A stretch of 43,180 nucleotides of DNA from an uncultured Flavobacteriaceae bacterium (GTDB lineage Bacteria; Bacteroidota; Bacteroidia; Flavobacteriales; Flavobacteriaceae): the NCBI GenBank assembly GCA_913020075.1, contig CAJWAE010000009.1, positions 1 through 43,180 on the forward strand. The letters are read 5' to 3'. The position numbers and the translations under genes were made by a program. Shown one piece after another: positions 1 through 43,180 of this stretch. Below the pieces are notes generated by a model. It was not told where the DNA came from and searched no databases. It saw nothing but the letters and a program-made list of their open reading frames with translations. Each line of letters starts with the position of its first letter. Position 1 is the first letter of the stretch.

Positions 1-1
1 T

Positions 2-373
2 GCGACAGGTAATAACATGTTTATTGGAACATTTAATAGTTTCCAAATTACTCCAAAATTAACCTTGAGCCCAAGTTTTCGATACTCTCAGTTAAAAAAT
101 AAAAGATATGACAGCTTTTATTTTAAAGGTTATATTGCGCGTACTGAAATCAATTATCAATTTAACAACACTCTTTCTTTTAGACTTATTGGAGAATTTA
201 ATGACTTTGATGAAAACTTTTTTTATCAGCCCTTGTTAAAATGGAATCCAAATCCGTTTACAATTTTCTATATTGGAGGTACAAATGGATATTCTCATTT
301 GAATAGCAAAAATAAGTTTGGAATTGAAAATAGTCAGCTGTATTTCAAATTTCAATATCAATTTAATTTATAG
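2..373 (+). CDS. C-terminal part of outer-membrane beta-barrel protein (DUF5916-like), cut by window start
   Basis: The frame is already open at base 2, and the first ATG at 17 is internal, so this is the last ~123 residues of a longer protein. The sequence alternates hydrophobic and polar residues in strand-length blocks and ends YFKFQYQFNL, an aromatic beta-signal typical of outer-membrane barrels. The stretch NPFTIFYIGG followed by this terminus resembles the C-terminus of the DUF5916 / carbohydrate-binding-family-9-like barrels common in Flavobacteriia. In that family an N-terminal CBM9-like domain precedes the barrel, but here it would lie outside the window. The barrel assignment is fairly firm; the family name is from memory. 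Function is unknown. Confidence 0.6.
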   Translation, partial: ATGNNMFIGTFNSFQITPKLTLSPSFRYSQLKNKRYDSFYFKGYIARTEINYQFNNTLSFRLIGEFNDFDENFFYQPLLKWNPNPFTIFYIGGTNGYSHLNSKNKFGIENSQLYFKFQYQFNL

Positions 374-617
374 TATAAAGTATCCATTAAATATTCTAAA
401 CCATTCCATGACGATTTTTTTGTCAAGGAATAATTGCTAACAAGTGTTTGATGATATAGAATAATACTCATATTGAAATTTAAAAATATCTGACCTATTA
501 ATATGAATAAACCAAGTATGTCTTGATAAAAAAATGCTTTTGGAAGGGTTCGCATTATTTGTATATTTTCCAAAACCTATTTTAGTTTTATCAAAAAATA
601 AAATAAATCGGAATTAG

Positions 618-902
618 CTAAAAATGATCAGAAAAATATAAACTTAGAGCAGACATTAAACACAAAAATAGCACAATAGTTAGAGCAATTAAAGTATTAC
701 TTCTTGCATACGCGTGCTTTTTTTTCCTGTAAAGCCCTCTCAATTTATCTTCATCAATATTATCAGGATTGCTTTTTCGGAAATTAAATTCTTGTGTTAG
801 TTTTATTTCTGCTTTTTTAACAATTTTTTCAGTTGCACTGACACCAATAATCACAATTCCCAAAAGAGATACTCCAATAATCAATAACATAAATAATATC
901 AT
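618..902 (-). CDS. Small two-helix membrane protein, hypothetical
   Basis: A 94-residue protein that I do not recognise. Residues 1-23 form one hydrophobic segment (MILFMLLIIGVSLLGIVIIG), residues ~25-67 are a highly charged, Lys- and Glu-rich loop, and residues ~69-90 form a second hydrophobic segment. This gives a hairpin topology in the inner membrane. It stands alone between the barrel gene and the RetSat-type gene and is divergent from the latter. The organised alternation of hydrophobic, charged and hydrophobic parts argues that it is a real gene and not chance. No catalytic motif is visible. The start at 902 is the first ATG and leads straight into the membrane segment. Confidence 0.5.
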   Translation of the reverse strand: MILFMLLIIGVSLLGIVIIGVSATEKIVKKAEIKLTQEFNFRKSNPDNIDEDKLRGLYRKKKHAYARSNTLIALTIVLFLCLMSALSLYFSDHF

Positions 903-983
903 ATCCTAAAGTTAGGAAATAATTAGATATTAATCTAAACCCACACAGATCTTCTGTGAGATCAAACAATCTAAATAAAGTTA

Positions 984-1001
984 GGTAATTTATTACCTTT
1001 A
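984..1001 (+). promoter_or_regulatory. Palindrome overlapping a candidate -7 box upstream of the RetSat-type gene
   Basis: GGTAAT-TT-ATTACC (984-997) has perfect 6-base arms and a 2-base spacer. Its right arm overlaps TACCTTTA (994-1001), which is one base off the Bacteroidota -7 consensus TAnnTTTG. The ATG at 1018 lies 17 bases downstream. A palindrome on top of a -7 box is where a dimeric repressor could bind. This is inference; no regulator gene is in view. Confidence 0.35.
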
Positions 1002-1017
1002 ATAAAATTTTATTTTA

Positions 1018-2604
1018 ATGATCCAGTCTTATAAAAAATCTCCCAAATTAGCTGAAGCTTATGATGCTATTTTAATTGGTACGGGGATTGGTTGTCTTTG
1101 TGCAGGCGCACTACTTTCAAAAACAGGGAAAAAAGTCTTATTACTAGAAAGACATTATACCGCAGGAGGCTTTACACATGTTTTTAAAAGAAAAGGATTT
1201 GAATGGGATGTAGGTATCCATTATATAGGAGAAGTTCAAAGACCTAATAGTGTATTGAGGAAATTGTTTGATTATGTTTCAGATAAAGAATTACAATGGG
1301 ATGATATGGGAGAAATATATGACCGTGTTATTTTGGGAAATAAGCAATATGATTTTGTTAAAGGGGTAGATAATTTCAAATCCAAAATGGGTGAGTATTT
1401 TCCCAATGAAAAAGAAGCAATTGAAAGATATATCAATTTAATTTTTGCAGCCAATAAAGCAGCCTCAAAATTTTATATAGACAAAGCATTACCCAAAATG
1501 ACTAGTGCACTTTTGGGAAAATATATGAGAAAAAAATACTTGAAATACTCTGATCGAACAACTTATGATGTTTTAAGTGAACTCACTAAAGATGAAACAC
1601 TAATTAAGGTGTTGTGTGGACAATATGGAGATTATGGACTTCCACCTAAACAAAGTAGTTTTGCAATGCATGCTTCTGTTGCAAAACATTATATGCAAGG
1701 AGGAAGTGTTCCTGCAAAAGGCTCTTCTGAAATTTTAAATACGATTGAAAAAGTAATTGAAAAAGGAGGTGGAACTATTTTAGTTCGAGCAGAAGTTGAT
1801 AAAATCATTGTAAAGAACAATAAAGTTAAAGGCGTCAAGTTGACTGATGGGAATTGTTTTTATGCACAAACTATCATCAGCGGTACTGGTATTTTTAACA
1901 CCTTTGAAAATTTACTCCCTTCAGATGTGATTTATAGTCATAAGCTAAATGAAAAATTAAGAAAAGTTAGTCCATCTGTAGGATATGGATGTCTTTATAT
2001 TGGACTAAATGGTTCACCTGAAGATCTAAAACTTCCAAAAACAAATTTATGGATTTATCCTGACGACCTTGATCATGACGGTTGTGTAGAGCGATTTTTA
2101 AATAATAATAAAACAGAATTTCCTTTAGTATATATTTCTTTTCCATCAGCGAAGTTTTCTGATTGGAATGAACGTTATCCTGGTAAAAGTACTATAGATA
2201 TAATTACAATGATTCCTTATGAAGCTTTTGCTAAATGGGATGGGACAGCATGGAAAAAACGTGGAGAAGCTTACGAAATTAAAAAGGAAGAATTTGCTCA
2301 ACGTCTTCTTCAGCATTTATTCAAACAATTACCTCAACTAAAAGGTAAAGTTGAATTATATGAATTTTCCACTCCTCTTACAGCAAAACATTTTTCAAAT
2401 TACAAACAAGGAGCATTATACGGAATTGATCATAATCCTAAACGATTTCGTCAAAAATTCTTAAGACCAAAAACAAAAATAAAAGGCTTATACTTAACTG
2501 GTCAAGATATTGTAACTGCGGGTGTGGGTGCTGCATTATTTTCAGGCTTAATTACAGCTAGTGCAATTACAGGTATCAATTTCATCAAAAGAATTTTTAA
2601 ATAA
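1018..2604 (+). CDS. FAD-dependent oxidoreductase, RetSat / carotenoid isomerase-desaturase family
   Basis: A 528-residue flavoprotein of the phytoene desaturase superfamily, in the branch with all-trans-retinol 13,14-reductase (RetSat) and CrtISO. The N-terminal Rossmann dinucleotide-binding motif is GTGIGCLCAGALLS at residues ~21-34, followed by LLLERH and AGGFTHVF. The motif DVGIHYIGE (~65) is characteristic of the RetSat branch. The C-terminal FAD-contact segment is YLTGQDIVTAGVGAALFSG (~495-513). Length fits the family. Members saturate or isomerise polyene chains of carotenoids or retinoids, but the substrate cannot be read from sequence. It lies 239 bases upstream of a photolyase on the same strand, hinting at a light- or pigment-related neighbourhood. 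No other carotenoid gene is in the window. Confidence 0.82.
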   Translation: MIQSYKKSPKLAEAYDAILIGTGIGCLCAGALLSKTGKKVLLLERHYTAGGFTHVFKRKGFEWDVGIHYIGEVQRPNSVLRKLFDYVSDKELQWDDMGEIYDRVILGNKQYDFVKGVDNFKSKMGEYFPNEKEAIERYINLIFAANKAASKFYIDKALPKMTSALLGKYMRKKYLKYSDRTTYDVLSELTKDETLIKVLCGQYGDYGLPPKQSSFAMHASVAKHYMQGGSVPAKGSSEILNTIEKVIEKGGGTILVRAEVDKIIVKNNKVKGVKLTDGNCFYAQTIISGTGIFNTFENLLPSDVIYSHKLNEKLRKVSPSVGYGCLYIGLNGSPEDLKLPKTNLWIYPDDLDHDGCVERFLNNNKTEFPLVYISFPSAKFSDWNERYPGKSTIDIITMIPYEAFAKWDGTAWKKRGEAYEIKKEEFAQRLLQHLFKQLPQLKGKVELYEFSTPLTAKHFSNYKQGALYGIDHNPKRFRQKFLRPKTKIKGLYLTGQDIVTAGVGAALFSGLITASAITGINFIKRIFK

Positions 2605-2843
2605 TATTTATTTTAATAATAGATTACATGAAGACTAGTGATGGTAATTATTTTTATTTTGAATAGTTACAAATGCTTACCAATAGTTTGATTATTATTT
2701 GAAAAATAAAACTTTCCCTACTTTATATTACATAAAATTTAGATCCTATTATCAATTTAATAATATAGAATAGTACTCAACTTAATCCACTTAAAAATTA
2801 AGAGAAATTTTTATCTTTATTACCAGATAAAGTTGCCTATAAA

Positions 2844-4322
2844 ATGAAAAAAAACCTAAATATTGTTTGGCTTAAAAGAGATTTGCGAACTCAAGATCAT
2901 TCTTCATTTTTTGAAGCAGAAAAATCTAAGGAAGATTACATTGCTATCTATATTTTTGAACCATCGTTAATATCTTATTCAGATACATCGATTAGGCATT
3001 TACAGTTTATCTATCATTCCATTATGGACATGAATAAACAACTAGAGAGATTTGGTAGAGAAGTTATCATTTATAATGCTGAATCTATTGATGTTTTCAA
3101 ACAACTTAGTGAGGAATTTAATTTAAAAAAAATATTCTCATATCAAGAATCTGGAGTTTTAAATACTTGGAAAAGAGATATAAAAATATCAAAACTACTC
3201 AAGGAAAAGAGGGTCCATTGGCAAGAGTTTCAAAAAGATGGTATCGTTCGCGGTATCAAAAATAGATCTAAATGGGATAGTCAATGGTATAATTATATAA
3301 GTCAGGACACAATAATAAATAAATTCGGTTTTCACAAAGGTGAATTCGTTGATTCTAAATTTAAACTTAACTTGTCTTTAGAGAAAAAATTAAAAGAATA
3401 CCCTAATTTATTTCAAAAGGCAGGTGAGATTTTTGCTTGGAAATATTTAGATTCATTTTGTAAAGACAGGGGTAAAAATTATAGCCGCCATATTTCAAAA
3501 CCTAAAGAAAGCAGAAAATCTTGTGGAAGAATATCACCTTATCTAGCATGGGGAAATATTAGTATAAAGCAAGCCTATCATCATGTTAAAAAACATCCTA
3601 ACTACGAACCCAATAAAAGAAGTTTTAATGGACTACTTACTAGATTAAAATGGAATAATCATTTTATTCAAAAATTTGAATCAGAATGTGACTATGAAAC
3701 TCGCTGCGTTAACAGAGGCTATGAAATATTAAATTATTCAAATGATAGAAAATTAATTAATTCATGGAAAAATGGGGAAACTGGTTTTCCACTTGTAGAT
3801 GCATGTATGCGCTGTCTTAAGGCGACTGGTTGGATTAATTTTAGAATGCGTGCTATGCTTGTTTCTCTGTTTTGTCTCCATTTTGATTGTGACTGGAGAA
3901 AAGGAGTATATCATTTAGCAAATCTATTTCTGGATTATGAACCTGGGATACATTACACACAATTTCAGATGCAAGCAGGAACAACCGGAATAAACACTAT
4001 CCGAATGTACAATCCAATCAAGCAGTCTCAAGAACATGACCCTGAAGGCTTTTTTATCAAAAAATGGGTGCCTGAATTAAAATCCATCCCTTCCCAATTT
4101 ATTCATGAACCCTGGAAAATGACCTTATTAGATAAAGAGTTTAATAATATCAAACTAGAATACCCAATGCCAGTTGTTGATTTGTCAAAAACTGGAAAAA
4201 TAGCACGTGAAAAAATATGGGGTCACAGAAATAATCCAATAGTAAAAAAAGAAAATAGTAGAATATTAAATCTGCACGTTAGAAAAAATAGAGTAAAAAA
4301 AAATAACTCTTTATCCCATTAA
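2844..4322 (+). CDS. Cryptochrome/photolyase family protein
   Basis: A 492-residue flavoprotein. It has an N-terminal Rossmann-type photolyase domain beginning [17 protein letters not shown] (the family's W(F/L)RRDLR signature) and a C-terminal helical FAD domain with [38 protein letters not shown] and [13 protein letters not shown] photolyases repair UV-induced pyrimidine dimers with blue light; cryptochromes are sensors. Repair is the more likely role, but the exact class is uncertain. At the position of E. coli PhrB's WQW (containing the FAD-proximal Trp382), this protein reads [11 protein letters not shown] (residues 372-382) with no Trp, while the DWRKG Trp is retained. Its stop overlaps the convergent GH3 gene by 4 bases. 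Confidence 0.88.
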
Positions 4323-6718
4323 ATTTCAATATTCACAGACTCTTTAATATCTCGAGAAGAAGTGCCTAAATTTAACTGATAGGTTCCTTTTTCAATAATC
4401 CATTTTGATTTCTTTTCATCCCAGTAAGCCAAATTAGAAATCAGAATTTTAAGGATAAGTGTTTCAGATTGACTAGGCTTTAGAGTACTCGTTTTTTGAA
4501 ATGCTTTCAATTCATTTATAGGACGATCTATATTAGACTTTAACTTAGACACATAGAGCTGAACAACTTCTTTTCCTTTAAAATCACCAATATTTTTAAT
4601 TTTTAAAGAAATTTTTATACTGTCATTATTTTGGGTTACATTCATTCTTGAAAACTTAAAATCAGTATAAGAAAGTCCGTATCCAAAAGGAAATGAAACA
4701 TCTAATATTGATTTATCAAAATGTCTATAGCCGACATAAACACCTTCTTCGTATTTTGTGAAATCTATATCCTTTATCTTTTTATTCAAAGGTTTTTCAT
4801 TTCCAAAACTCAACATTTTTAGAGGATTAAAAGTAGTTCCTTCTAAAGGCATGTTTTTATTGGATTCATGGTCTTCTAAATTTATGGGAAAAGTCATAGG
4901 CAATTTTGCGCTTGGGTTTACTTTTCCACTTAGTATATCTGCCAAACCATTTCCTCCTTCTTGTCCTCCTTGCCAGGCGAGTAAAATAGCGTCAGGATTG
5001 GTTTTCCATGATGCAGTTTCTATGACACCTCCAATGTTTAAAACAACCACTACTTTTTTTCCTGAATTATGAAAAATATCACATATGTTATTAATATTTT
5101 CTTTTTCAATATTTGACAAAATAAAATCATCTTCTATTTTTCTGTCCCCTCCTTCTCCACTATTTCTTCCAATCGTTACGATTGCGATGTCAGTACTAGA
5201 AACTATTTGCTTTAATTGTGAATCTATATATTTTATTTCTGGAGGACTATAAGGGTCAATCATGGCTTCCAATCCTTCTTTTTTTAAAAAACCTTCTTTG
5301 TTTTCAGATTTAAAAACTTGGAAAACTTTTTTAGCATTCTCATTTATGCTGTATCCTGCATTTTTCAATCCCTCTTCTAAAGAAACAGAATATGCTTCGT
5401 TTACATCTCCTGACCCTGTACCTCCTGAAATTAAATCATATGAAGTAACACCAAATAGAGCTATATTTTTCATCTTTTGAATGGGAAGAGTTTCTTCATT
5501 CTTAAGAAGAATCATTCCTTCCGAGGCAGATTTTCGAGCTGTTTTGGCATGATCTTCTAAATCAGGATCTTCATTGAATTCATATTGCTGCATCTTTTTA
5601 GAACCAATAATTAATTTAAGAATTCTTTTTACAGAAGCGTCTATTGCCTTTATGGATAAATCTCCATTTTTATATCCTTTTTTTAAGGCTTTCCATTGAC
5701 TATTAGTTCCTGGCTCTAGTAGATCATTCCCTGCCATAATCATTGCAGAGGCGTTAATTCCTCCAAACCAATCTGACATTACCAGACCCTTAAAATTCCA
5801 ATCTTCACGCAATATATCAGTTAGTAATTCTTTACTTTCAGCAACATATATTCCATTTACTTTATTATATGAAGACATGATCGACCAAGGATTAGATTTT
5901 TTAATGATTATTTCAAAACCCTTAAGATAGATTTCACGCATTGCACGTTCAGAAATAATGACATCGTTATTGTTTCGATTTGTTTCTTGATTATTTGCCA
6001 CAAAATGTTTGACTGAAGCACCTATTCCTTTCGATTGTATACCATTTACCATAGCTGATCCGATGTTTCCAGTAAGAACAGGATCTTCTGAATAGTATTC
6101 AAAATTTCTACCACACAGGGGGTGTCGATGAATATTTGCACCTGGACCGAGGATCACATCAACTCCGTATTCCAAGGCTTCATCACCCATAGCGATACCC
6201 ACTTGTTTAACAAGATCTACATTCCAAGTTGAAGCTAGTAAAGTTCCAATAGGAAAAGCAGTACAATAATAAGTTAAACTATCGTTAGGTCGATTGGGAA
6301 GAATTCTAAGCCCAGCAGGGCCGTCTGATAAGTTGATTGCTGGGAGCCCGAGACGTGGTGTTGGAACGATTGTTCCGACCACACCTGGAATACCTTTACC
6401 AGACTCAATAAACCCCATGGCAGAAGCCATACCCGATCCTTTGAGAAGATGTATTTTTTCTTCAATAGTAATCTGAGACATTAGGTCTTCAACTCTTGAC
6501 TCAATTGATTTTCTAGAATCTTCGTAGTTATCAAGTTTTCCATTGGAATTTCGATCAAGAAAAGTATATCCCCCAACCTTTAGTTCTTTTAAATTTTTTT
6601 GATCAGCAAAACTATCTTCAAAATCAAGAAAAGTTGAAGTAATGTAAAAGTAGCTTATAGAAACAACTAGAATAAGAATAAAGGATGATACTCCAAAAAT
6701 TTTAATTGCTAGTTTCAT
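4319..6718 (-). CDS. Glycoside hydrolase family 3 beta-glucosidase-like enzyme, exported or membrane-anchored
   Basis: 799 residues from the chosen start. The frame stays open further upstream to 6865, but Met at 6718 immediately begins a signal or anchor segment ([19 protein letters not shown]), and the extension would overlap the divergent gene. After the signal comes a calcium-loop-like motif, [13 protein letters not shown], common before GH3 domains in Bacteroidota. The GH3 N-domain has [16 protein letters not shown] and the nucleophile Asp316 in [10 protein letters not shown]. The GH3 C-domain and a terminal Fn3-like domain ([14 protein letters not shown]) follow. The enzyme should cleave beta-linked gluco-oligosaccharides in the periplasm or at the surface; exact specificity is unknown. 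No SusC/SusD pair is adjacent, so this is not a classical polysaccharide utilisation locus. Confidence 0.9.
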
Positions 6719-6794
6719 TATTTTTTTATTTACTTTTAATATATTCTTAAAAGTAAATAATCTTAAATTAAATAATTCATCATAGAAAGATAAT

Positions 6795-7619
6795 ATGAAA
6801 CAAAAAATAATTTTACTTCTAATAATATTTAATACTTCAATAGCTTTTGCTTTTGAAGTTGACACATTAATAATACAAAGTAAATCAATGAATAAATTGA
6901 TTTCGAATATAGTTGTTTTACCCGATAATTATGAAATTCAGCGGGGTCCATTACCAGTTTTATATTTACTCCATGGAGCTGGTGGTAATTATTCTGATTG
7001 GACAAAAAAATTGCCTGAGATCAAAAATTATGTGAATCAATATAATATGATTATTGTTAATCCTGATGGTGGGATAACAAGTTGGTATTTTGACAGTCCA
7101 ATAGATCAAAAAATGAAATATGAAACATATATTTCAAATGAGCTTATCGAAGCTATAGATAAAAAATATAACACTATATCAGATAAATCTGGGAGAGCAA
7201 TAACTGGTCTCAGTATGGGTGGACATGGCGCATTTTATCTAGCTTTTAAACATCAGGATATTTGGGGTGCTGCTGGTAGTATCAGTGGCGGATTAGATAT
7301 CCTCCCTTTTCCAAAAGGGTGGGATCTAGAAAAAAGACTTGGTGAGTACTCTAAAAATAGGATAAACTGGGAAAGTAATTCTGTAATTAACATGGTTTAT
7401 TTGCTTAAGCCCAATAGCTTGAAACTTATATTTGATTGTGGAGTAGATGATTTTTTTTATGATGCAAATATTAGATTCCATAACAAAATGAAACAAAGAA
7501 ACATTTCTCATGAGTTTATTTCACGTCCAGGCTCACATAATTGGGAATATTTCACAAAATCTTTACCCTATCAATTACTCTTTTTTAACGACTTTTTTAA
7601 TATTATAAAACTAAATTAA
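6795..7619 (+). CDS. Secreted alpha/beta-hydrolase esterase (esterase D / feruloyl esterase-like)
   Basis: A 274-residue protein with a signal peptide (MKQKIILLLIIFNTSIAFA) and an alpha/beta-hydrolase fold of the PF00756 esterase type. VLYLLHGAGGNYSDW provides the oxyanion region, and the nucleophile Ser140 lies in ITGLSMGGHGAFYLA. DCGVDDFFYDAN and RPGSHNWEYF carry the probable Asp and His. Relatives include S-formylglutathione hydrolase, acetyl-xylan and feruloyl esterases. The export signal argues for an extracytoplasmic ester substrate, perhaps acyl groups on polysaccharide. It is divergent from the GH3 gene with only 76 bases between the starts, so the two could share a control region and a substrate. 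That link is inference. Confidence 0.85.
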   Translation: MKQKIILLLIIFNTSIAFAFEVDTLIIQSKSMNKLISNIVVLPDNYEIQRGPLPVLYLLHGAGGNYSDWTKKLPEIKNYVNQYNMIIVNPDGGITSWYFDSPIDQKMKYETYISNELIEAIDKKYNTISDKSGRAITGLSMGGHGAFYLAFKHQDIWGAAGSISGGLDILPFPKGWDLEKRLGEYSKNRINWESNSVINMVYLLKPNSLKLIFDCGVDDFFYDANIRFHNKMKQRNISHEFISRPGSHNWEYFTKSLPYQLLFFNDFFNIIKLN

Positions 7620-7702
7620 ACTTGCTTTTAAATGTGTAAATAAAAAATAATTCCAAACGAAACAATCTGAAATTAATCATCTTTATTTTTTAGATATTTC
7701 TT

Positions 7703-7882
7703 CTAATATTCTTGGGATTGAGCGTTAAATGAATGAAGTTGCTCTTGAAAGAAAAACTCAATTTGAATGGGTCTACAACATACTTCACAGTCTTCAATAT
7801 ATTGCTGACTTTGATCTGAAGGCTCAAGTAACATTGAAATTTCTTCCCAGCAATATGGGCATTGAAAAAAATGTTCTTGCAT
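7703..7882 (-). CDS. CPXCG-motif cysteine-rich zinc-ribbon protein
   Basis: A 59-residue protein with two cysteine pairs, CPYC near the N-terminus and DCEVCC about 25 residues later followed by RPIQI. This is the arrangement of the short CPXCG cysteine-rich family (Cys_rich_CPXG), presumed to bind zinc. An in-frame ATG at 7903 would add seven residues. I chose 7882 because family members start only a few residues before CPxC. The plus-strand frame over the same bases is a shadow. No function is known for the family. It lies downstream of a 44-aa membrane-protein gene on the same strand. Confidence 0.8.
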   Translation of the reverse strand: MQEHFFQCPYCWEEISMLLEPSDQSQQYIEDCEVCCRPIQIEFFFQEQLHSFNAQSQEY

Positions 7883-8017
7883 ATTTTGAAAATAAAAATC
7901 CATTAATATCGAATGGATTTAAAAAATAAATAAGATTTGATTCTTTGAAATTAAAGATCTTTAATTAGTCGTTATTACTGATTATTTCGATAATTAAAAT
8001 TCATTGTTTAAAATATA

Positions 8018-8152
8018 TTAGCCTAATATTCTACCAAGAAAGATTCCAAGTGCTAAAGCAATTAAAACTAAAACTCTTAATTCTACTCCAAGATATTTAG
8101 CAACGTCATCTATAAATTGAAGTACTTTTTCTTTTAAATCATTTAAATCCAT
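8018..8152 (-). CDS. 44-residue single-pass membrane microprotein
   Basis: An open frame of 44 codons starting MDLNDLKEKVLQFIDDVAKY, an amphipathic charged helix. One hydrophobic helix (VLVLIALALGIFLGRILG) follows and runs to the C-terminus. No enzyme motif is visible and I do not recognise a family. The clean split into an acidic/basic amphipathic helix and a Gly-containing transmembrane helix makes chance unlikely. AGAG lies just before the ATG. It sits between the aminopeptidase P gene and the CPXCG gene, all on the minus strand, so co-transcription is possible. The topology would place the N-terminal helix in the cytoplasm or along the membrane face. Confidence 0.55.
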   Translation of the reverse strand: MDLNDLKEKVLQFIDDVAKYLGVELRVLVLIALALGIFLGRILG

Positions 8153-8217
8153 TCTCTAAAGATAAAAATATATTCTTATTTATCCTGATTATACTTATGA
8201 GTAGTTAGGGTGTGTTA

Positions 8218-9675
8218 TCATTTTCTTTTTAGTGGTAAATATTGAACTGGTCTTAATTCAGTTAATCCTTTTTCTTTGATTATTTTTTCAATATCGATTA
8301 TTGATGAGGGCACAAAAGCACTCAGATTTTCTACTCCTGTTGCAGTAATAACAGCAACATCTTCTATTCTAATATATAATTTTTCCTCAGGTATCCAAAT
8401 CATAGGATCTATTGTAAAAACCATTCCAGGCTTTAAAGGAACTTGGTGTATAGATCCAACATCATGAACAGCCATTCCAACTGGATGCTGAAAATGACCT
8501 CTAAATTTCAATCCATTTAAGACAGCTTTTAAATGATGTGGATTAGAAAAAAAATTATCGTCAAGATATTTTCTCATGTCTCCAGCTGCTTTATCTAAAA
8601 CCTCATTTGAGGTAATACCTGGCTTTAAATAGCTGAATAAAGCATCTCTATAAGCTACTATATATTCATATAATGCCTTTTGTTCTTTATTAAATCTTCC
8701 ATTAACTGGCCAAATTCTTGTAACATCACTTGTGTAATTATGATAATCTGGAGCATAGTCCATTAATACTAAATCACCATCATTTAACACATCTGTTTTT
8801 CTGAAATAATGTCCCATGAAGGCATTTGTTCCACCTCCAATAATTGCTGGATAACCATCACCCTGGGCGCCGTGTTGATAAAAAATATATTTTGCCGCAG
8901 CATCTAATTGATATTCATAAACACCTGGTTTTGTTGACCTCATAGATTCTATTATAGCAAGCCCTGCAATTTCTGTAGCTTTACGTATTACTTCAATTTC
9001 TTTTTGACTCTTAATCAACCGCATTGTATCCAAAAGAGGAGAAAGATCCTGAATTTTAAATTCAGGAAATCGTTCGTTTAATAGTTTTTTGAATCGTGCT
9101 TCACGTGTAATTTGTGAATCCCAAGGATCAGCTGCTGCACGTGCATGTCCATAAAGTATTTCGTCTCTACTGTCATTACCCATCTCAGCAGGACTCATAG
9201 GAGTGAACAATATTGGAGATTTACCATTAATGAGCCCTGTCCTAATAAGATCATTCCCAAGAGATTCTATTGGAAGTACACTAGTCACTCCAGTTAGCTC
9301 TTTAACTAAATCTGCATCATTAGCTGATAATATTTTTCCTTGATTTCGTTCTCTCGCTTCTTCTCTATGGGGTAAATAAATTGTTGAACTTCTATTTTTA
9401 CCATTTAACAATAGGTAAGCGTGTCCCTCTTCAAGTCCACATAAATAAAAAAAGGTATTTGTTTGTCTAAATACTTTAAAACCTGCTACACTTGATGCAC
9501 TTTGAATTAAGGCTATTGAGTTTTCTCCAATTTCATCAAATATTTTATCTCTGCGAGCTTCAAATTCTGATATTGAAAAATCAGTTTGAAAATAATGTTT
9601 TTCTTGAGCTTGTAAAAAAGATTCACTTTGAAGGAAAAATAATAATGCTAATAATGCACTCTTTTTAAAAAACAT
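8218..9675 (-). CDS. Secreted Xaa-Pro aminopeptidase (aminopeptidase P family, M24B)
   Basis: A 485-residue protein with a signal peptide ending around FLQAQ, then the aminopeptidase P N-terminal domain (ISEFEARRDKIFDEIG, FFYLCGLEEGHAYLLL) and the pita-bread M24 catalytic domain. Metal ligands are visible as LMDYAPDYHNYTSDVTRIWP (two Asp), the His of GHFQHPVGMAVHD, a Glu in the region of MIWIPEE, and RIEDVAVI. The enzyme removes an N-terminal residue that precedes proline. The signal peptide implies action outside the cytoplasm, unlike E. coli PepP. It is divergent from the M1 peptidase gene with about 100 bases between them, fitting a peptide-degrading neighbourhood. Confidence 0.92.
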   Translation of the reverse strand: MFFKKSALLALLFFLQSESFLQAQEKHYFQTDFSISEFEARRDKIFDEIGENSIALIQSASSVAGFKVFRQTNTFFYLCGLEEGHAYLLLNGKNRSSTIYLPHREEARERNQGKILSANDADLVKELTGVTSVLPIESLGNDLIRTGLINGKSPILFTPMSPAEMGNDSRDEILYGHARAAADPWDSQITREARFKKLLNERFPEFKIQDLSPLLDTMRLIKSQKEIEVIRKATEIAGLAIIESMRSTKPGVYEYQLDAAAKYIFYQHGAQGDGYPAIIGGGTNAFMGHYFRKTDVLNDGDLVLMDYAPDYHNYTSDVTRIWPVNGRFNKEQKALYEYIVAYRDALFSYLKPGITSNEVLDKAAGDMRKYLDDNFFSNPHHLKAVLNGLKFRGHFQHPVGMAVHDVGSIHQVPLKPGMVFTIDPMIWIPEEKLYIRIEDVAVITATGVENLSAFVPSSIIDIEKIIKEKGLTELRPVQYLPLKRK

Positions 9676-9776
9676 AACAAGTTATTTTGGTTGATTAAAA
9701 ACTAATTTTAGTTAAAATAGATACATTAGTGATATTGAAAATTAATTATCAAAACTACTAATCAAAATTATCAATA

Positions 9777-11441
9777 ATGAAAATATTTAAAATTAAGGGT
9801 TTAGTAATGTTTAACGTTATAATGATACTGTTTTTTAATTATAATTTATTTGCTTCAAATGATGGCTATCCAAAAAATACTAAAATTGATGTAATCAATT
9901 ATGTTTTTAATATCGGGCTTTCTGATAAAACAGATAAAATAACTTGCAAAGCTTCAGTTGACGTTCAATTTCTTGTTGCTAATGTTCAAGAATTAAGATT
10001 AGATTTAGTTAATTATTCAAGTGAATTAGGATATAAAGGAATGATTGTAACTAGTGTTAAAGTAAATGATAAAGAATTAAAATTTAAACATCAAAACAAT
10101 GAGCTACTTATCTATTTTAATGAAGTTTCAAAAATTAATCAGAGGAGAAAGTATATTATTAAATATGAAGGAATTCCAGCAAATGGACTAAAAATTGGAA
10201 AAAACAAATATGGAGATAGAACGTTCTTCAGCGATAATTGGCCAAATCGTGCACGCAATTGGCTAGTATCAATTGATCATCCTTACGACAAAGCTACGTG
10301 TGAATTTATTGTAACAGCTCCTGATCATTACCAAGTAGTCTCAAATGGTTTAAAAATAGAAGAAACCAATTTATCTGAAAACAAAAAACTTACCCACTGG
10401 AAACAATCAGTCCCTATCGCTTCATGGTTATATGTTCTAGGAGTAGCAGATTTTGCAGTTCAATATATTGATGAATTTAATGGTAAATCAATTCAAACTT
10501 GGGTCTTTAAACAAGATAGAGATGCTGGATTTTATGATTTTGCTCAACCAACAAAGAAAGCACTAGAATTTTATAGTAATTATGTTGGTCCTTATTCCTA
10601 TGAAAAACTAGCTAATATTCAATCTAACAGTGTAAGCGGAGGGATGGAAGCTGCTTCAGCGATTCTATACAGTGATAATTCTGTTAAAGGTGATCGAAAC
10701 ATTCGCTGGAGGAATGTTGTCATACATGAGATTGCTCACCAGTGGTTTGGTAATGCTGTAACAGAATATGATTGGGATGATGTTTGGTTAAGCGAGGGAT
10801 TTGCAACTTATTTCACATTACTTTTTATTGAATACGAATATGGACGAGATGAATTTGTAAAAGGTCTTCTTTCAAGTCAAAAAAAAGTGGATGCCTTTTA
10901 TAAAGAAAATCCAAGTTATACGATTATACATGATAATTTAGAAGACATGAAAGATGTTACTAGTTCACAAACTTATCAAAAAGGAAGTTGGATATTACAT
11001 ATGCTACGTGGTGTTTTAGGTACTAAAGTTTTTTGGGAGGGAATTCAAGTGTATTATAAAAAATACCGAGATTTAAACGCAACAACTGATGATTTCAAAA
11101 GAGTAATTGAAGATGTATCTGGGAAAGATTTAACAAATTTTTTTAATCAATGGTTATATAATCCTGGAATCTTAAAATTAAATGGATTTTGGAATTATGA
11201 TAAAAAGGCAGGTCAAGTCGTCTTAAATATTAATCAGGTTCAAACTGATGGCAGTTTATTTGAAATGCCTATTGAAATAGAAATAGAGTTTGAAAATATT
11301 AAACTAAAATCAACACTGATTAACTTAAAAAAGAAACATAATGTTTTTAAAATTAAAGTTGACGCAGAGCCAAAAAATATAAATATTGATCCTAATTTAT
11401 GGGTTTTAATGAATGTTAATTTTGAGCAAAAAATTGATTAA
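9777..11441 (+). CDS. Secreted M1-family zinc aminopeptidase
   Basis: A 554-residue protein with an N-terminal hydrophobic signal ending near NLFAS. The zinc site is HEIAHQWFGN, with ligands His317 and His321, catalytic Glu318, and the third ligand Glu340 in WLSEGFATYF. The substrate-binding exopeptidase motif, usually GxMEN, reads GGMEAAS (residues 289-295), so the Asn is Ala. The M1 N-terminal saddle domain precedes it, and a short C-terminal beta domain follows; the large helical C-terminal domain of PepN is absent. The likely role is to trim N-terminal residues from extracytoplasmic peptides. The gene ends 3 bases before the convergent S9 peptidase. A later ATG (9807) is also possible. 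Confidence 0.9.
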   Translation: MKIFKIKGLVMFNVIMILFFNYNLFASNDGYPKNTKIDVINYVFNIGLSDKTDKITCKASVDVQFLVANVQELRLDLVNYSSELGYKGMIVTSVKVNDKELKFKHQNNELLIYFNEVSKINQRRKYIIKYEGIPANGLKIGKNKYGDRTFFSDNWPNRARNWLVSIDHPYDKATCEFIVTAPDHYQVVSNGLKIEETNLSENKKLTHWKQSVPIASWLYVLGVADFAVQYIDEFNGKSIQTWVFKQDRDAGFYDFAQPTKKALEFYSNYVGPYSYEKLANIQSNSVSGGMEAASAILYSDNSVKGDRNIRWRNVVIHEIAHQWFGNAVTEYDWDDVWLSEGFATYFTLLFIEYEYGRDEFVKGLLSSQKKVDAFYKENPSYTIIHDNLEDMKDVTSSQTYQKGSWILHMLRGVLGTKVFWEGIQVYYKKYRDLNATTDDFKRVIEDVSGKDLTNFFNQWLYNPGILKLNGFWNYDKKAGQVVLNINQVQTDGSLFEMPIEIEIEFENIKLKSTLINLKKKHNVFKIKVDAEPKNINIDPNLWVLMNVNFEQKID

Positions 11442-11444
11442 AAA

Positions 11445-13907
11445 TTATCCTTTTTTATAATGTCTATCTTTTTTTATTTCAATCAATTGTTTATTTGGAT
11501 TTTTAACATATTTTTCAAGCCATTGATCTTGCTCCCATAATAAGTGAAGAATAGTCTCTTTCGCTCGATATCCATGACTTTCTTTTGGAAACATTACTAA
11601 TCGAGTAGTAGCTCCAAGACCTTTTAAAGCATTGAAATAACGAATACTTTGCATAGGATATGTCCCTGAATTATTATCTGCTTCCCCATGAATCAATAAC
11701 AAGGGTGTTTTCATTTTATCGGCATGCATAAAGGGAGACATATAGTTATAGAGTTCCGGTGCATCCCAATAACTACGTTCTTCACTTTGAAATCCAAAAG
11801 GAGTTAAAGTTCTGTTATAGGCTCCACTTCGAGCTATTCCTGCAGCAAATAAATTAGAATGACTCAGAAGATTTGCGACCATGAAGGCACCATAACTGTG
11901 ACCCCCTACCGCTACTTTATCAGGATCAATATATTTTAGATTATTTAATGCATCAATAGCTGCCTTTCCATTAGAAACTAGCTGCTCTCTAAAACTATCA
12001 TTGGGCTGTTTGTCTCCACTTCCGATGATAGGGAAAGCGGCACGATCTAAAACTACATATCCTTGAGTAACCCAATAAATTGGAGATCCCCAACTTGGAT
12101 AAATAAAGCGGTTGGGGTTACTTGTTTTTTGAGAAGCACTGTTACTATCCTTAAACTCTCTGGGGTAAGCCCAGAGAATCATTGGTTTTCGTTTTGGTTT
12201 TAATTTATCAAACCCTTCGGGCAGATATAATGTTCCACTTAACTCAAGACCATCATCACGGAAATAGGTTATCAATTCTGATTGAATTTTCTTTAATGAT
12301 TCAAAGGGATTTTTAAAAAATGTTAGTTGTCTAATTTTCTTGTTGCCTATCTCTTTAAAATAATAATTTGGATATTCGTCTTTGGATTCAATTCGAACAA
12401 AGAGTTCTTCTGTTTTTGTATCAAAATTTAAAATATTTTCAAATTTAGTTTCATAAGTGGATTCATATAAACGTTTCTTTTTCAGTGTTTCAACATCTAT
12501 CTTATCAACGAACGGATATTGTCCTTTATCAGAAAAACCATCTCCAATAAGAAACAAGTTGTTATTTTTAATATTTAAAACATTCCTTCCAAGGTCATTC
12601 TTAATCATTACAAAACCCCCTTCATCACTGTAAATATCTTGATAATTTCGATCATTTATTTTTTTGAGTTCTTGTTTTGGATTAGAAGGATTAAATAGAT
12701 ATGTTTTTGTATTTCTGCTATTCCACCATCGATCGATAATAATGGCAGTTGTTTTATTGCCCCAATAAACACTCCTAAAACGATTGATTGTTTTAACTAC
12801 TAATTCAGGATTTTCAGAAAAGGGAGCCTTCCACTGATAAAGAGCATCTCTGAACTTTACATTATTTTCAGGATTTCCTCGATCAAGTGCTTCTATATAA
12901 GTTAATGTTGCTGACTGGTCGCTTCTCCAACTAAATGATCTTGGAGTTGTTTTTGTAGCCATAAATCCTTTAGGAAGTTCTTCTAACAAAGGATCATCTG
13001 CTATAAGTTTAATAAGCTTTCCTGAAGTGTCGTAAACGGTTGTTTCAATTGGAAACCTAAAATAGGGTACTATGTATGAAAAGGGTCTTTTAATTTTTCT
13101 AATCATTACATAGTTTCCGTCTGGAGAAAAGACAATTCGTTCAAAAAGAGCGCTAGTAGCCCATATTTCAGAATCACCATTTAATAAAACTTCATATAGT
13201 TCAGATGTTGATAGTTGTTCAAAGTTGTATTCATCAATAGGGTTTTTTAATAAATCTTGATAGGTTCTGTTTTGAGCTTTTGCCCCATTATTTTCAGTAA
13301 TCACAGGACCTGTTGGTACTTGTTTTTTAGAGTTGATTATTCCTTTTAAGCTATTTACTCTTACTTTAACTAATAGTCTATCTCCTGACTTAAACCAATT
13401 AATTGAGTTTCTTAGAACAGAATTTATTTTTAGATCATTTATTTTTTTAGCCTCTGTGCTGGAAACATCTAAAACCCAAAGCTCAACCCCTTCTGGAGTT
13501 GTATTAGTCATAGCTACCATAGATTGATCAGGTGAAAAAACAAAATTTGAAAGCTTACTTTTATCAGGAAGTCCCTTTATCTGAATATTATTTTTTTTAT
13601 CATTTAAGAAAACTATTTTTACATTATTGTAATAGGTTGTTCTACTTCCTATATATGTTGAAGGATTAACTCTTAAACCACCTAATCTTAATTCATTTTC
13701 AGAAAGTTCTTCAATTGATTTATACGCCGATCTATATAAAAGAATCATAAAAGTATTATTATCATCTTTTAAAACTCGCGGGGCTAAATCAATATCTACA
13801 AGGTCCTTAATTCCATCTTTTGGGGTCTGATAGCCAATACTTCCCTGTCCATGAACATTAAATGATATAGAAGTGAAAAGGATAAATGTTAATGTAATAA
13901 GTTTCAT
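11445..13907 (-). CDS. Secreted S9-family peptidase, glutamyl-endopeptidase-like (S9D type)
   Basis: An 820-residue protein with signal peptide MKLITLTFILFTSISFNVHG. A long beta-propeller-like N-terminal region follows (~residues 60-560, with repeats such as FSPDQSMVAM and FSPDGNYVMI), then a C-terminal alpha/beta-hydrolase domain. The nucleophile is Ser671 in VAVGGHSYGAFMVANLL; the acid and base are probably in LLLIHGEADNNSGT and PKESHGYRA. The GGHSYGAFM form matches the branch containing chloroplast glutamyl endopeptidase. It likely cleaves oligopeptides in the periplasm. The next S9 gene lies 36 bases upstream on the same strand, so the pair may form an operon. Confidence 0.88.
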   Translation of the reverse strand: MKLITLTFILFTSISFNVHGQGSIGYQTPKDGIKDLVDIDLAPRVLKDDNNTFMILLYRSAYKSIEELSENELRLGGLRVNPSTYIGSRTTYYNNVKIVFLNDKKNNIQIKGLPDKSKLSNFVFSPDQSMVAMTNTTPEGVELWVLDVSSTEAKKINDLKINSVLRNSINWFKSGDRLLVKVRVNSLKGIINSKKQVPTGPVITENNGAKAQNRTYQDLLKNPIDEYNFEQLSTSELYEVLLNGDSEIWATSALFERIVFSPDGNYVMIRKIKRPFSYIVPYFRFPIETTVYDTSGKLIKLIADDPLLEELPKGFMATKTTPRSFSWRSDQSATLTYIEALDRGNPENNVKFRDALYQWKAPFSENPELVVKTINRFRSVYWGNKTTAIIIDRWWNSRNTKTYLFNPSNPKQELKKINDRNYQDIYSDEGGFVMIKNDLGRNVLNIKNNNLFLIGDGFSDKGQYPFVDKIDVETLKKKRLYESTYETKFENILNFDTKTEELFVRIESKDEYPNYYFKEIGNKKIRQLTFFKNPFESLKKIQSELITYFRDDGLELSGTLYLPEGFDKLKPKRKPMILWAYPREFKDSNSASQKTSNPNRFIYPSWGSPIYWVTQGYVVLDRAAFPIIGSGDKQPNDSFREQLVSNGKAAIDALNNLKYIDPDKVAVGGHSYGAFMVANLLSHSNLFAAGIARSGAYNRTLTPFGFQSEERSYWDAPELYNYMSPFMHADKMKTPLLLIHGEADNNSGTYPMQSIRYFNALKGLGATTRLVMFPKESHGYRAKETILHLLWEQDQWLEKYVKNPNKQLIEIKKDRHYKKG

Positions 13908-13943
13908 GTTTTTATTTTTTATTCATTAATGAAAATATATAAA

Positions 13944-15965
13944 TTATTGATACTTTTTGAACCAAGCTAAAATATGTGAAACTTTACTGATTAAATTGCT
14001 TGGACGTTTTGCTATTCCATGACTAGCTTCAGGTATTTCCACAAATACAGTAGGAACTTTTCTTAGTTTTAAGGCGTGGTATAATTGTTTTGCTTCACTT
14101 GGGGGTGTTCTTAAATCTTCCATTCCAACCATTACCATTGTCGGAGTTTCAATATTACCTACTAAAGATAAGGGTGAAAATTTCCAATATATTTCAAAAT
14201 TTTCCCAAGGTTGTCCAGGAAATCGAGAATTTGCATATTGAAAATAATTATCTGCTACAAGGGTTTTACTAATCCAGTTCATCACTGGCTTTATAACAGC
14301 TGCTGCCTTAAAGCGATTATTTTTACCAATTATCCAAGCGGTCATTATACCACCAGCACTCCCACCAGTAACATAAAGTTCATCTTCATGAGCGATTCCT
14401 TTTTTAATAAAAAAATCTACTCCATCCATGACATCATTATAGTCTTGTCCTGGATAATTGTGATACAGTAAATTAGCAAACTCTTCTCCATAACCTGTGC
14501 TACCTCTTGGATTAGGGTAAAAAACAATATATTCTGCTGAAGCAAAAAGTTGTATTTCTGCTGAAAATCGATTTCCATAATTTGAAATTGGACCTCCATG
14601 GTTTTCGACAAGAAAACGATATTTTTTATTTGAATCGTAGTTTGGTGGATATACTACCCATCCTTGGATTTGTCGGTTATCAAATGAAGATTTGTACCAT
14701 ATAGTTTCTACTTTGGCCAGATTTCTTTTTTTAAGAAGTGGATCACTGATATTTGTAATTTTTTTTAACCCATTAGAGTTAATTACAGCAAGTTCAGACG
14801 GATGAGAAGGAAGAGTAAAGGTATACGCAATACTTCCATTTTCAGAAACAGAAAAAGAACCTCCACCATAAGGACGTCCAATTGATGTCCCTCCCAATTG
14901 ATTAGCAATATTTGTAACTTTTCCTGATAAACTTAAATAGGCAATTTTCGTATCGCCTTGTTTATCATAGCTAACATATAATCCTTTACTATTTGAATCC
15001 CAAACATATTGATTTATGCTAGCATCTATTTTGGAGCTAAAGACTTTATCCTCTGAGCCATTAATTAACATTATTGATAAACTTCTATTTTGATAAGTTT
15101 GAACTTTATCTTCATAACCTGAATAGGCTATATATTTTCCATTTGGGGAAACTAAGGGTTTAGAATCTGGACCATTACGGTCTGTTAATATTTGAATAGT
15201 TTTATCAATTAAAGAAACACTCACTATTTCGGAATTTCTAAAACTATATTCCCAATCTTTACTTCTATTTGCAGTAAAAAATATTTTTGAGTTATCATTT
15301 GACCATGACAAAGGACCTTTATGGTTAAAGTTTCCTGATGTTAATTGGTTGATTCCAGATCCATCTGAAGAAATTGTAAAAACATGATTAAAACCAGGAT
15401 CAATATACCCTCTTCCATCTGATTCATGATATAGACGATCTGTTATTCTTGCAGGGTTTGCCCATTTAGCTCCTTTTGGCATTTTTGGCATTTCAATTAA
15501 AACGGGTGGGGAAGTTTTGACATTCATTGTAAAGGCAATACTTTTCTCATCTGGTGACCATGAGAGATTTGAAGGGCTACCTTCCAATTGAGAAATACGA
15601 GCTATTTTACCAGAATTTTTCCAATAAACATAAATTTCAGAGCCTTCATTAGTAGAACTTATATAAGCAAGACGATTTCCTGATGGTGACCAACTGGAAC
15701 CATACTCTTCAACTTCTTTAGAGGTTAGTTTTTGATGATCAGAACCATCAGTATTAATGATCCATAGACTCCCTATTATTCTGTCTTTGAGAATATCAAA
15801 ACGCATTCGTCTATAAATAACCTGACTTCCATTAGGACTTATTTGAGGATTAGAAACATATTGAAGGTCGAATACATCAATATAACTAAAAAGATTATTT
15901 TTATTTTGAGCATTTACTGAATAAAAAATAGAAAAGATGGTGATTAAAAAAAGGTATTTTTTCAT
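13944..15965 (-). CDS. Secreted S9-family peptidase (prolyl oligopeptidase / acylaminoacyl-peptidase type)
   Basis: 673 residues from Met at 15965. The frame is open to 16103, but only the downstream Met begins a proper signal peptide (MKKYLFLITIFSIFYSVNAQ). TolB-like propeller blades follow (PQISPNGSQVIYRRMRF, GSSWSPSGNRLAYIS, LSWSPDEKSIAFTM, PLVSPNGKYIAYSG), then the S9 hydrolase domain with VENHGGP, FYPNPRGSTGYG, nucleophile Ser536 in VTGGSAGGIMTAW, GMEDLRTPP and PEASHGI. It acts on peptides outside the cytoplasm, either as dipeptidyl or acylaminoacyl peptidase. It is the upstream member of a two-gene S9 pair and may be transcribed with the other. Confidence 0.9.
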   Translation of the reverse strand: MKKYLFLITIFSIFYSVNAQNKNNLFSYIDVFDLQYVSNPQISPNGSQVIYRRMRFDILKDRIIGSLWIINTDGSDHQKLTSKEVEEYGSSWSPSGNRLAYISSTNEGSEIYVYWKNSGKIARISQLEGSPSNLSWSPDEKSIAFTMNVKTSPPVLIEMPKMPKGAKWANPARITDRLYHESDGRGYIDPGFNHVFTISSDGSGINQLTSGNFNHKGPLSWSNDNSKIFFTANRSKDWEYSFRNSEIVSVSLIDKTIQILTDRNGPDSKPLVSPNGKYIAYSGYEDKVQTYQNRSLSIMLINGSEDKVFSSKIDASINQYVWDSNSKGLYVSYDKQGDTKIAYLSLSGKVTNIANQLGGTSIGRPYGGGSFSVSENGSIAYTFTLPSHPSELAVINSNGLKKITNISDPLLKKRNLAKVETIWYKSSFDNRQIQGWVVYPPNYDSNKKYRFLVENHGGPISNYGNRFSAEIQLFASAEYIVFYPNPRGSTGYGEEFANLLYHNYPGQDYNDVMDGVDFFIKKGIAHEDELYVTGGSAGGIMTAWIIGKNNRFKAAAVIKPVMNWISKTLVADNYFQYANSRFPGQPWENFEIYWKFSPLSLVGNIETPTMVMVGMEDLRTPPSEAKQLYHALKLRKVPTVFVEIPEASHGIAKRPSNLISKVSHILAWFKKYQ

Positions 15966-16187
15966 TATTCTAAATATGAAGAGTTTATATGAAATTACTG
16001 ATAAAAAATAGACTGAATTAGTTTTCAGTATTTTAAATTCATACAATAGATTGTATATTGATAAGAAATAACCTCTAAAATTAATTATTGGGCTCCAATA
16101 CAAGTTAGCTTATATTGAAGAAGGAATATTATTATTCTATTTTCCGTTTTAATATTAACCACCCAATATAATCGTATCTTACCTATT

Positions 16188-16301
16188 ATGAAAAACTTAA
16201 AAGAAATGAAATGCGAGTGTGATTGTGCTCCTTGTAAAGCAGGAATGTGTTATAGATGTACATGCAAGCCATGCAACTGTATGAACTGCGATTGTGATTA
16301 A
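16188..16301 (+). CDS. 37-aa cysteine-rich metallothionein-like protein
   Basis: A short frame of 38 codons, including TAA, encoding 37 residues. Eleven are Cys, at 9, 11, 13, 16, 21, 24, 26, 29, 31, 34 and 36. They fall into C-x-C and C-x-x-C spacings, and from 24 to 36 the unit C-x-C-x-x repeats regularly (CTCKP, CNCMN, CDC). There is no His, and apart from a single Tyr there are no aromatics. Lys, Asp and Glu fill much of the rest. This is the composition of a metallothionein, which binds soft metals such as Cu(I), Zn or Cd as thiolate clusters. It does not look like the longer SmtA/BmtA type with histidines. It is divergent from the S9 peptidase gene. No metal-responsive regulator is nearby. 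Metal binding is inferred. Confidence 0.72.
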   Translation: MKNLKEMKCECDCAPCKAGMCYRCTCKPCNCMNCDCD

Positions 16302-16519
16302 TTGCTATTTCATAAATCTGTAAATAGATATTACTTTTTACTTTCTTAATTACAGTCAATTTAGAATAAGCTGATTTTTTGATTTTTATTGATCTTAAAG
16401 AGTATAAAATTTTTTATATTTAAATTAATCACCGATGTTTGATAAAAAAGATACTAAAATCATGCTTAATTGATTTGAAAAACCTTTATCCATTTAAAAT
16501 AAGTTTTACAAAAATTTAT

Positions 16520-16966
16520 TTATTTTATTTCTAAAATCGTACTTAAGTTTTCATTGAAATTTATTTGATCATCCATCTTTTTCCCTAACAGTAGTTTTCC
16601 AATTGGACTTTGACAAGAAATACAATAATAGTTTTTCAAATTAATCTGACATGATTTTACAGATATAGATAAGTAATAATTCCCTTTATCAGTGTGAACA
16701 ACCGATCCCAAACTAATAATTTCAGCACCAAAATGATTTTTAAGAGGAATGAGTTTTTGTAAATTTAGTTCGCTTTCTGCAATTTGTTGGCCAAGTTTTT
16801 CTCGTTCAAGATGAATCATAGCTCTCCCTGTCTCGTGCTTATCACCTACAGAGCTTTTGTTTTCTGATGTTAGAGCAATTTGCAAGTCCTTTTCTCTTTG
16901 TTCTAACTCTTCGAGTTTTTCAATAATCATTTTTTTGCAATGATTATAAAGCTTTTTTTTAAGCAT
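16520..16966 (-). CDS. GreA/GreB-like C-terminal domain protein (often misnamed 3-oxoacyl-ACP synthase)
   Basis: A 148-residue protein. An N-terminal coiled-coil-like helix pair (KLEELEQREKDLQIAL, MIHLEREKLGQQIAES) flanks a conserved SSVGDKHETGRAM segment. A small beta domain ends ISCQSPIGKLLLGKKMDDQI, which matches the C-terminal FKBP-like fold of GreA/GreB transcript cleavage factors (SPIG..L.GK..GD). Flavobacterial proteins of this size are frequently named 3-oxoacyl-ACP synthase, which the sequence does not support. It may bind RNA polymerase, but the acidic tip typical of GreA is not evident. The protein is cytoplasmic and its gene is monocistronic. Confidence 0.72.
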   Translation of the reverse strand: MLKKKLYNHCKKMIIEKLEELEQREKDLQIALTSENKSSVGDKHETGRAMIHLEREKLGQQIAESELNLQKLIPLKNHFGAEIISLGSVVHTDKGNYYLSISVKSCQINLKNYYCISCQSPIGKLLLGKKMDDQINFNENLSTILEIK

Positions 16967-17258
16967 AAAACGTCACTAATTAAATATGAATAAATGAATC
17001 ATTTTTTTGTTTTGATAGCATTTTAGATAACTAAATTTGATAAAGAAAAAATTATTAGAATACTGACTTTATGCTCAATAGAAAATAATTTTTTAAATAA
17101 AAAAGAACTCTATGGGTTAAAATCATATTTTTTATAGTACCAATAATTTTTTGTATTTCATTTATTATTTTTGAATAAAAAGTTAAATACTACCAATTTC
17201 CAATCATTACTCTTGTTGTAGATCTTACTAAACTTATATTTCCGTTTTAAATTAATGT

Positions 17259-17669
17259 TTAAGGTTTAAAAAACTCCTCTTTAGAAATCTTAAAATAATT
17301 CTCTGTTTGTGAAGCATCGAAGAAAAAGCTGAAGGTGTGCTTTACACCAAAATTGATAACAGTTCGTTCTTTATCCTCAAAATAAAAATCTTTCGATTTA
17401 AATTGAACATAGAGTCGAGTAATCGGTAAATCTTTAAAAGTGAAATACCCATTATTTCGAATATAAACATGGCGAATATATTTTTTATTTTGATCTCTAA
17501 CTAGAACTATAATATCATGATCTACTTCATTAATAATCTTTAAAGAAGAATTAGAAACTTCATTCAATAAATCTTTAGGAAAAAGATTTGAAAAAGTTTT
17601 ATCCCCTGTTTTTCCACGTTGTGAATAAACAAATAATGAAATAAAAAAAAGGGTGAAGACTAGTCTCAT
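17259..17669 (-). CDS. Small secreted protein of unknown function
   Basis: A 136-residue protein with a signal peptide (MRLVFTLFFISLFVYSQ, probably cleaved after the Ser or Gln). The mature part predicts as beta-rich: SLKIINEVDHDIIVLVRD, YIRHVYIRNNGYFTFKDLP and RLYVQFKSKDFYF. The order 'inability-to-cleave' Asn/Asp-rich strand, then NNGYF, then LP-x-x-R-x-Y resembles small flavobacterial immunoglobulin-like exported proteins such as DUF6759, but I cannot confirm that family. No cysteines or catalytic motif are visible. It probably resides in the periplasm. It stands alone, flanked by ~290 and ~400 bases of non-coding sequence. Confidence 0.6.
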   Translation of the reverse strand: MRLVFTLFFISLFVYSQRGKTGDKTFSNLFPKDLLNEVSNSSLKIINEVDHDIIVLVRDQNKKYIRHVYIRNNGYFTFKDLPITRLYVQFKSKDFYFEDKERTVINFGVKHTFSFFFDASQTENYFKISKEEFFKP

Positions 17670-18070
17670 TGTTTTGATTATAATTTTTCTTTTTAAAACT
17701 GTTTAGCGTGTGTATTTTGACAAAAACAACATTAATTAACCAAATATACCATTTAATGAGATAAAATTGTCATATGGTATGATTTAGACTATTTTTTGCT
17801 AAAAATCTATTAATCATCTATTTAATAATGATAAATACAAATCAAAAATCTCAATATTGAACTAAAAAAAGAAGTCTTAAATCATAATAAATTTTAAATA
17901 ATTTAATTAAAAAAGAAGTGTCTTGATGTGTCTAATTTTAGTTTAACAAACACTTTAAACCTTATGTATAAAAAAATAATTATATTTAAATGCTAGTTTG
18001 AAAAAGTAAAGAAAATCATCAATAAATACGATAATTTTCTAATACAATTTTATAGTATAAAAATAAAATA
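17670..18070. other. 401-base gene-free, very AT-rich stretch
   Basis: No convincing frame lies on either strand. A weak inverted repeat, ATACCAT (17746-17752) and ATGGTAT (17774-17780), has a 21-base loop, which is near chance in such sequence. The promoters of the divergent secreted protein and of the Gfo/Idh/MocA gene must lie here, but I see no clean TAnnTTTG box with a -33 partner. Confidence 0.5.
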
Positions 18071-19525
18071 ATGAAAAAAAATAAGCAGGACTCGAGAAGA
18101 AATTTTATCAAAAAAAGTGTAATCGCTTCATCGATAATGATAGTTCCAAGAAATGTATTGGGAGGCCCAGGATATATTGCTCCTAGTGATCAACTTAATC
18201 TAGCTGCTATTGGTTCTGGCGGAAAAGGAGCTAGTGATATTAGTAATGCTTCAGTTCAAGGAAGAGAACGTGTGGTTGCTCTTTGTGATGTTGACTTTTC
18301 CGGAAGTGCATCTCGAACTGCAAAGAAATTTCCAAAAGCAAAACAATATGCTGATTATAGAGAGATGCTAGATAAAGAAAAAGATATTGATGCAGTTACC
18401 ATATCTACACCAGATCATATTCATGGACCTGCTGCATCTTTTTCGATGATGCGAGGTAAGCATGTATATGTTCAAAAGCCAATGACCCATAATATCAGTG
18501 AGGCACGACTTTTAACTAAAATGGCACGTGAACATAAAGTTGTTACTCAAATGGGAAACCAAGGAGGCTCTAACCCATTATTAAATATGGTTCAAAACTG
18601 GATAGATACCGATGCAGTGGGAGCAATTTCTGATGTAAAAATTTGGACGAATCGCCCTGTATGGCCTCAAGGAGTTTCAATGCCAAATCCAAATCCTAGT
18701 ATGAAGCCTGATGCATTAAATTGGGATTTATGGCTAGGTCCTGCAAAAGATAAGCTTTACACACCTAACATGCATCCGTTTAGCTGGAGAGGTTGGTGGG
18801 ATTATGGAACAGGAGCGCTAGGTGATGTTGGATGTCACTTAATAGATATTCCTTTCAGAACACTTGGCTTAAAGTACCCAACTGCTGCTGAATGTAGTGT
18901 AGGAAGTGTTTTTACTGAAATGTGGAATCCAGACTACCTTCCAGAAGGCTGTCCTCCTTCTTCATTAATTACAATTAATTTTGAAGCTACTCAAAAAAGT
19001 AAATCTCCAATTCAAATGTCATGGAGTGATGGTGGAATTAGACCTCCTCATCCCGAAATTATCCCTCCAAATAGTGATATAGGAGGAAACGATAGTCTAA
19101 ATGGTGTATTGATGATTGGGGAAAAAGGTATAATCTCTACAAATATTAACGATAGTTCTCCTCTTATGCCTAAATTATATCTTTATGATGGGTCTACTGA
19201 TTTTGGTCCTGAAGTAGAAGAAATGATTGAACCAGAATATGGTCACCAACGTAAATGGGTAGATGCTTGTAAGGCAGGATTTAATAGTAAAGAGCATTTG
19301 AATTTAACCTCATCCTTTGACTACGCTGGTCCAATGACAGAGACAGTATTAATGGGTAATCTAGCTATTCGAAGTTTTATGCTACGTGAAGAAAAATCAA
19401 ATGGTAAAATGGATTATTTTGCACGTAAAAAACTTTTATGGGATGGAGAGAATATGAAAATCACAAACATGGAAGCTGCTAATCAATTTGTAACTAGAGA
19501 TTACAGAAAAGGATTTACGTTATAA
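18071..19525 (+). CDS. Tat-exported Gfo/Idh/MocA family oxidoreductase
   Basis: A 484-residue protein. The twin-arginine signal SRRNFIKKSVIASSIMIVP begins at residue ~8. The NAD(P)-binding Rossmann domain follows (NLAAIGSGGKGASDI, then VVALCDVD), with the family hallmark KHVYVQKPMTHNISEA, normally EKP, here QKP. The C-terminal GFO_IDH_MocA domain includes WRGWWDYGTGALGDVGCHLIDIPF. This is the secreted Bacteroidota/Planctomycete subgroup. Members oxidise or epimerise sugars, or cleave glycosides through an NAD redox mechanism. Tat export implies folding with bound cofactor in the cytoplasm. Substrate is unknown, and no sugar operon is adjacent. Confidence 0.9.
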   Translation: MKKNKQDSRRNFIKKSVIASSIMIVPRNVLGGPGYIAPSDQLNLAAIGSGGKGASDISNASVQGRERVVALCDVDFSGSASRTAKKFPKAKQYADYREMLDKEKDIDAVTISTPDHIHGPAASFSMMRGKHVYVQKPMTHNISEARLLTKMAREHKVVTQMGNQGGSNPLLNMVQNWIDTDAVGAISDVKIWTNRPVWPQGVSMPNPNPSMKPDALNWDLWLGPAKDKLYTPNMHPFSWRGWWDYGTGALGDVGCHLIDIPFRTLGLKYPTAAECSVGSVFTEMWNPDYLPEGCPPSSLITINFEATQKSKSPIQMSWSDGGIRPPHPEIIPPNSDIGGNDSLNGVLMIGEKGIISTNINDSSPLMPKLYLYDGSTDFGPEVEEMIEPEYGHQRKWVDACKAGFNSKEHLNLTSSFDYAGPMTETVLMGNLAIRSFMLREEKSNGKMDYFARKKLLWDGENMKITNMEAANQFVTRDYRKGFTL

Positions 19526-19630
19526 TTATTTTTTTTAATACAACCTCTGTAATCGTCAAGACAGTGGTTTTTCAATAATAGTTTAATTCAAAATAAGCAT
19601 AAAAAGAGGTGCTGAACGCTTAATTTAGAT

Positions 19631-19638
19631 TACTTTTG
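19631..19638 (+). promoter_or_regulatory. Bacteroidota -7 box for the DEAD-box helicase gene
   Basis: TACTTTTG matches TAnnTTTG exactly and ends 17 bases before the ATG at 19656, implying a leader of roughly ten bases. No good -33 TTTG lies about 19 bases upstream, so only the -7 part is convincing. Confidence 0.5.
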
Positions 19639-19655
19639 CCGTCAGAATATTTATT

Positions 19656-21314
19656 ATGACAACTTTTAAATCCCTAGGATTGAACGAGCTACTTCTAAAA
19701 GCCGTTGAAAAGCTAGGATTTGAATCTCCAACGGAGGTTCAAGATAAAGTAATTCCTATATTACTAGAAAAGAATACAGATCTCGTAGCTCTTGCTCAAA
19801 CAGGAACAGGTAAAACGGCTGCTTTTGGATTCCCAATGCTCCAGAGAATTGATCCTAATAAAAGAACTACACAGGGGCTTATTCTTTCTCCAACTCGTGA
19901 ATTATGTCTCCAAATTACAAATGATATGGGGATCTATGGGCAAGGAATTAAAAATGTAAATATTGTAGCTATATATGGAGGAGCTAATATTACTGATCAA
20001 GCAAATAAAATTAGAAGAGGGGCTCAAATTGTTGTAGCCACACCTGGACGTTTAAAAGATATGATCCGTAGAAAACTAGTTGACATCAGCGCAATTGAGT
20101 ATTGTGTTCTTGATGAAGCGGATGAAATGCTAAATATGGGGTTTTATGAAGATATAAAATCTATTTTAACTCATACTCCTGCTAATAAAAGTTCTTGGCT
20201 TTTTTCTGCAACAATGCCCCCTGATGTTAATAAAATTGCAAAGAAATTTATGCATAATCCCATTGAAATTACTGTGGGAACAAAAAATTCAAGTGCAAAA
20301 AATATTGACCATCAGTATTTTATTGTTGGGGCAAGAGAACGTTATAATGCATTAAGAGCTGTAATAAGTATGAATCCTGAAATTTTTGGATGTGTTTTTT
20401 GCCGCACTAAAATCGAAACGCAAAAAGTGGCTGAAAAGCTAATTCAGGATGGATATAAAGCAGCAGCAATTCATGGTGATTTAAGTCAAAATCAACGAGA
20501 CTCAGTGATGCAATCTTTTAGAAAGAAGAAAATCCAAATGCTCATTGCTACAGATGTCGCTGCTCGAGGTATTGATGTTGATGATATAACACATGTTGTA
20601 AATTACCAACTTCCAGATGAAATCGAAATCTATACTCATCGAAGTGGAAGAACTGGACGTGCAGGAAAATTAGGTACTTCTATAATTTTTGTAACAAAAT
20701 CTGATAGAAGAAAAATAAAACTAATTGAAAACAAACTACAAACTACGTTAACAGAAGTACAGATGCCTTCTCCACAAGAAGTTTTTACATCTAAGATTGA
20801 CCATTGGGTTGGGCAAATAAAAAATACACCTGTCAAAAGTGACTTGCAATCTTATTTACCTAACGTAAATAAGTCTCTTGAAGATCTTACAAAAGAAAAT
20901 TTAATTGAATTAATTCTTTCAAAAGAATTTAGATCCTTTGACCTTAATCCAAAAATTTCAGAATTTAGTCGAGAAAGTTCTTCAGAAGGCCGTTCAGATA
21001 GAAAAATTAATGCACCCAAAGACAAAGACCGTTTTTTTATAAATGTAGGAGCTCGAGATAAATATGAATGGACTACTCTAAAAGACTTCTTACGTTCATT
21101 TTTAAAATTAGGACAAGATGATGTTTTTCAAGTAGAAGTAATGAAAAACTTTTCTTTCTTCTCCACACACAATAAACACAGAGATTTGGTTCTTAAATCT
21201 TTTGATAATTTTATGTTAGACGAAAGAAAAGTAAGTGTAGAGTTAACAAAAAAAGGTAGGACTTTTTCTTCTCCACAAAAAAACTTTAAAAAGAAAAAGC
21301 CTCGTTTTAAATAA
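19656..21314 (+). CDS. deaD: DEAD-box ATP-dependent RNA helicase with DbpA-type RNA-binding tail
   Basis: A 552-residue protein with the full helicase motif set: Q motif (FESPTEVQ), Walker A AQTGTGKTAAFG, PTREL, TPGRL, DEAD, SAT, ARGIDVDD and HRSGRTGRAG. After the RecA domains comes a ~100-residue linker, then a DbpA-like RNA recognition fold near residues 455-530 (RFFINVGARDKYEWTTLKDF), and a basic tail (FKKKKPRFK). This architecture fits DeaD/CsdA-type helicases that remodel ribosomal and structured RNA, often induced by cold. The symbol reflects best family fit. It is monocistronic, and downstream lies only a desaturase remnant. Confidence 0.92.
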   Translation: MTTFKSLGLNELLLKAVEKLGFESPTEVQDKVIPILLEKNTDLVALAQTGTGKTAAFGFPMLQRIDPNKRTTQGLILSPTRELCLQITNDMGIYGQGIKNVNIVAIYGGANITDQANKIRRGAQIVVATPGRLKDMIRRKLVDISAIEYCVLDEADEMLNMGFYEDIKSILTHTPANKSSWLFSATMPPDVNKIAKKFMHNPIEITVGTKNSSAKNIDHQYFIVGARERYNALRAVISMNPEIFGCVFCRTKIETQKVAEKLIQDGYKAAAIHGDLSQNQRDSVMQSFRKKKIQMLIATDVAARGIDVDDITHVVNYQLPDEIEIYTHRSGRTGRAGKLGTSIIFVTKSDRRKIKLIENKLQTTLTEVQMPSPQEVFTSKIDHWVGQIKNTPVKSDLQSYLPNVNKSLEDLTKENLIELILSKEFRSFDLNPKISEFSRESSSEGRSDRKINAPKDKDRFFINVGARDKYEWTTLKDFLRSFLKLGQDDVFQVEVMKNFSFFSTHNKHRDLVLKSFDNFMLDERKVSVELTKKGRTFSSPQKNFKKKKPRFK

Positions 21315-21386
21315 TATTCATATTATAAGCATCCAGATATTTCTGTAGCTAACTAAATCGCCGTGATCTTGTAACATTAACTTGCT

Positions 21387-21779
21387 ATGATTAGAAATTT
21401 CATTACTGGAACTAATATTGGTCTTGTAATGTTTTATCAAGCATTATCTCATTTTTCAACTCAATTCAACCATGCTTATAGTAGAGTACCCAAGAAAATC
21501 GATTATTTTTAGAGTTATTTCATAGTACCTCCAGATATACACAAAACACATCATCATTATCGTTTACCCTGATACTGATTCAAATTATGGAAATATATTT
21601 TCTTTTTGGGATCGGCTTTTTGTCACTTATATGTATTTTGAAAGAGAAAAATTAGATTCTTGAGTAGATTTTTTTTTGATGAAAAAGCAAATCAAAAAAT
21701 TGGCGAACTTCTAAAACAGCCTTTTCAAGCTTACTCTAAACCAACGCTAACAAAAAAATTAAGAAAAAATATTTATTAG
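21387..21779 (+). pseudogene. Decayed C-terminal part of a sterol desaturase / fatty acid hydroxylase family gene
   Basis: Translating in pieces gives family-typical sequence: MFYQALSHFSTQFNHA, VPPDIHKTHHHYRLP (the HxxHH histidine box), then DTDSNYGNIFSFWDRLFVTY, then IGELLKQPFQAYSKP to the stop at 21777-21779. The pieces sit in different frames. Lesions are an in-frame TAG at 21510-21512, a one-base shift at 21570, a TGA at 21661-21663, and a one-base shift in the T run around 21670-21677. The membrane N-terminal half is missing; only ~70 unreadable bases separate it from the helicase. The 3' end overlaps hisS by 21 bases in convergent orientation. Neighbouring genes of 450-950 codons are intact, so sequencing error is an unlikely cause. 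Confidence 0.82.
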
Positions 21780-23129
21780 ATCAGTAAGAGGATATGTGGT
21801 TTGTGTTCCGCTTTCCATATCTTTTAAAACAAAATTTTTCGCAGCTACTTCATCTGGTCCTATCATAACAACATTATTAATTTCCTTTTGATTAGCATAT
21901 CCTAATTGTTTTTTGAGTTTGGCTTCAGAAGGATATAATTCAGATGAAATATTTTTATTTCGTAATTGTGAAACACATGAATATGCCAATTCAACTGAAC
22001 CTTTACCAAAATTAACAAAAAGTACTTTAGTTTTTGTAAGTAAAGCTTTTGGGAAAAGATCCAATGCCTCCATTACTAAATAAATACGTTCAAAACCAAA
22101 AGAAACACCGATACCACTCATGTTTTTCAAACCAAAAGTCTCGGTTAAGTTATCGTAACGTCCTCCTCCTCCAATAGAGCCTATTTTAACGTCTTTTGGA
22201 GCACTTACCTCGACAATCATTCCGGTATAATAATGCAAACCTCTTGCTAGGGTTAAATCAAAATCAATTACAATTGTTTTTAACAAATTTGAATCCAGTT
22301 GTTTTAAGACAAATTCTAATTCATTAATACCTTCAATACCATCACTTTGTCGAGCTAAAAGATTTTTGAGTTTTTTTAATTGGTCAGAAGAATTTCCACT
22401 AATATTAATCAATTCATTTAAAATCTCAAGAGATGATTCAGAAAAGCCCTTTTCTTTTAACTCGATGAAAATTCCTTCTTTACCAACTTTATCTAATTTA
22501 TCAAGTGCAATAGTAAAATCGACTAACCTTTCTTCAGCGCCAAGAAGCCCAGCTATACCAGATATTATTTTTCGATGATTTACTTTCAGACGAACTCCTT
22601 CAATTTTTAGATTAAAAAAAGCATAATCATAAAGTGATAAGACCTCAATTTCTTGCCACAAAGAACGTTCTCCTACTATATCAGCATCACATTGGTAAAA
22701 CTCTTGAAACCTTCCATGCTGTGGACGATCTGCACGCCAGACAGGCTGTATCTGATATCGTCTAAAAGGAAATGTTAACTCATTTTGATGTTGAGCTACG
22801 TAACGAGCAAAAGGTACTGTAAGGTCGTAACGTAATGCCTTTTCAGTAAGCGAGCGAGCAAATTTTTGTAAAAAGCCTTTATTTAGTGAATCAATATCAG
22901 CTTTTTTTATTTTTTGTCCAGAGTTTAAAATCTTAAATAAAAGACGATCTCCTTCTTCACCATATACTCCTGAAAGAGTCTCTATCCTTTCAAATGATGG
23001 AGTTTCAATAGGCTCAAATCCAAAGTGTTCAAAAGTGTTTTGTAAAATAGATTTAATGAAATTTCTTCGTGCAATTTCAATTGCAGAAAAATCTCTAGTA
23101 CCTTTTAATGTTGATGGTTTAATTGCCAT
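21759..23129 (-). CDS. hisS: Histidyl-tRNA synthetase
   Basis: A 456-residue class II synthetase that charges tRNA-His. The class II motif 2 is in FRRYQIQPVWRADRPQHGRF followed by EFYQCDADIVG. The histidine-specific signature is LARGLHYYTGMIVEV, and motif 3 is SGIGVSFGFERIYL. The C-terminal anticodon-binding domain runs from about residue 365 (TKVLFVNFGK, IGPDEVAAKNFVLKDM). The start GTRDFSA segment right after the N-terminal Lys-rich stretch is typical. It lies 26 bases downstream of the DUF6495 gene on the same strand and may be co-transcribed with it. Its 3' end overlaps the desaturase remnant. Confidence 0.97.
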   Translation of the reverse strand: MAIKPSTLKGTRDFSAIEIARRNFIKSILQNTFEHFGFEPIETPSFERIETLSGVYGEEGDRLLFKILNSGQKIKKADIDSLNKGFLQKFARSLTEKALRYDLTVPFARYVAQHQNELTFPFRRYQIQPVWRADRPQHGRFQEFYQCDADIVGERSLWQEIEVLSLYDYAFFNLKIEGVRLKVNHRKIISGIAGLLGAEERLVDFTIALDKLDKVGKEGIFIELKEKGFSESSLEILNELINISGNSSDQLKKLKNLLARQSDGIEGINELEFVLKQLDSNLLKTIVIDFDLTLARGLHYYTGMIVEVSAPKDVKIGSIGGGGRYDNLTETFGLKNMSGIGVSFGFERIYLVMEALDLFPKALLTKTKVLFVNFGKGSVELAYSCVSQLRNKNISSELYPSEAKLKKQLGYANQKEINNVVMIGPDEVAAKNFVLKDMESGTQTTYPLTDLINIFS

Positions 23130-23155
23130 ATTAGATGTTGAAATACAAATATCAT

Positions 23156-23638
23156 TTATTTTATCGAGTTGGGAAAATAACTTTTTAACCCTTCATACTG
23201 AATGCCCTTAGAAAGTAAAGCGCCCTTTAATAAATTAGAATAAATAAATTCATTTCTAGATTTTTCATAGATTTTAGAGTCTCTATATAGGATAACATAA
23301 TCAGTTTTAATATTATCTAACATCCATTGGAAGCCTTTTTTAGTTAATAAATCACATGATTTACTATTAACTTTGACGACTATAACATCAACATTTACTT
23401 TACCTGCATGAAATAAAAATAATTTATCATTTGTTATGAAATCTAAATACGAACATTTTTGGATGATTTTTTCCCAAACTAAGTCACTAAAATCATCCAA
23501 AAAGGTACTCACAGAAGATGAGTTATTCTGTTTAATATGATCCCATTTGACTTTATCAATACCATTAGTGGTAAGAAAAACCGAAAATTCTTCATGCATT
23601 TCATGAAATTGTTCTTGGGTAAGACGATGATACTTCAT
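23156..23638 (-). CDS. DUF6495 family protein
   Basis: A 160-residue cytoplasmic protein with no signal or membrane segment. The opening MKYHRLTQEQFHEMHEEFSV and the later DLLTKKGFQWMLDN are the parts I recognise as the Bacteroidota-restricted DUF6495 family. Its function is unknown. Conserved acidic and aromatic residues in DFSDLVWE and LFLFHAGK suggest a compact alpha/beta fold. It sits between the rplI terminator and hisS. The T-run of that terminator ends only about 15 bases before this ATG, so it needs either terminator read-through or a promoter lying within the terminator or rplI. Confidence 0.75.
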   Translation of the reverse strand: MKYHRLTQEQFHEMHEEFSVFLTTNGIDKVKWDHIKQNNSSSVSTFLDDFSDLVWEKIIQKCSYLDFITNDKLFLFHAGKVNVDVIVVKVNSKSCDLLTKKGFQWMLDNIKTDYVILYRDSKIYEKSRNEFIYSNLLKGALLSKGIQYEGLKSYFPNSIK

Positions 23639-23653
23639 TATTTAAAAGAAGAT

Positions 23654-23680
23654 AAAAAAAAACCCACATAAATGTGGGTT
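23654..23680 (-). terminator. Rho-independent terminator of the rpsF-rpsR-rplI operon
   Basis: On the minus strand AACCCACATTTATGTGGGTT (23661-23680) forms a strong perfect hairpin followed by a T run. It starts 8 bases after the rplI stop codon. Confidence 0.88.
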
Positions 23681-23687
23681 TGAATTT

Positions 23688-24146
23688 TTATTTTGATTTG
23701 GTATCAGGAACAATCTCAAATGGTAAAGCAAAACTCACTTCACGGTGTAATCGAATTGTAGCTTCATATTTACCTAAACGTTTAATAGTTTTTCCTGGAA
23801 GCGATATTTGATTTTTATCAATCTTAGAAGCTTTTCCACTAATAGCTGAAGCAATATCAGCATTAGAAACAGAACCAAATAATTTGTCTCCAGAACCTAC
23901 TTTTGAAGTAATTTTAATTTTAAGAGCTTTTATATCTTCTGCTCTTAATTTAGCGGCATCAACTATTGATTTTTCCTTAAAAGCACGTTGCTTTATGTTT
24001 TCAGCGAGTACTTTACGAGCTGGAACAGTAGCCATAACAGCCTGTCCTTGAGGTATTAAAAAGTTTCGGCCATAACCATTTTTGACACTCACGACTTCGT
24101 CTTTAAATCCAAGATTTTGGACATCTTTCTTTAATATTAATTCCAT
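23688..24146 (-). CDS. rplI: 50S ribosomal protein L9
   Basis: A 152-residue protein. The N-terminal domain has the L9 signature in MELILKKDVQNLGFKDEVV followed by VKNGYGRNFLIPQGQAV, which contacts 23S rRNA. A long connecting helix (~residues 45-75) and the C-terminal domain (KLFGSVSNADIASAI, IKRLGKYEATIRLHREV) follow. Length is normal. It is the last gene of the S6-S18-L9 operon, starting 13 bases after rpsR, and is directly followed by a hairpin terminator. Confidence 0.98.
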   Translation of the reverse strand: MELILKKDVQNLGFKDEVVSVKNGYGRNFLIPQGQAVMATVPARKVLAENIKQRAFKEKSIVDAAKLRAEDIKALKIKITSKVGSGDKLFGSVSNADIASAISGKASKIDKNQISLPGKTIKRLGKYEATIRLHREVSFALPFEIVPDTKSK

Positions 24147-24159
24147 AATAAGTGTTTTG

Positions 24160-24456
24160 TTATTTTAACATATCAGCTACATAAGGCATTATAGCCAAAT
24201 GACGTGCTCTTTTAACGGCAATAGAAACTTTACGTTGATACTTCAAAGAAGTACCTGTCAATCTTCTAGGTAAAATTTTACCCTGCTCGTTTACAAACTT
24301 GATTAAGAAATCTGGATCTTTATAATCAACATACTTGATCCCTGTACGCTTAAACCGACAGTATTTTTTCTGAGTAGAGGTATCAATATTTAATGGTGTT
24401 AAATAACGGATTTCACCTTCTTTTTTTCCTGAATTTTGTTCTTCTATCTTAGACAT
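24160..24456 (-). CDS. rpsR: 30S ribosomal protein S18
   Basis: A 98-residue protein. The core [20 protein letters not shown], the segment around [16 protein letters not shown], and the basic [18 protein letters not shown] are the S18 rRNA- and S6-binding parts. Its N-terminus has a short charged extension ([17 protein letters not shown]) common in Bacteroidota. It starts 3 bases after the rpsF stop, and S18 heterodimerises with S6, the product of that upstream gene. Confidence 0.98.
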
Positions 24457-24459
24457 TGT

Positions 24460-24804
24460 TTATACTTTTGATTTTGCTTTATTCTTTTTTCTTCTTTTTT
24501 CAGCCCAAGCTAATGAGTGCTTGTCAAGTTTGACAGTTAGGTAACGCATGACGCGTTCGTCACGGCGGAATTCAACCTCCAAAGCTGATACAACTTCGTT
24601 TGGTGCAGCATATTCAAAAAGATGATAGAAGCCACTCTTCTTATTTTCAATAGGATAAGCTAATCTTTTGAGACCCCAGTTTTCTTGGCTTGTAAAGGAG
24701 CCTTCCTGGGTCTTAATAAAGTCTACATACTTTTGAACTGCCTCCTCAATCTGACTTTCAGAGAGAACGGGATTTAAAATGAAAACAGTTTCATAATGAT
24801 TCAT
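24460..24804 (-). CDS. rpsF: 30S ribosomal protein S6
   Basis: A 114-residue protein with the ferredoxin-like S6 fold: MNHYETVFILNPVLSE, WGLKRLAYPIENKKSGFYHL, RRDERVMRYLTVKL. The basic tail (KRRKKNKAKSKV) is typical. It is the first gene of the operon. A textbook Bacteroidota promoter lies immediately upstream, giving a leader of under 20 bases, so the classical S6:S18-binding leader motif would have to be very short or absent. Confidence 0.98.
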   Translation of the reverse strand: MNHYETVFILNPVLSESQIEEAVQKYVDFIKTQEGSFTSQENWGLKRLAYPIENKKSGFYHLFEYAAPNEVVSALEVEFRRDERVMRYLTVKLDKHSLAWAEKRRKKNKAKSKV

Positions 24805-24823
24805 ATATATTAATTTTGGATGG

Positions 24824-24857
24824 CAAAAATAGTCTAATAAGTACAGTATTCCAAAAA
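24824..24857 (-). promoter_or_regulatory. Promoter of the rpsF operon
   Basis: On the minus strand the -7 box TATTTTTG (24824-24831) matches TAnnTTTG. A TTTTTGG -33 element (24851-24857) lies 19 bases upstream. The ATG of rpsF is 19 bases downstream of the -7 box. Confidence 0.75.
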
Positions 24858-25021
24858 TATCAGCCTTTTAAATAACTTACAATGAAGAATATTTATTGCC
24901 ATTCCTGGTTTGTTTTAGCATTATTGATCAAAATATAATTAAGGAAATGCAAATTTAAAAGTATATTTATTTGGTAAAATTAAGTCCTAAAAAACTATTT
25001 TCTTACTCATATACTGATGGA

Positions 25022-27496
25022 TTAGTAAGGATCAACATCAAAATTTATACGAGTAGATCTAAAAACAGATATAGCCTGAAAACTCTTATAACTTCTTTTT
25101 AAGAGTTTTTTTAAATCTATTGGGGTTAATTTTTCGTCTATTTTAATAATCAACTGTTTATGATATAGATTTCTAATCCTAGAAACAGCTGGGAAAACTG
25201 GACCTAAAAGAGATCCATTATATGATTGCTTAATAACATTGTAAAACCAGTCTGACGCCATATTAACCGTTTCAAACTGACGACTTTTAAAAGTAATTCT
25301 TATCATACGATAGTAAGGAGGATATCGGTATTCGTGACGTTCTTTTTTCTGATTATCATAAAAACTTTCATAGTCATGATCTATCACTTGTCTTAAAATA
25401 GGATGATTAGGCTGATATGTTTGAATTAAGACTTTACCTATTTCGTCAGATCGTCCAGAACGTCCAGCAACTTGACACAACATTTGATAGCTCCGCTCAT
25501 GCGCTCTAAAATCTGGGAAATTTAAGACATGATCAGCATTAATTACTCCTACAAGTAAAACATTTTTAAAATCTAGCCCTTTAACCACCATTTGAGTTCC
25601 TACTAAAATCTGAATTTCTTCTTTAATGAAAGATTCAATCAAATTATCAAAATCCCATTTTCCTCGGGTACTATCCCAATCCATTCTAGCTACAGTACTA
25701 GCTGGAAAAAAAGTTTTTATTTGTTCTTCTATTTGTTGGGTGCCTACTCCTTTTGTGGTTATTGTAGACATACCACATGCATGACATTGTTCAGGCATAG
25801 AAATATTATATCCACAATAATGACAGCGCAACTGATTCTTTATTTGATGATAAGTTAATGAGACATCACATTGAGTACATTGGGGAGAATGTCCACAGCT
25901 CGTACATTCAGAAATAGGGGCATATCCTCTTCTGTTTTGAAATAAAATTATCTGCTTGCCAAGCTCTAAGGTCTTTTTTATAGCTTCAATTAATGAAAAA
26001 GAAAACATCCCTTTCATTGTTTTTTTAAGATGAGCTTCTTTTAGATTAACCAACTCAATCTTAGGAAGTGCGACTCCTCCAAAACGCTCTGTTAACTTTA
26101 CCCAACCATACTTACCATTTCTAACATTTTCTGCAGTTTCTATAGAAGGGGTAGCACTTCCCAAAAGAACTTTTGCACTCATTTTTTTGGCTAAAAAAAT
26201 AGCACTGTCTCTTGCTTGATAACGAGGTGCTGGATCAAACTGCTTATAAGAGTTTTCGTGCTCCTCATCTACTATCACAAGTCCTAGGTTCTGAAAAGGC
26301 AAAAGAACTGCAGAACGGGCACCTACAATAATTTGACCATCCACGCCTGTCTTTAAAACTTTTCGCCAAACCTCTGTTCTTTCATGAATCGAATACTTAG
26401 AGTGATATACTGAGACCTGATCACCAAAACGAGCAGCTAATCGATTTACAATTTGAGACGTTAATGATATTTCAGGCAAAAGGTAGAGCACCTGATTTCC
26501 TTTATCAATTTGAGCTTCAATCAATTTAATATAAACTTCTGTTTTTCCTGAAGCTGTTACTCCTTCAAGAAGAACTACATCTTTTTGAATAAAAGAAGTG
26601 GTTATTTCAGTTAATGCAGATTTTTGAGAAGTAGAAAGTTCTTTAGGTTGAATGTTTTCTTTTTGTTGCCGAATTAACAAACGATTTTCTTCTTGAAAAT
26701 TTTCTTCTAAAACTGACTTATCTATTAATGCTTTAATATTTCCACTACTGGCACCTGTATTATTCTTAAGATCAGATACTTTATGCCAAGTTTCATATGA
26801 TCCTCCACCAGATAATATTCCCATTAAAACTATTAATTGTTTTGGAGCCTTTTTTAATGAATCAAAAAGAATTTGTAATTCAGATTCTTTTTGGTAAGCT
26901 ACTAATAACCTTACGAATCGTACTTTTTTGGGTATGAATTTTTCTTCTAACTTTTGGTGGATTTTAGCCACTTGCTTTTCAAGCATGTCTAAAACCAGTG
27001 GCATGACCTTTTTTCGATCTGTAATCTGACTAATTTCATCAAGAGTTAAGGATTGATTTTGTAGAGCTTCATAAACAAGAAATTGTTCATTCGAGAGTGT
27101 TTCTAATTTTTCTTCATTAACATCACATTTCACTAATACAGTTTGACTTTCTATTAGTAATGCTGCAGGTAAACAAGCACGCATAATTTCACCTAACGTA
27201 CACATATAATAACTCGATATCCAAAGCCAAAACTCAAATTGTATTTCTGTTACTGTGGGCTCTTGATCAAGAATTAGAACTATCGGCTTAGGATCATAAG
27301 TTTGGGGAGATACTTGGTGTACTCTTGTAACAATGGCAGTATAGATTTTTTGTTTACCAAAAGGAACTGCAACTCTAAATCCTGGCGCCAAAACTAATGC
27401 TTGTGCACTATTTATTGAATAAGTGTATGCCTTAGGTAGTGCTAAAGGAAGCAATACGTCTATAAACCCATGGACTTCAATATCTTCAATCTCCAT
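25022..27496 (-). CDS. priA: Primosomal replication restart helicase PriA
   Basis: An 824-residue 3'-5' DNA helicase that reloads the replisome at collapsed forks. The N-terminal 3'-binding domain (VLLPLALPKAYTYSI, RVAVPFGKQKIYTAIV) is followed by Walker A LEGVTASGKTEVYI, the DEEH box in VIVDEEHENSYKQ, and LLGSATPS. Zinc-binding cysteines CTSCGHSPQCTQC and CHYCGYNISMPEQCHAC come next, with helicase domain 2 (ILVGTQMVVKGLDFKNV, QVAGRSGR). Length is slightly above E. coli PriA (732). It overlaps the upstream yihY-like gene by 11 bases on the same strand, indicating translational coupling. Confidence 0.97.
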   Translation of the reverse strand: MEIEDIEVHGFIDVLLPLALPKAYTYSINSAQALVLAPGFRVAVPFGKQKIYTAIVTRVHQVSPQTYDPKPIVLILDQEPTVTEIQFEFWLWISSYYMCTLGEIMRACLPAALLIESQTVLVKCDVNEEKLETLSNEQFLVYEALQNQSLTLDEISQITDRKKVMPLVLDMLEKQVAKIHQKLEEKFIPKKVRFVRLLVAYQKESELQILFDSLKKAPKQLIVLMGILSGGGSYETWHKVSDLKNNTGASSGNIKALIDKSVLEENFQEENRLLIRQQKENIQPKELSTSQKSALTEITTSFIQKDVVLLEGVTASGKTEVYIKLIEAQIDKGNQVLYLLPEISLTSQIVNRLAARFGDQVSVYHSKYSIHERTEVWRKVLKTGVDGQIIVGARSAVLLPFQNLGLVIVDEEHENSYKQFDPAPRYQARDSAIFLAKKMSAKVLLGSATPSIETAENVRNGKYGWVKLTERFGGVALPKIELVNLKEAHLKKTMKGMFSFSLIEAIKKTLELGKQIILFQNRRGYAPISECTSCGHSPQCTQCDVSLTYHQIKNQLRCHYCGYNISMPEQCHACGMSTITTKGVGTQQIEEQIKTFFPASTVARMDWDSTRGKWDFDNLIESFIKEEIQILVGTQMVVKGLDFKNVLLVGVINADHVLNFPDFRAHERSYQMLCQVAGRSGRSDEIGKVLIQTYQPNHPILRQVIDHDYESFYDNQKKERHEYRYPPYYRMIRITFKSRQFETVNMASDWFYNVIKQSYNGSLLGPVFPAVSRIRNLYHKQLIIKIDEKLTPIDLKKLLKRSYKSFQAISVFRSTRINFDVDPY

Positions 27497-28424
27497 GGGT
27501 AATAACCTTTGGTTCTCTTTTGAAACGAGTTAAAGTCGCGTTCAACTCAAAGCCTAACAAAAGAATATTCGAGTTTATCCAGATATACAATAGAAAAATT
27601 AACAGTGCTCCTATTGAACCGTATAATTGATTGTAATTAGAGAAAATTTCAATATAAATTCCAAAAAAATAGGTTGTTAAAAAAAACAATAATGAAGTCA
27701 TTAAAGATCCTGGAGAGAAGAAACGAATTTTACGACCTTCAATTGTTCCAAAATAATAAAGTATGCTAATTATGAAATAAATGAATAAACCAAAAAAGGC
27801 GAATTGACCAATTCGGGTTAATCTAATCTCGGATGGAATTAGTGATTCCAAATTATTTAAAATAAAAAATTCAAAATAAAAAAAAATGATAACGGCAAAA
27901 AGGGACAAAAAAGCCAAAAGCACACTAACTCCTAATGAAAGTAAATATTGACGGAAAAAATTTCGTGAAAAATTAACATGATATGACACTTCAAAACTTC
28001 CAAATATAGCAGATACTCCATTAGCAGACAAAAAAACGGAAAGTATAAAAACTGAAGACAAAAGACCTCCTCTTGGTTTATTCCTTATATCTTCAAAAAT
28101 ATCAGTAAAAAAAATTTGTGTTTCAGAAGGAAGAAATAATTCTATATAACTTAAAAAAATATCATCAAAATTTTCTATTCTGACAAATGGAATCATATCA
28201 ACAAATGGAATTAAATTAAGAATAAAAAGTAAAAAAGGAAATAGAGCCATGAAAAAGCTAAATGAAATACTTCCAGCACGATAAGATAAAGCTCCTTTTA
28301 CTATTCCAATAACATACATCTCCAGCAAATCAAATATTGAAAATCCACTGAAACCAGAGAGTTTAATGGCTTTTAAAAAAACAATAATTTGTTTAACTAT
28401 AGGAAAATTTAAAAATTTTGACAT
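27486..28424 (-). CDS. YihY/BrkB family inner-membrane protein
   Basis: 312 residues from the ATG at 28424. An upstream TTG at 28442 is open in frame but less likely. About six hydrophobic segments are visible, e.g. FSFFMALFPFLLFILNLIP, LLSSVFILSVFLSANGVSAIF, YLLSLGVSVLLAFLSLFAVI and LYGSIGALLIFLLYIWIN. The GALSYRAGSISFSFFMAL and LLGFELNATLTRF motifs are hallmarks of the YihY/virulence factor BrkB family, once misnamed ribonuclease BN. Function is unclear; transport is suggested. It overlaps priA by 11 bases. Confidence 0.93.
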   Translation of the reverse strand: MSKFLNFPIVKQIIVFLKAIKLSGFSGFSIFDLLEMYVIGIVKGALSYRAGSISFSFFMALFPFLLFILNLIPFVDMIPFVRIENFDDIFLSYIELFLPSETQIFFTDIFEDIRNKPRGGLLSSVFILSVFLSANGVSAIFGSFEVSYHVNFSRNFFRQYLLSLGVSVLLAFLSLFAVIIFFYFEFFILNNLESLIPSEIRLTRIGQFAFFGLFIYFIISILYYFGTIEGRKIRFFSPGSLMTSLLFFLTTYFFGIYIEIFSNYNQLYGSIGALLIFLLYIWINSNILLLGFELNATLTRFKREPKVITHGD

Positions 28425-28517
28425 AAGGTCAAATTTAATCAATTACAAAGATAAATTGTTAAATGATTTGTAGATATAAATTATTAAAAAAATCCCTAGC
28501 ATTTGTACCTTTACTAG

Positions 28518-28991
28518 ATGGAAATACAACTGCTTTGTGTTGGAAAAACTGATCGTTCCTTTTGGCATGATGCAGTAGAAGAATATGAAAAGCGTCTTAG
28601 ATATTTTATTAAATTTTCTATTATATATATTACTGATGTTAAGTCTTATAAAAAAACAACTTCAAGAAAAATAAAAGAAGATGAAGCCAAACTCATATTT
28701 CAAAAAATAAAAAGTGAAGATGTTGTCATTCTTTTAGATGAAAAAGGAAAATCATTCAGCTCTCTTGACTTTTCAAAAGAAGTTGAACATTATATGGTTT
28801 CAGGTAATAAAAAAATCGTTTTTATTATCGGTGGTGCCTTCGGGTTTGATGATACTATATATGAAAAATTTTCGAAAAAGATGTGTCTATCAACTATGAC
28901 TTTTTCTCATCAAATGGTTCGTCTTTTTTTTTGCGAACAACTTTATAGAGCCTTCACCATAATTAATAATCATCCATATCACAATAATTAA
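28518..28991 (+). CDS. rlmH: 23S rRNA (pseudouridine-1915-N3) methyltransferase RlmH
   Basis: A 157-residue SPOUT methyltransferase that modifies pseudouridine 1915 in helix 69 of 23S rRNA. The C-terminal knot sequences are conserved: VFIIGGAFGFDD, LSTMTFSHQMVRLFFCEQLY and the terminal RAFTIINNHPYHNN. The N-terminal MEIQLLCVGKTDRSFW is also typical. Length matches E. coli RlmH (155). A near-consensus -7 box TACCTTTA (28506-28513) ends only four bases before the ATG, suggesting a leaderless or nearly leaderless transcript. The stop and the rdgB start overlap by one base (TAATG). Confidence 0.96.
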   Translation: MEIQLLCVGKTDRSFWHDAVEEYEKRLRYFIKFSIIYITDVKSYKKTTSRKIKEDEAKLIFQKIKSEDVVILLDEKGKSFSSLDFSKEVEHYMVSGNKKIVFIIGGAFGFDDTIYEKFSKKMCLSTMTFSHQMVRLFFCEQLYRAFTIINNHPYHNN

Positions 28992-29566
28992 TGAAATTAT
29001 TATTTGCCACCCATAATCAAAATAAAGTAGTCGAATTAAAGAAGCTTGTTCCTAAGTACATCGATATATTTAGTTTAACAGATATTAACTGCCACAAAGA
29101 AATTGAAGAAACTGGAAAAACACTTGAAGAAAATGCTAAAATTAAAGCTGATTTTATAAAATATAAATACGGTTTAGATTGTTTTGCCGATGATTCGGGT
29201 CTTGAAATTGAAGCTTTAAATGGAGCACCGGGAGTTTATTCTGCCCGATATGCTGGAGAAGAAAAAAATAATGCATCTAATATCCAAAAAGTTTGGAGTG
29301 AACTAGAAAAAAAAGGAAACACTAATGCTTGTTTTCGTTCTGTTTTTTACGCTCATTTAGGAAGCAAAACATATACTTTTGAGGGTCGTGTAGATGGAAA
29401 TATAATTTTTAATAAAAAAGGGAAAGGTGGCTTTGGTTATGATCCTATATTTATTCCTGTTGGATACGATAAAACTTTTGCCGAATTGGGTGATGTAATT
29501 AAAAATAAAATAAGCCATAGGGCAAAGGCTACTCAGAGTCTTCTAGATACACTTTTACGATTGTAG
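28991..29566 (+). CDS. rdgB: Non-canonical purine NTP pyrophosphatase (RdgB/HAM1)
   Basis: A 191-residue enzyme that hydrolyses dITP, XTP and related nucleotides to monophosphates, keeping deaminated purines out of nucleic acids. Motifs are KLLFATHNQNKVVELK at the N-terminus, the catalytic FADDSGLEIEALNGAPGVYS, GGFGYDPIFIP, and SHRAKA near the C-terminus. Length is standard. Its ATG overlaps the rlmH stop codon by one base, so the two are translated from one message. The protein is cytoplasmic. Confidence 0.96.
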   Translation: MKLLFATHNQNKVVELKKLVPKYIDIFSLTDINCHKEIEETGKTLEENAKIKADFIKYKYGLDCFADDSGLEIEALNGAPGVYSARYAGEEKNNASNIQKVWSELEKKGNTNACFRSVFYAHLGSKTYTFEGRVDGNIIFNKKGKGGFGYDPIFIPVGYDKTFAELGDVIKNKISHRAKATQSLLDTLLRL

Positions 29567-29632
29567 ATGTAATATTGATATTATTTTTATTGGCGGCTAT
29601 ACATTACATGATTTTTATCTAAATTTATAGCC

Positions 29633-30385
29633 ATGAGAAAGGTCTGTACCGCATTTATTATTTTTTTGTTTAATCAAAGTTTTGGACAACAAACCTTCAC
29701 AGCAGTAGTTGAAAATGAAACCACAGGCCTTGCTATGCCGAGTATACATATTTTAAACCTTACCCAAACAATTGGAACCATAACCAATCGAAAAGGTGAA
29801 TTTGAAATTGTTGCAGAAGCCAATGATACCCTATACTTTTCTTATTTAGGTTATAAACCTCTTAAAATAGCATTAACTAATGATATGATTAAATTTGGTA
29901 ATTCAAAATTTAAAATGACCGAATTAGCATTTGCTCTTGAAGAAATTGTAGTTCGTGCATATCAACTTACAGGCTATTTAGATGTAGATGTTCGTAATGC
30001 TCCAATCAACACTGTTAAAAGATATAGTATCTCAGGACTTCCCAATCTTGGATATGAATCAGGCTCACGAAATCCGAATAAATTTTCTAAGATTGTTGGA
30101 AGTGCTTTCAGTCCTGCAGATTTTTTACATAATATTTTTGGTAAAAATCCAATTCAGATGCGAAAGCTCAAAAAAATGAGGGCAGATAATGAAATCAAAA
30201 ACTTACTAGCATCTAAATTTGATAGACAGGTTTTGAAACAACTTTTAGGTTTAAAAAGAATAGACATAGAAGAAATACTAAGAAATTGTAGCTATTCAAA
30301 TGCATTTATGACCGAAGCAAACGATCTACAAATTCTTGAAGCTATCAGTTCATGCTATGAAGAATATCGTATTTTACAGTTATAA
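29633..30385 (+). CDS. Exported protein with CarboxypepD_reg-like domain
   Basis: A 250-residue protein with signal peptide MRKVCTAFIIFLFNQSFGQ. Residues ~20-90 form a carboxypeptidase-regulatory-like beta domain (ENETTGLAMPSIHILNL, GTITNRKGEFEIVA, LYFSYLGYKPLKI), the same plug-preceding module found in SusC-type receptors. The second half is mostly helical and lacks a barrel, so it is not a TonB receptor. Such stand-alone proteins are common in Flavobacteriia, and their function is not known. A short inverted repeat (GGCTATA at 29595-29601, TATAGCC at 29626-29632) directly precedes the ATG. Confidence 0.78.
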   Translation: MRKVCTAFIIFLFNQSFGQQTFTAVVENETTGLAMPSIHILNLTQTIGTITNRKGEFEIVAEANDTLYFSYLGYKPLKIALTNDMIKFGNSKFKMTELAFALEEIVVRAYQLTGYLDVDVRNAPINTVKRYSISGLPNLGYESGSRNPNKFSKIVGSAFSPADFLHNIFGKNPIQMRKLKKMRADNEIKNLLASKFDRQVLKQLLGLKRIDIEEILRNCSYSNAFMTEANDLQILEAISSCYEEYRILQL

Positions 30386-30503
30386 TCAAACGATTTTAAA
30401 GCCTTTTTATTTAGATAATTTTTCAAATAGTTTAAAGCTGTTTCTAAAAATTATTCCCTAACACTCTTTTTTTCATCGTATCTTCACAAAATAAAAAAAT
30501 ACC

Positions 30504-31847
30504 ATGTTGCTCACTACACTGAACGCTATATCTCCTATTGATGGTCGCTACCGATCGAAAACAAAATGTCTTTCATCTTATTTTTCTGAAGAAGCATTAA
30601 TTAAGTTTCGTGTTAAAGTTGAAATAGAATATTTTATAGCTCTATGTGAATTACCACTTCCCCAATTAGCAGATTTCAAACCTTCTTTATTTGAAGAGCT
30701 CAGAAGTATTTATCAGCATTTTTCTAAAGATGATGCCATAGAAATTAAAGAAATTGAAAGTAAGACTAATCACGACGTAAAAGCAGTTGAGTATTTTATA
30801 AAAAAAGAATTTGATAAATTACAACTTCAGTCTTTTAAAGAATTTATTCACTTTGGACTGACTTCTCAAGACATTAACAATACAGCTATTCCCTTATCTG
30901 TTAAAAAAGCTGTGCATGAAGTTTATATTCCTTTATTAAATGAGTTATTAGACCAACTAAAAGAGATGGTAGCTGATTTCAAAGACATTCCACTTTTATC
31001 AAGAACACACGGACAACCTGCATCTCCTACTCGTCTTGGAAAAGAAATTGATGTCTTTGTGAAGCGAATAGAATCTCAGCTCAAAATGTTAAAACAACTA
31101 CCCTACGGAGCAAAATTTTCAGGAGCAACAGGAAATTTCAATGCCCATCACGTAGCATTTCCAGAAATAGATTGGAAGATTTTTGGAACTCATTTTGTTG
31201 AAAAAACATTAGGCTTGAATTATTCATTTCCCACAACTCAAGTCGAACATTATGATTCTTTTGCTTCTTTGTGTGATAATCTAAAGCGAATCAATACTAT
31301 TTTTATTGACCTAAATCGAGATTTATGGCAATACATCTCCATGGATTATTTTAAGCAAAAAATTAACGAAAATGAGGTAGGGTCTTCTGCAATGCCTCAT
31401 AAAGTAAATCCTATCGACTTTGAAAACTCTGAGGGTAATTTAGGAATTGCAAATGCTCTTTTTGAATTCTTATCATCTAAACTTCCTATTTCAAGATTGC
31501 AACGTGATTTGACTGATAGTACAGTACTTCGAAATGTTGGTGTCCCCTTTGGCCATACGCTTATCGGGTTTAAATCTACTCAAAAAGGATTAAGTAAATT
31601 AATTGTGAATAAAACTAAAATCGAAGACGATCTAAATTCAAATTGGGCTATTGTTGCTGAAGCTATTCAAACAGTACTAAGAAAAGAAGGTTATTCAAAC
31701 CCGTATGAAGCACTAAAAGAGCTTACTAGAACAAATTCCATAATTAATAGAGAAGTTATACAACAATTTATCGATAAACTAGAAATAGGTGATGAATTAA
31801 AATCTAAGCTCAAAACAATTACTCCTTTTAATTATACTGGAATTTAA
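30504..31847 (+). CDS. purB: Adenylosuccinate lyase
   Basis: A 447-residue member of the fumarase/aspartase superfamily. It cleaves SAICAR to AICAR and adenylosuccinate to AMP in purine synthesis. Conserved parts are LNAISPIDGRYRSKT, TNHDVKAVEYF, FIHFGLTSQDINNTA, LLSRTHGQPASPT and the superfamily signature GSSAMPHKVNPIDFEN with the catalytic Ser loop. Length and order match the E. coli-type PurB (456). It stands alone. Downstream, on the other strand, is a decayed DUF4252 gene. Confidence 0.97.
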   Translation: MLLTTLNAISPIDGRYRSKTKCLSSYFSEEALIKFRVKVEIEYFIALCELPLPQLADFKPSLFEELRSIYQHFSKDDAIEIKEIESKTNHDVKAVEYFIKKEFDKLQLQSFKEFIHFGLTSQDINNTAIPLSVKKAVHEVYIPLLNELLDQLKEMVADFKDIPLLSRTHGQPASPTRLGKEIDVFVKRIESQLKMLKQLPYGAKFSGATGNFNAHHVAFPEIDWKIFGTHFVEKTLGLNYSFPTTQVEHYDSFASLCDNLKRINTIFIDLNRDLWQYISMDYFKQKINENEVGSSAMPHKVNPIDFENSEGNLGIANALFEFLSSKLPISRLQRDLTDSTVLRNVGVPFGHTLIGFKSTQKGLSKLIVNKTKIEDDLNSNWAIVAEAIQTVLRKEGYSNPYEALKELTRTNSIINREVIQQFIDKLEIGDELKSKLKTITPFNYTGI

Positions 31848-31913
31848 TCATCCACACTATTTTTTATCAATCTCTACAAAAATGTTCCCTAATGAATCCA
31901 GTGTGAATTTAAA

Positions 31914-32369
31914 TTATTCCTCAAATTTAATAGGATCAATTTTATCAACTATTCTAATCAAAGATTTGGGATTAATTCTTGGTACTAAAATTCTTAAAAC
32001 AGAAAATCCTATTTCATCAGAGCTAAAAAACAGAATCACTTCTTTTATTTTTTCCATTTCTCATTAATAAACCAAACTAACCTGGGCCTTTAAAAAAAAC
32101 TTGAGATCCATTAAATTTTGATATCTAGCTTTGGAAAGAATATTTTCTACAACAGCTAATTCATTTTTATTTTCTTCTACACGATAAAACAAAAGATTGA
32201 TTTTTTCTATGCTAGAAATTGAGCCTTTCTCTTCATGTAATAATTTTTGATTGAAAATATTATTGAATTGAAATTGAAGATTTATAATTATAAATGAAGA
32301 ATCATCTAATTTATCCACATAATAAGAATGATTATGGAAATCGAATGTATTTAAATATTTTTCGTGTTT
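31914..32369 (-). pseudogene. Decayed second DUF4252 paralogue
   Basis: One frame, broken by two consecutive stops (TAA TGA, 32066-32061), gives a recognisable C-terminal DUF4252 protein. Before the stops it reads YYVDKLDDSSFIIINL, SSIEKINLLFYRVEENK and KARYQNLMDLKFFLKAQVSL. After them it reads EKIKEVILFFSSDEIGF and VLRILVPRINPKSLIRIV, ending FEE and TAA at 31914. The frame is the same on both sides, so the stops are point changes or a small in-frame change. The signal peptide and the first residues are gone; a TAA at 32370-32372 closes the frame upstream. It lies downstream of the intact DUF4252 gene, as expected for a sigma/DUF4252/DUF4252 cassette. Confidence 0.72.
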
Positions 32370-32414
32370 TTAAATTATTTATTTAAAACTTTAAATATAT
32401 TTTTACACTCAATA

Positions 32415-32984
32415 TCATAGGTTTTTTTTCTTTTGAACATTCTTGAGCTGATTTCCACCAGGAAGATTCATTTTTTCTGTTAATTTATAAATTTGATTTA
32501 AATTAATATCTCCCTCTATTAGTAATAAAACAGATTCAACTGCTATTCCTTTAATATTTAGTCTAGCACTATTTGTTTCTTGCTTTTTCTCATTTACATA
32601 CATTAATAATTGTTCGACATGATCAACGTCCTTTCCGTTTTTCACATAAAAGCTGACATCAATACCTTTATCTTTGACATTCATTAATTCTTCCAAACCT
32701 CTATTATTAACCTCTTGATTCAACCAATTAAACATATCGATACCAATATCCTTATTAGAAGAAACTAAAACTTTAAAATTATTAATGCTTGTAACCATCT
32801 CAATGAATTCTCGAGCTTCAGGATCATCTAAACTTATGGACATTTTTCCAAGCATTTTAAACATATTTGGGCTTATTGAAACCAAGGTAACATCATCATT
32901 ATTCGCATAATTATCAAATATAGATTGCCCATAAATAGTTTTGGTTAACAATAACAGAACTAATAATAAAATATTTTTTTTCAT
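32415..32984 (-). CDS. DUF4252 domain protein, exported
   Basis: A 189-residue protein with signal peptide MKKNILLLVLLLLTKTIYG. The DUF4252 domain spans most of the rest: VTLVSISPNMFKMLGKM, EFIEMVTSINNFKVLVSSN, DVSFYVKNGKDVDHVEQLL, VLLLIEGDINLNQIYKL. The family is Bacteroidota-specific and usually encoded next to an ECF sigma factor; its role is unknown, possibly envelope stress. Here its ATG overlaps the TGA of the upstream sigma pseudogene (ATGA), a coupling left from when that gene was intact. It appears complete, while both neighbours in the cassette are broken, so its expression is in doubt. Confidence 0.82.
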   Translation of the reverse strand: MKKNILLLVLLLLTKTIYGQSIFDNYANNDDVTLVSISPNMFKMLGKMSISLDDPEAREFIEMVTSINNFKVLVSSNKDIGIDMFNWLNQEVNNRGLEELMNVKDKGIDVSFYVKNGKDVDHVEQLLMYVNEKKQETNSARLNIKGIAVESVLLLIEGDINLNQIYKLTEKMNLPGGNQLKNVQKKKNL

Positions 32985-33594
32985 GATAATAATTTAATGG
33001 ATTTTTGTTTAGTTGAAGTAAAATAAACTCGTAGGATTATCTCTTGAGAAATTGATATTTTTCCCTCAAAATAGCTATCCAGTAGTTTTTTTATTTTTTT
33101 AGATTCGTTGATTTTTATTTTTTTTCTAATCCTTGATAAATAAACTCTTATATTCATTTCGGATAAATTTAAAATTCTTGAAATTTGAACAAATTAATAA
33201 TGCTCTATTTCCCTTAACTGAATAATCATTCGTTCTTTTTTATGTAATTGATCTATCAATTTAGAAGCCCAATTCACCTCATCAGTTGCCCCAATAATTT
33301 TCTGTGGTGAAATTGTTTTAGAAATTGCTATTCGCTGATCAAGAAAAATAACTTTGGCTTGCTCGGATATTAAGGGATCTAAGCAATAGTTTTTTCAATG
33401 ATCATTGATTAGGCTTGAATGCTATTAGGGTTATTTAATCTTTGATCATCCATCTCCCACAATTTTAAAACTACTCCATGAGTAGAATCTTCTGCCTCTT
33501 CGTTTGTAACTAAAAACGGTTTGGTAAGTCTAAATACTTTATCTCGTATAGTTAAAAGATCTTTTAAAAATATTTTTTGAATACTCAACTGCAC
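32981..33594 (-). pseudogene. Decayed ECF RNA polymerase sigma factor
   Basis: The first 61 codons are intact sigma-70 region 2: KVFRLTKPFLVTNEEAEDST, LKLWEMDDQRLNNPNSIQA. The frame then stops at TAA (33411-33409), where these factors normally continue with WLMT. A one-base frame change before 33394 restores family sequence, KNYCLDPL, which continues through KKERMIIQLREIEHY, a second stop TAA (33196-33194), and ISRILNLSEMNIRVYLSRIRKK (region 4), to the TGA at 32981. The Ser codon normally following this point (E-x-S-x-x-EI) may have become TAA. The 3' end overlaps the DUF4252 start. At least three lesions make a functional product implausible. Confidence 0.82.
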
Positions 33595-33718
33595 TATTGT
33601 ATTTGTTACTCATTAATATGACGAATGTAATTTCTTTTTGTAACAGATATTGTTTAATTTAGTTATAATTGATTTGAATTTAATAAATTTGAATTTAATT
33701 TGGTTGAAAGTTCATATC

Positions 33719-35227
33719 ATGAAAGATTTTATTTCGAAATACATAACACCCTCAATAATTTTATTATTTATTGGAATAATTTTTTTAAGCTGTAAGAAAG
33801 ATCCTGTTGAAATGGATAAATCCAATAATGATAGTGATGATAATGCAATAAGCTTAGAGGGTGATTTACAAATTAGTGACTTTGTTTGGGAAGGTTTAAA
33901 TAATTATTATTATTGGCAAGAAGAAGTGGCTGATCTAGCAGATGATAAAGCAGAAAACATAAAATCCTATGCTCAATTTATAAATAAAAATTCAGAGCCT
34001 GCTACTTTTTTTAACACATTACAACATCCTAATGATCGCTTTAGCTGGATTCAAGATAACTACAGAGAATTAGAAAATACTCTCCAAGGTGTATATTCAA
34101 CTAATGGAGTTGAATTTGGACTATTATATGCTTGTGAGAACTGTAATCAATTAATAGGTTTTGTGAAATACATTCTTAAAGGGTCAGATGCGGAGGGAAA
34201 AAATATCAAAAGAGGTGATTTTTTTACGGCAGTAAACGGAACAGCTTTAAATGTTAATAATTATATAGAATTACTTTTTTCAGATAATCCTACTTATTCA
34301 TTAAACATGGCTACCACAGCAACAGGATCATTAGCCAACAACGGCATTATAGTTGAACTGACTAAAGAAGAAAATTTTGAAACTAACCCAATTCAAGAAA
34401 ATAAAATAATTGATACTTCTGCAGGAAAAGTAGGTTATGTAATGTATAATCAGTTTGTAGCTGATAAAAGTCCTGAGTTAAATGAAATTTTTGGAAATTT
34501 TAAATCTCAAGGGATTTCGGAATTAGTATTAGATCTTAGGTATAACGGTGGTGGATCTGTTAGAAATTGTGTCGAGATAGCTAGTATGATTACTGGTCAA
34601 TTTAAAAATCAAGTTTTTGCTCAAGAAGAATGGAATAGCAAACTAAACAAATTTTTAAAAGAAAAATATGGTTCAGAACAACAAACAAACCGTTTTGTAA
34701 ATACTCTTTATTCTGATGGTCAATCAATTAATTCTCTTGAATTAAATCGATTGTATGTTCTTACTTCCTCAGAATCTGCATCTGCAAGCGAACTATTAAT
34801 AAATGGTCTCTCTCCTTTTATTGAAGTAATTCAAATAGGTGAAAATACAGTGGGGAAAAATGTCGGATCTATAACTGTTTATGACTACATAGATAATGAT
34901 CAAACTAAAAATCCAGACCATACATATGCAATGCAGCCTATTGTTCTAAAAATAGCAAATAGTGAAGGCTTTTCGGCCTATTCAGATGGATTAGAACCTG
35001 ACGTAGATCTAGAAGAGGATATTCGTAATTTAGGCTCAATAGGCGATGTAAATGAAACTTTTTTAGCTGTTGCATTAAATTTAATAACAGAAACCGGTAA
35101 ATTCACTATTCCTGAAGCAAAATTGTCCCGGAAAAACTTAGTTCAAGACCCTCTGTTGGTAAGTCGTCAACGCATGATTTTGGATAAAGATTACATCAAA
35201 ACACTTCAATATCAAGATATAAGATAA
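33719..35227 (+). CDS. S41-family peptidase lipoprotein (C-terminal processing protease type)
   Basis: 502 residues from Met at 33719; the in-frame ATG at 33650 would add a tail before the signal. Lipoprotein signal: MKDFISKYITPSIILLFIGI followed by IFLSC, with Cys25 to be lipidated. A PDZ-like segment follows (YILKGSDAEGKNIKRGDFF, AVNGTALNVNNYIELL), then the S41 core: LVLDLRYNGGGSVRN, the nucleophile Ser in TSSESASASELLING, and the Lys in GENTVGKNVGSIT. It is membrane-anchored, facing periplasm or surface, and cleaves proteins near their C-terminus. It is divergent from the sigma pseudogene. Its 3' end overlaps the TonB receptor gene by 16 bases. Confidence 0.92.
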   Translation: MKDFISKYITPSIILLFIGIIFLSCKKDPVEMDKSNNDSDDNAISLEGDLQISDFVWEGLNNYYYWQEEVADLADDKAENIKSYAQFINKNSEPATFFNTLQHPNDRFSWIQDNYRELENTLQGVYSTNGVEFGLLYACENCNQLIGFVKYILKGSDAEGKNIKRGDFFTAVNGTALNVNNYIELLFSDNPTYSLNMATTATGSLANNGIIVELTKEENFETNPIQENKIIDTSAGKVGYVMYNQFVADKSPELNEIFGNFKSQGISELVLDLRYNGGGSVRNCVEIASMITGQFKNQVFAQEEWNSKLNKFLKEKYGSEQQTNRFVNTLYSDGQSINSLELNRLYVLTSSESASASELLINGLSPFIEVIQIGENTVGKNVGSITVYDYIDNDQTKNPDHTYAMQPIVLKIANSEGFSAYSDGLEPDVDLEEDIRNLGSIGDVNETFLAVALNLITETGKFTIPEAKLSRKNLVQDPLLVSRQRMILDKDYIKTLQYQDIR

Positions 35228-37056
35228 TTAAATCCTACTACAATATTCCGCCCTCTTGTTGAATAACCTTCTATCTCAATATATTGGATGTTAAACAAGT
35301 TTGTTGCATGTAAAAAGAGCCTTAGAGGAATTTTTTTGAAATCATATTGAATACTAAAATTCAACAAGTCATATCCTTTTAAAAAAGTCTCGTTGTCCAA
35401 TGCAAATCTTTTTCCTATGTTTTGGAAACTCAAACTCGTTTGCCATTCTTCTAAGAAAAAATAATTTAATTCAGTTTGAGAAGATAGCTTTGGTAGATAA
35501 CGTAAATCACCATTTTCAGATTCAGTATATGTTAATTGATGATTCAATTTTAATTTAGAATCTAAAGATGCTGAGAACTGAAATTCAAAACCAGAATAAA
35601 CCGCTTTTTGATTTGCATTTTCATAACGGTAACTTGAAAGATCGTAAATCAAAGAAGGATTTTCTTCTCGTTGAAAATAAGTTCCAGCTAACTCCAGATT
35701 GTCAAAATTTAGAACAAATCCACTTTCGAAGGATTTATTTTCTTCAGGTTTCAAATCAATATTTCCAGAATACACATCATATAATTGATATAAACTTGGA
35801 GCAATAAACGCTGTACTTAATGATATTAATGCTTTTAAAGAACTTTTTTGTGATTTTATAATTTGATAAGATGGATTAATACTATAGGTAAAATGATTTC
35901 CATATGTGTTATGTGAATTGAATCTTGCTCCAGCATTTATTCTAAATTGATCAGACAATACGGTTACTACATTTACATAAAAATCACTTTGTGATGTCAT
36001 CTTCCCTCCACTATAATCAGCATAATTATTTTGATATAAAGCCCCTATAGTAGTATAAAAATGTTTCCAGAAAATATATTTATTATACAATTCTAATTGA
36101 GTATTTTTTGCTAATGTTTGAAATGGAAAATCACTAACAAAATCCCGATCGACTATTTGATGTCCTAAACGAAGAGAAATTTCACCATTCTCATAATTTA
36201 AATTTGGACTAATATGAAAGCGATTCATGTTAGTATTTAAAGAGTAATTAGCATCTTCTAAAGGAAAAGCATTATCATAATCAGATTGAATAGAAGAACG
36301 ATCAAATCCAGCTGTTAAATTAAATTTATCTGAAGAGCCATATCGTAAAGATGTACCAAAATTCAAAAGAGAAAAAGGGTCTATTTCTTTTCCAACAACT
36401 GCACTCATTCCGTTTGTATAATAATTTGAAATATAAGTTTTGATATTGAAATTTTCACTTCCGTGACTCAAATGAATATTGTTCTTAAACAAATTAATTG
36501 TCCGATCAGATGTTTGATCAGAGTCAGAACCCACAGTACTTTGTAATTGTAATTTAAATCCTTTGGAAACTTTTTTAGTGTGAATACTTATTACACCAGT
36601 CGAAGCTGAGCTTCCATATAGAGTACTGGAAGCACCTTTTAAAATTTCAATAGATTCAATTTGATCTAGATTCAGAAAATTTAAATTAAAATCATTATCT
36701 ATGCGCGAGGGATCTGAAACACGAATACCATCAATTAAAATCAAGACTTGTCTATTTCTTCCGCCACGAATTGAAATTGTCTTGTTTTGCCCTGCATAGG
36801 TCTGGCTTCCTAAAATCTCAATTCCTACATATCGTTTAAGTATTGCACTTAATCCCAATCCTTGAAAACCTGAGAGAGTTTCTGAATTTATTTTAATGAT
36901 TTGCTTTCCAGATTGTGATTTCTTAATTGGAAAACGAGAGTCAACAACCACAACTTCGTCTAGCTTTTTAGTTAAAGTAAGTTGATTAATACTGTCAACC
37001 ACAAAATTTTGTTGAGCAAAAAGCCCAAGGCTTAACAATGGAAATATCCATCGCAT
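35212..37056 (-). CDS. btuB: BtuB-like TonB-dependent outer-membrane receptor for cobalamin
   Basis: 614 residues from Met at 37056, which begins the signal peptide MRWIFPLLSLGLFAQQ; the frame is open six codons further. A TonB-box-like region (LDEVVVVDSRF) precedes the plug: LGLSAILKRYVGIEILG, TISIRGGRNRQVLILIDGI, IESIEILKGASSTLYGSSAS. A ~22-strand barrel follows, ending YSTRGRNIVVGFNYLIS. The plug signatures and size fit BtuB. The cobalamin riboswitch directly upstream supports vitamin B12 or a corrinoid as substrate and predicts repression when B12 is plentiful. No BtuFCD genes are in the window. Confidence 0.9.
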   Translation of the reverse strand: MRWIFPLLSLGLFAQQNFVVDSINQLTLTKKLDEVVVVDSRFPIKKSQSGKQIIKINSETLSGFQGLGLSAILKRYVGIEILGSQTYAGQNKTISIRGGRNRQVLILIDGIRVSDPSRIDNDFNLNFLNLDQIESIEILKGASSTLYGSSASTGVISIHTKKVSKGFKLQLQSTVGSDSDQTSDRTINLFKNNIHLSHGSENFNIKTYISNYYTNGMSAVVGKEIDPFSLLNFGTSLRYGSSDKFNLTAGFDRSSIQSDYDNAFPLEDANYSLNTNMNRFHISPNLNYENGEISLRLGHQIVDRDFVSDFPFQTLAKNTQLELYNKYIFWKHFYTTIGALYQNNYADYSGGKMTSQSDFYVNVVTVLSDQFRINAGARFNSHNTYGNHFTYSINPSYQIIKSQKSSLKALISLSTAFIAPSLYQLYDVYSGNIDLKPEENKSFESGFVLNFDNLELAGTYFQREENPSLIYDLSSYRYENANQKAVYSGFEFQFSASLDSKLKLNHQLTYTESENGDLRYLPKLSSQTELNYFFLEEWQTSLSFQNIGKRFALDNETFLKGYDLLNFSIQYDFKKIPLRLFLHATNLFNIQYIEIEGYSTRGRNIVVGFNYLIS

Positions 37057-37129
37057 TTTTATAAAAATACACATGTAATAATTTACTTAAATATTTTCCT
37101 GACTTTATTCCCGAAGTCGAAAACGATTA

Positions 37130-37302
37130 AAAAAATGAAGGTAGGTCTCCTGACTTACATCTTCAATCAACCTTCCCATCAAATTATATGACAGTGGTAT
37201 TAAGAAATGACCAAAAGTATCCTAATGGACAAAATTTACAGTTGCGGGTTCAGCTTTAGATATTTACTAAATTCCCTTTTAATCTTTGTTACAAGAACCT
37301 TC
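37130..37302 (-). ncRNA. Cobalamin riboswitch
   Basis: On the minus strand the sequence contains the hallmark conserved blocks in order: AAAAGGGAA, then the B12 box AGCTGAACCCGCAACTGTAA (37236-37255), CCACTG, GATGGGAAGG, and GTCAGGAGACCTACC near the 3' end. These are the core of the class I cobalamin aptamer. It ends about 75 bases before the TonB receptor start, so ligand binding should switch off receptor expression. The gap between the aptamer and ATG is where the expression platform must lie. Confidence 0.95.
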
Positions 37303-37323
37303 TTTGTAAAGATAAGTAGTATT

Positions 37324-37812
37324 TTATAAATGAAAAACAGGTTTTTTGATTTTTTCAAAAGAAAATTGAAGTACTGCAGTATAGAATAAATCACCTGCTA
37401 TTGAATTGATAAAAAATGGAATTGCAAGAATAAAACAACTTGACAAACCAGTCCAATTTAGTGGATAGTAAAAATACCACACACCTAAATTACTTAATAA
37501 AAAGAAAATTGACGAAGCAGATATTACTTTGATAAATGATAATGATTTAGATTGGATACCAATCAAAGAAATTATAACAAAAGAGAGATAAACAATAGGC
37601 ATTAGTGAATGAAATCCAAGATAAAAATCTGTTATAAGCATACAAAATATTGGGATAAATAAAGCAAATCGTTTATTTACAAAATTATAACCCGTAAATA
37701 ATGCAATACTTGTTATTGGAGCAAAATTTGGCGGATGGGGTAACAGACGAGTAATAAAAGCTAATATAACTAACCCCAAAAAAGCTTTCGTTTCTGTTTT
37801 ATTTAATTCCAT
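37324..37812 (-). CDS. DUF6580 family integral membrane protein
   Basis: A 162-residue protein with about five membrane helices: FLGLVILAFITRLLP, FALFIPIFCMLITDFYLGF, PIVYLSFVIISLIGI, SASSIFFLLSNLGVWYFYY and SCFILAIPFFINSIAGD. The segment RLLPHPPNFAPITSIALF is the recognisable family hallmark; the size and topology resemble small S-components of ECF transporters. Function is not known, but the genes often sit beside B12 uptake genes. Here it lies 5' of the riboswitch and 26 bases after carB, so it is probably read from upstream and not riboswitch-controlled. Confidence 0.75.
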   Translation of the reverse strand: MELNKTETKAFLGLVILAFITRLLPHPPNFAPITSIALFTGYNFVNKRFALFIPIFCMLITDFYLGFHSLMPIVYLSFVIISLIGIQSKSLSFIKVISASSIFFLLSNLGVWYFYYPLNWTGLSSCFILAIPFFINSIAGDLFYTAVLQFSFEKIKKPVFHL

Positions 37813-37838
37813 CTTGGTTATTTTTCTATAAAACTATA

Positions 37839-40688
37839 TTATTTGGTTAAATACATCTTTCTTCTTGCATACAAATCGTAAAAAGCATCTTCTTTTAAAC
37901 TATCAATAAAAAGTATACTTTCTCCGGTACTTTTCATTTCAGGACCTAGTTGTTTATTAACATTTGGAAATTTATCAAAAGAAAACACTGGTTGCTTAAT
38001 AGCATAACCTTCTAGCTTAGGATTAAAGTTAAAATCAGTAACTTTTCTCTCTCCTAACATGACTTTAGTTGCGAAGTTTACATAAGGTTCGTTATATGCT
38101 TTAGAAATAAAAGGGACAGTTCTTGAAGCTCTTGGATTTGCCTCGATAACATAAACTTTATCATCTTTTACAGCATATTGGATATTAATTAACCCAACCG
38201 TATTTAAAGCTAAGGCTATTTTATTAGTATGATCTTTAATTTGTTGTAAAATAAACTCCCCCAAATTAAATACAGGGAGAGTAGCGTTTGAATCTCCTGA
38301 ATGAATTCCACAAGGCTCAATATGTTCCATTATCCCAATGATATAGACATTCTCTCCGTCACATATAGCATCAGCTTCACATTCAATTGCTCCATCTAAA
38401 TAATTGTCTAATAACAACTTGTTATTTGGTATTTTTTGAAGTAAATCAACAACATGGGACTCCAAATCTTCTTTATTAATGACAATTTTCATTCCCTGTC
38501 CCCCTAATACATATGAAGGCCGAACTAATATCGGAAAATCTAATTCATCTGCTAATTCTAAAGCTTCATCTGCAGTTTGCGCAACTCCAAAATCCGGATA
38601 AGGAATATTATTTTCCTTTAAAAGATTTGAAAAACTTCCACGATCTTCTGCTAAGTCTAAAGAATCAAAACTAGTCCCTATGATCTTAATTCCGTAACGA
38701 TCAAGTTTTTCCGCTAATTTAAGAGCAGTTTGTCCTCCAAACTGAACTATAACTCCCTCTGGTTTTTCATGACGTATGATGTCATAAATATGTTCCCAAA
38801 AAACAGGCTCAAAATAAAGCTTATCTGCTGTATCAAAATCGGTTGACACTGTTTCTGGATTACAATTAATCATTATAGTTTCATAACCACATTCGCTTGC
38901 AGCTAGAACCCCATGAACGCAACAGTAATCAAATTCTATTCCTTGTCCAATTCGATTTGGGCCAGAACCTAGAACTACAATTTTCTTGCGGACTGAAACT
39001 TCACTTTCATTCTCACAAAAAGGCTCACCATCTTTAAGTTTGATTTGGGCTTCAAAAGTAGAATAGTAATAAGGTGTTTTTGCCTCGAATTCAGCTGCAC
39101 AGGTATCTACCAGTTTATATACTCTTTGTATGCCAAGTTCATTTCTTTTATTGTAAACATGACTCTCCATGCAATTTAACATATGAGCAACCTGACGATC
39201 TGCAAATCCTTTTTGTTTAGCCTCTAATAGCAAGGGCTGTTTAATGGTATCAATATTAAATTTTGAAATTTCACGTTCTAATTGATATAATTCTTCATAT
39301 TGCCTTAAAAACCACATATCAATTTTTGTTATCTCATGTATTCTATTCAGAGGAATTCCAATTTGGATTGCATCATAAATAACAAACACACGATCCCAAC
39401 TAGCATAGGTCAATTTTTCAATGATTTGATCATAATCCTTTAATCCTTTACCATCTGCTCCTAAACCATTCCTTTTTACTTCAAGAGACTGAGTAGCTTT
39501 ATGGAGAGCTTCCTGGAATGAACGCCCAATAGCCATGACTTCCCCCACAGACTTCATTTGAAGTCCAAGGGTACGATCAGATCCTTCAAATTTATCAAAA
39601 TTCCATCGAGGTATTTTAACAATAACATAATCTAATGAAGGCTCAAAAAGCGCAGAAGTTGATTTAGTTATTTGATTTTCTAGTTCATCTAATGTATAAC
39701 CAATCGCTAATTTAGTAGCTATTTTAGCTATAGGGTATCCAGTCGCTTTACTAGCTAATGCAGAAGATCGAGAAACTCTTGGATTAATTTCAATTGCAAT
39801 AATATCTTCGTTGTCGTCTGGACTTACAGCAAATTGAACATTGCAACCTCCTGAAAAATCTCCAATACTTCGCATCATATGGATCGCCATGTCTCTCATA
39901 CGCTGAAACGTTTTATCAGAAAGTGTCATCGCTGGAGCTACTGTTATAGAATCTCCAGTGTGAATTCCCATAGGATCCATGTTTTCTATAGTGCAAATAA
40001 TAACTACATTATCATTACGGTCACGTAATAATTCCAATTCATATTCTTTCCAACCAATAAGAGCTTTGTCAATCATAACCTCATGAATTGGTGATATCTC
40101 CAGACCTCGAGTCAACAATTCATCAAAGTCTTCTGGCTTGTAAACCATTGAAGCACCAGCTCCACCTAAAGTATAAGAAGCTCTTATTACCAATGGAAAA
40201 CCAAATTTCTGGGCTATCTCTTTTCCCTTAAGATAAGAAGATGCAGTAGCCTGAGGTGCCATACCTATTCCTATTTTTAACATTAATTCCCTAAACTGTT
40301 CTCTATCTTCTGTTATTTGAATTGCATCAATATCTACTCCAATCATTTTAACATTAAAATCGTCCCAAATTCCTTTTTCAGCAGCTTCAATACATAAATT
40401 AAGAGCAGTTTGACCTCCCATAGTAGGTAAAACAGCATCAATATGATGTTTTTTTAAAATTTCAATTATTGATTTCGTGTTTAAAGGCTTTAGATAGACA
40501 TGATCAGCCATAGTAGGATCTGTCATGATAGTTGCTGGATTAGAATTTATTAATATTGTTTCAATTCCATCTTCTCTTAAAGAACGAAGGGATTGAGTTC
40601 CCGAATAATCAAATTCACAGGCTTGTCCAATGATAATTGGACCCGAACCAATTACTAAAACACTTTTAAAGGAGTTTACTTTCGGCAT
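37839..40688 (-). CDS. carB: Carbamoyl-phosphate synthase large subunit
   Basis: A 949-residue enzyme forming carbamoyl phosphate for pyrimidine and arginine synthesis with CarA, which is not in the window. It shows the internal duplication of two ATP-grasp halves: VLVIGSGPIIIGQACEFDY with DYSGTQSL in the first, VVLGSGPNRIGQGIEFDY in the second, and paired AIEINPRVSRSSALASKATG and VIEANPRASRTVPFISKAYN. It stops soon after LGPEMKSTGESILF, so the C-terminal MGS-like allosteric domain (about 120 residues in the 1073-residue E. coli enzyme) is absent. That is normal for Flavobacteriia as far as I know. It follows rpmH across a terminator. Confidence 0.97.
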   Translation of the reverse strand: MPKVNSFKSVLVIGSGPIIIGQACEFDYSGTQSLRSLREDGIETILINSNPATIMTDPTMADHVYLKPLNTKSIIEILKKHHIDAVLPTMGGQTALNLCIEAAEKGIWDDFNVKMIGVDIDAIQITEDREQFRELMLKIGIGMAPQATASSYLKGKEIAQKFGFPLVIRASYTLGGAGASMVYKPEDFDELLTRGLEISPIHEVMIDKALIGWKEYELELLRDRNDNVVIICTIENMDPMGIHTGDSITVAPAMTLSDKTFQRMRDMAIHMMRSIGDFSGGCNVQFAVSPDDNEDIIAIEINPRVSRSSALASKATGYPIAKIATKLAIGYTLDELENQITKSTSALFEPSLDYVIVKIPRWNFDKFEGSDRTLGLQMKSVGEVMAIGRSFQEALHKATQSLEVKRNGLGADGKGLKDYDQIIEKLTYASWDRVFVIYDAIQIGIPLNRIHEITKIDMWFLRQYEELYQLEREISKFNIDTIKQPLLLEAKQKGFADRQVAHMLNCMESHVYNKRNELGIQRVYKLVDTCAAEFEAKTPYYYSTFEAQIKLKDGEPFCENESEVSVRKKIVVLGSGPNRIGQGIEFDYCCVHGVLAASECGYETIMINCNPETVSTDFDTADKLYFEPVFWEHIYDIIRHEKPEGVIVQFGGQTALKLAEKLDRYGIKIIGTSFDSLDLAEDRGSFSNLLKENNIPYPDFGVAQTADEALELADELDFPILVRPSYVLGGQGMKIVINKEDLESHVVDLLQKIPNNKLLLDNYLDGAIECEADAICDGENVYIIGIMEHIEPCGIHSGDSNATLPVFNLGEFILQQIKDHTNKIALALNTVGLINIQYAVKDDKVYVIEANPRASRTVPFISKAYNEPYVNFATKVMLGERKVTDFNFNPKLEGYAIKQPVFSFDKFPNVNKQLGPEMKSTGESILFIDSLKEDAFYDLYARRKMYLTK

Positions 40689-40714
40689 GATGCATTAAAA
40701 TGATTTGTTAATAT

Positions 40715-40750
40715 AAAAAAAAAAGGTGCTACTTTGGAAAAAGTAACACC
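40715..40750 (-). terminator. Rho-independent terminator of rpmH
   Basis: On the minus strand an 11-base stem, GGTGTTACTTT and AAAGTAGCACC with one G-T pair and a TTCC loop (40725-40750), is followed by ten T (40715-40724). It stands between rpmH and carB and should limit read-through into carB. Confidence 0.9.
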
Positions 40751-40773
40751 TCAAATATTGGTTTTTTTTAACA

Positions 40774-40932
40774 TTATTTCTTGTGGCGTGGTTCAGATGA
40801 TACAGAAACTTTTTTTCTGCCTTTAGCTCTTCTGGCTGCTAAAACTTTTCGTCCATTCGCTGATGCCATTCGCTCGCGGAAACCATGTTTATTTCTTCTT
40901 TTTCTTCTTGAGGGTTGAAATGTTCTTTTCAT
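40774..40932 (-). CDS. rpmH: 50S ribosomal protein L34
   Basis: A 52-residue protein beginning [20 protein letters not shown], followed by [20 protein letters not shown], which is the L34 signature. The frame is open to 41016, but the family always starts MKRT(F/Y)QPS, and the promoter -7 box lies inside that extension, so the start is 40932. Unlike many bacteria, rnpA does not follow; the gene is alone between its own promoter and terminator. Confidence 0.98.
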
Positions 40933-40973
40933 AATAATATTTGACTGGAAATCTGTTCCTAACAAAGTGGAGG

Positions 40974-41004
40974 CAAATATACAATAACTTTTTTGTCTTC
41001 CAAA
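40974..41004 (-). promoter_or_regulatory. Promoter of rpmH
   Basis: On the minus strand TTTG (41001-41004), exactly 19 bases, then TATATTTG (40974-40981), a perfect match to the Bacteroidota consensus TTTG-N19-TAnnTTTG. The rpmH ATG is 41 bases downstream of the -7 box. Confidence 0.85.
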
Positions 41005-41037
41005 CCAGAAAAACAAGATTTCACTAATGATTTTATT

Positions 41038-41045
41038 TACCTTTG
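41038..41045 (+). promoter_or_regulatory. -7 box of the TPR-protein gene
   Basis: TACCTTTG matches TAnnTTTG. It lies within a short upstream in-frame extension (ATG at 41027) and eight bases before ATG at 41054, so the latter must be the true start, with nearly no leader. No clear -33 TTTG is visible. Confidence 0.5.
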
Positions 41046-41053
41046 AAAAAAAA

Positions 41054-41569
41054 ATGTTTCCTAAATTTATAAAAATAATACTCTCAGTACTAACATTAAG
41101 TTATGGTATTTATCAAATTATTGATGATTATATTGGTAATGGAATTATGCTCATTCTACTGTCTGGAATTTTTGTGTTAATATATTTTAAAAATGAAATT
41201 ATATTCCTCTCTTTCTTGAGATTAAGAAAGCAAGATTTTGAAGGCACTCAAAAATGGCTATCCAGGATTCCTAATATTGAAAGTAACTTAGTTGTCAAAC
41301 AACAAGGCTATTATAATTACTTGATGGGGATCATTCATTCCCAAAAGAACCTAACCCAAGCTGAAAAATATTTTAAAAAAGCTATAAAACTTGGGCTGTC
41401 AATGGATCATGATTTAGCAATGACAAAAATGAGTTTAGCTGGTATTTATTTGCAAAAAAGAAGAAAAAGAGAGGCGCAATTACTTCTTACTGAAGCTAAA
41501 AAATTAGATAAACACGGAATGCTTTCAGCACAAATGAAAATGATGCAACAGCAAATGAAAAAAATTTAA
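41054..41569 (+). CDS. Membrane-anchored tetratricopeptide-repeat protein
   Basis: 171 residues from 41054. Two membrane helices are at the N-terminus ([35 protein letters not shown]), followed by a soluble TPR-like part: [29 protein letters not shown] and [30 protein letters not shown], which make about two repeats. TPRs mediate protein contacts; the partner is unknown. Start choice rests on the -7 box at 41038-41045. The protein faces the cytoplasm if positively charged loops are inside. It ends 4 bases into the convergent transglycosylase gene. Confidence 0.78.
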
Positions 41570-42480
41570 TAGTAACCAGGCTCTGGAACATCAATCTCAT
41601 AATATTTTCTCGACCTGTTATTAAGGTGATTTTCAATGAGCCATTTATTATGTATTTTCAATATTTTATAATTTATTTTTTGTTCTTGTGCGAATGCAGC
41701 CAGATTTTTTATTTCTCTATCTAAACCAATTTTTCTGATAGGAATTGAACGGTAGAGGTCTTCTTTCTCAAAAGCGTAACCATATCGTTCATGATTTGAC
41801 ATAATTTCCTTAATAGCGAGAATACGAAATACATACCTACTAGTTTCTAAATTTAATAGTAAATCATAATAATTGTCGACTCTTTGTTTTTTTAGTAAAC
41901 GGTCTATTCCATTCATCCCCCTGTTGTAAGAAGCTGCAGCAAGAGTCCAATTTCCAAAACGTTCTTTTGCTTTTTTTAAATATGCACAAGCTACACGAGT
42001 CGCCTTTTCAAGATGATACCTTTCATCTACATTACTATTGACCTCTAAGTTATATTCTTTTGCTGTTGCTGGCATCAATTGCCAAAAACCTTTAGCCCCT
42101 TTTGGCGATCGAACATTCTGAAGTCCACTTTCAATTACAGCTAGGTATTTAAAATCATCTGGAATTTCTTCTTCTTTTAATATTTTTTCAATTAAAGGAA
42201 AATATTTATTCGCCCTTTTTAAAATTAATAACATATTAGATTGCCAGTAAGTGTTTACAAGTAATTCTTTATCCAAACGCTCTCTAAAATCAGGATCCTC
42301 TATTGGTGTTGTTTCCCCTGAAAAACTCAAAGAATCTGGAAGTTGTAAGGCATATACTTTATAGGCCTGAATATTGTCCCGAATATTAAAAGCTGTGAAT
42401 AACGTTTTATTTGATTGAGCGAAGCTTAGCAAAAAAACTGACCCTATTAGTCCAAAAAAAAGGACATCTCTTTTTTTCAT
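41566..42480 (-). CDS. Lytic murein transglycosylase, MltD/Slt-like
   Basis: A 304-residue protein with an N-terminal signal or anchor (VLFFGLIGSVFLLSFAQS). The SLT domain holds the catalytic Glu117 in FKYLAVIESGLQNVRS, then PKGAKGFWQLMPATAKEYNL, RVACAYLKKAKERFGNWTLA, ASYNRGM. It cleaves peptidoglycan glycan strands to 1,6-anhydro ends in the periplasm. LysM repeats, usual in MltD, are absent, so it is a short form. It follows the alpha/beta-hydrolase gene by 32 bases on the same strand and may share its transcript. Confidence 0.93.
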   Translation of the reverse strand: MKKRDVLFFGLIGSVFLLSFAQSNKTLFTAFNIRDNIQAYKVYALQLPDSLSFSGETTPIEDPDFRERLDKELLVNTYWQSNMLLILKRANKYFPLIEKILKEEEIPDDFKYLAVIESGLQNVRSPKGAKGFWQLMPATAKEYNLEVNSNVDERYHLEKATRVACAYLKKAKERFGNWTLAAASYNRGMNGIDRLLKKQRVDNYYDLLLNLETSRYVFRILAIKEIMSNHERYGYAFEKEDLYRSIPIRKIGLDREIKNLAAFAQEQKINYKILKIHNKWLIENHLNNRSRKYYEIDVPEPGYY

Positions 42481-42512
42481 GCAAAAATTTATTTTGAAAT
42501 TTGTAATCTAAA

Positions 42513-43172
42513 TTAAACATTTTTTAGAAGGATATCAGGTAGATTTTTATTAAACCAATTAGCTTGAGTTATTATAATAGCATGACCTCCCTTTATTTTA
42601 ATAAAAGGTTCACAAATATTTTTAACAGTGAAAACGGTATCCTTGTCACCGTGAATATGAATTACACTTTCTTTCAGTTCGGACTGATCCCAATTAACTA
42701 AGGCATCTATTGCCCAGTCTAAATATTCAGAATTTCTTTCAGATAGATATTTTTGATATAGCTCCAACCGTTTTTGAATCCCTTTTCCAAAAGTGAATAA
42801 AACTAAGGCATCAATATTATTAATCCATTGGGTTGGAAGTAATTTATGAGCATTAGTTTTTTGAGCCATTCTCATTGACAGAGGAAGTTCTAAATTAGTT
42901 TTGATACTTGAAATAATAACAACCTGACTAACTTTTATATGCTTGGCCATTTCTTGAACCAAAACTCCTCCAAAAGAAACCCCTAAAAGAATTGGGTTAT
43001 CAAATTCAACTCGCTCACACATTCTTCCTGCATATTGACTAAGACTTTCTTTTCGATTTGGAAAGAACCAACTTAAAAAATGCAACTTGAAAGGTTTCTT
43101 AATATCAATGAACTCGAAAATTTTTGGACTTGCAGCCATTCCTGGCATGCAATAAACATGAATAAGCTTCAT
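42513..43172 (-). CDS. Alpha/beta-hydrolase fold protein
   Basis: A 219-residue cytoplasmic protein with no signal. It has the hydrolase layout: HVYCMPGMAASPKIFEFID near the N-terminus, nucleophile Ser66 in PILLGVSFGGVLVQEMA, the acid in VIHIHGDKDTVFTVKN, and the base His in KIKGGHAIII. These give a complete Ser-Asp-His triad. The substrate is unknown; the compact size and lack of a lid suggest a small ester or thioester. The start at 43172 lies eight bases from the window end, so any upstream gene is out of view. Confidence 0.85.
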   Translation of the reverse strand: MKLIHVYCMPGMAASPKIFEFIDIKKPFKLHFLSWFFPNRKESLSQYAGRMCERVEFDNPILLGVSFGGVLVQEMAKHIKVSQVVIISSIKTNLELPLSMRMAQKTNAHKLLPTQWINNIDALVLFTFGKGIQKRLELYQKYLSERNSEYLDWAIDALVNWDQSELKESVIHIHGDKDTVFTVKNICEPFIKIKGGHAIIITQANWFNKNLPDILLKNV

Positions 43173-43180
43173 TATGAATG

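Follow-up and report, generated by a model that had tools for sequence, protein, structure and literature searches.

A metallothionein-like mini-protein family that is probably controlled, in most of its members, by a cysteine-tailed SigZ-type sigma factor

Only two bacterial metallothioneins had been functionally investigated as of 2020 (PMC7387436). SmtA and BmtA, from Synechococcus and Pseudomonas, are small, cysteine-rich proteins. SmtA has C-x-C and C-x-x-C spacings. The smtA gene adjoins the gene for a dedicated regulator, and the Pseudomonas metallothionein uses Cys9His ligands (PMC7387436). MymT, the copper metallothionein of Mycobacterium and part of the RicR regulon, is also small (PMC7387436, PMC10141476). 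The fungal copper-thioneins are very short and have dense C-x-C repeats.

Among sigma factors, CorE of Myxococcus, with its six-cysteine tail, is the precedent for metal sensing. CorE and CorE2 (group ECF238) have a cysteine-rich C-terminal extension as well as cysteines in the linker; CorE responds to copper and CorE2 to cadmium and zinc (PMC8999054, PMC3107203). SigZ of Bacillus subtilis is an ECF sigma factor that is given no further role in the relevant passage of PMC10141391, and the description of the SigZ model (TIGR02959) names no mini-protein partner. Here we describe a family of metallothionein-like mini-proteins that is likely to be run, in the usual case, by its own SigZ-type ECF sigma factor with a cysteine tail; the metal binding and the sensing are inferred.

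We began from a stretch of 43,180 nucleotides from an uncultured Flavobacteriaceae bacterium (contig CAJWAE010000009.1; hereafter, the window). The features that concern us are all on its forward strand:

15966 to 16187, + strand: intergenic region 5' of the mini-protein gene, without the sigma promoter motif and without a nearby sigma gene
16188 to 16301, + strand: mini-protein open reading frame, an orphan family member; 37 amino acids with 11 cysteines, metallothionein-like (stop codon included)
16206 to 16301, + strand: shorter form of the mini-protein from an alternative start at Met7; 31 amino acids, keeping all 11 cysteines
16212 to 16295, + strand: 28-codon core common to the family, C-x-C-x-C-x2-C-x4-C-x2-C-x-C-x2-C-x-C-x2-C-x-C

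The first-pass annotation had described a protein of 37 residues with 11 cysteines, no histidine, one tyrosine, and a C-x-C-x-x repeat from residue 24. All of this held on translation of 16188 to 16301 (+), which gives MKNLKEMKCECDCAPCKAGMCYRCTCKPCNCMNCDCD. The cysteines are at positions 9, 11, 13, 16, 21, 24, 26, 29, 31, 34, and 36, and the single aromatic residue is Tyr22. The protein thus meets the general description of a metallothionein: it is small, 11 of 37 residues are cysteine, the spacings are C-x-C and C-x-x-C, and there is one aromatic. It differs from SmtA and BmtA in that it has no histidine, as the first-pass annotation had pointed out; across the family this is not absolute, as histidine is present in 5 of 107 distinct protein cores. 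(Aromatics are present in 11 of the 107.) It is the only ATG-started frame of 20 to 60 amino acids in the window with 8 or more cysteines and 22% cysteine, and there were no equally cysteine-rich frames in 300 simulated (Markov-1) windows. On one side lies a divergent gene for a Dpp5-like peptidase and on the other a convergent, weakly GreA-like gene. Rfam had no match at the locus. (Elsewhere in the window, there is a cobalamin riboswitch at 37123 to 37317 on the minus strand, at 85.7 bits.)

The first-pass annotation had proposed that orthologs with the same spacing of the 11 cysteines would support its reading, and these exist. A search of 100 genomes, including the window's own, gave initial matches in 22, and once the frames were read, 17 loci in 15 genomes had the 11 cysteines in the same order. 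(Ten loci without the 11-cysteine pattern were dropped. They comprise the matches of the 7 genomes that fell out and second matches within genomes that stayed in.) The 15 distinct proteins that could be aligned keep every one of the 11 cysteines and little else. In two of them (L006 and L023), one cysteine spacing is shifted by one residue; these rows were chosen after a filter on cysteine density, not on spacing. Furthermore, across the 28-codon core, the window and L002 (whose protein is 76% identical over its full length) differ by about 14.7 synonymous differences in 13.2 synonymous sites, which is saturated, and by just 5.3 nonsynonymous differences in 70.8 nonsynonymous sites. The pattern against L003 is similar. 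Because the 15 aligned members retain the 11 cysteines, and because the divergence of the core from the closest relatives is mainly synonymous, we conclude that the window's frame is a real gene. Its true start is uncertain: Met7 (at 16206) might be the start instead, as many relatives from the same genus begin with Met-Cys.

A larger set of 113 distinct DNA cores, encoding the 107 proteins, had a pN/pS of 0.15. These cores were picked by an expression for the cysteine spacing, so that their perfect cysteine invariance is by construction and the ratio is biased low. In 1.02 Mb of sequence from the relatives' loci, no other frame was this cysteine-rich, save family members and one 9-cysteine variant, and there was none of comparable richness in the 41 kb that surround 12 generic ECF sigma genes.

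A profile search of the taxonomic family, which we take to be Flavobacteriaceae since nearly all of the named partner loci are from there, found the gene in 68 of 397 genomes, each with a single match at E ≤ 0.01, and these represent 49 of 237 genera. In samples of the phylum (395 genomes) and the order (196 genomes), the profile matched 5 and 4 genomes, respectively (the window's own included), all within the taxonomic family; how many of the sampled genomes lie outside that family is not shown. Tenacibaculum, Polaribacter, Winogradskyella, Kordia, Bizionia, Aquimarina, and Lutibacter are among the genera of the named partner loci.

The family appears not to have been described before, as had been suggested at first pass, although we can say this only for the resources we searched. 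The window's protein matched no Pfam or NCBIfam family at E up to 10. None of 30 members matched Pfam, and the same 30 gave one NCBIfam match, to an unrelated beta-helix repeat model at E = 0.044, which we attribute to chance. No PDB chain matched in sequence at E up to 10, which also sets the protein apart from the fungal copper-thioneins. A tblastn search of phages, with the low-complexity filter on, found nothing. In this respect too the protein is unlike SmtA, BmtA, and MymT, as no family model gives it a meaningful match. The open-licence literature that we searched has nothing on the mini-proteins or on SigZ together with a metallothionein, and a paper on Bizionia argentinensis (PMC11213822), a flavobacterium that carries the operon (L191), names metallothionein in its reference list alone.

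What the window does not reveal is that most relatives have a partner gene. In 21 of the 22 best-scoring loci from outside the window's genus, a gene for a SigZ-type ECF sigma factor of about 180 amino acids lies directly 3' of the mini-protein gene on the same strand. This neighbor sets the family apart from SmtA, which has the divergent SmtB repressor, and from MymT, whose regulator is of the CsoR/RicR type. Among the 397 genomes, the sigma gene is 7 to 253 bp 3' of the mini-protein gene, on the same strand, in 50 of the 68 that carry it (median 81 bp), or in 50 of the 66 from outside the window's genus. The remaining 18 have no sigma match at E up to 1e-35. (No more than 8 candidates from any one genome were scored in this search.) Conversely, 50 of the 51 genomes with a strong sigma match (E < 1e-50) have the mini-protein. 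This cut-off was set after we saw a gap between 2e-53 and 1e-48. In the one exception (G263, locus L228), both genes are degraded and the sigma gene has in-frame stops, so it is possible that the pair decays together. (The mini-protein gene is also degraded at L165.)

The least biased evidence comes from scanning named genomes with an alignment of the sigma factors alone, even though the mini-proteins were still recognized there by the spacing expression. Of at least 467 loci, we retained the best 80, and 77 of these have the mini-protein 5' of the sigma gene. The three misses are a frameshifted gene (L165), a locus with no mini-protein upstream (L171), and a variant (L180). The variant, from Aquimarina, has 9 cysteines instead of 11 and precedes the same type of sigma factor.

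The partner matches the SigZ model with scores on either side of the cut-off of 168.65 bits: one representative reached 178 bits and another 159. In all 38 sigma factors that we aligned (from the 80), H91, C96, C154, C155, C175, and C178 are invariant. The last four form a C-terminal CC...CxxC tail, and H91 and C96 sit in the linker region. The resemblance to CorE is only partial. The partner has four invariant cysteines in its tail instead of six in 38 residues, and its linker has one invariant cysteine and one histidine instead of CxC, so that none of the 38 meets the criteria for CorE within ECF238 (a linker CxC and a six-cysteine C-terminal domain). Also unlike CorE and CorE2, it is SigZ-type by sequence and is preceded by a metallothionein-like gene. 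An AlphaFold model of the sigma factor had a mean pLDDT of 79, with 62 to 73 in the tail.

The arrangement raises the question of whether the mini-protein is a product in its own right. It could be a cysteine-rich leader peptide, that is, a translated attenuator or upstream frame that controls the sigma gene under cysteine or metal stress. The frame is short and, in 50 of the 68 genomes that have it, directly ahead of the sigma gene, and of ten members without a sigma gene that we read, four have lost or rearranged their cysteines (one has 10, one has 11 rearranged, one has 9, and one has 7 before a stop). We consider this very unlikely. Eighteen genomes, the window's among them, have no sigma gene after the mini-protein gene, yet six of the ten members read keep the standard 11-cysteine layout, as do most loci of the window's genus, which also lack the sigma gene. 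The gene that follows in the window is convergent, and elsewhere the distance to the sigma gene varies from 7 to 253 bp. At four other SigZ-type loci (L247, L248, L249, and L255), a cysteine-rich frame of another layout follows the sigma gene and has a promoter-like sequence of its own. A precursor of a RiPP, with a modified peptide cut from the cysteine-rich core, would also be small, cysteine-rich, and conserved. This is all but ruled out: only the sigma gene recurs as a direct neighbor (21 of 37 loci), and the named clusters of neighbors include no modifying enzyme, with the caveat that remoter neighbors were only partly identified. We continue with the reading that the mini-protein is itself the functional product.

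A promoter-like motif accompanies the pair. The sequence 5' of the mini-protein gene has GCATCTTT or GCGTCTTT, a fixed spacer, and GTCT, with identical spacing in 75 of 77 loci; the exceptions have a single mismatch (L181) or are near a contig end (L190). We scanned 52 genomes (50 with an intact sigma gene, the degraded G263, and G762, which was picked by its mini-protein) with the strict pattern GCATCTTTT-N13-GTCTA. There were 38 exact matches in 36 genomes, as compared to 2 for the reversed control: 34 are promoters of intact mini-protein genes, 1 is that of a degraded one, 2 precede exporters of the CDF (cation diffusion facilitator) type, and 1 precedes a DUF3703 gene. The other 16 genomes have no exact match, and some of them have variant promoters. 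In 39 genomes taken to lack the sigma factor (no sigma match, or none above the cut-off), 18 of which carry the mini-protein, there were 4 strict matches in 3 genomes, all within long frames (reversed control, 2). A looser pattern gave 19 matches in 13 genomes: 11 mini-protein promoters, 1 CDF gene, and 7 others, which we regard as background because the reversed control gave 6. Mismatch counts separate the two kinds of loci completely, with at most 2 in all 21 sigma-linked loci and at least 4 in all 20 sigma-less loci that were scored. (One of the 20 is interrupted by a stop, and the scoring left out three loci whose proteins are variant.) Because of this split, we conclude that the motif is tied to the sigma factor, in the sense that the two co-occur in sequence.

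The window's own genus, with genomes of roughly 1 to 2 Mb, has the mini-protein gene without either of these. A sigma gene is next to it in none of 15 loci (the window included), and SigZ matches are far under the cut-off in all 38 genomes of the genus. In the 130 bases before the first cysteine codon (16082 to 16211), the best match to the motif has 5 mismatches of 14, which is no better than shuffled sequence gives, and the available sequence of the window's genome has no exact match at all. A scan for consensus promoters around the gene gave 8 sites, versus 6.6 in shuffles. The window's copy is thus an orphan for which neither the sigma gene nor the motif was found, and the operon model does not describe it because its genus lacks both. 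This is also why the first-pass annotation could not have seen the partner. Control by the sigma factor might have been lost in this small-genome genus or never gained. In one genome of the genus (L037), a block of 188 to 205 bp around the mini-protein gene is 90 to 94% identical to those at L038 and L041; the block holds little beyond the gene, and the rest of the neighborhoods are largely unlike. The gene may be moving alone here. As a separate observation, several gene starts in L037, L031, and L038 follow copies of a repeated leader (...ACTAATTTGTATATTG...TTAACCATAAATCAATTAAAATG) that can reach about 100 bp; in L037 it is at 2429, 4379, 4960, 6076, 8085, and 12270.

The other targets of the motif bear on which metal might be bound. 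Both of the exporters behind strict matches are of the CDF type, and CDF proteins handle zinc, cadmium, cobalt, nickel, iron, or manganese rather than copper. This link is sporadic: among 30 loci of one exporter's homologs that we read in sigma-bearing genomes, the original exporter's locus is the only one where the motif was found (three of the 30 had a misplaced start and so were uninformative). Of the 80 named loci, 15 have a DUF3703 gene ahead of the pair. The motif, with up to two mismatches, is directly before it in 11 of the 15 (at L148 it is further upstream of the matched piece), and all nine additional motif matches within the named loci are ahead of DUF3703 sequences. On plasmids, we read 5 contexts out of 77 DUF3703 records. 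Cation transporters, cadR, or a P-type ATPase together with an ArsR/SmtB regulator adjoin DUF3703 in four of them, and in one they do not. Because the other motif targets are CDF and DUF3703 genes, and because DUF3703 is found beside metal genes, metals of the zinc/cadmium type are the likely ligands. This is an inference, as is the binding of any metal, which the first-pass annotation had also offered only as inference; there are no metal-binding data. If so, the metal probably differs from the copper of MymT.

The first-pass annotation had also remarked on a likeness to fungal copper-thioneins. That it is a copper-thionein is supported by its shortness and by the scarcity of histidine and aromatics in the cores. 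Against this, none of the 38 strict motif matches is ahead of a copper gene and both exporters are of the CDF type, so we find it unlikely. The resemblance, in shortness and dense C-x-C repeats, is one of look alone, and the genomic evidence leans towards zinc or cadmium.

Some SigZ-type loci of other kinds have other cysteine-rich mini-proteins. At weaker SigZ matches within the same taxonomic family, a type B mini-protein (37 to 45 amino acids with 14 cysteines) is upstream of the sigma gene in 11 of 12 loci that we read (L216 to L227, among the 15 best of 49 rows), behind the related promoter-like motif GTATCYTTT...GTCT. When we sampled the phylum, SigZ matched in 34 of 296 genomes (E ≤ 1e-38). 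Twelve of the 30 loci that we read from these have an adjacent cysteine-rich mini-frame: three are type A (the layout of the present family), two are type B, and seven have other layouts (L246, L247, L248, L249, L254, L255, and L263), with four of the seven downstream of the sigma gene. No Pfam family matched three type B or four of the seven other-layout mini-proteins, and a tblastn search of plasmids with one type B sequence (low-complexity filter on) found nothing. The promoter design matches 17 of the 30 loci. Three without a mini-protein (L237, L238, and L245) have it in front of two arsenite methyltransferases (ArsM) and one ArsI/CadI protein, all of these assignments being above their cut-offs; other genes behind it, named by eye, are a MATE-like transporter, a PAP2-like and a PhzF-like protein, and one unknown. 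Plasmids of Priestia and of two Vibrio also carry SigZ-type loci, but none with a convincing counterpart.

These genes also bear on the proposal that the mini-protein is a thiol/redox buffer, or a donor of zinc to the sigma factor, instead of a detoxifying store, with the sigma factor sensing oxidation or electrophiles. The CC and CxxC of the sigma tail would suit redox sensing as much as metals, and a gene for a YpdA-type putative bacillithiol disulfide reductase is nearby in 6 of 37 loci. However, the YpdA gene is at a distance and is not the next gene, and the motif otherwise precedes metal genes (CDF and DUF3703, and ArsM and ArsI/CadI in the other SigZ-type loci). We judge this proposal improbable and retain the metal-sensing reading.

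In our preferred model, the mini-protein would be cytosolic, and its eleven cysteine thiolates would hold soft divalent metal ions, most likely zinc and cadmium, in a small cluster, so as to buffer or detoxify them. Outside the window's genus, it would usually be the first gene of a two-gene unit, with the SigZ-type sigma factor second. Metal binding at the cysteine tail and at the linker histidine and cysteine would switch the sigma factor on; it would then bring RNA polymerase to the strict motif and drive transcription of its own gene along with that of the mini-protein, and in some cases of a CDF exporter or DUF3703 as well, until the metal has been taken up by the mini-protein. What the sequences show is that the family exists, that its gene is usually paired with the sigma gene, and that a promoter-like motif co-occurs with the sigma factor. 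Activation of the sigma factor and the feedback are inferred, as are metal binding and the choice of metal, without metal-binding, expression, or peptide data.

A bolder reading, which we think could as easily be wrong as right, is that cysteine-tailed SigZ-type ECF sigma factors are general, direct sensors of metals and metalloids in Bacteroidota that run lineage-specific thiol defences. The promoter would be approximately TG[CT][AG]TC[CT]TTTT, a spacer of near-constant length, and GTCT, and the targets would be mini-proteins of unlike cysteine layout, or ArsM, ArsI/CadI, and cation exporters. If this is true, then bacterial metallothioneins would be far more common than annotation suggests, and control by sigma factors would be the main mode of metallothionein regulation in Bacteroidota.

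Apart from that reading, mini-proteins of a family that no Pfam or NCBIfam model covers occur in 49 of the 237 genera that we sampled within a single taxonomic family, next to a probable regulator that can be tested. This offers a candidate function for SigZ-type sigma factors, and further mini-metallothioneins may be findable by way of the promoter and the sigma factor instead of by their low-complexity sequences.
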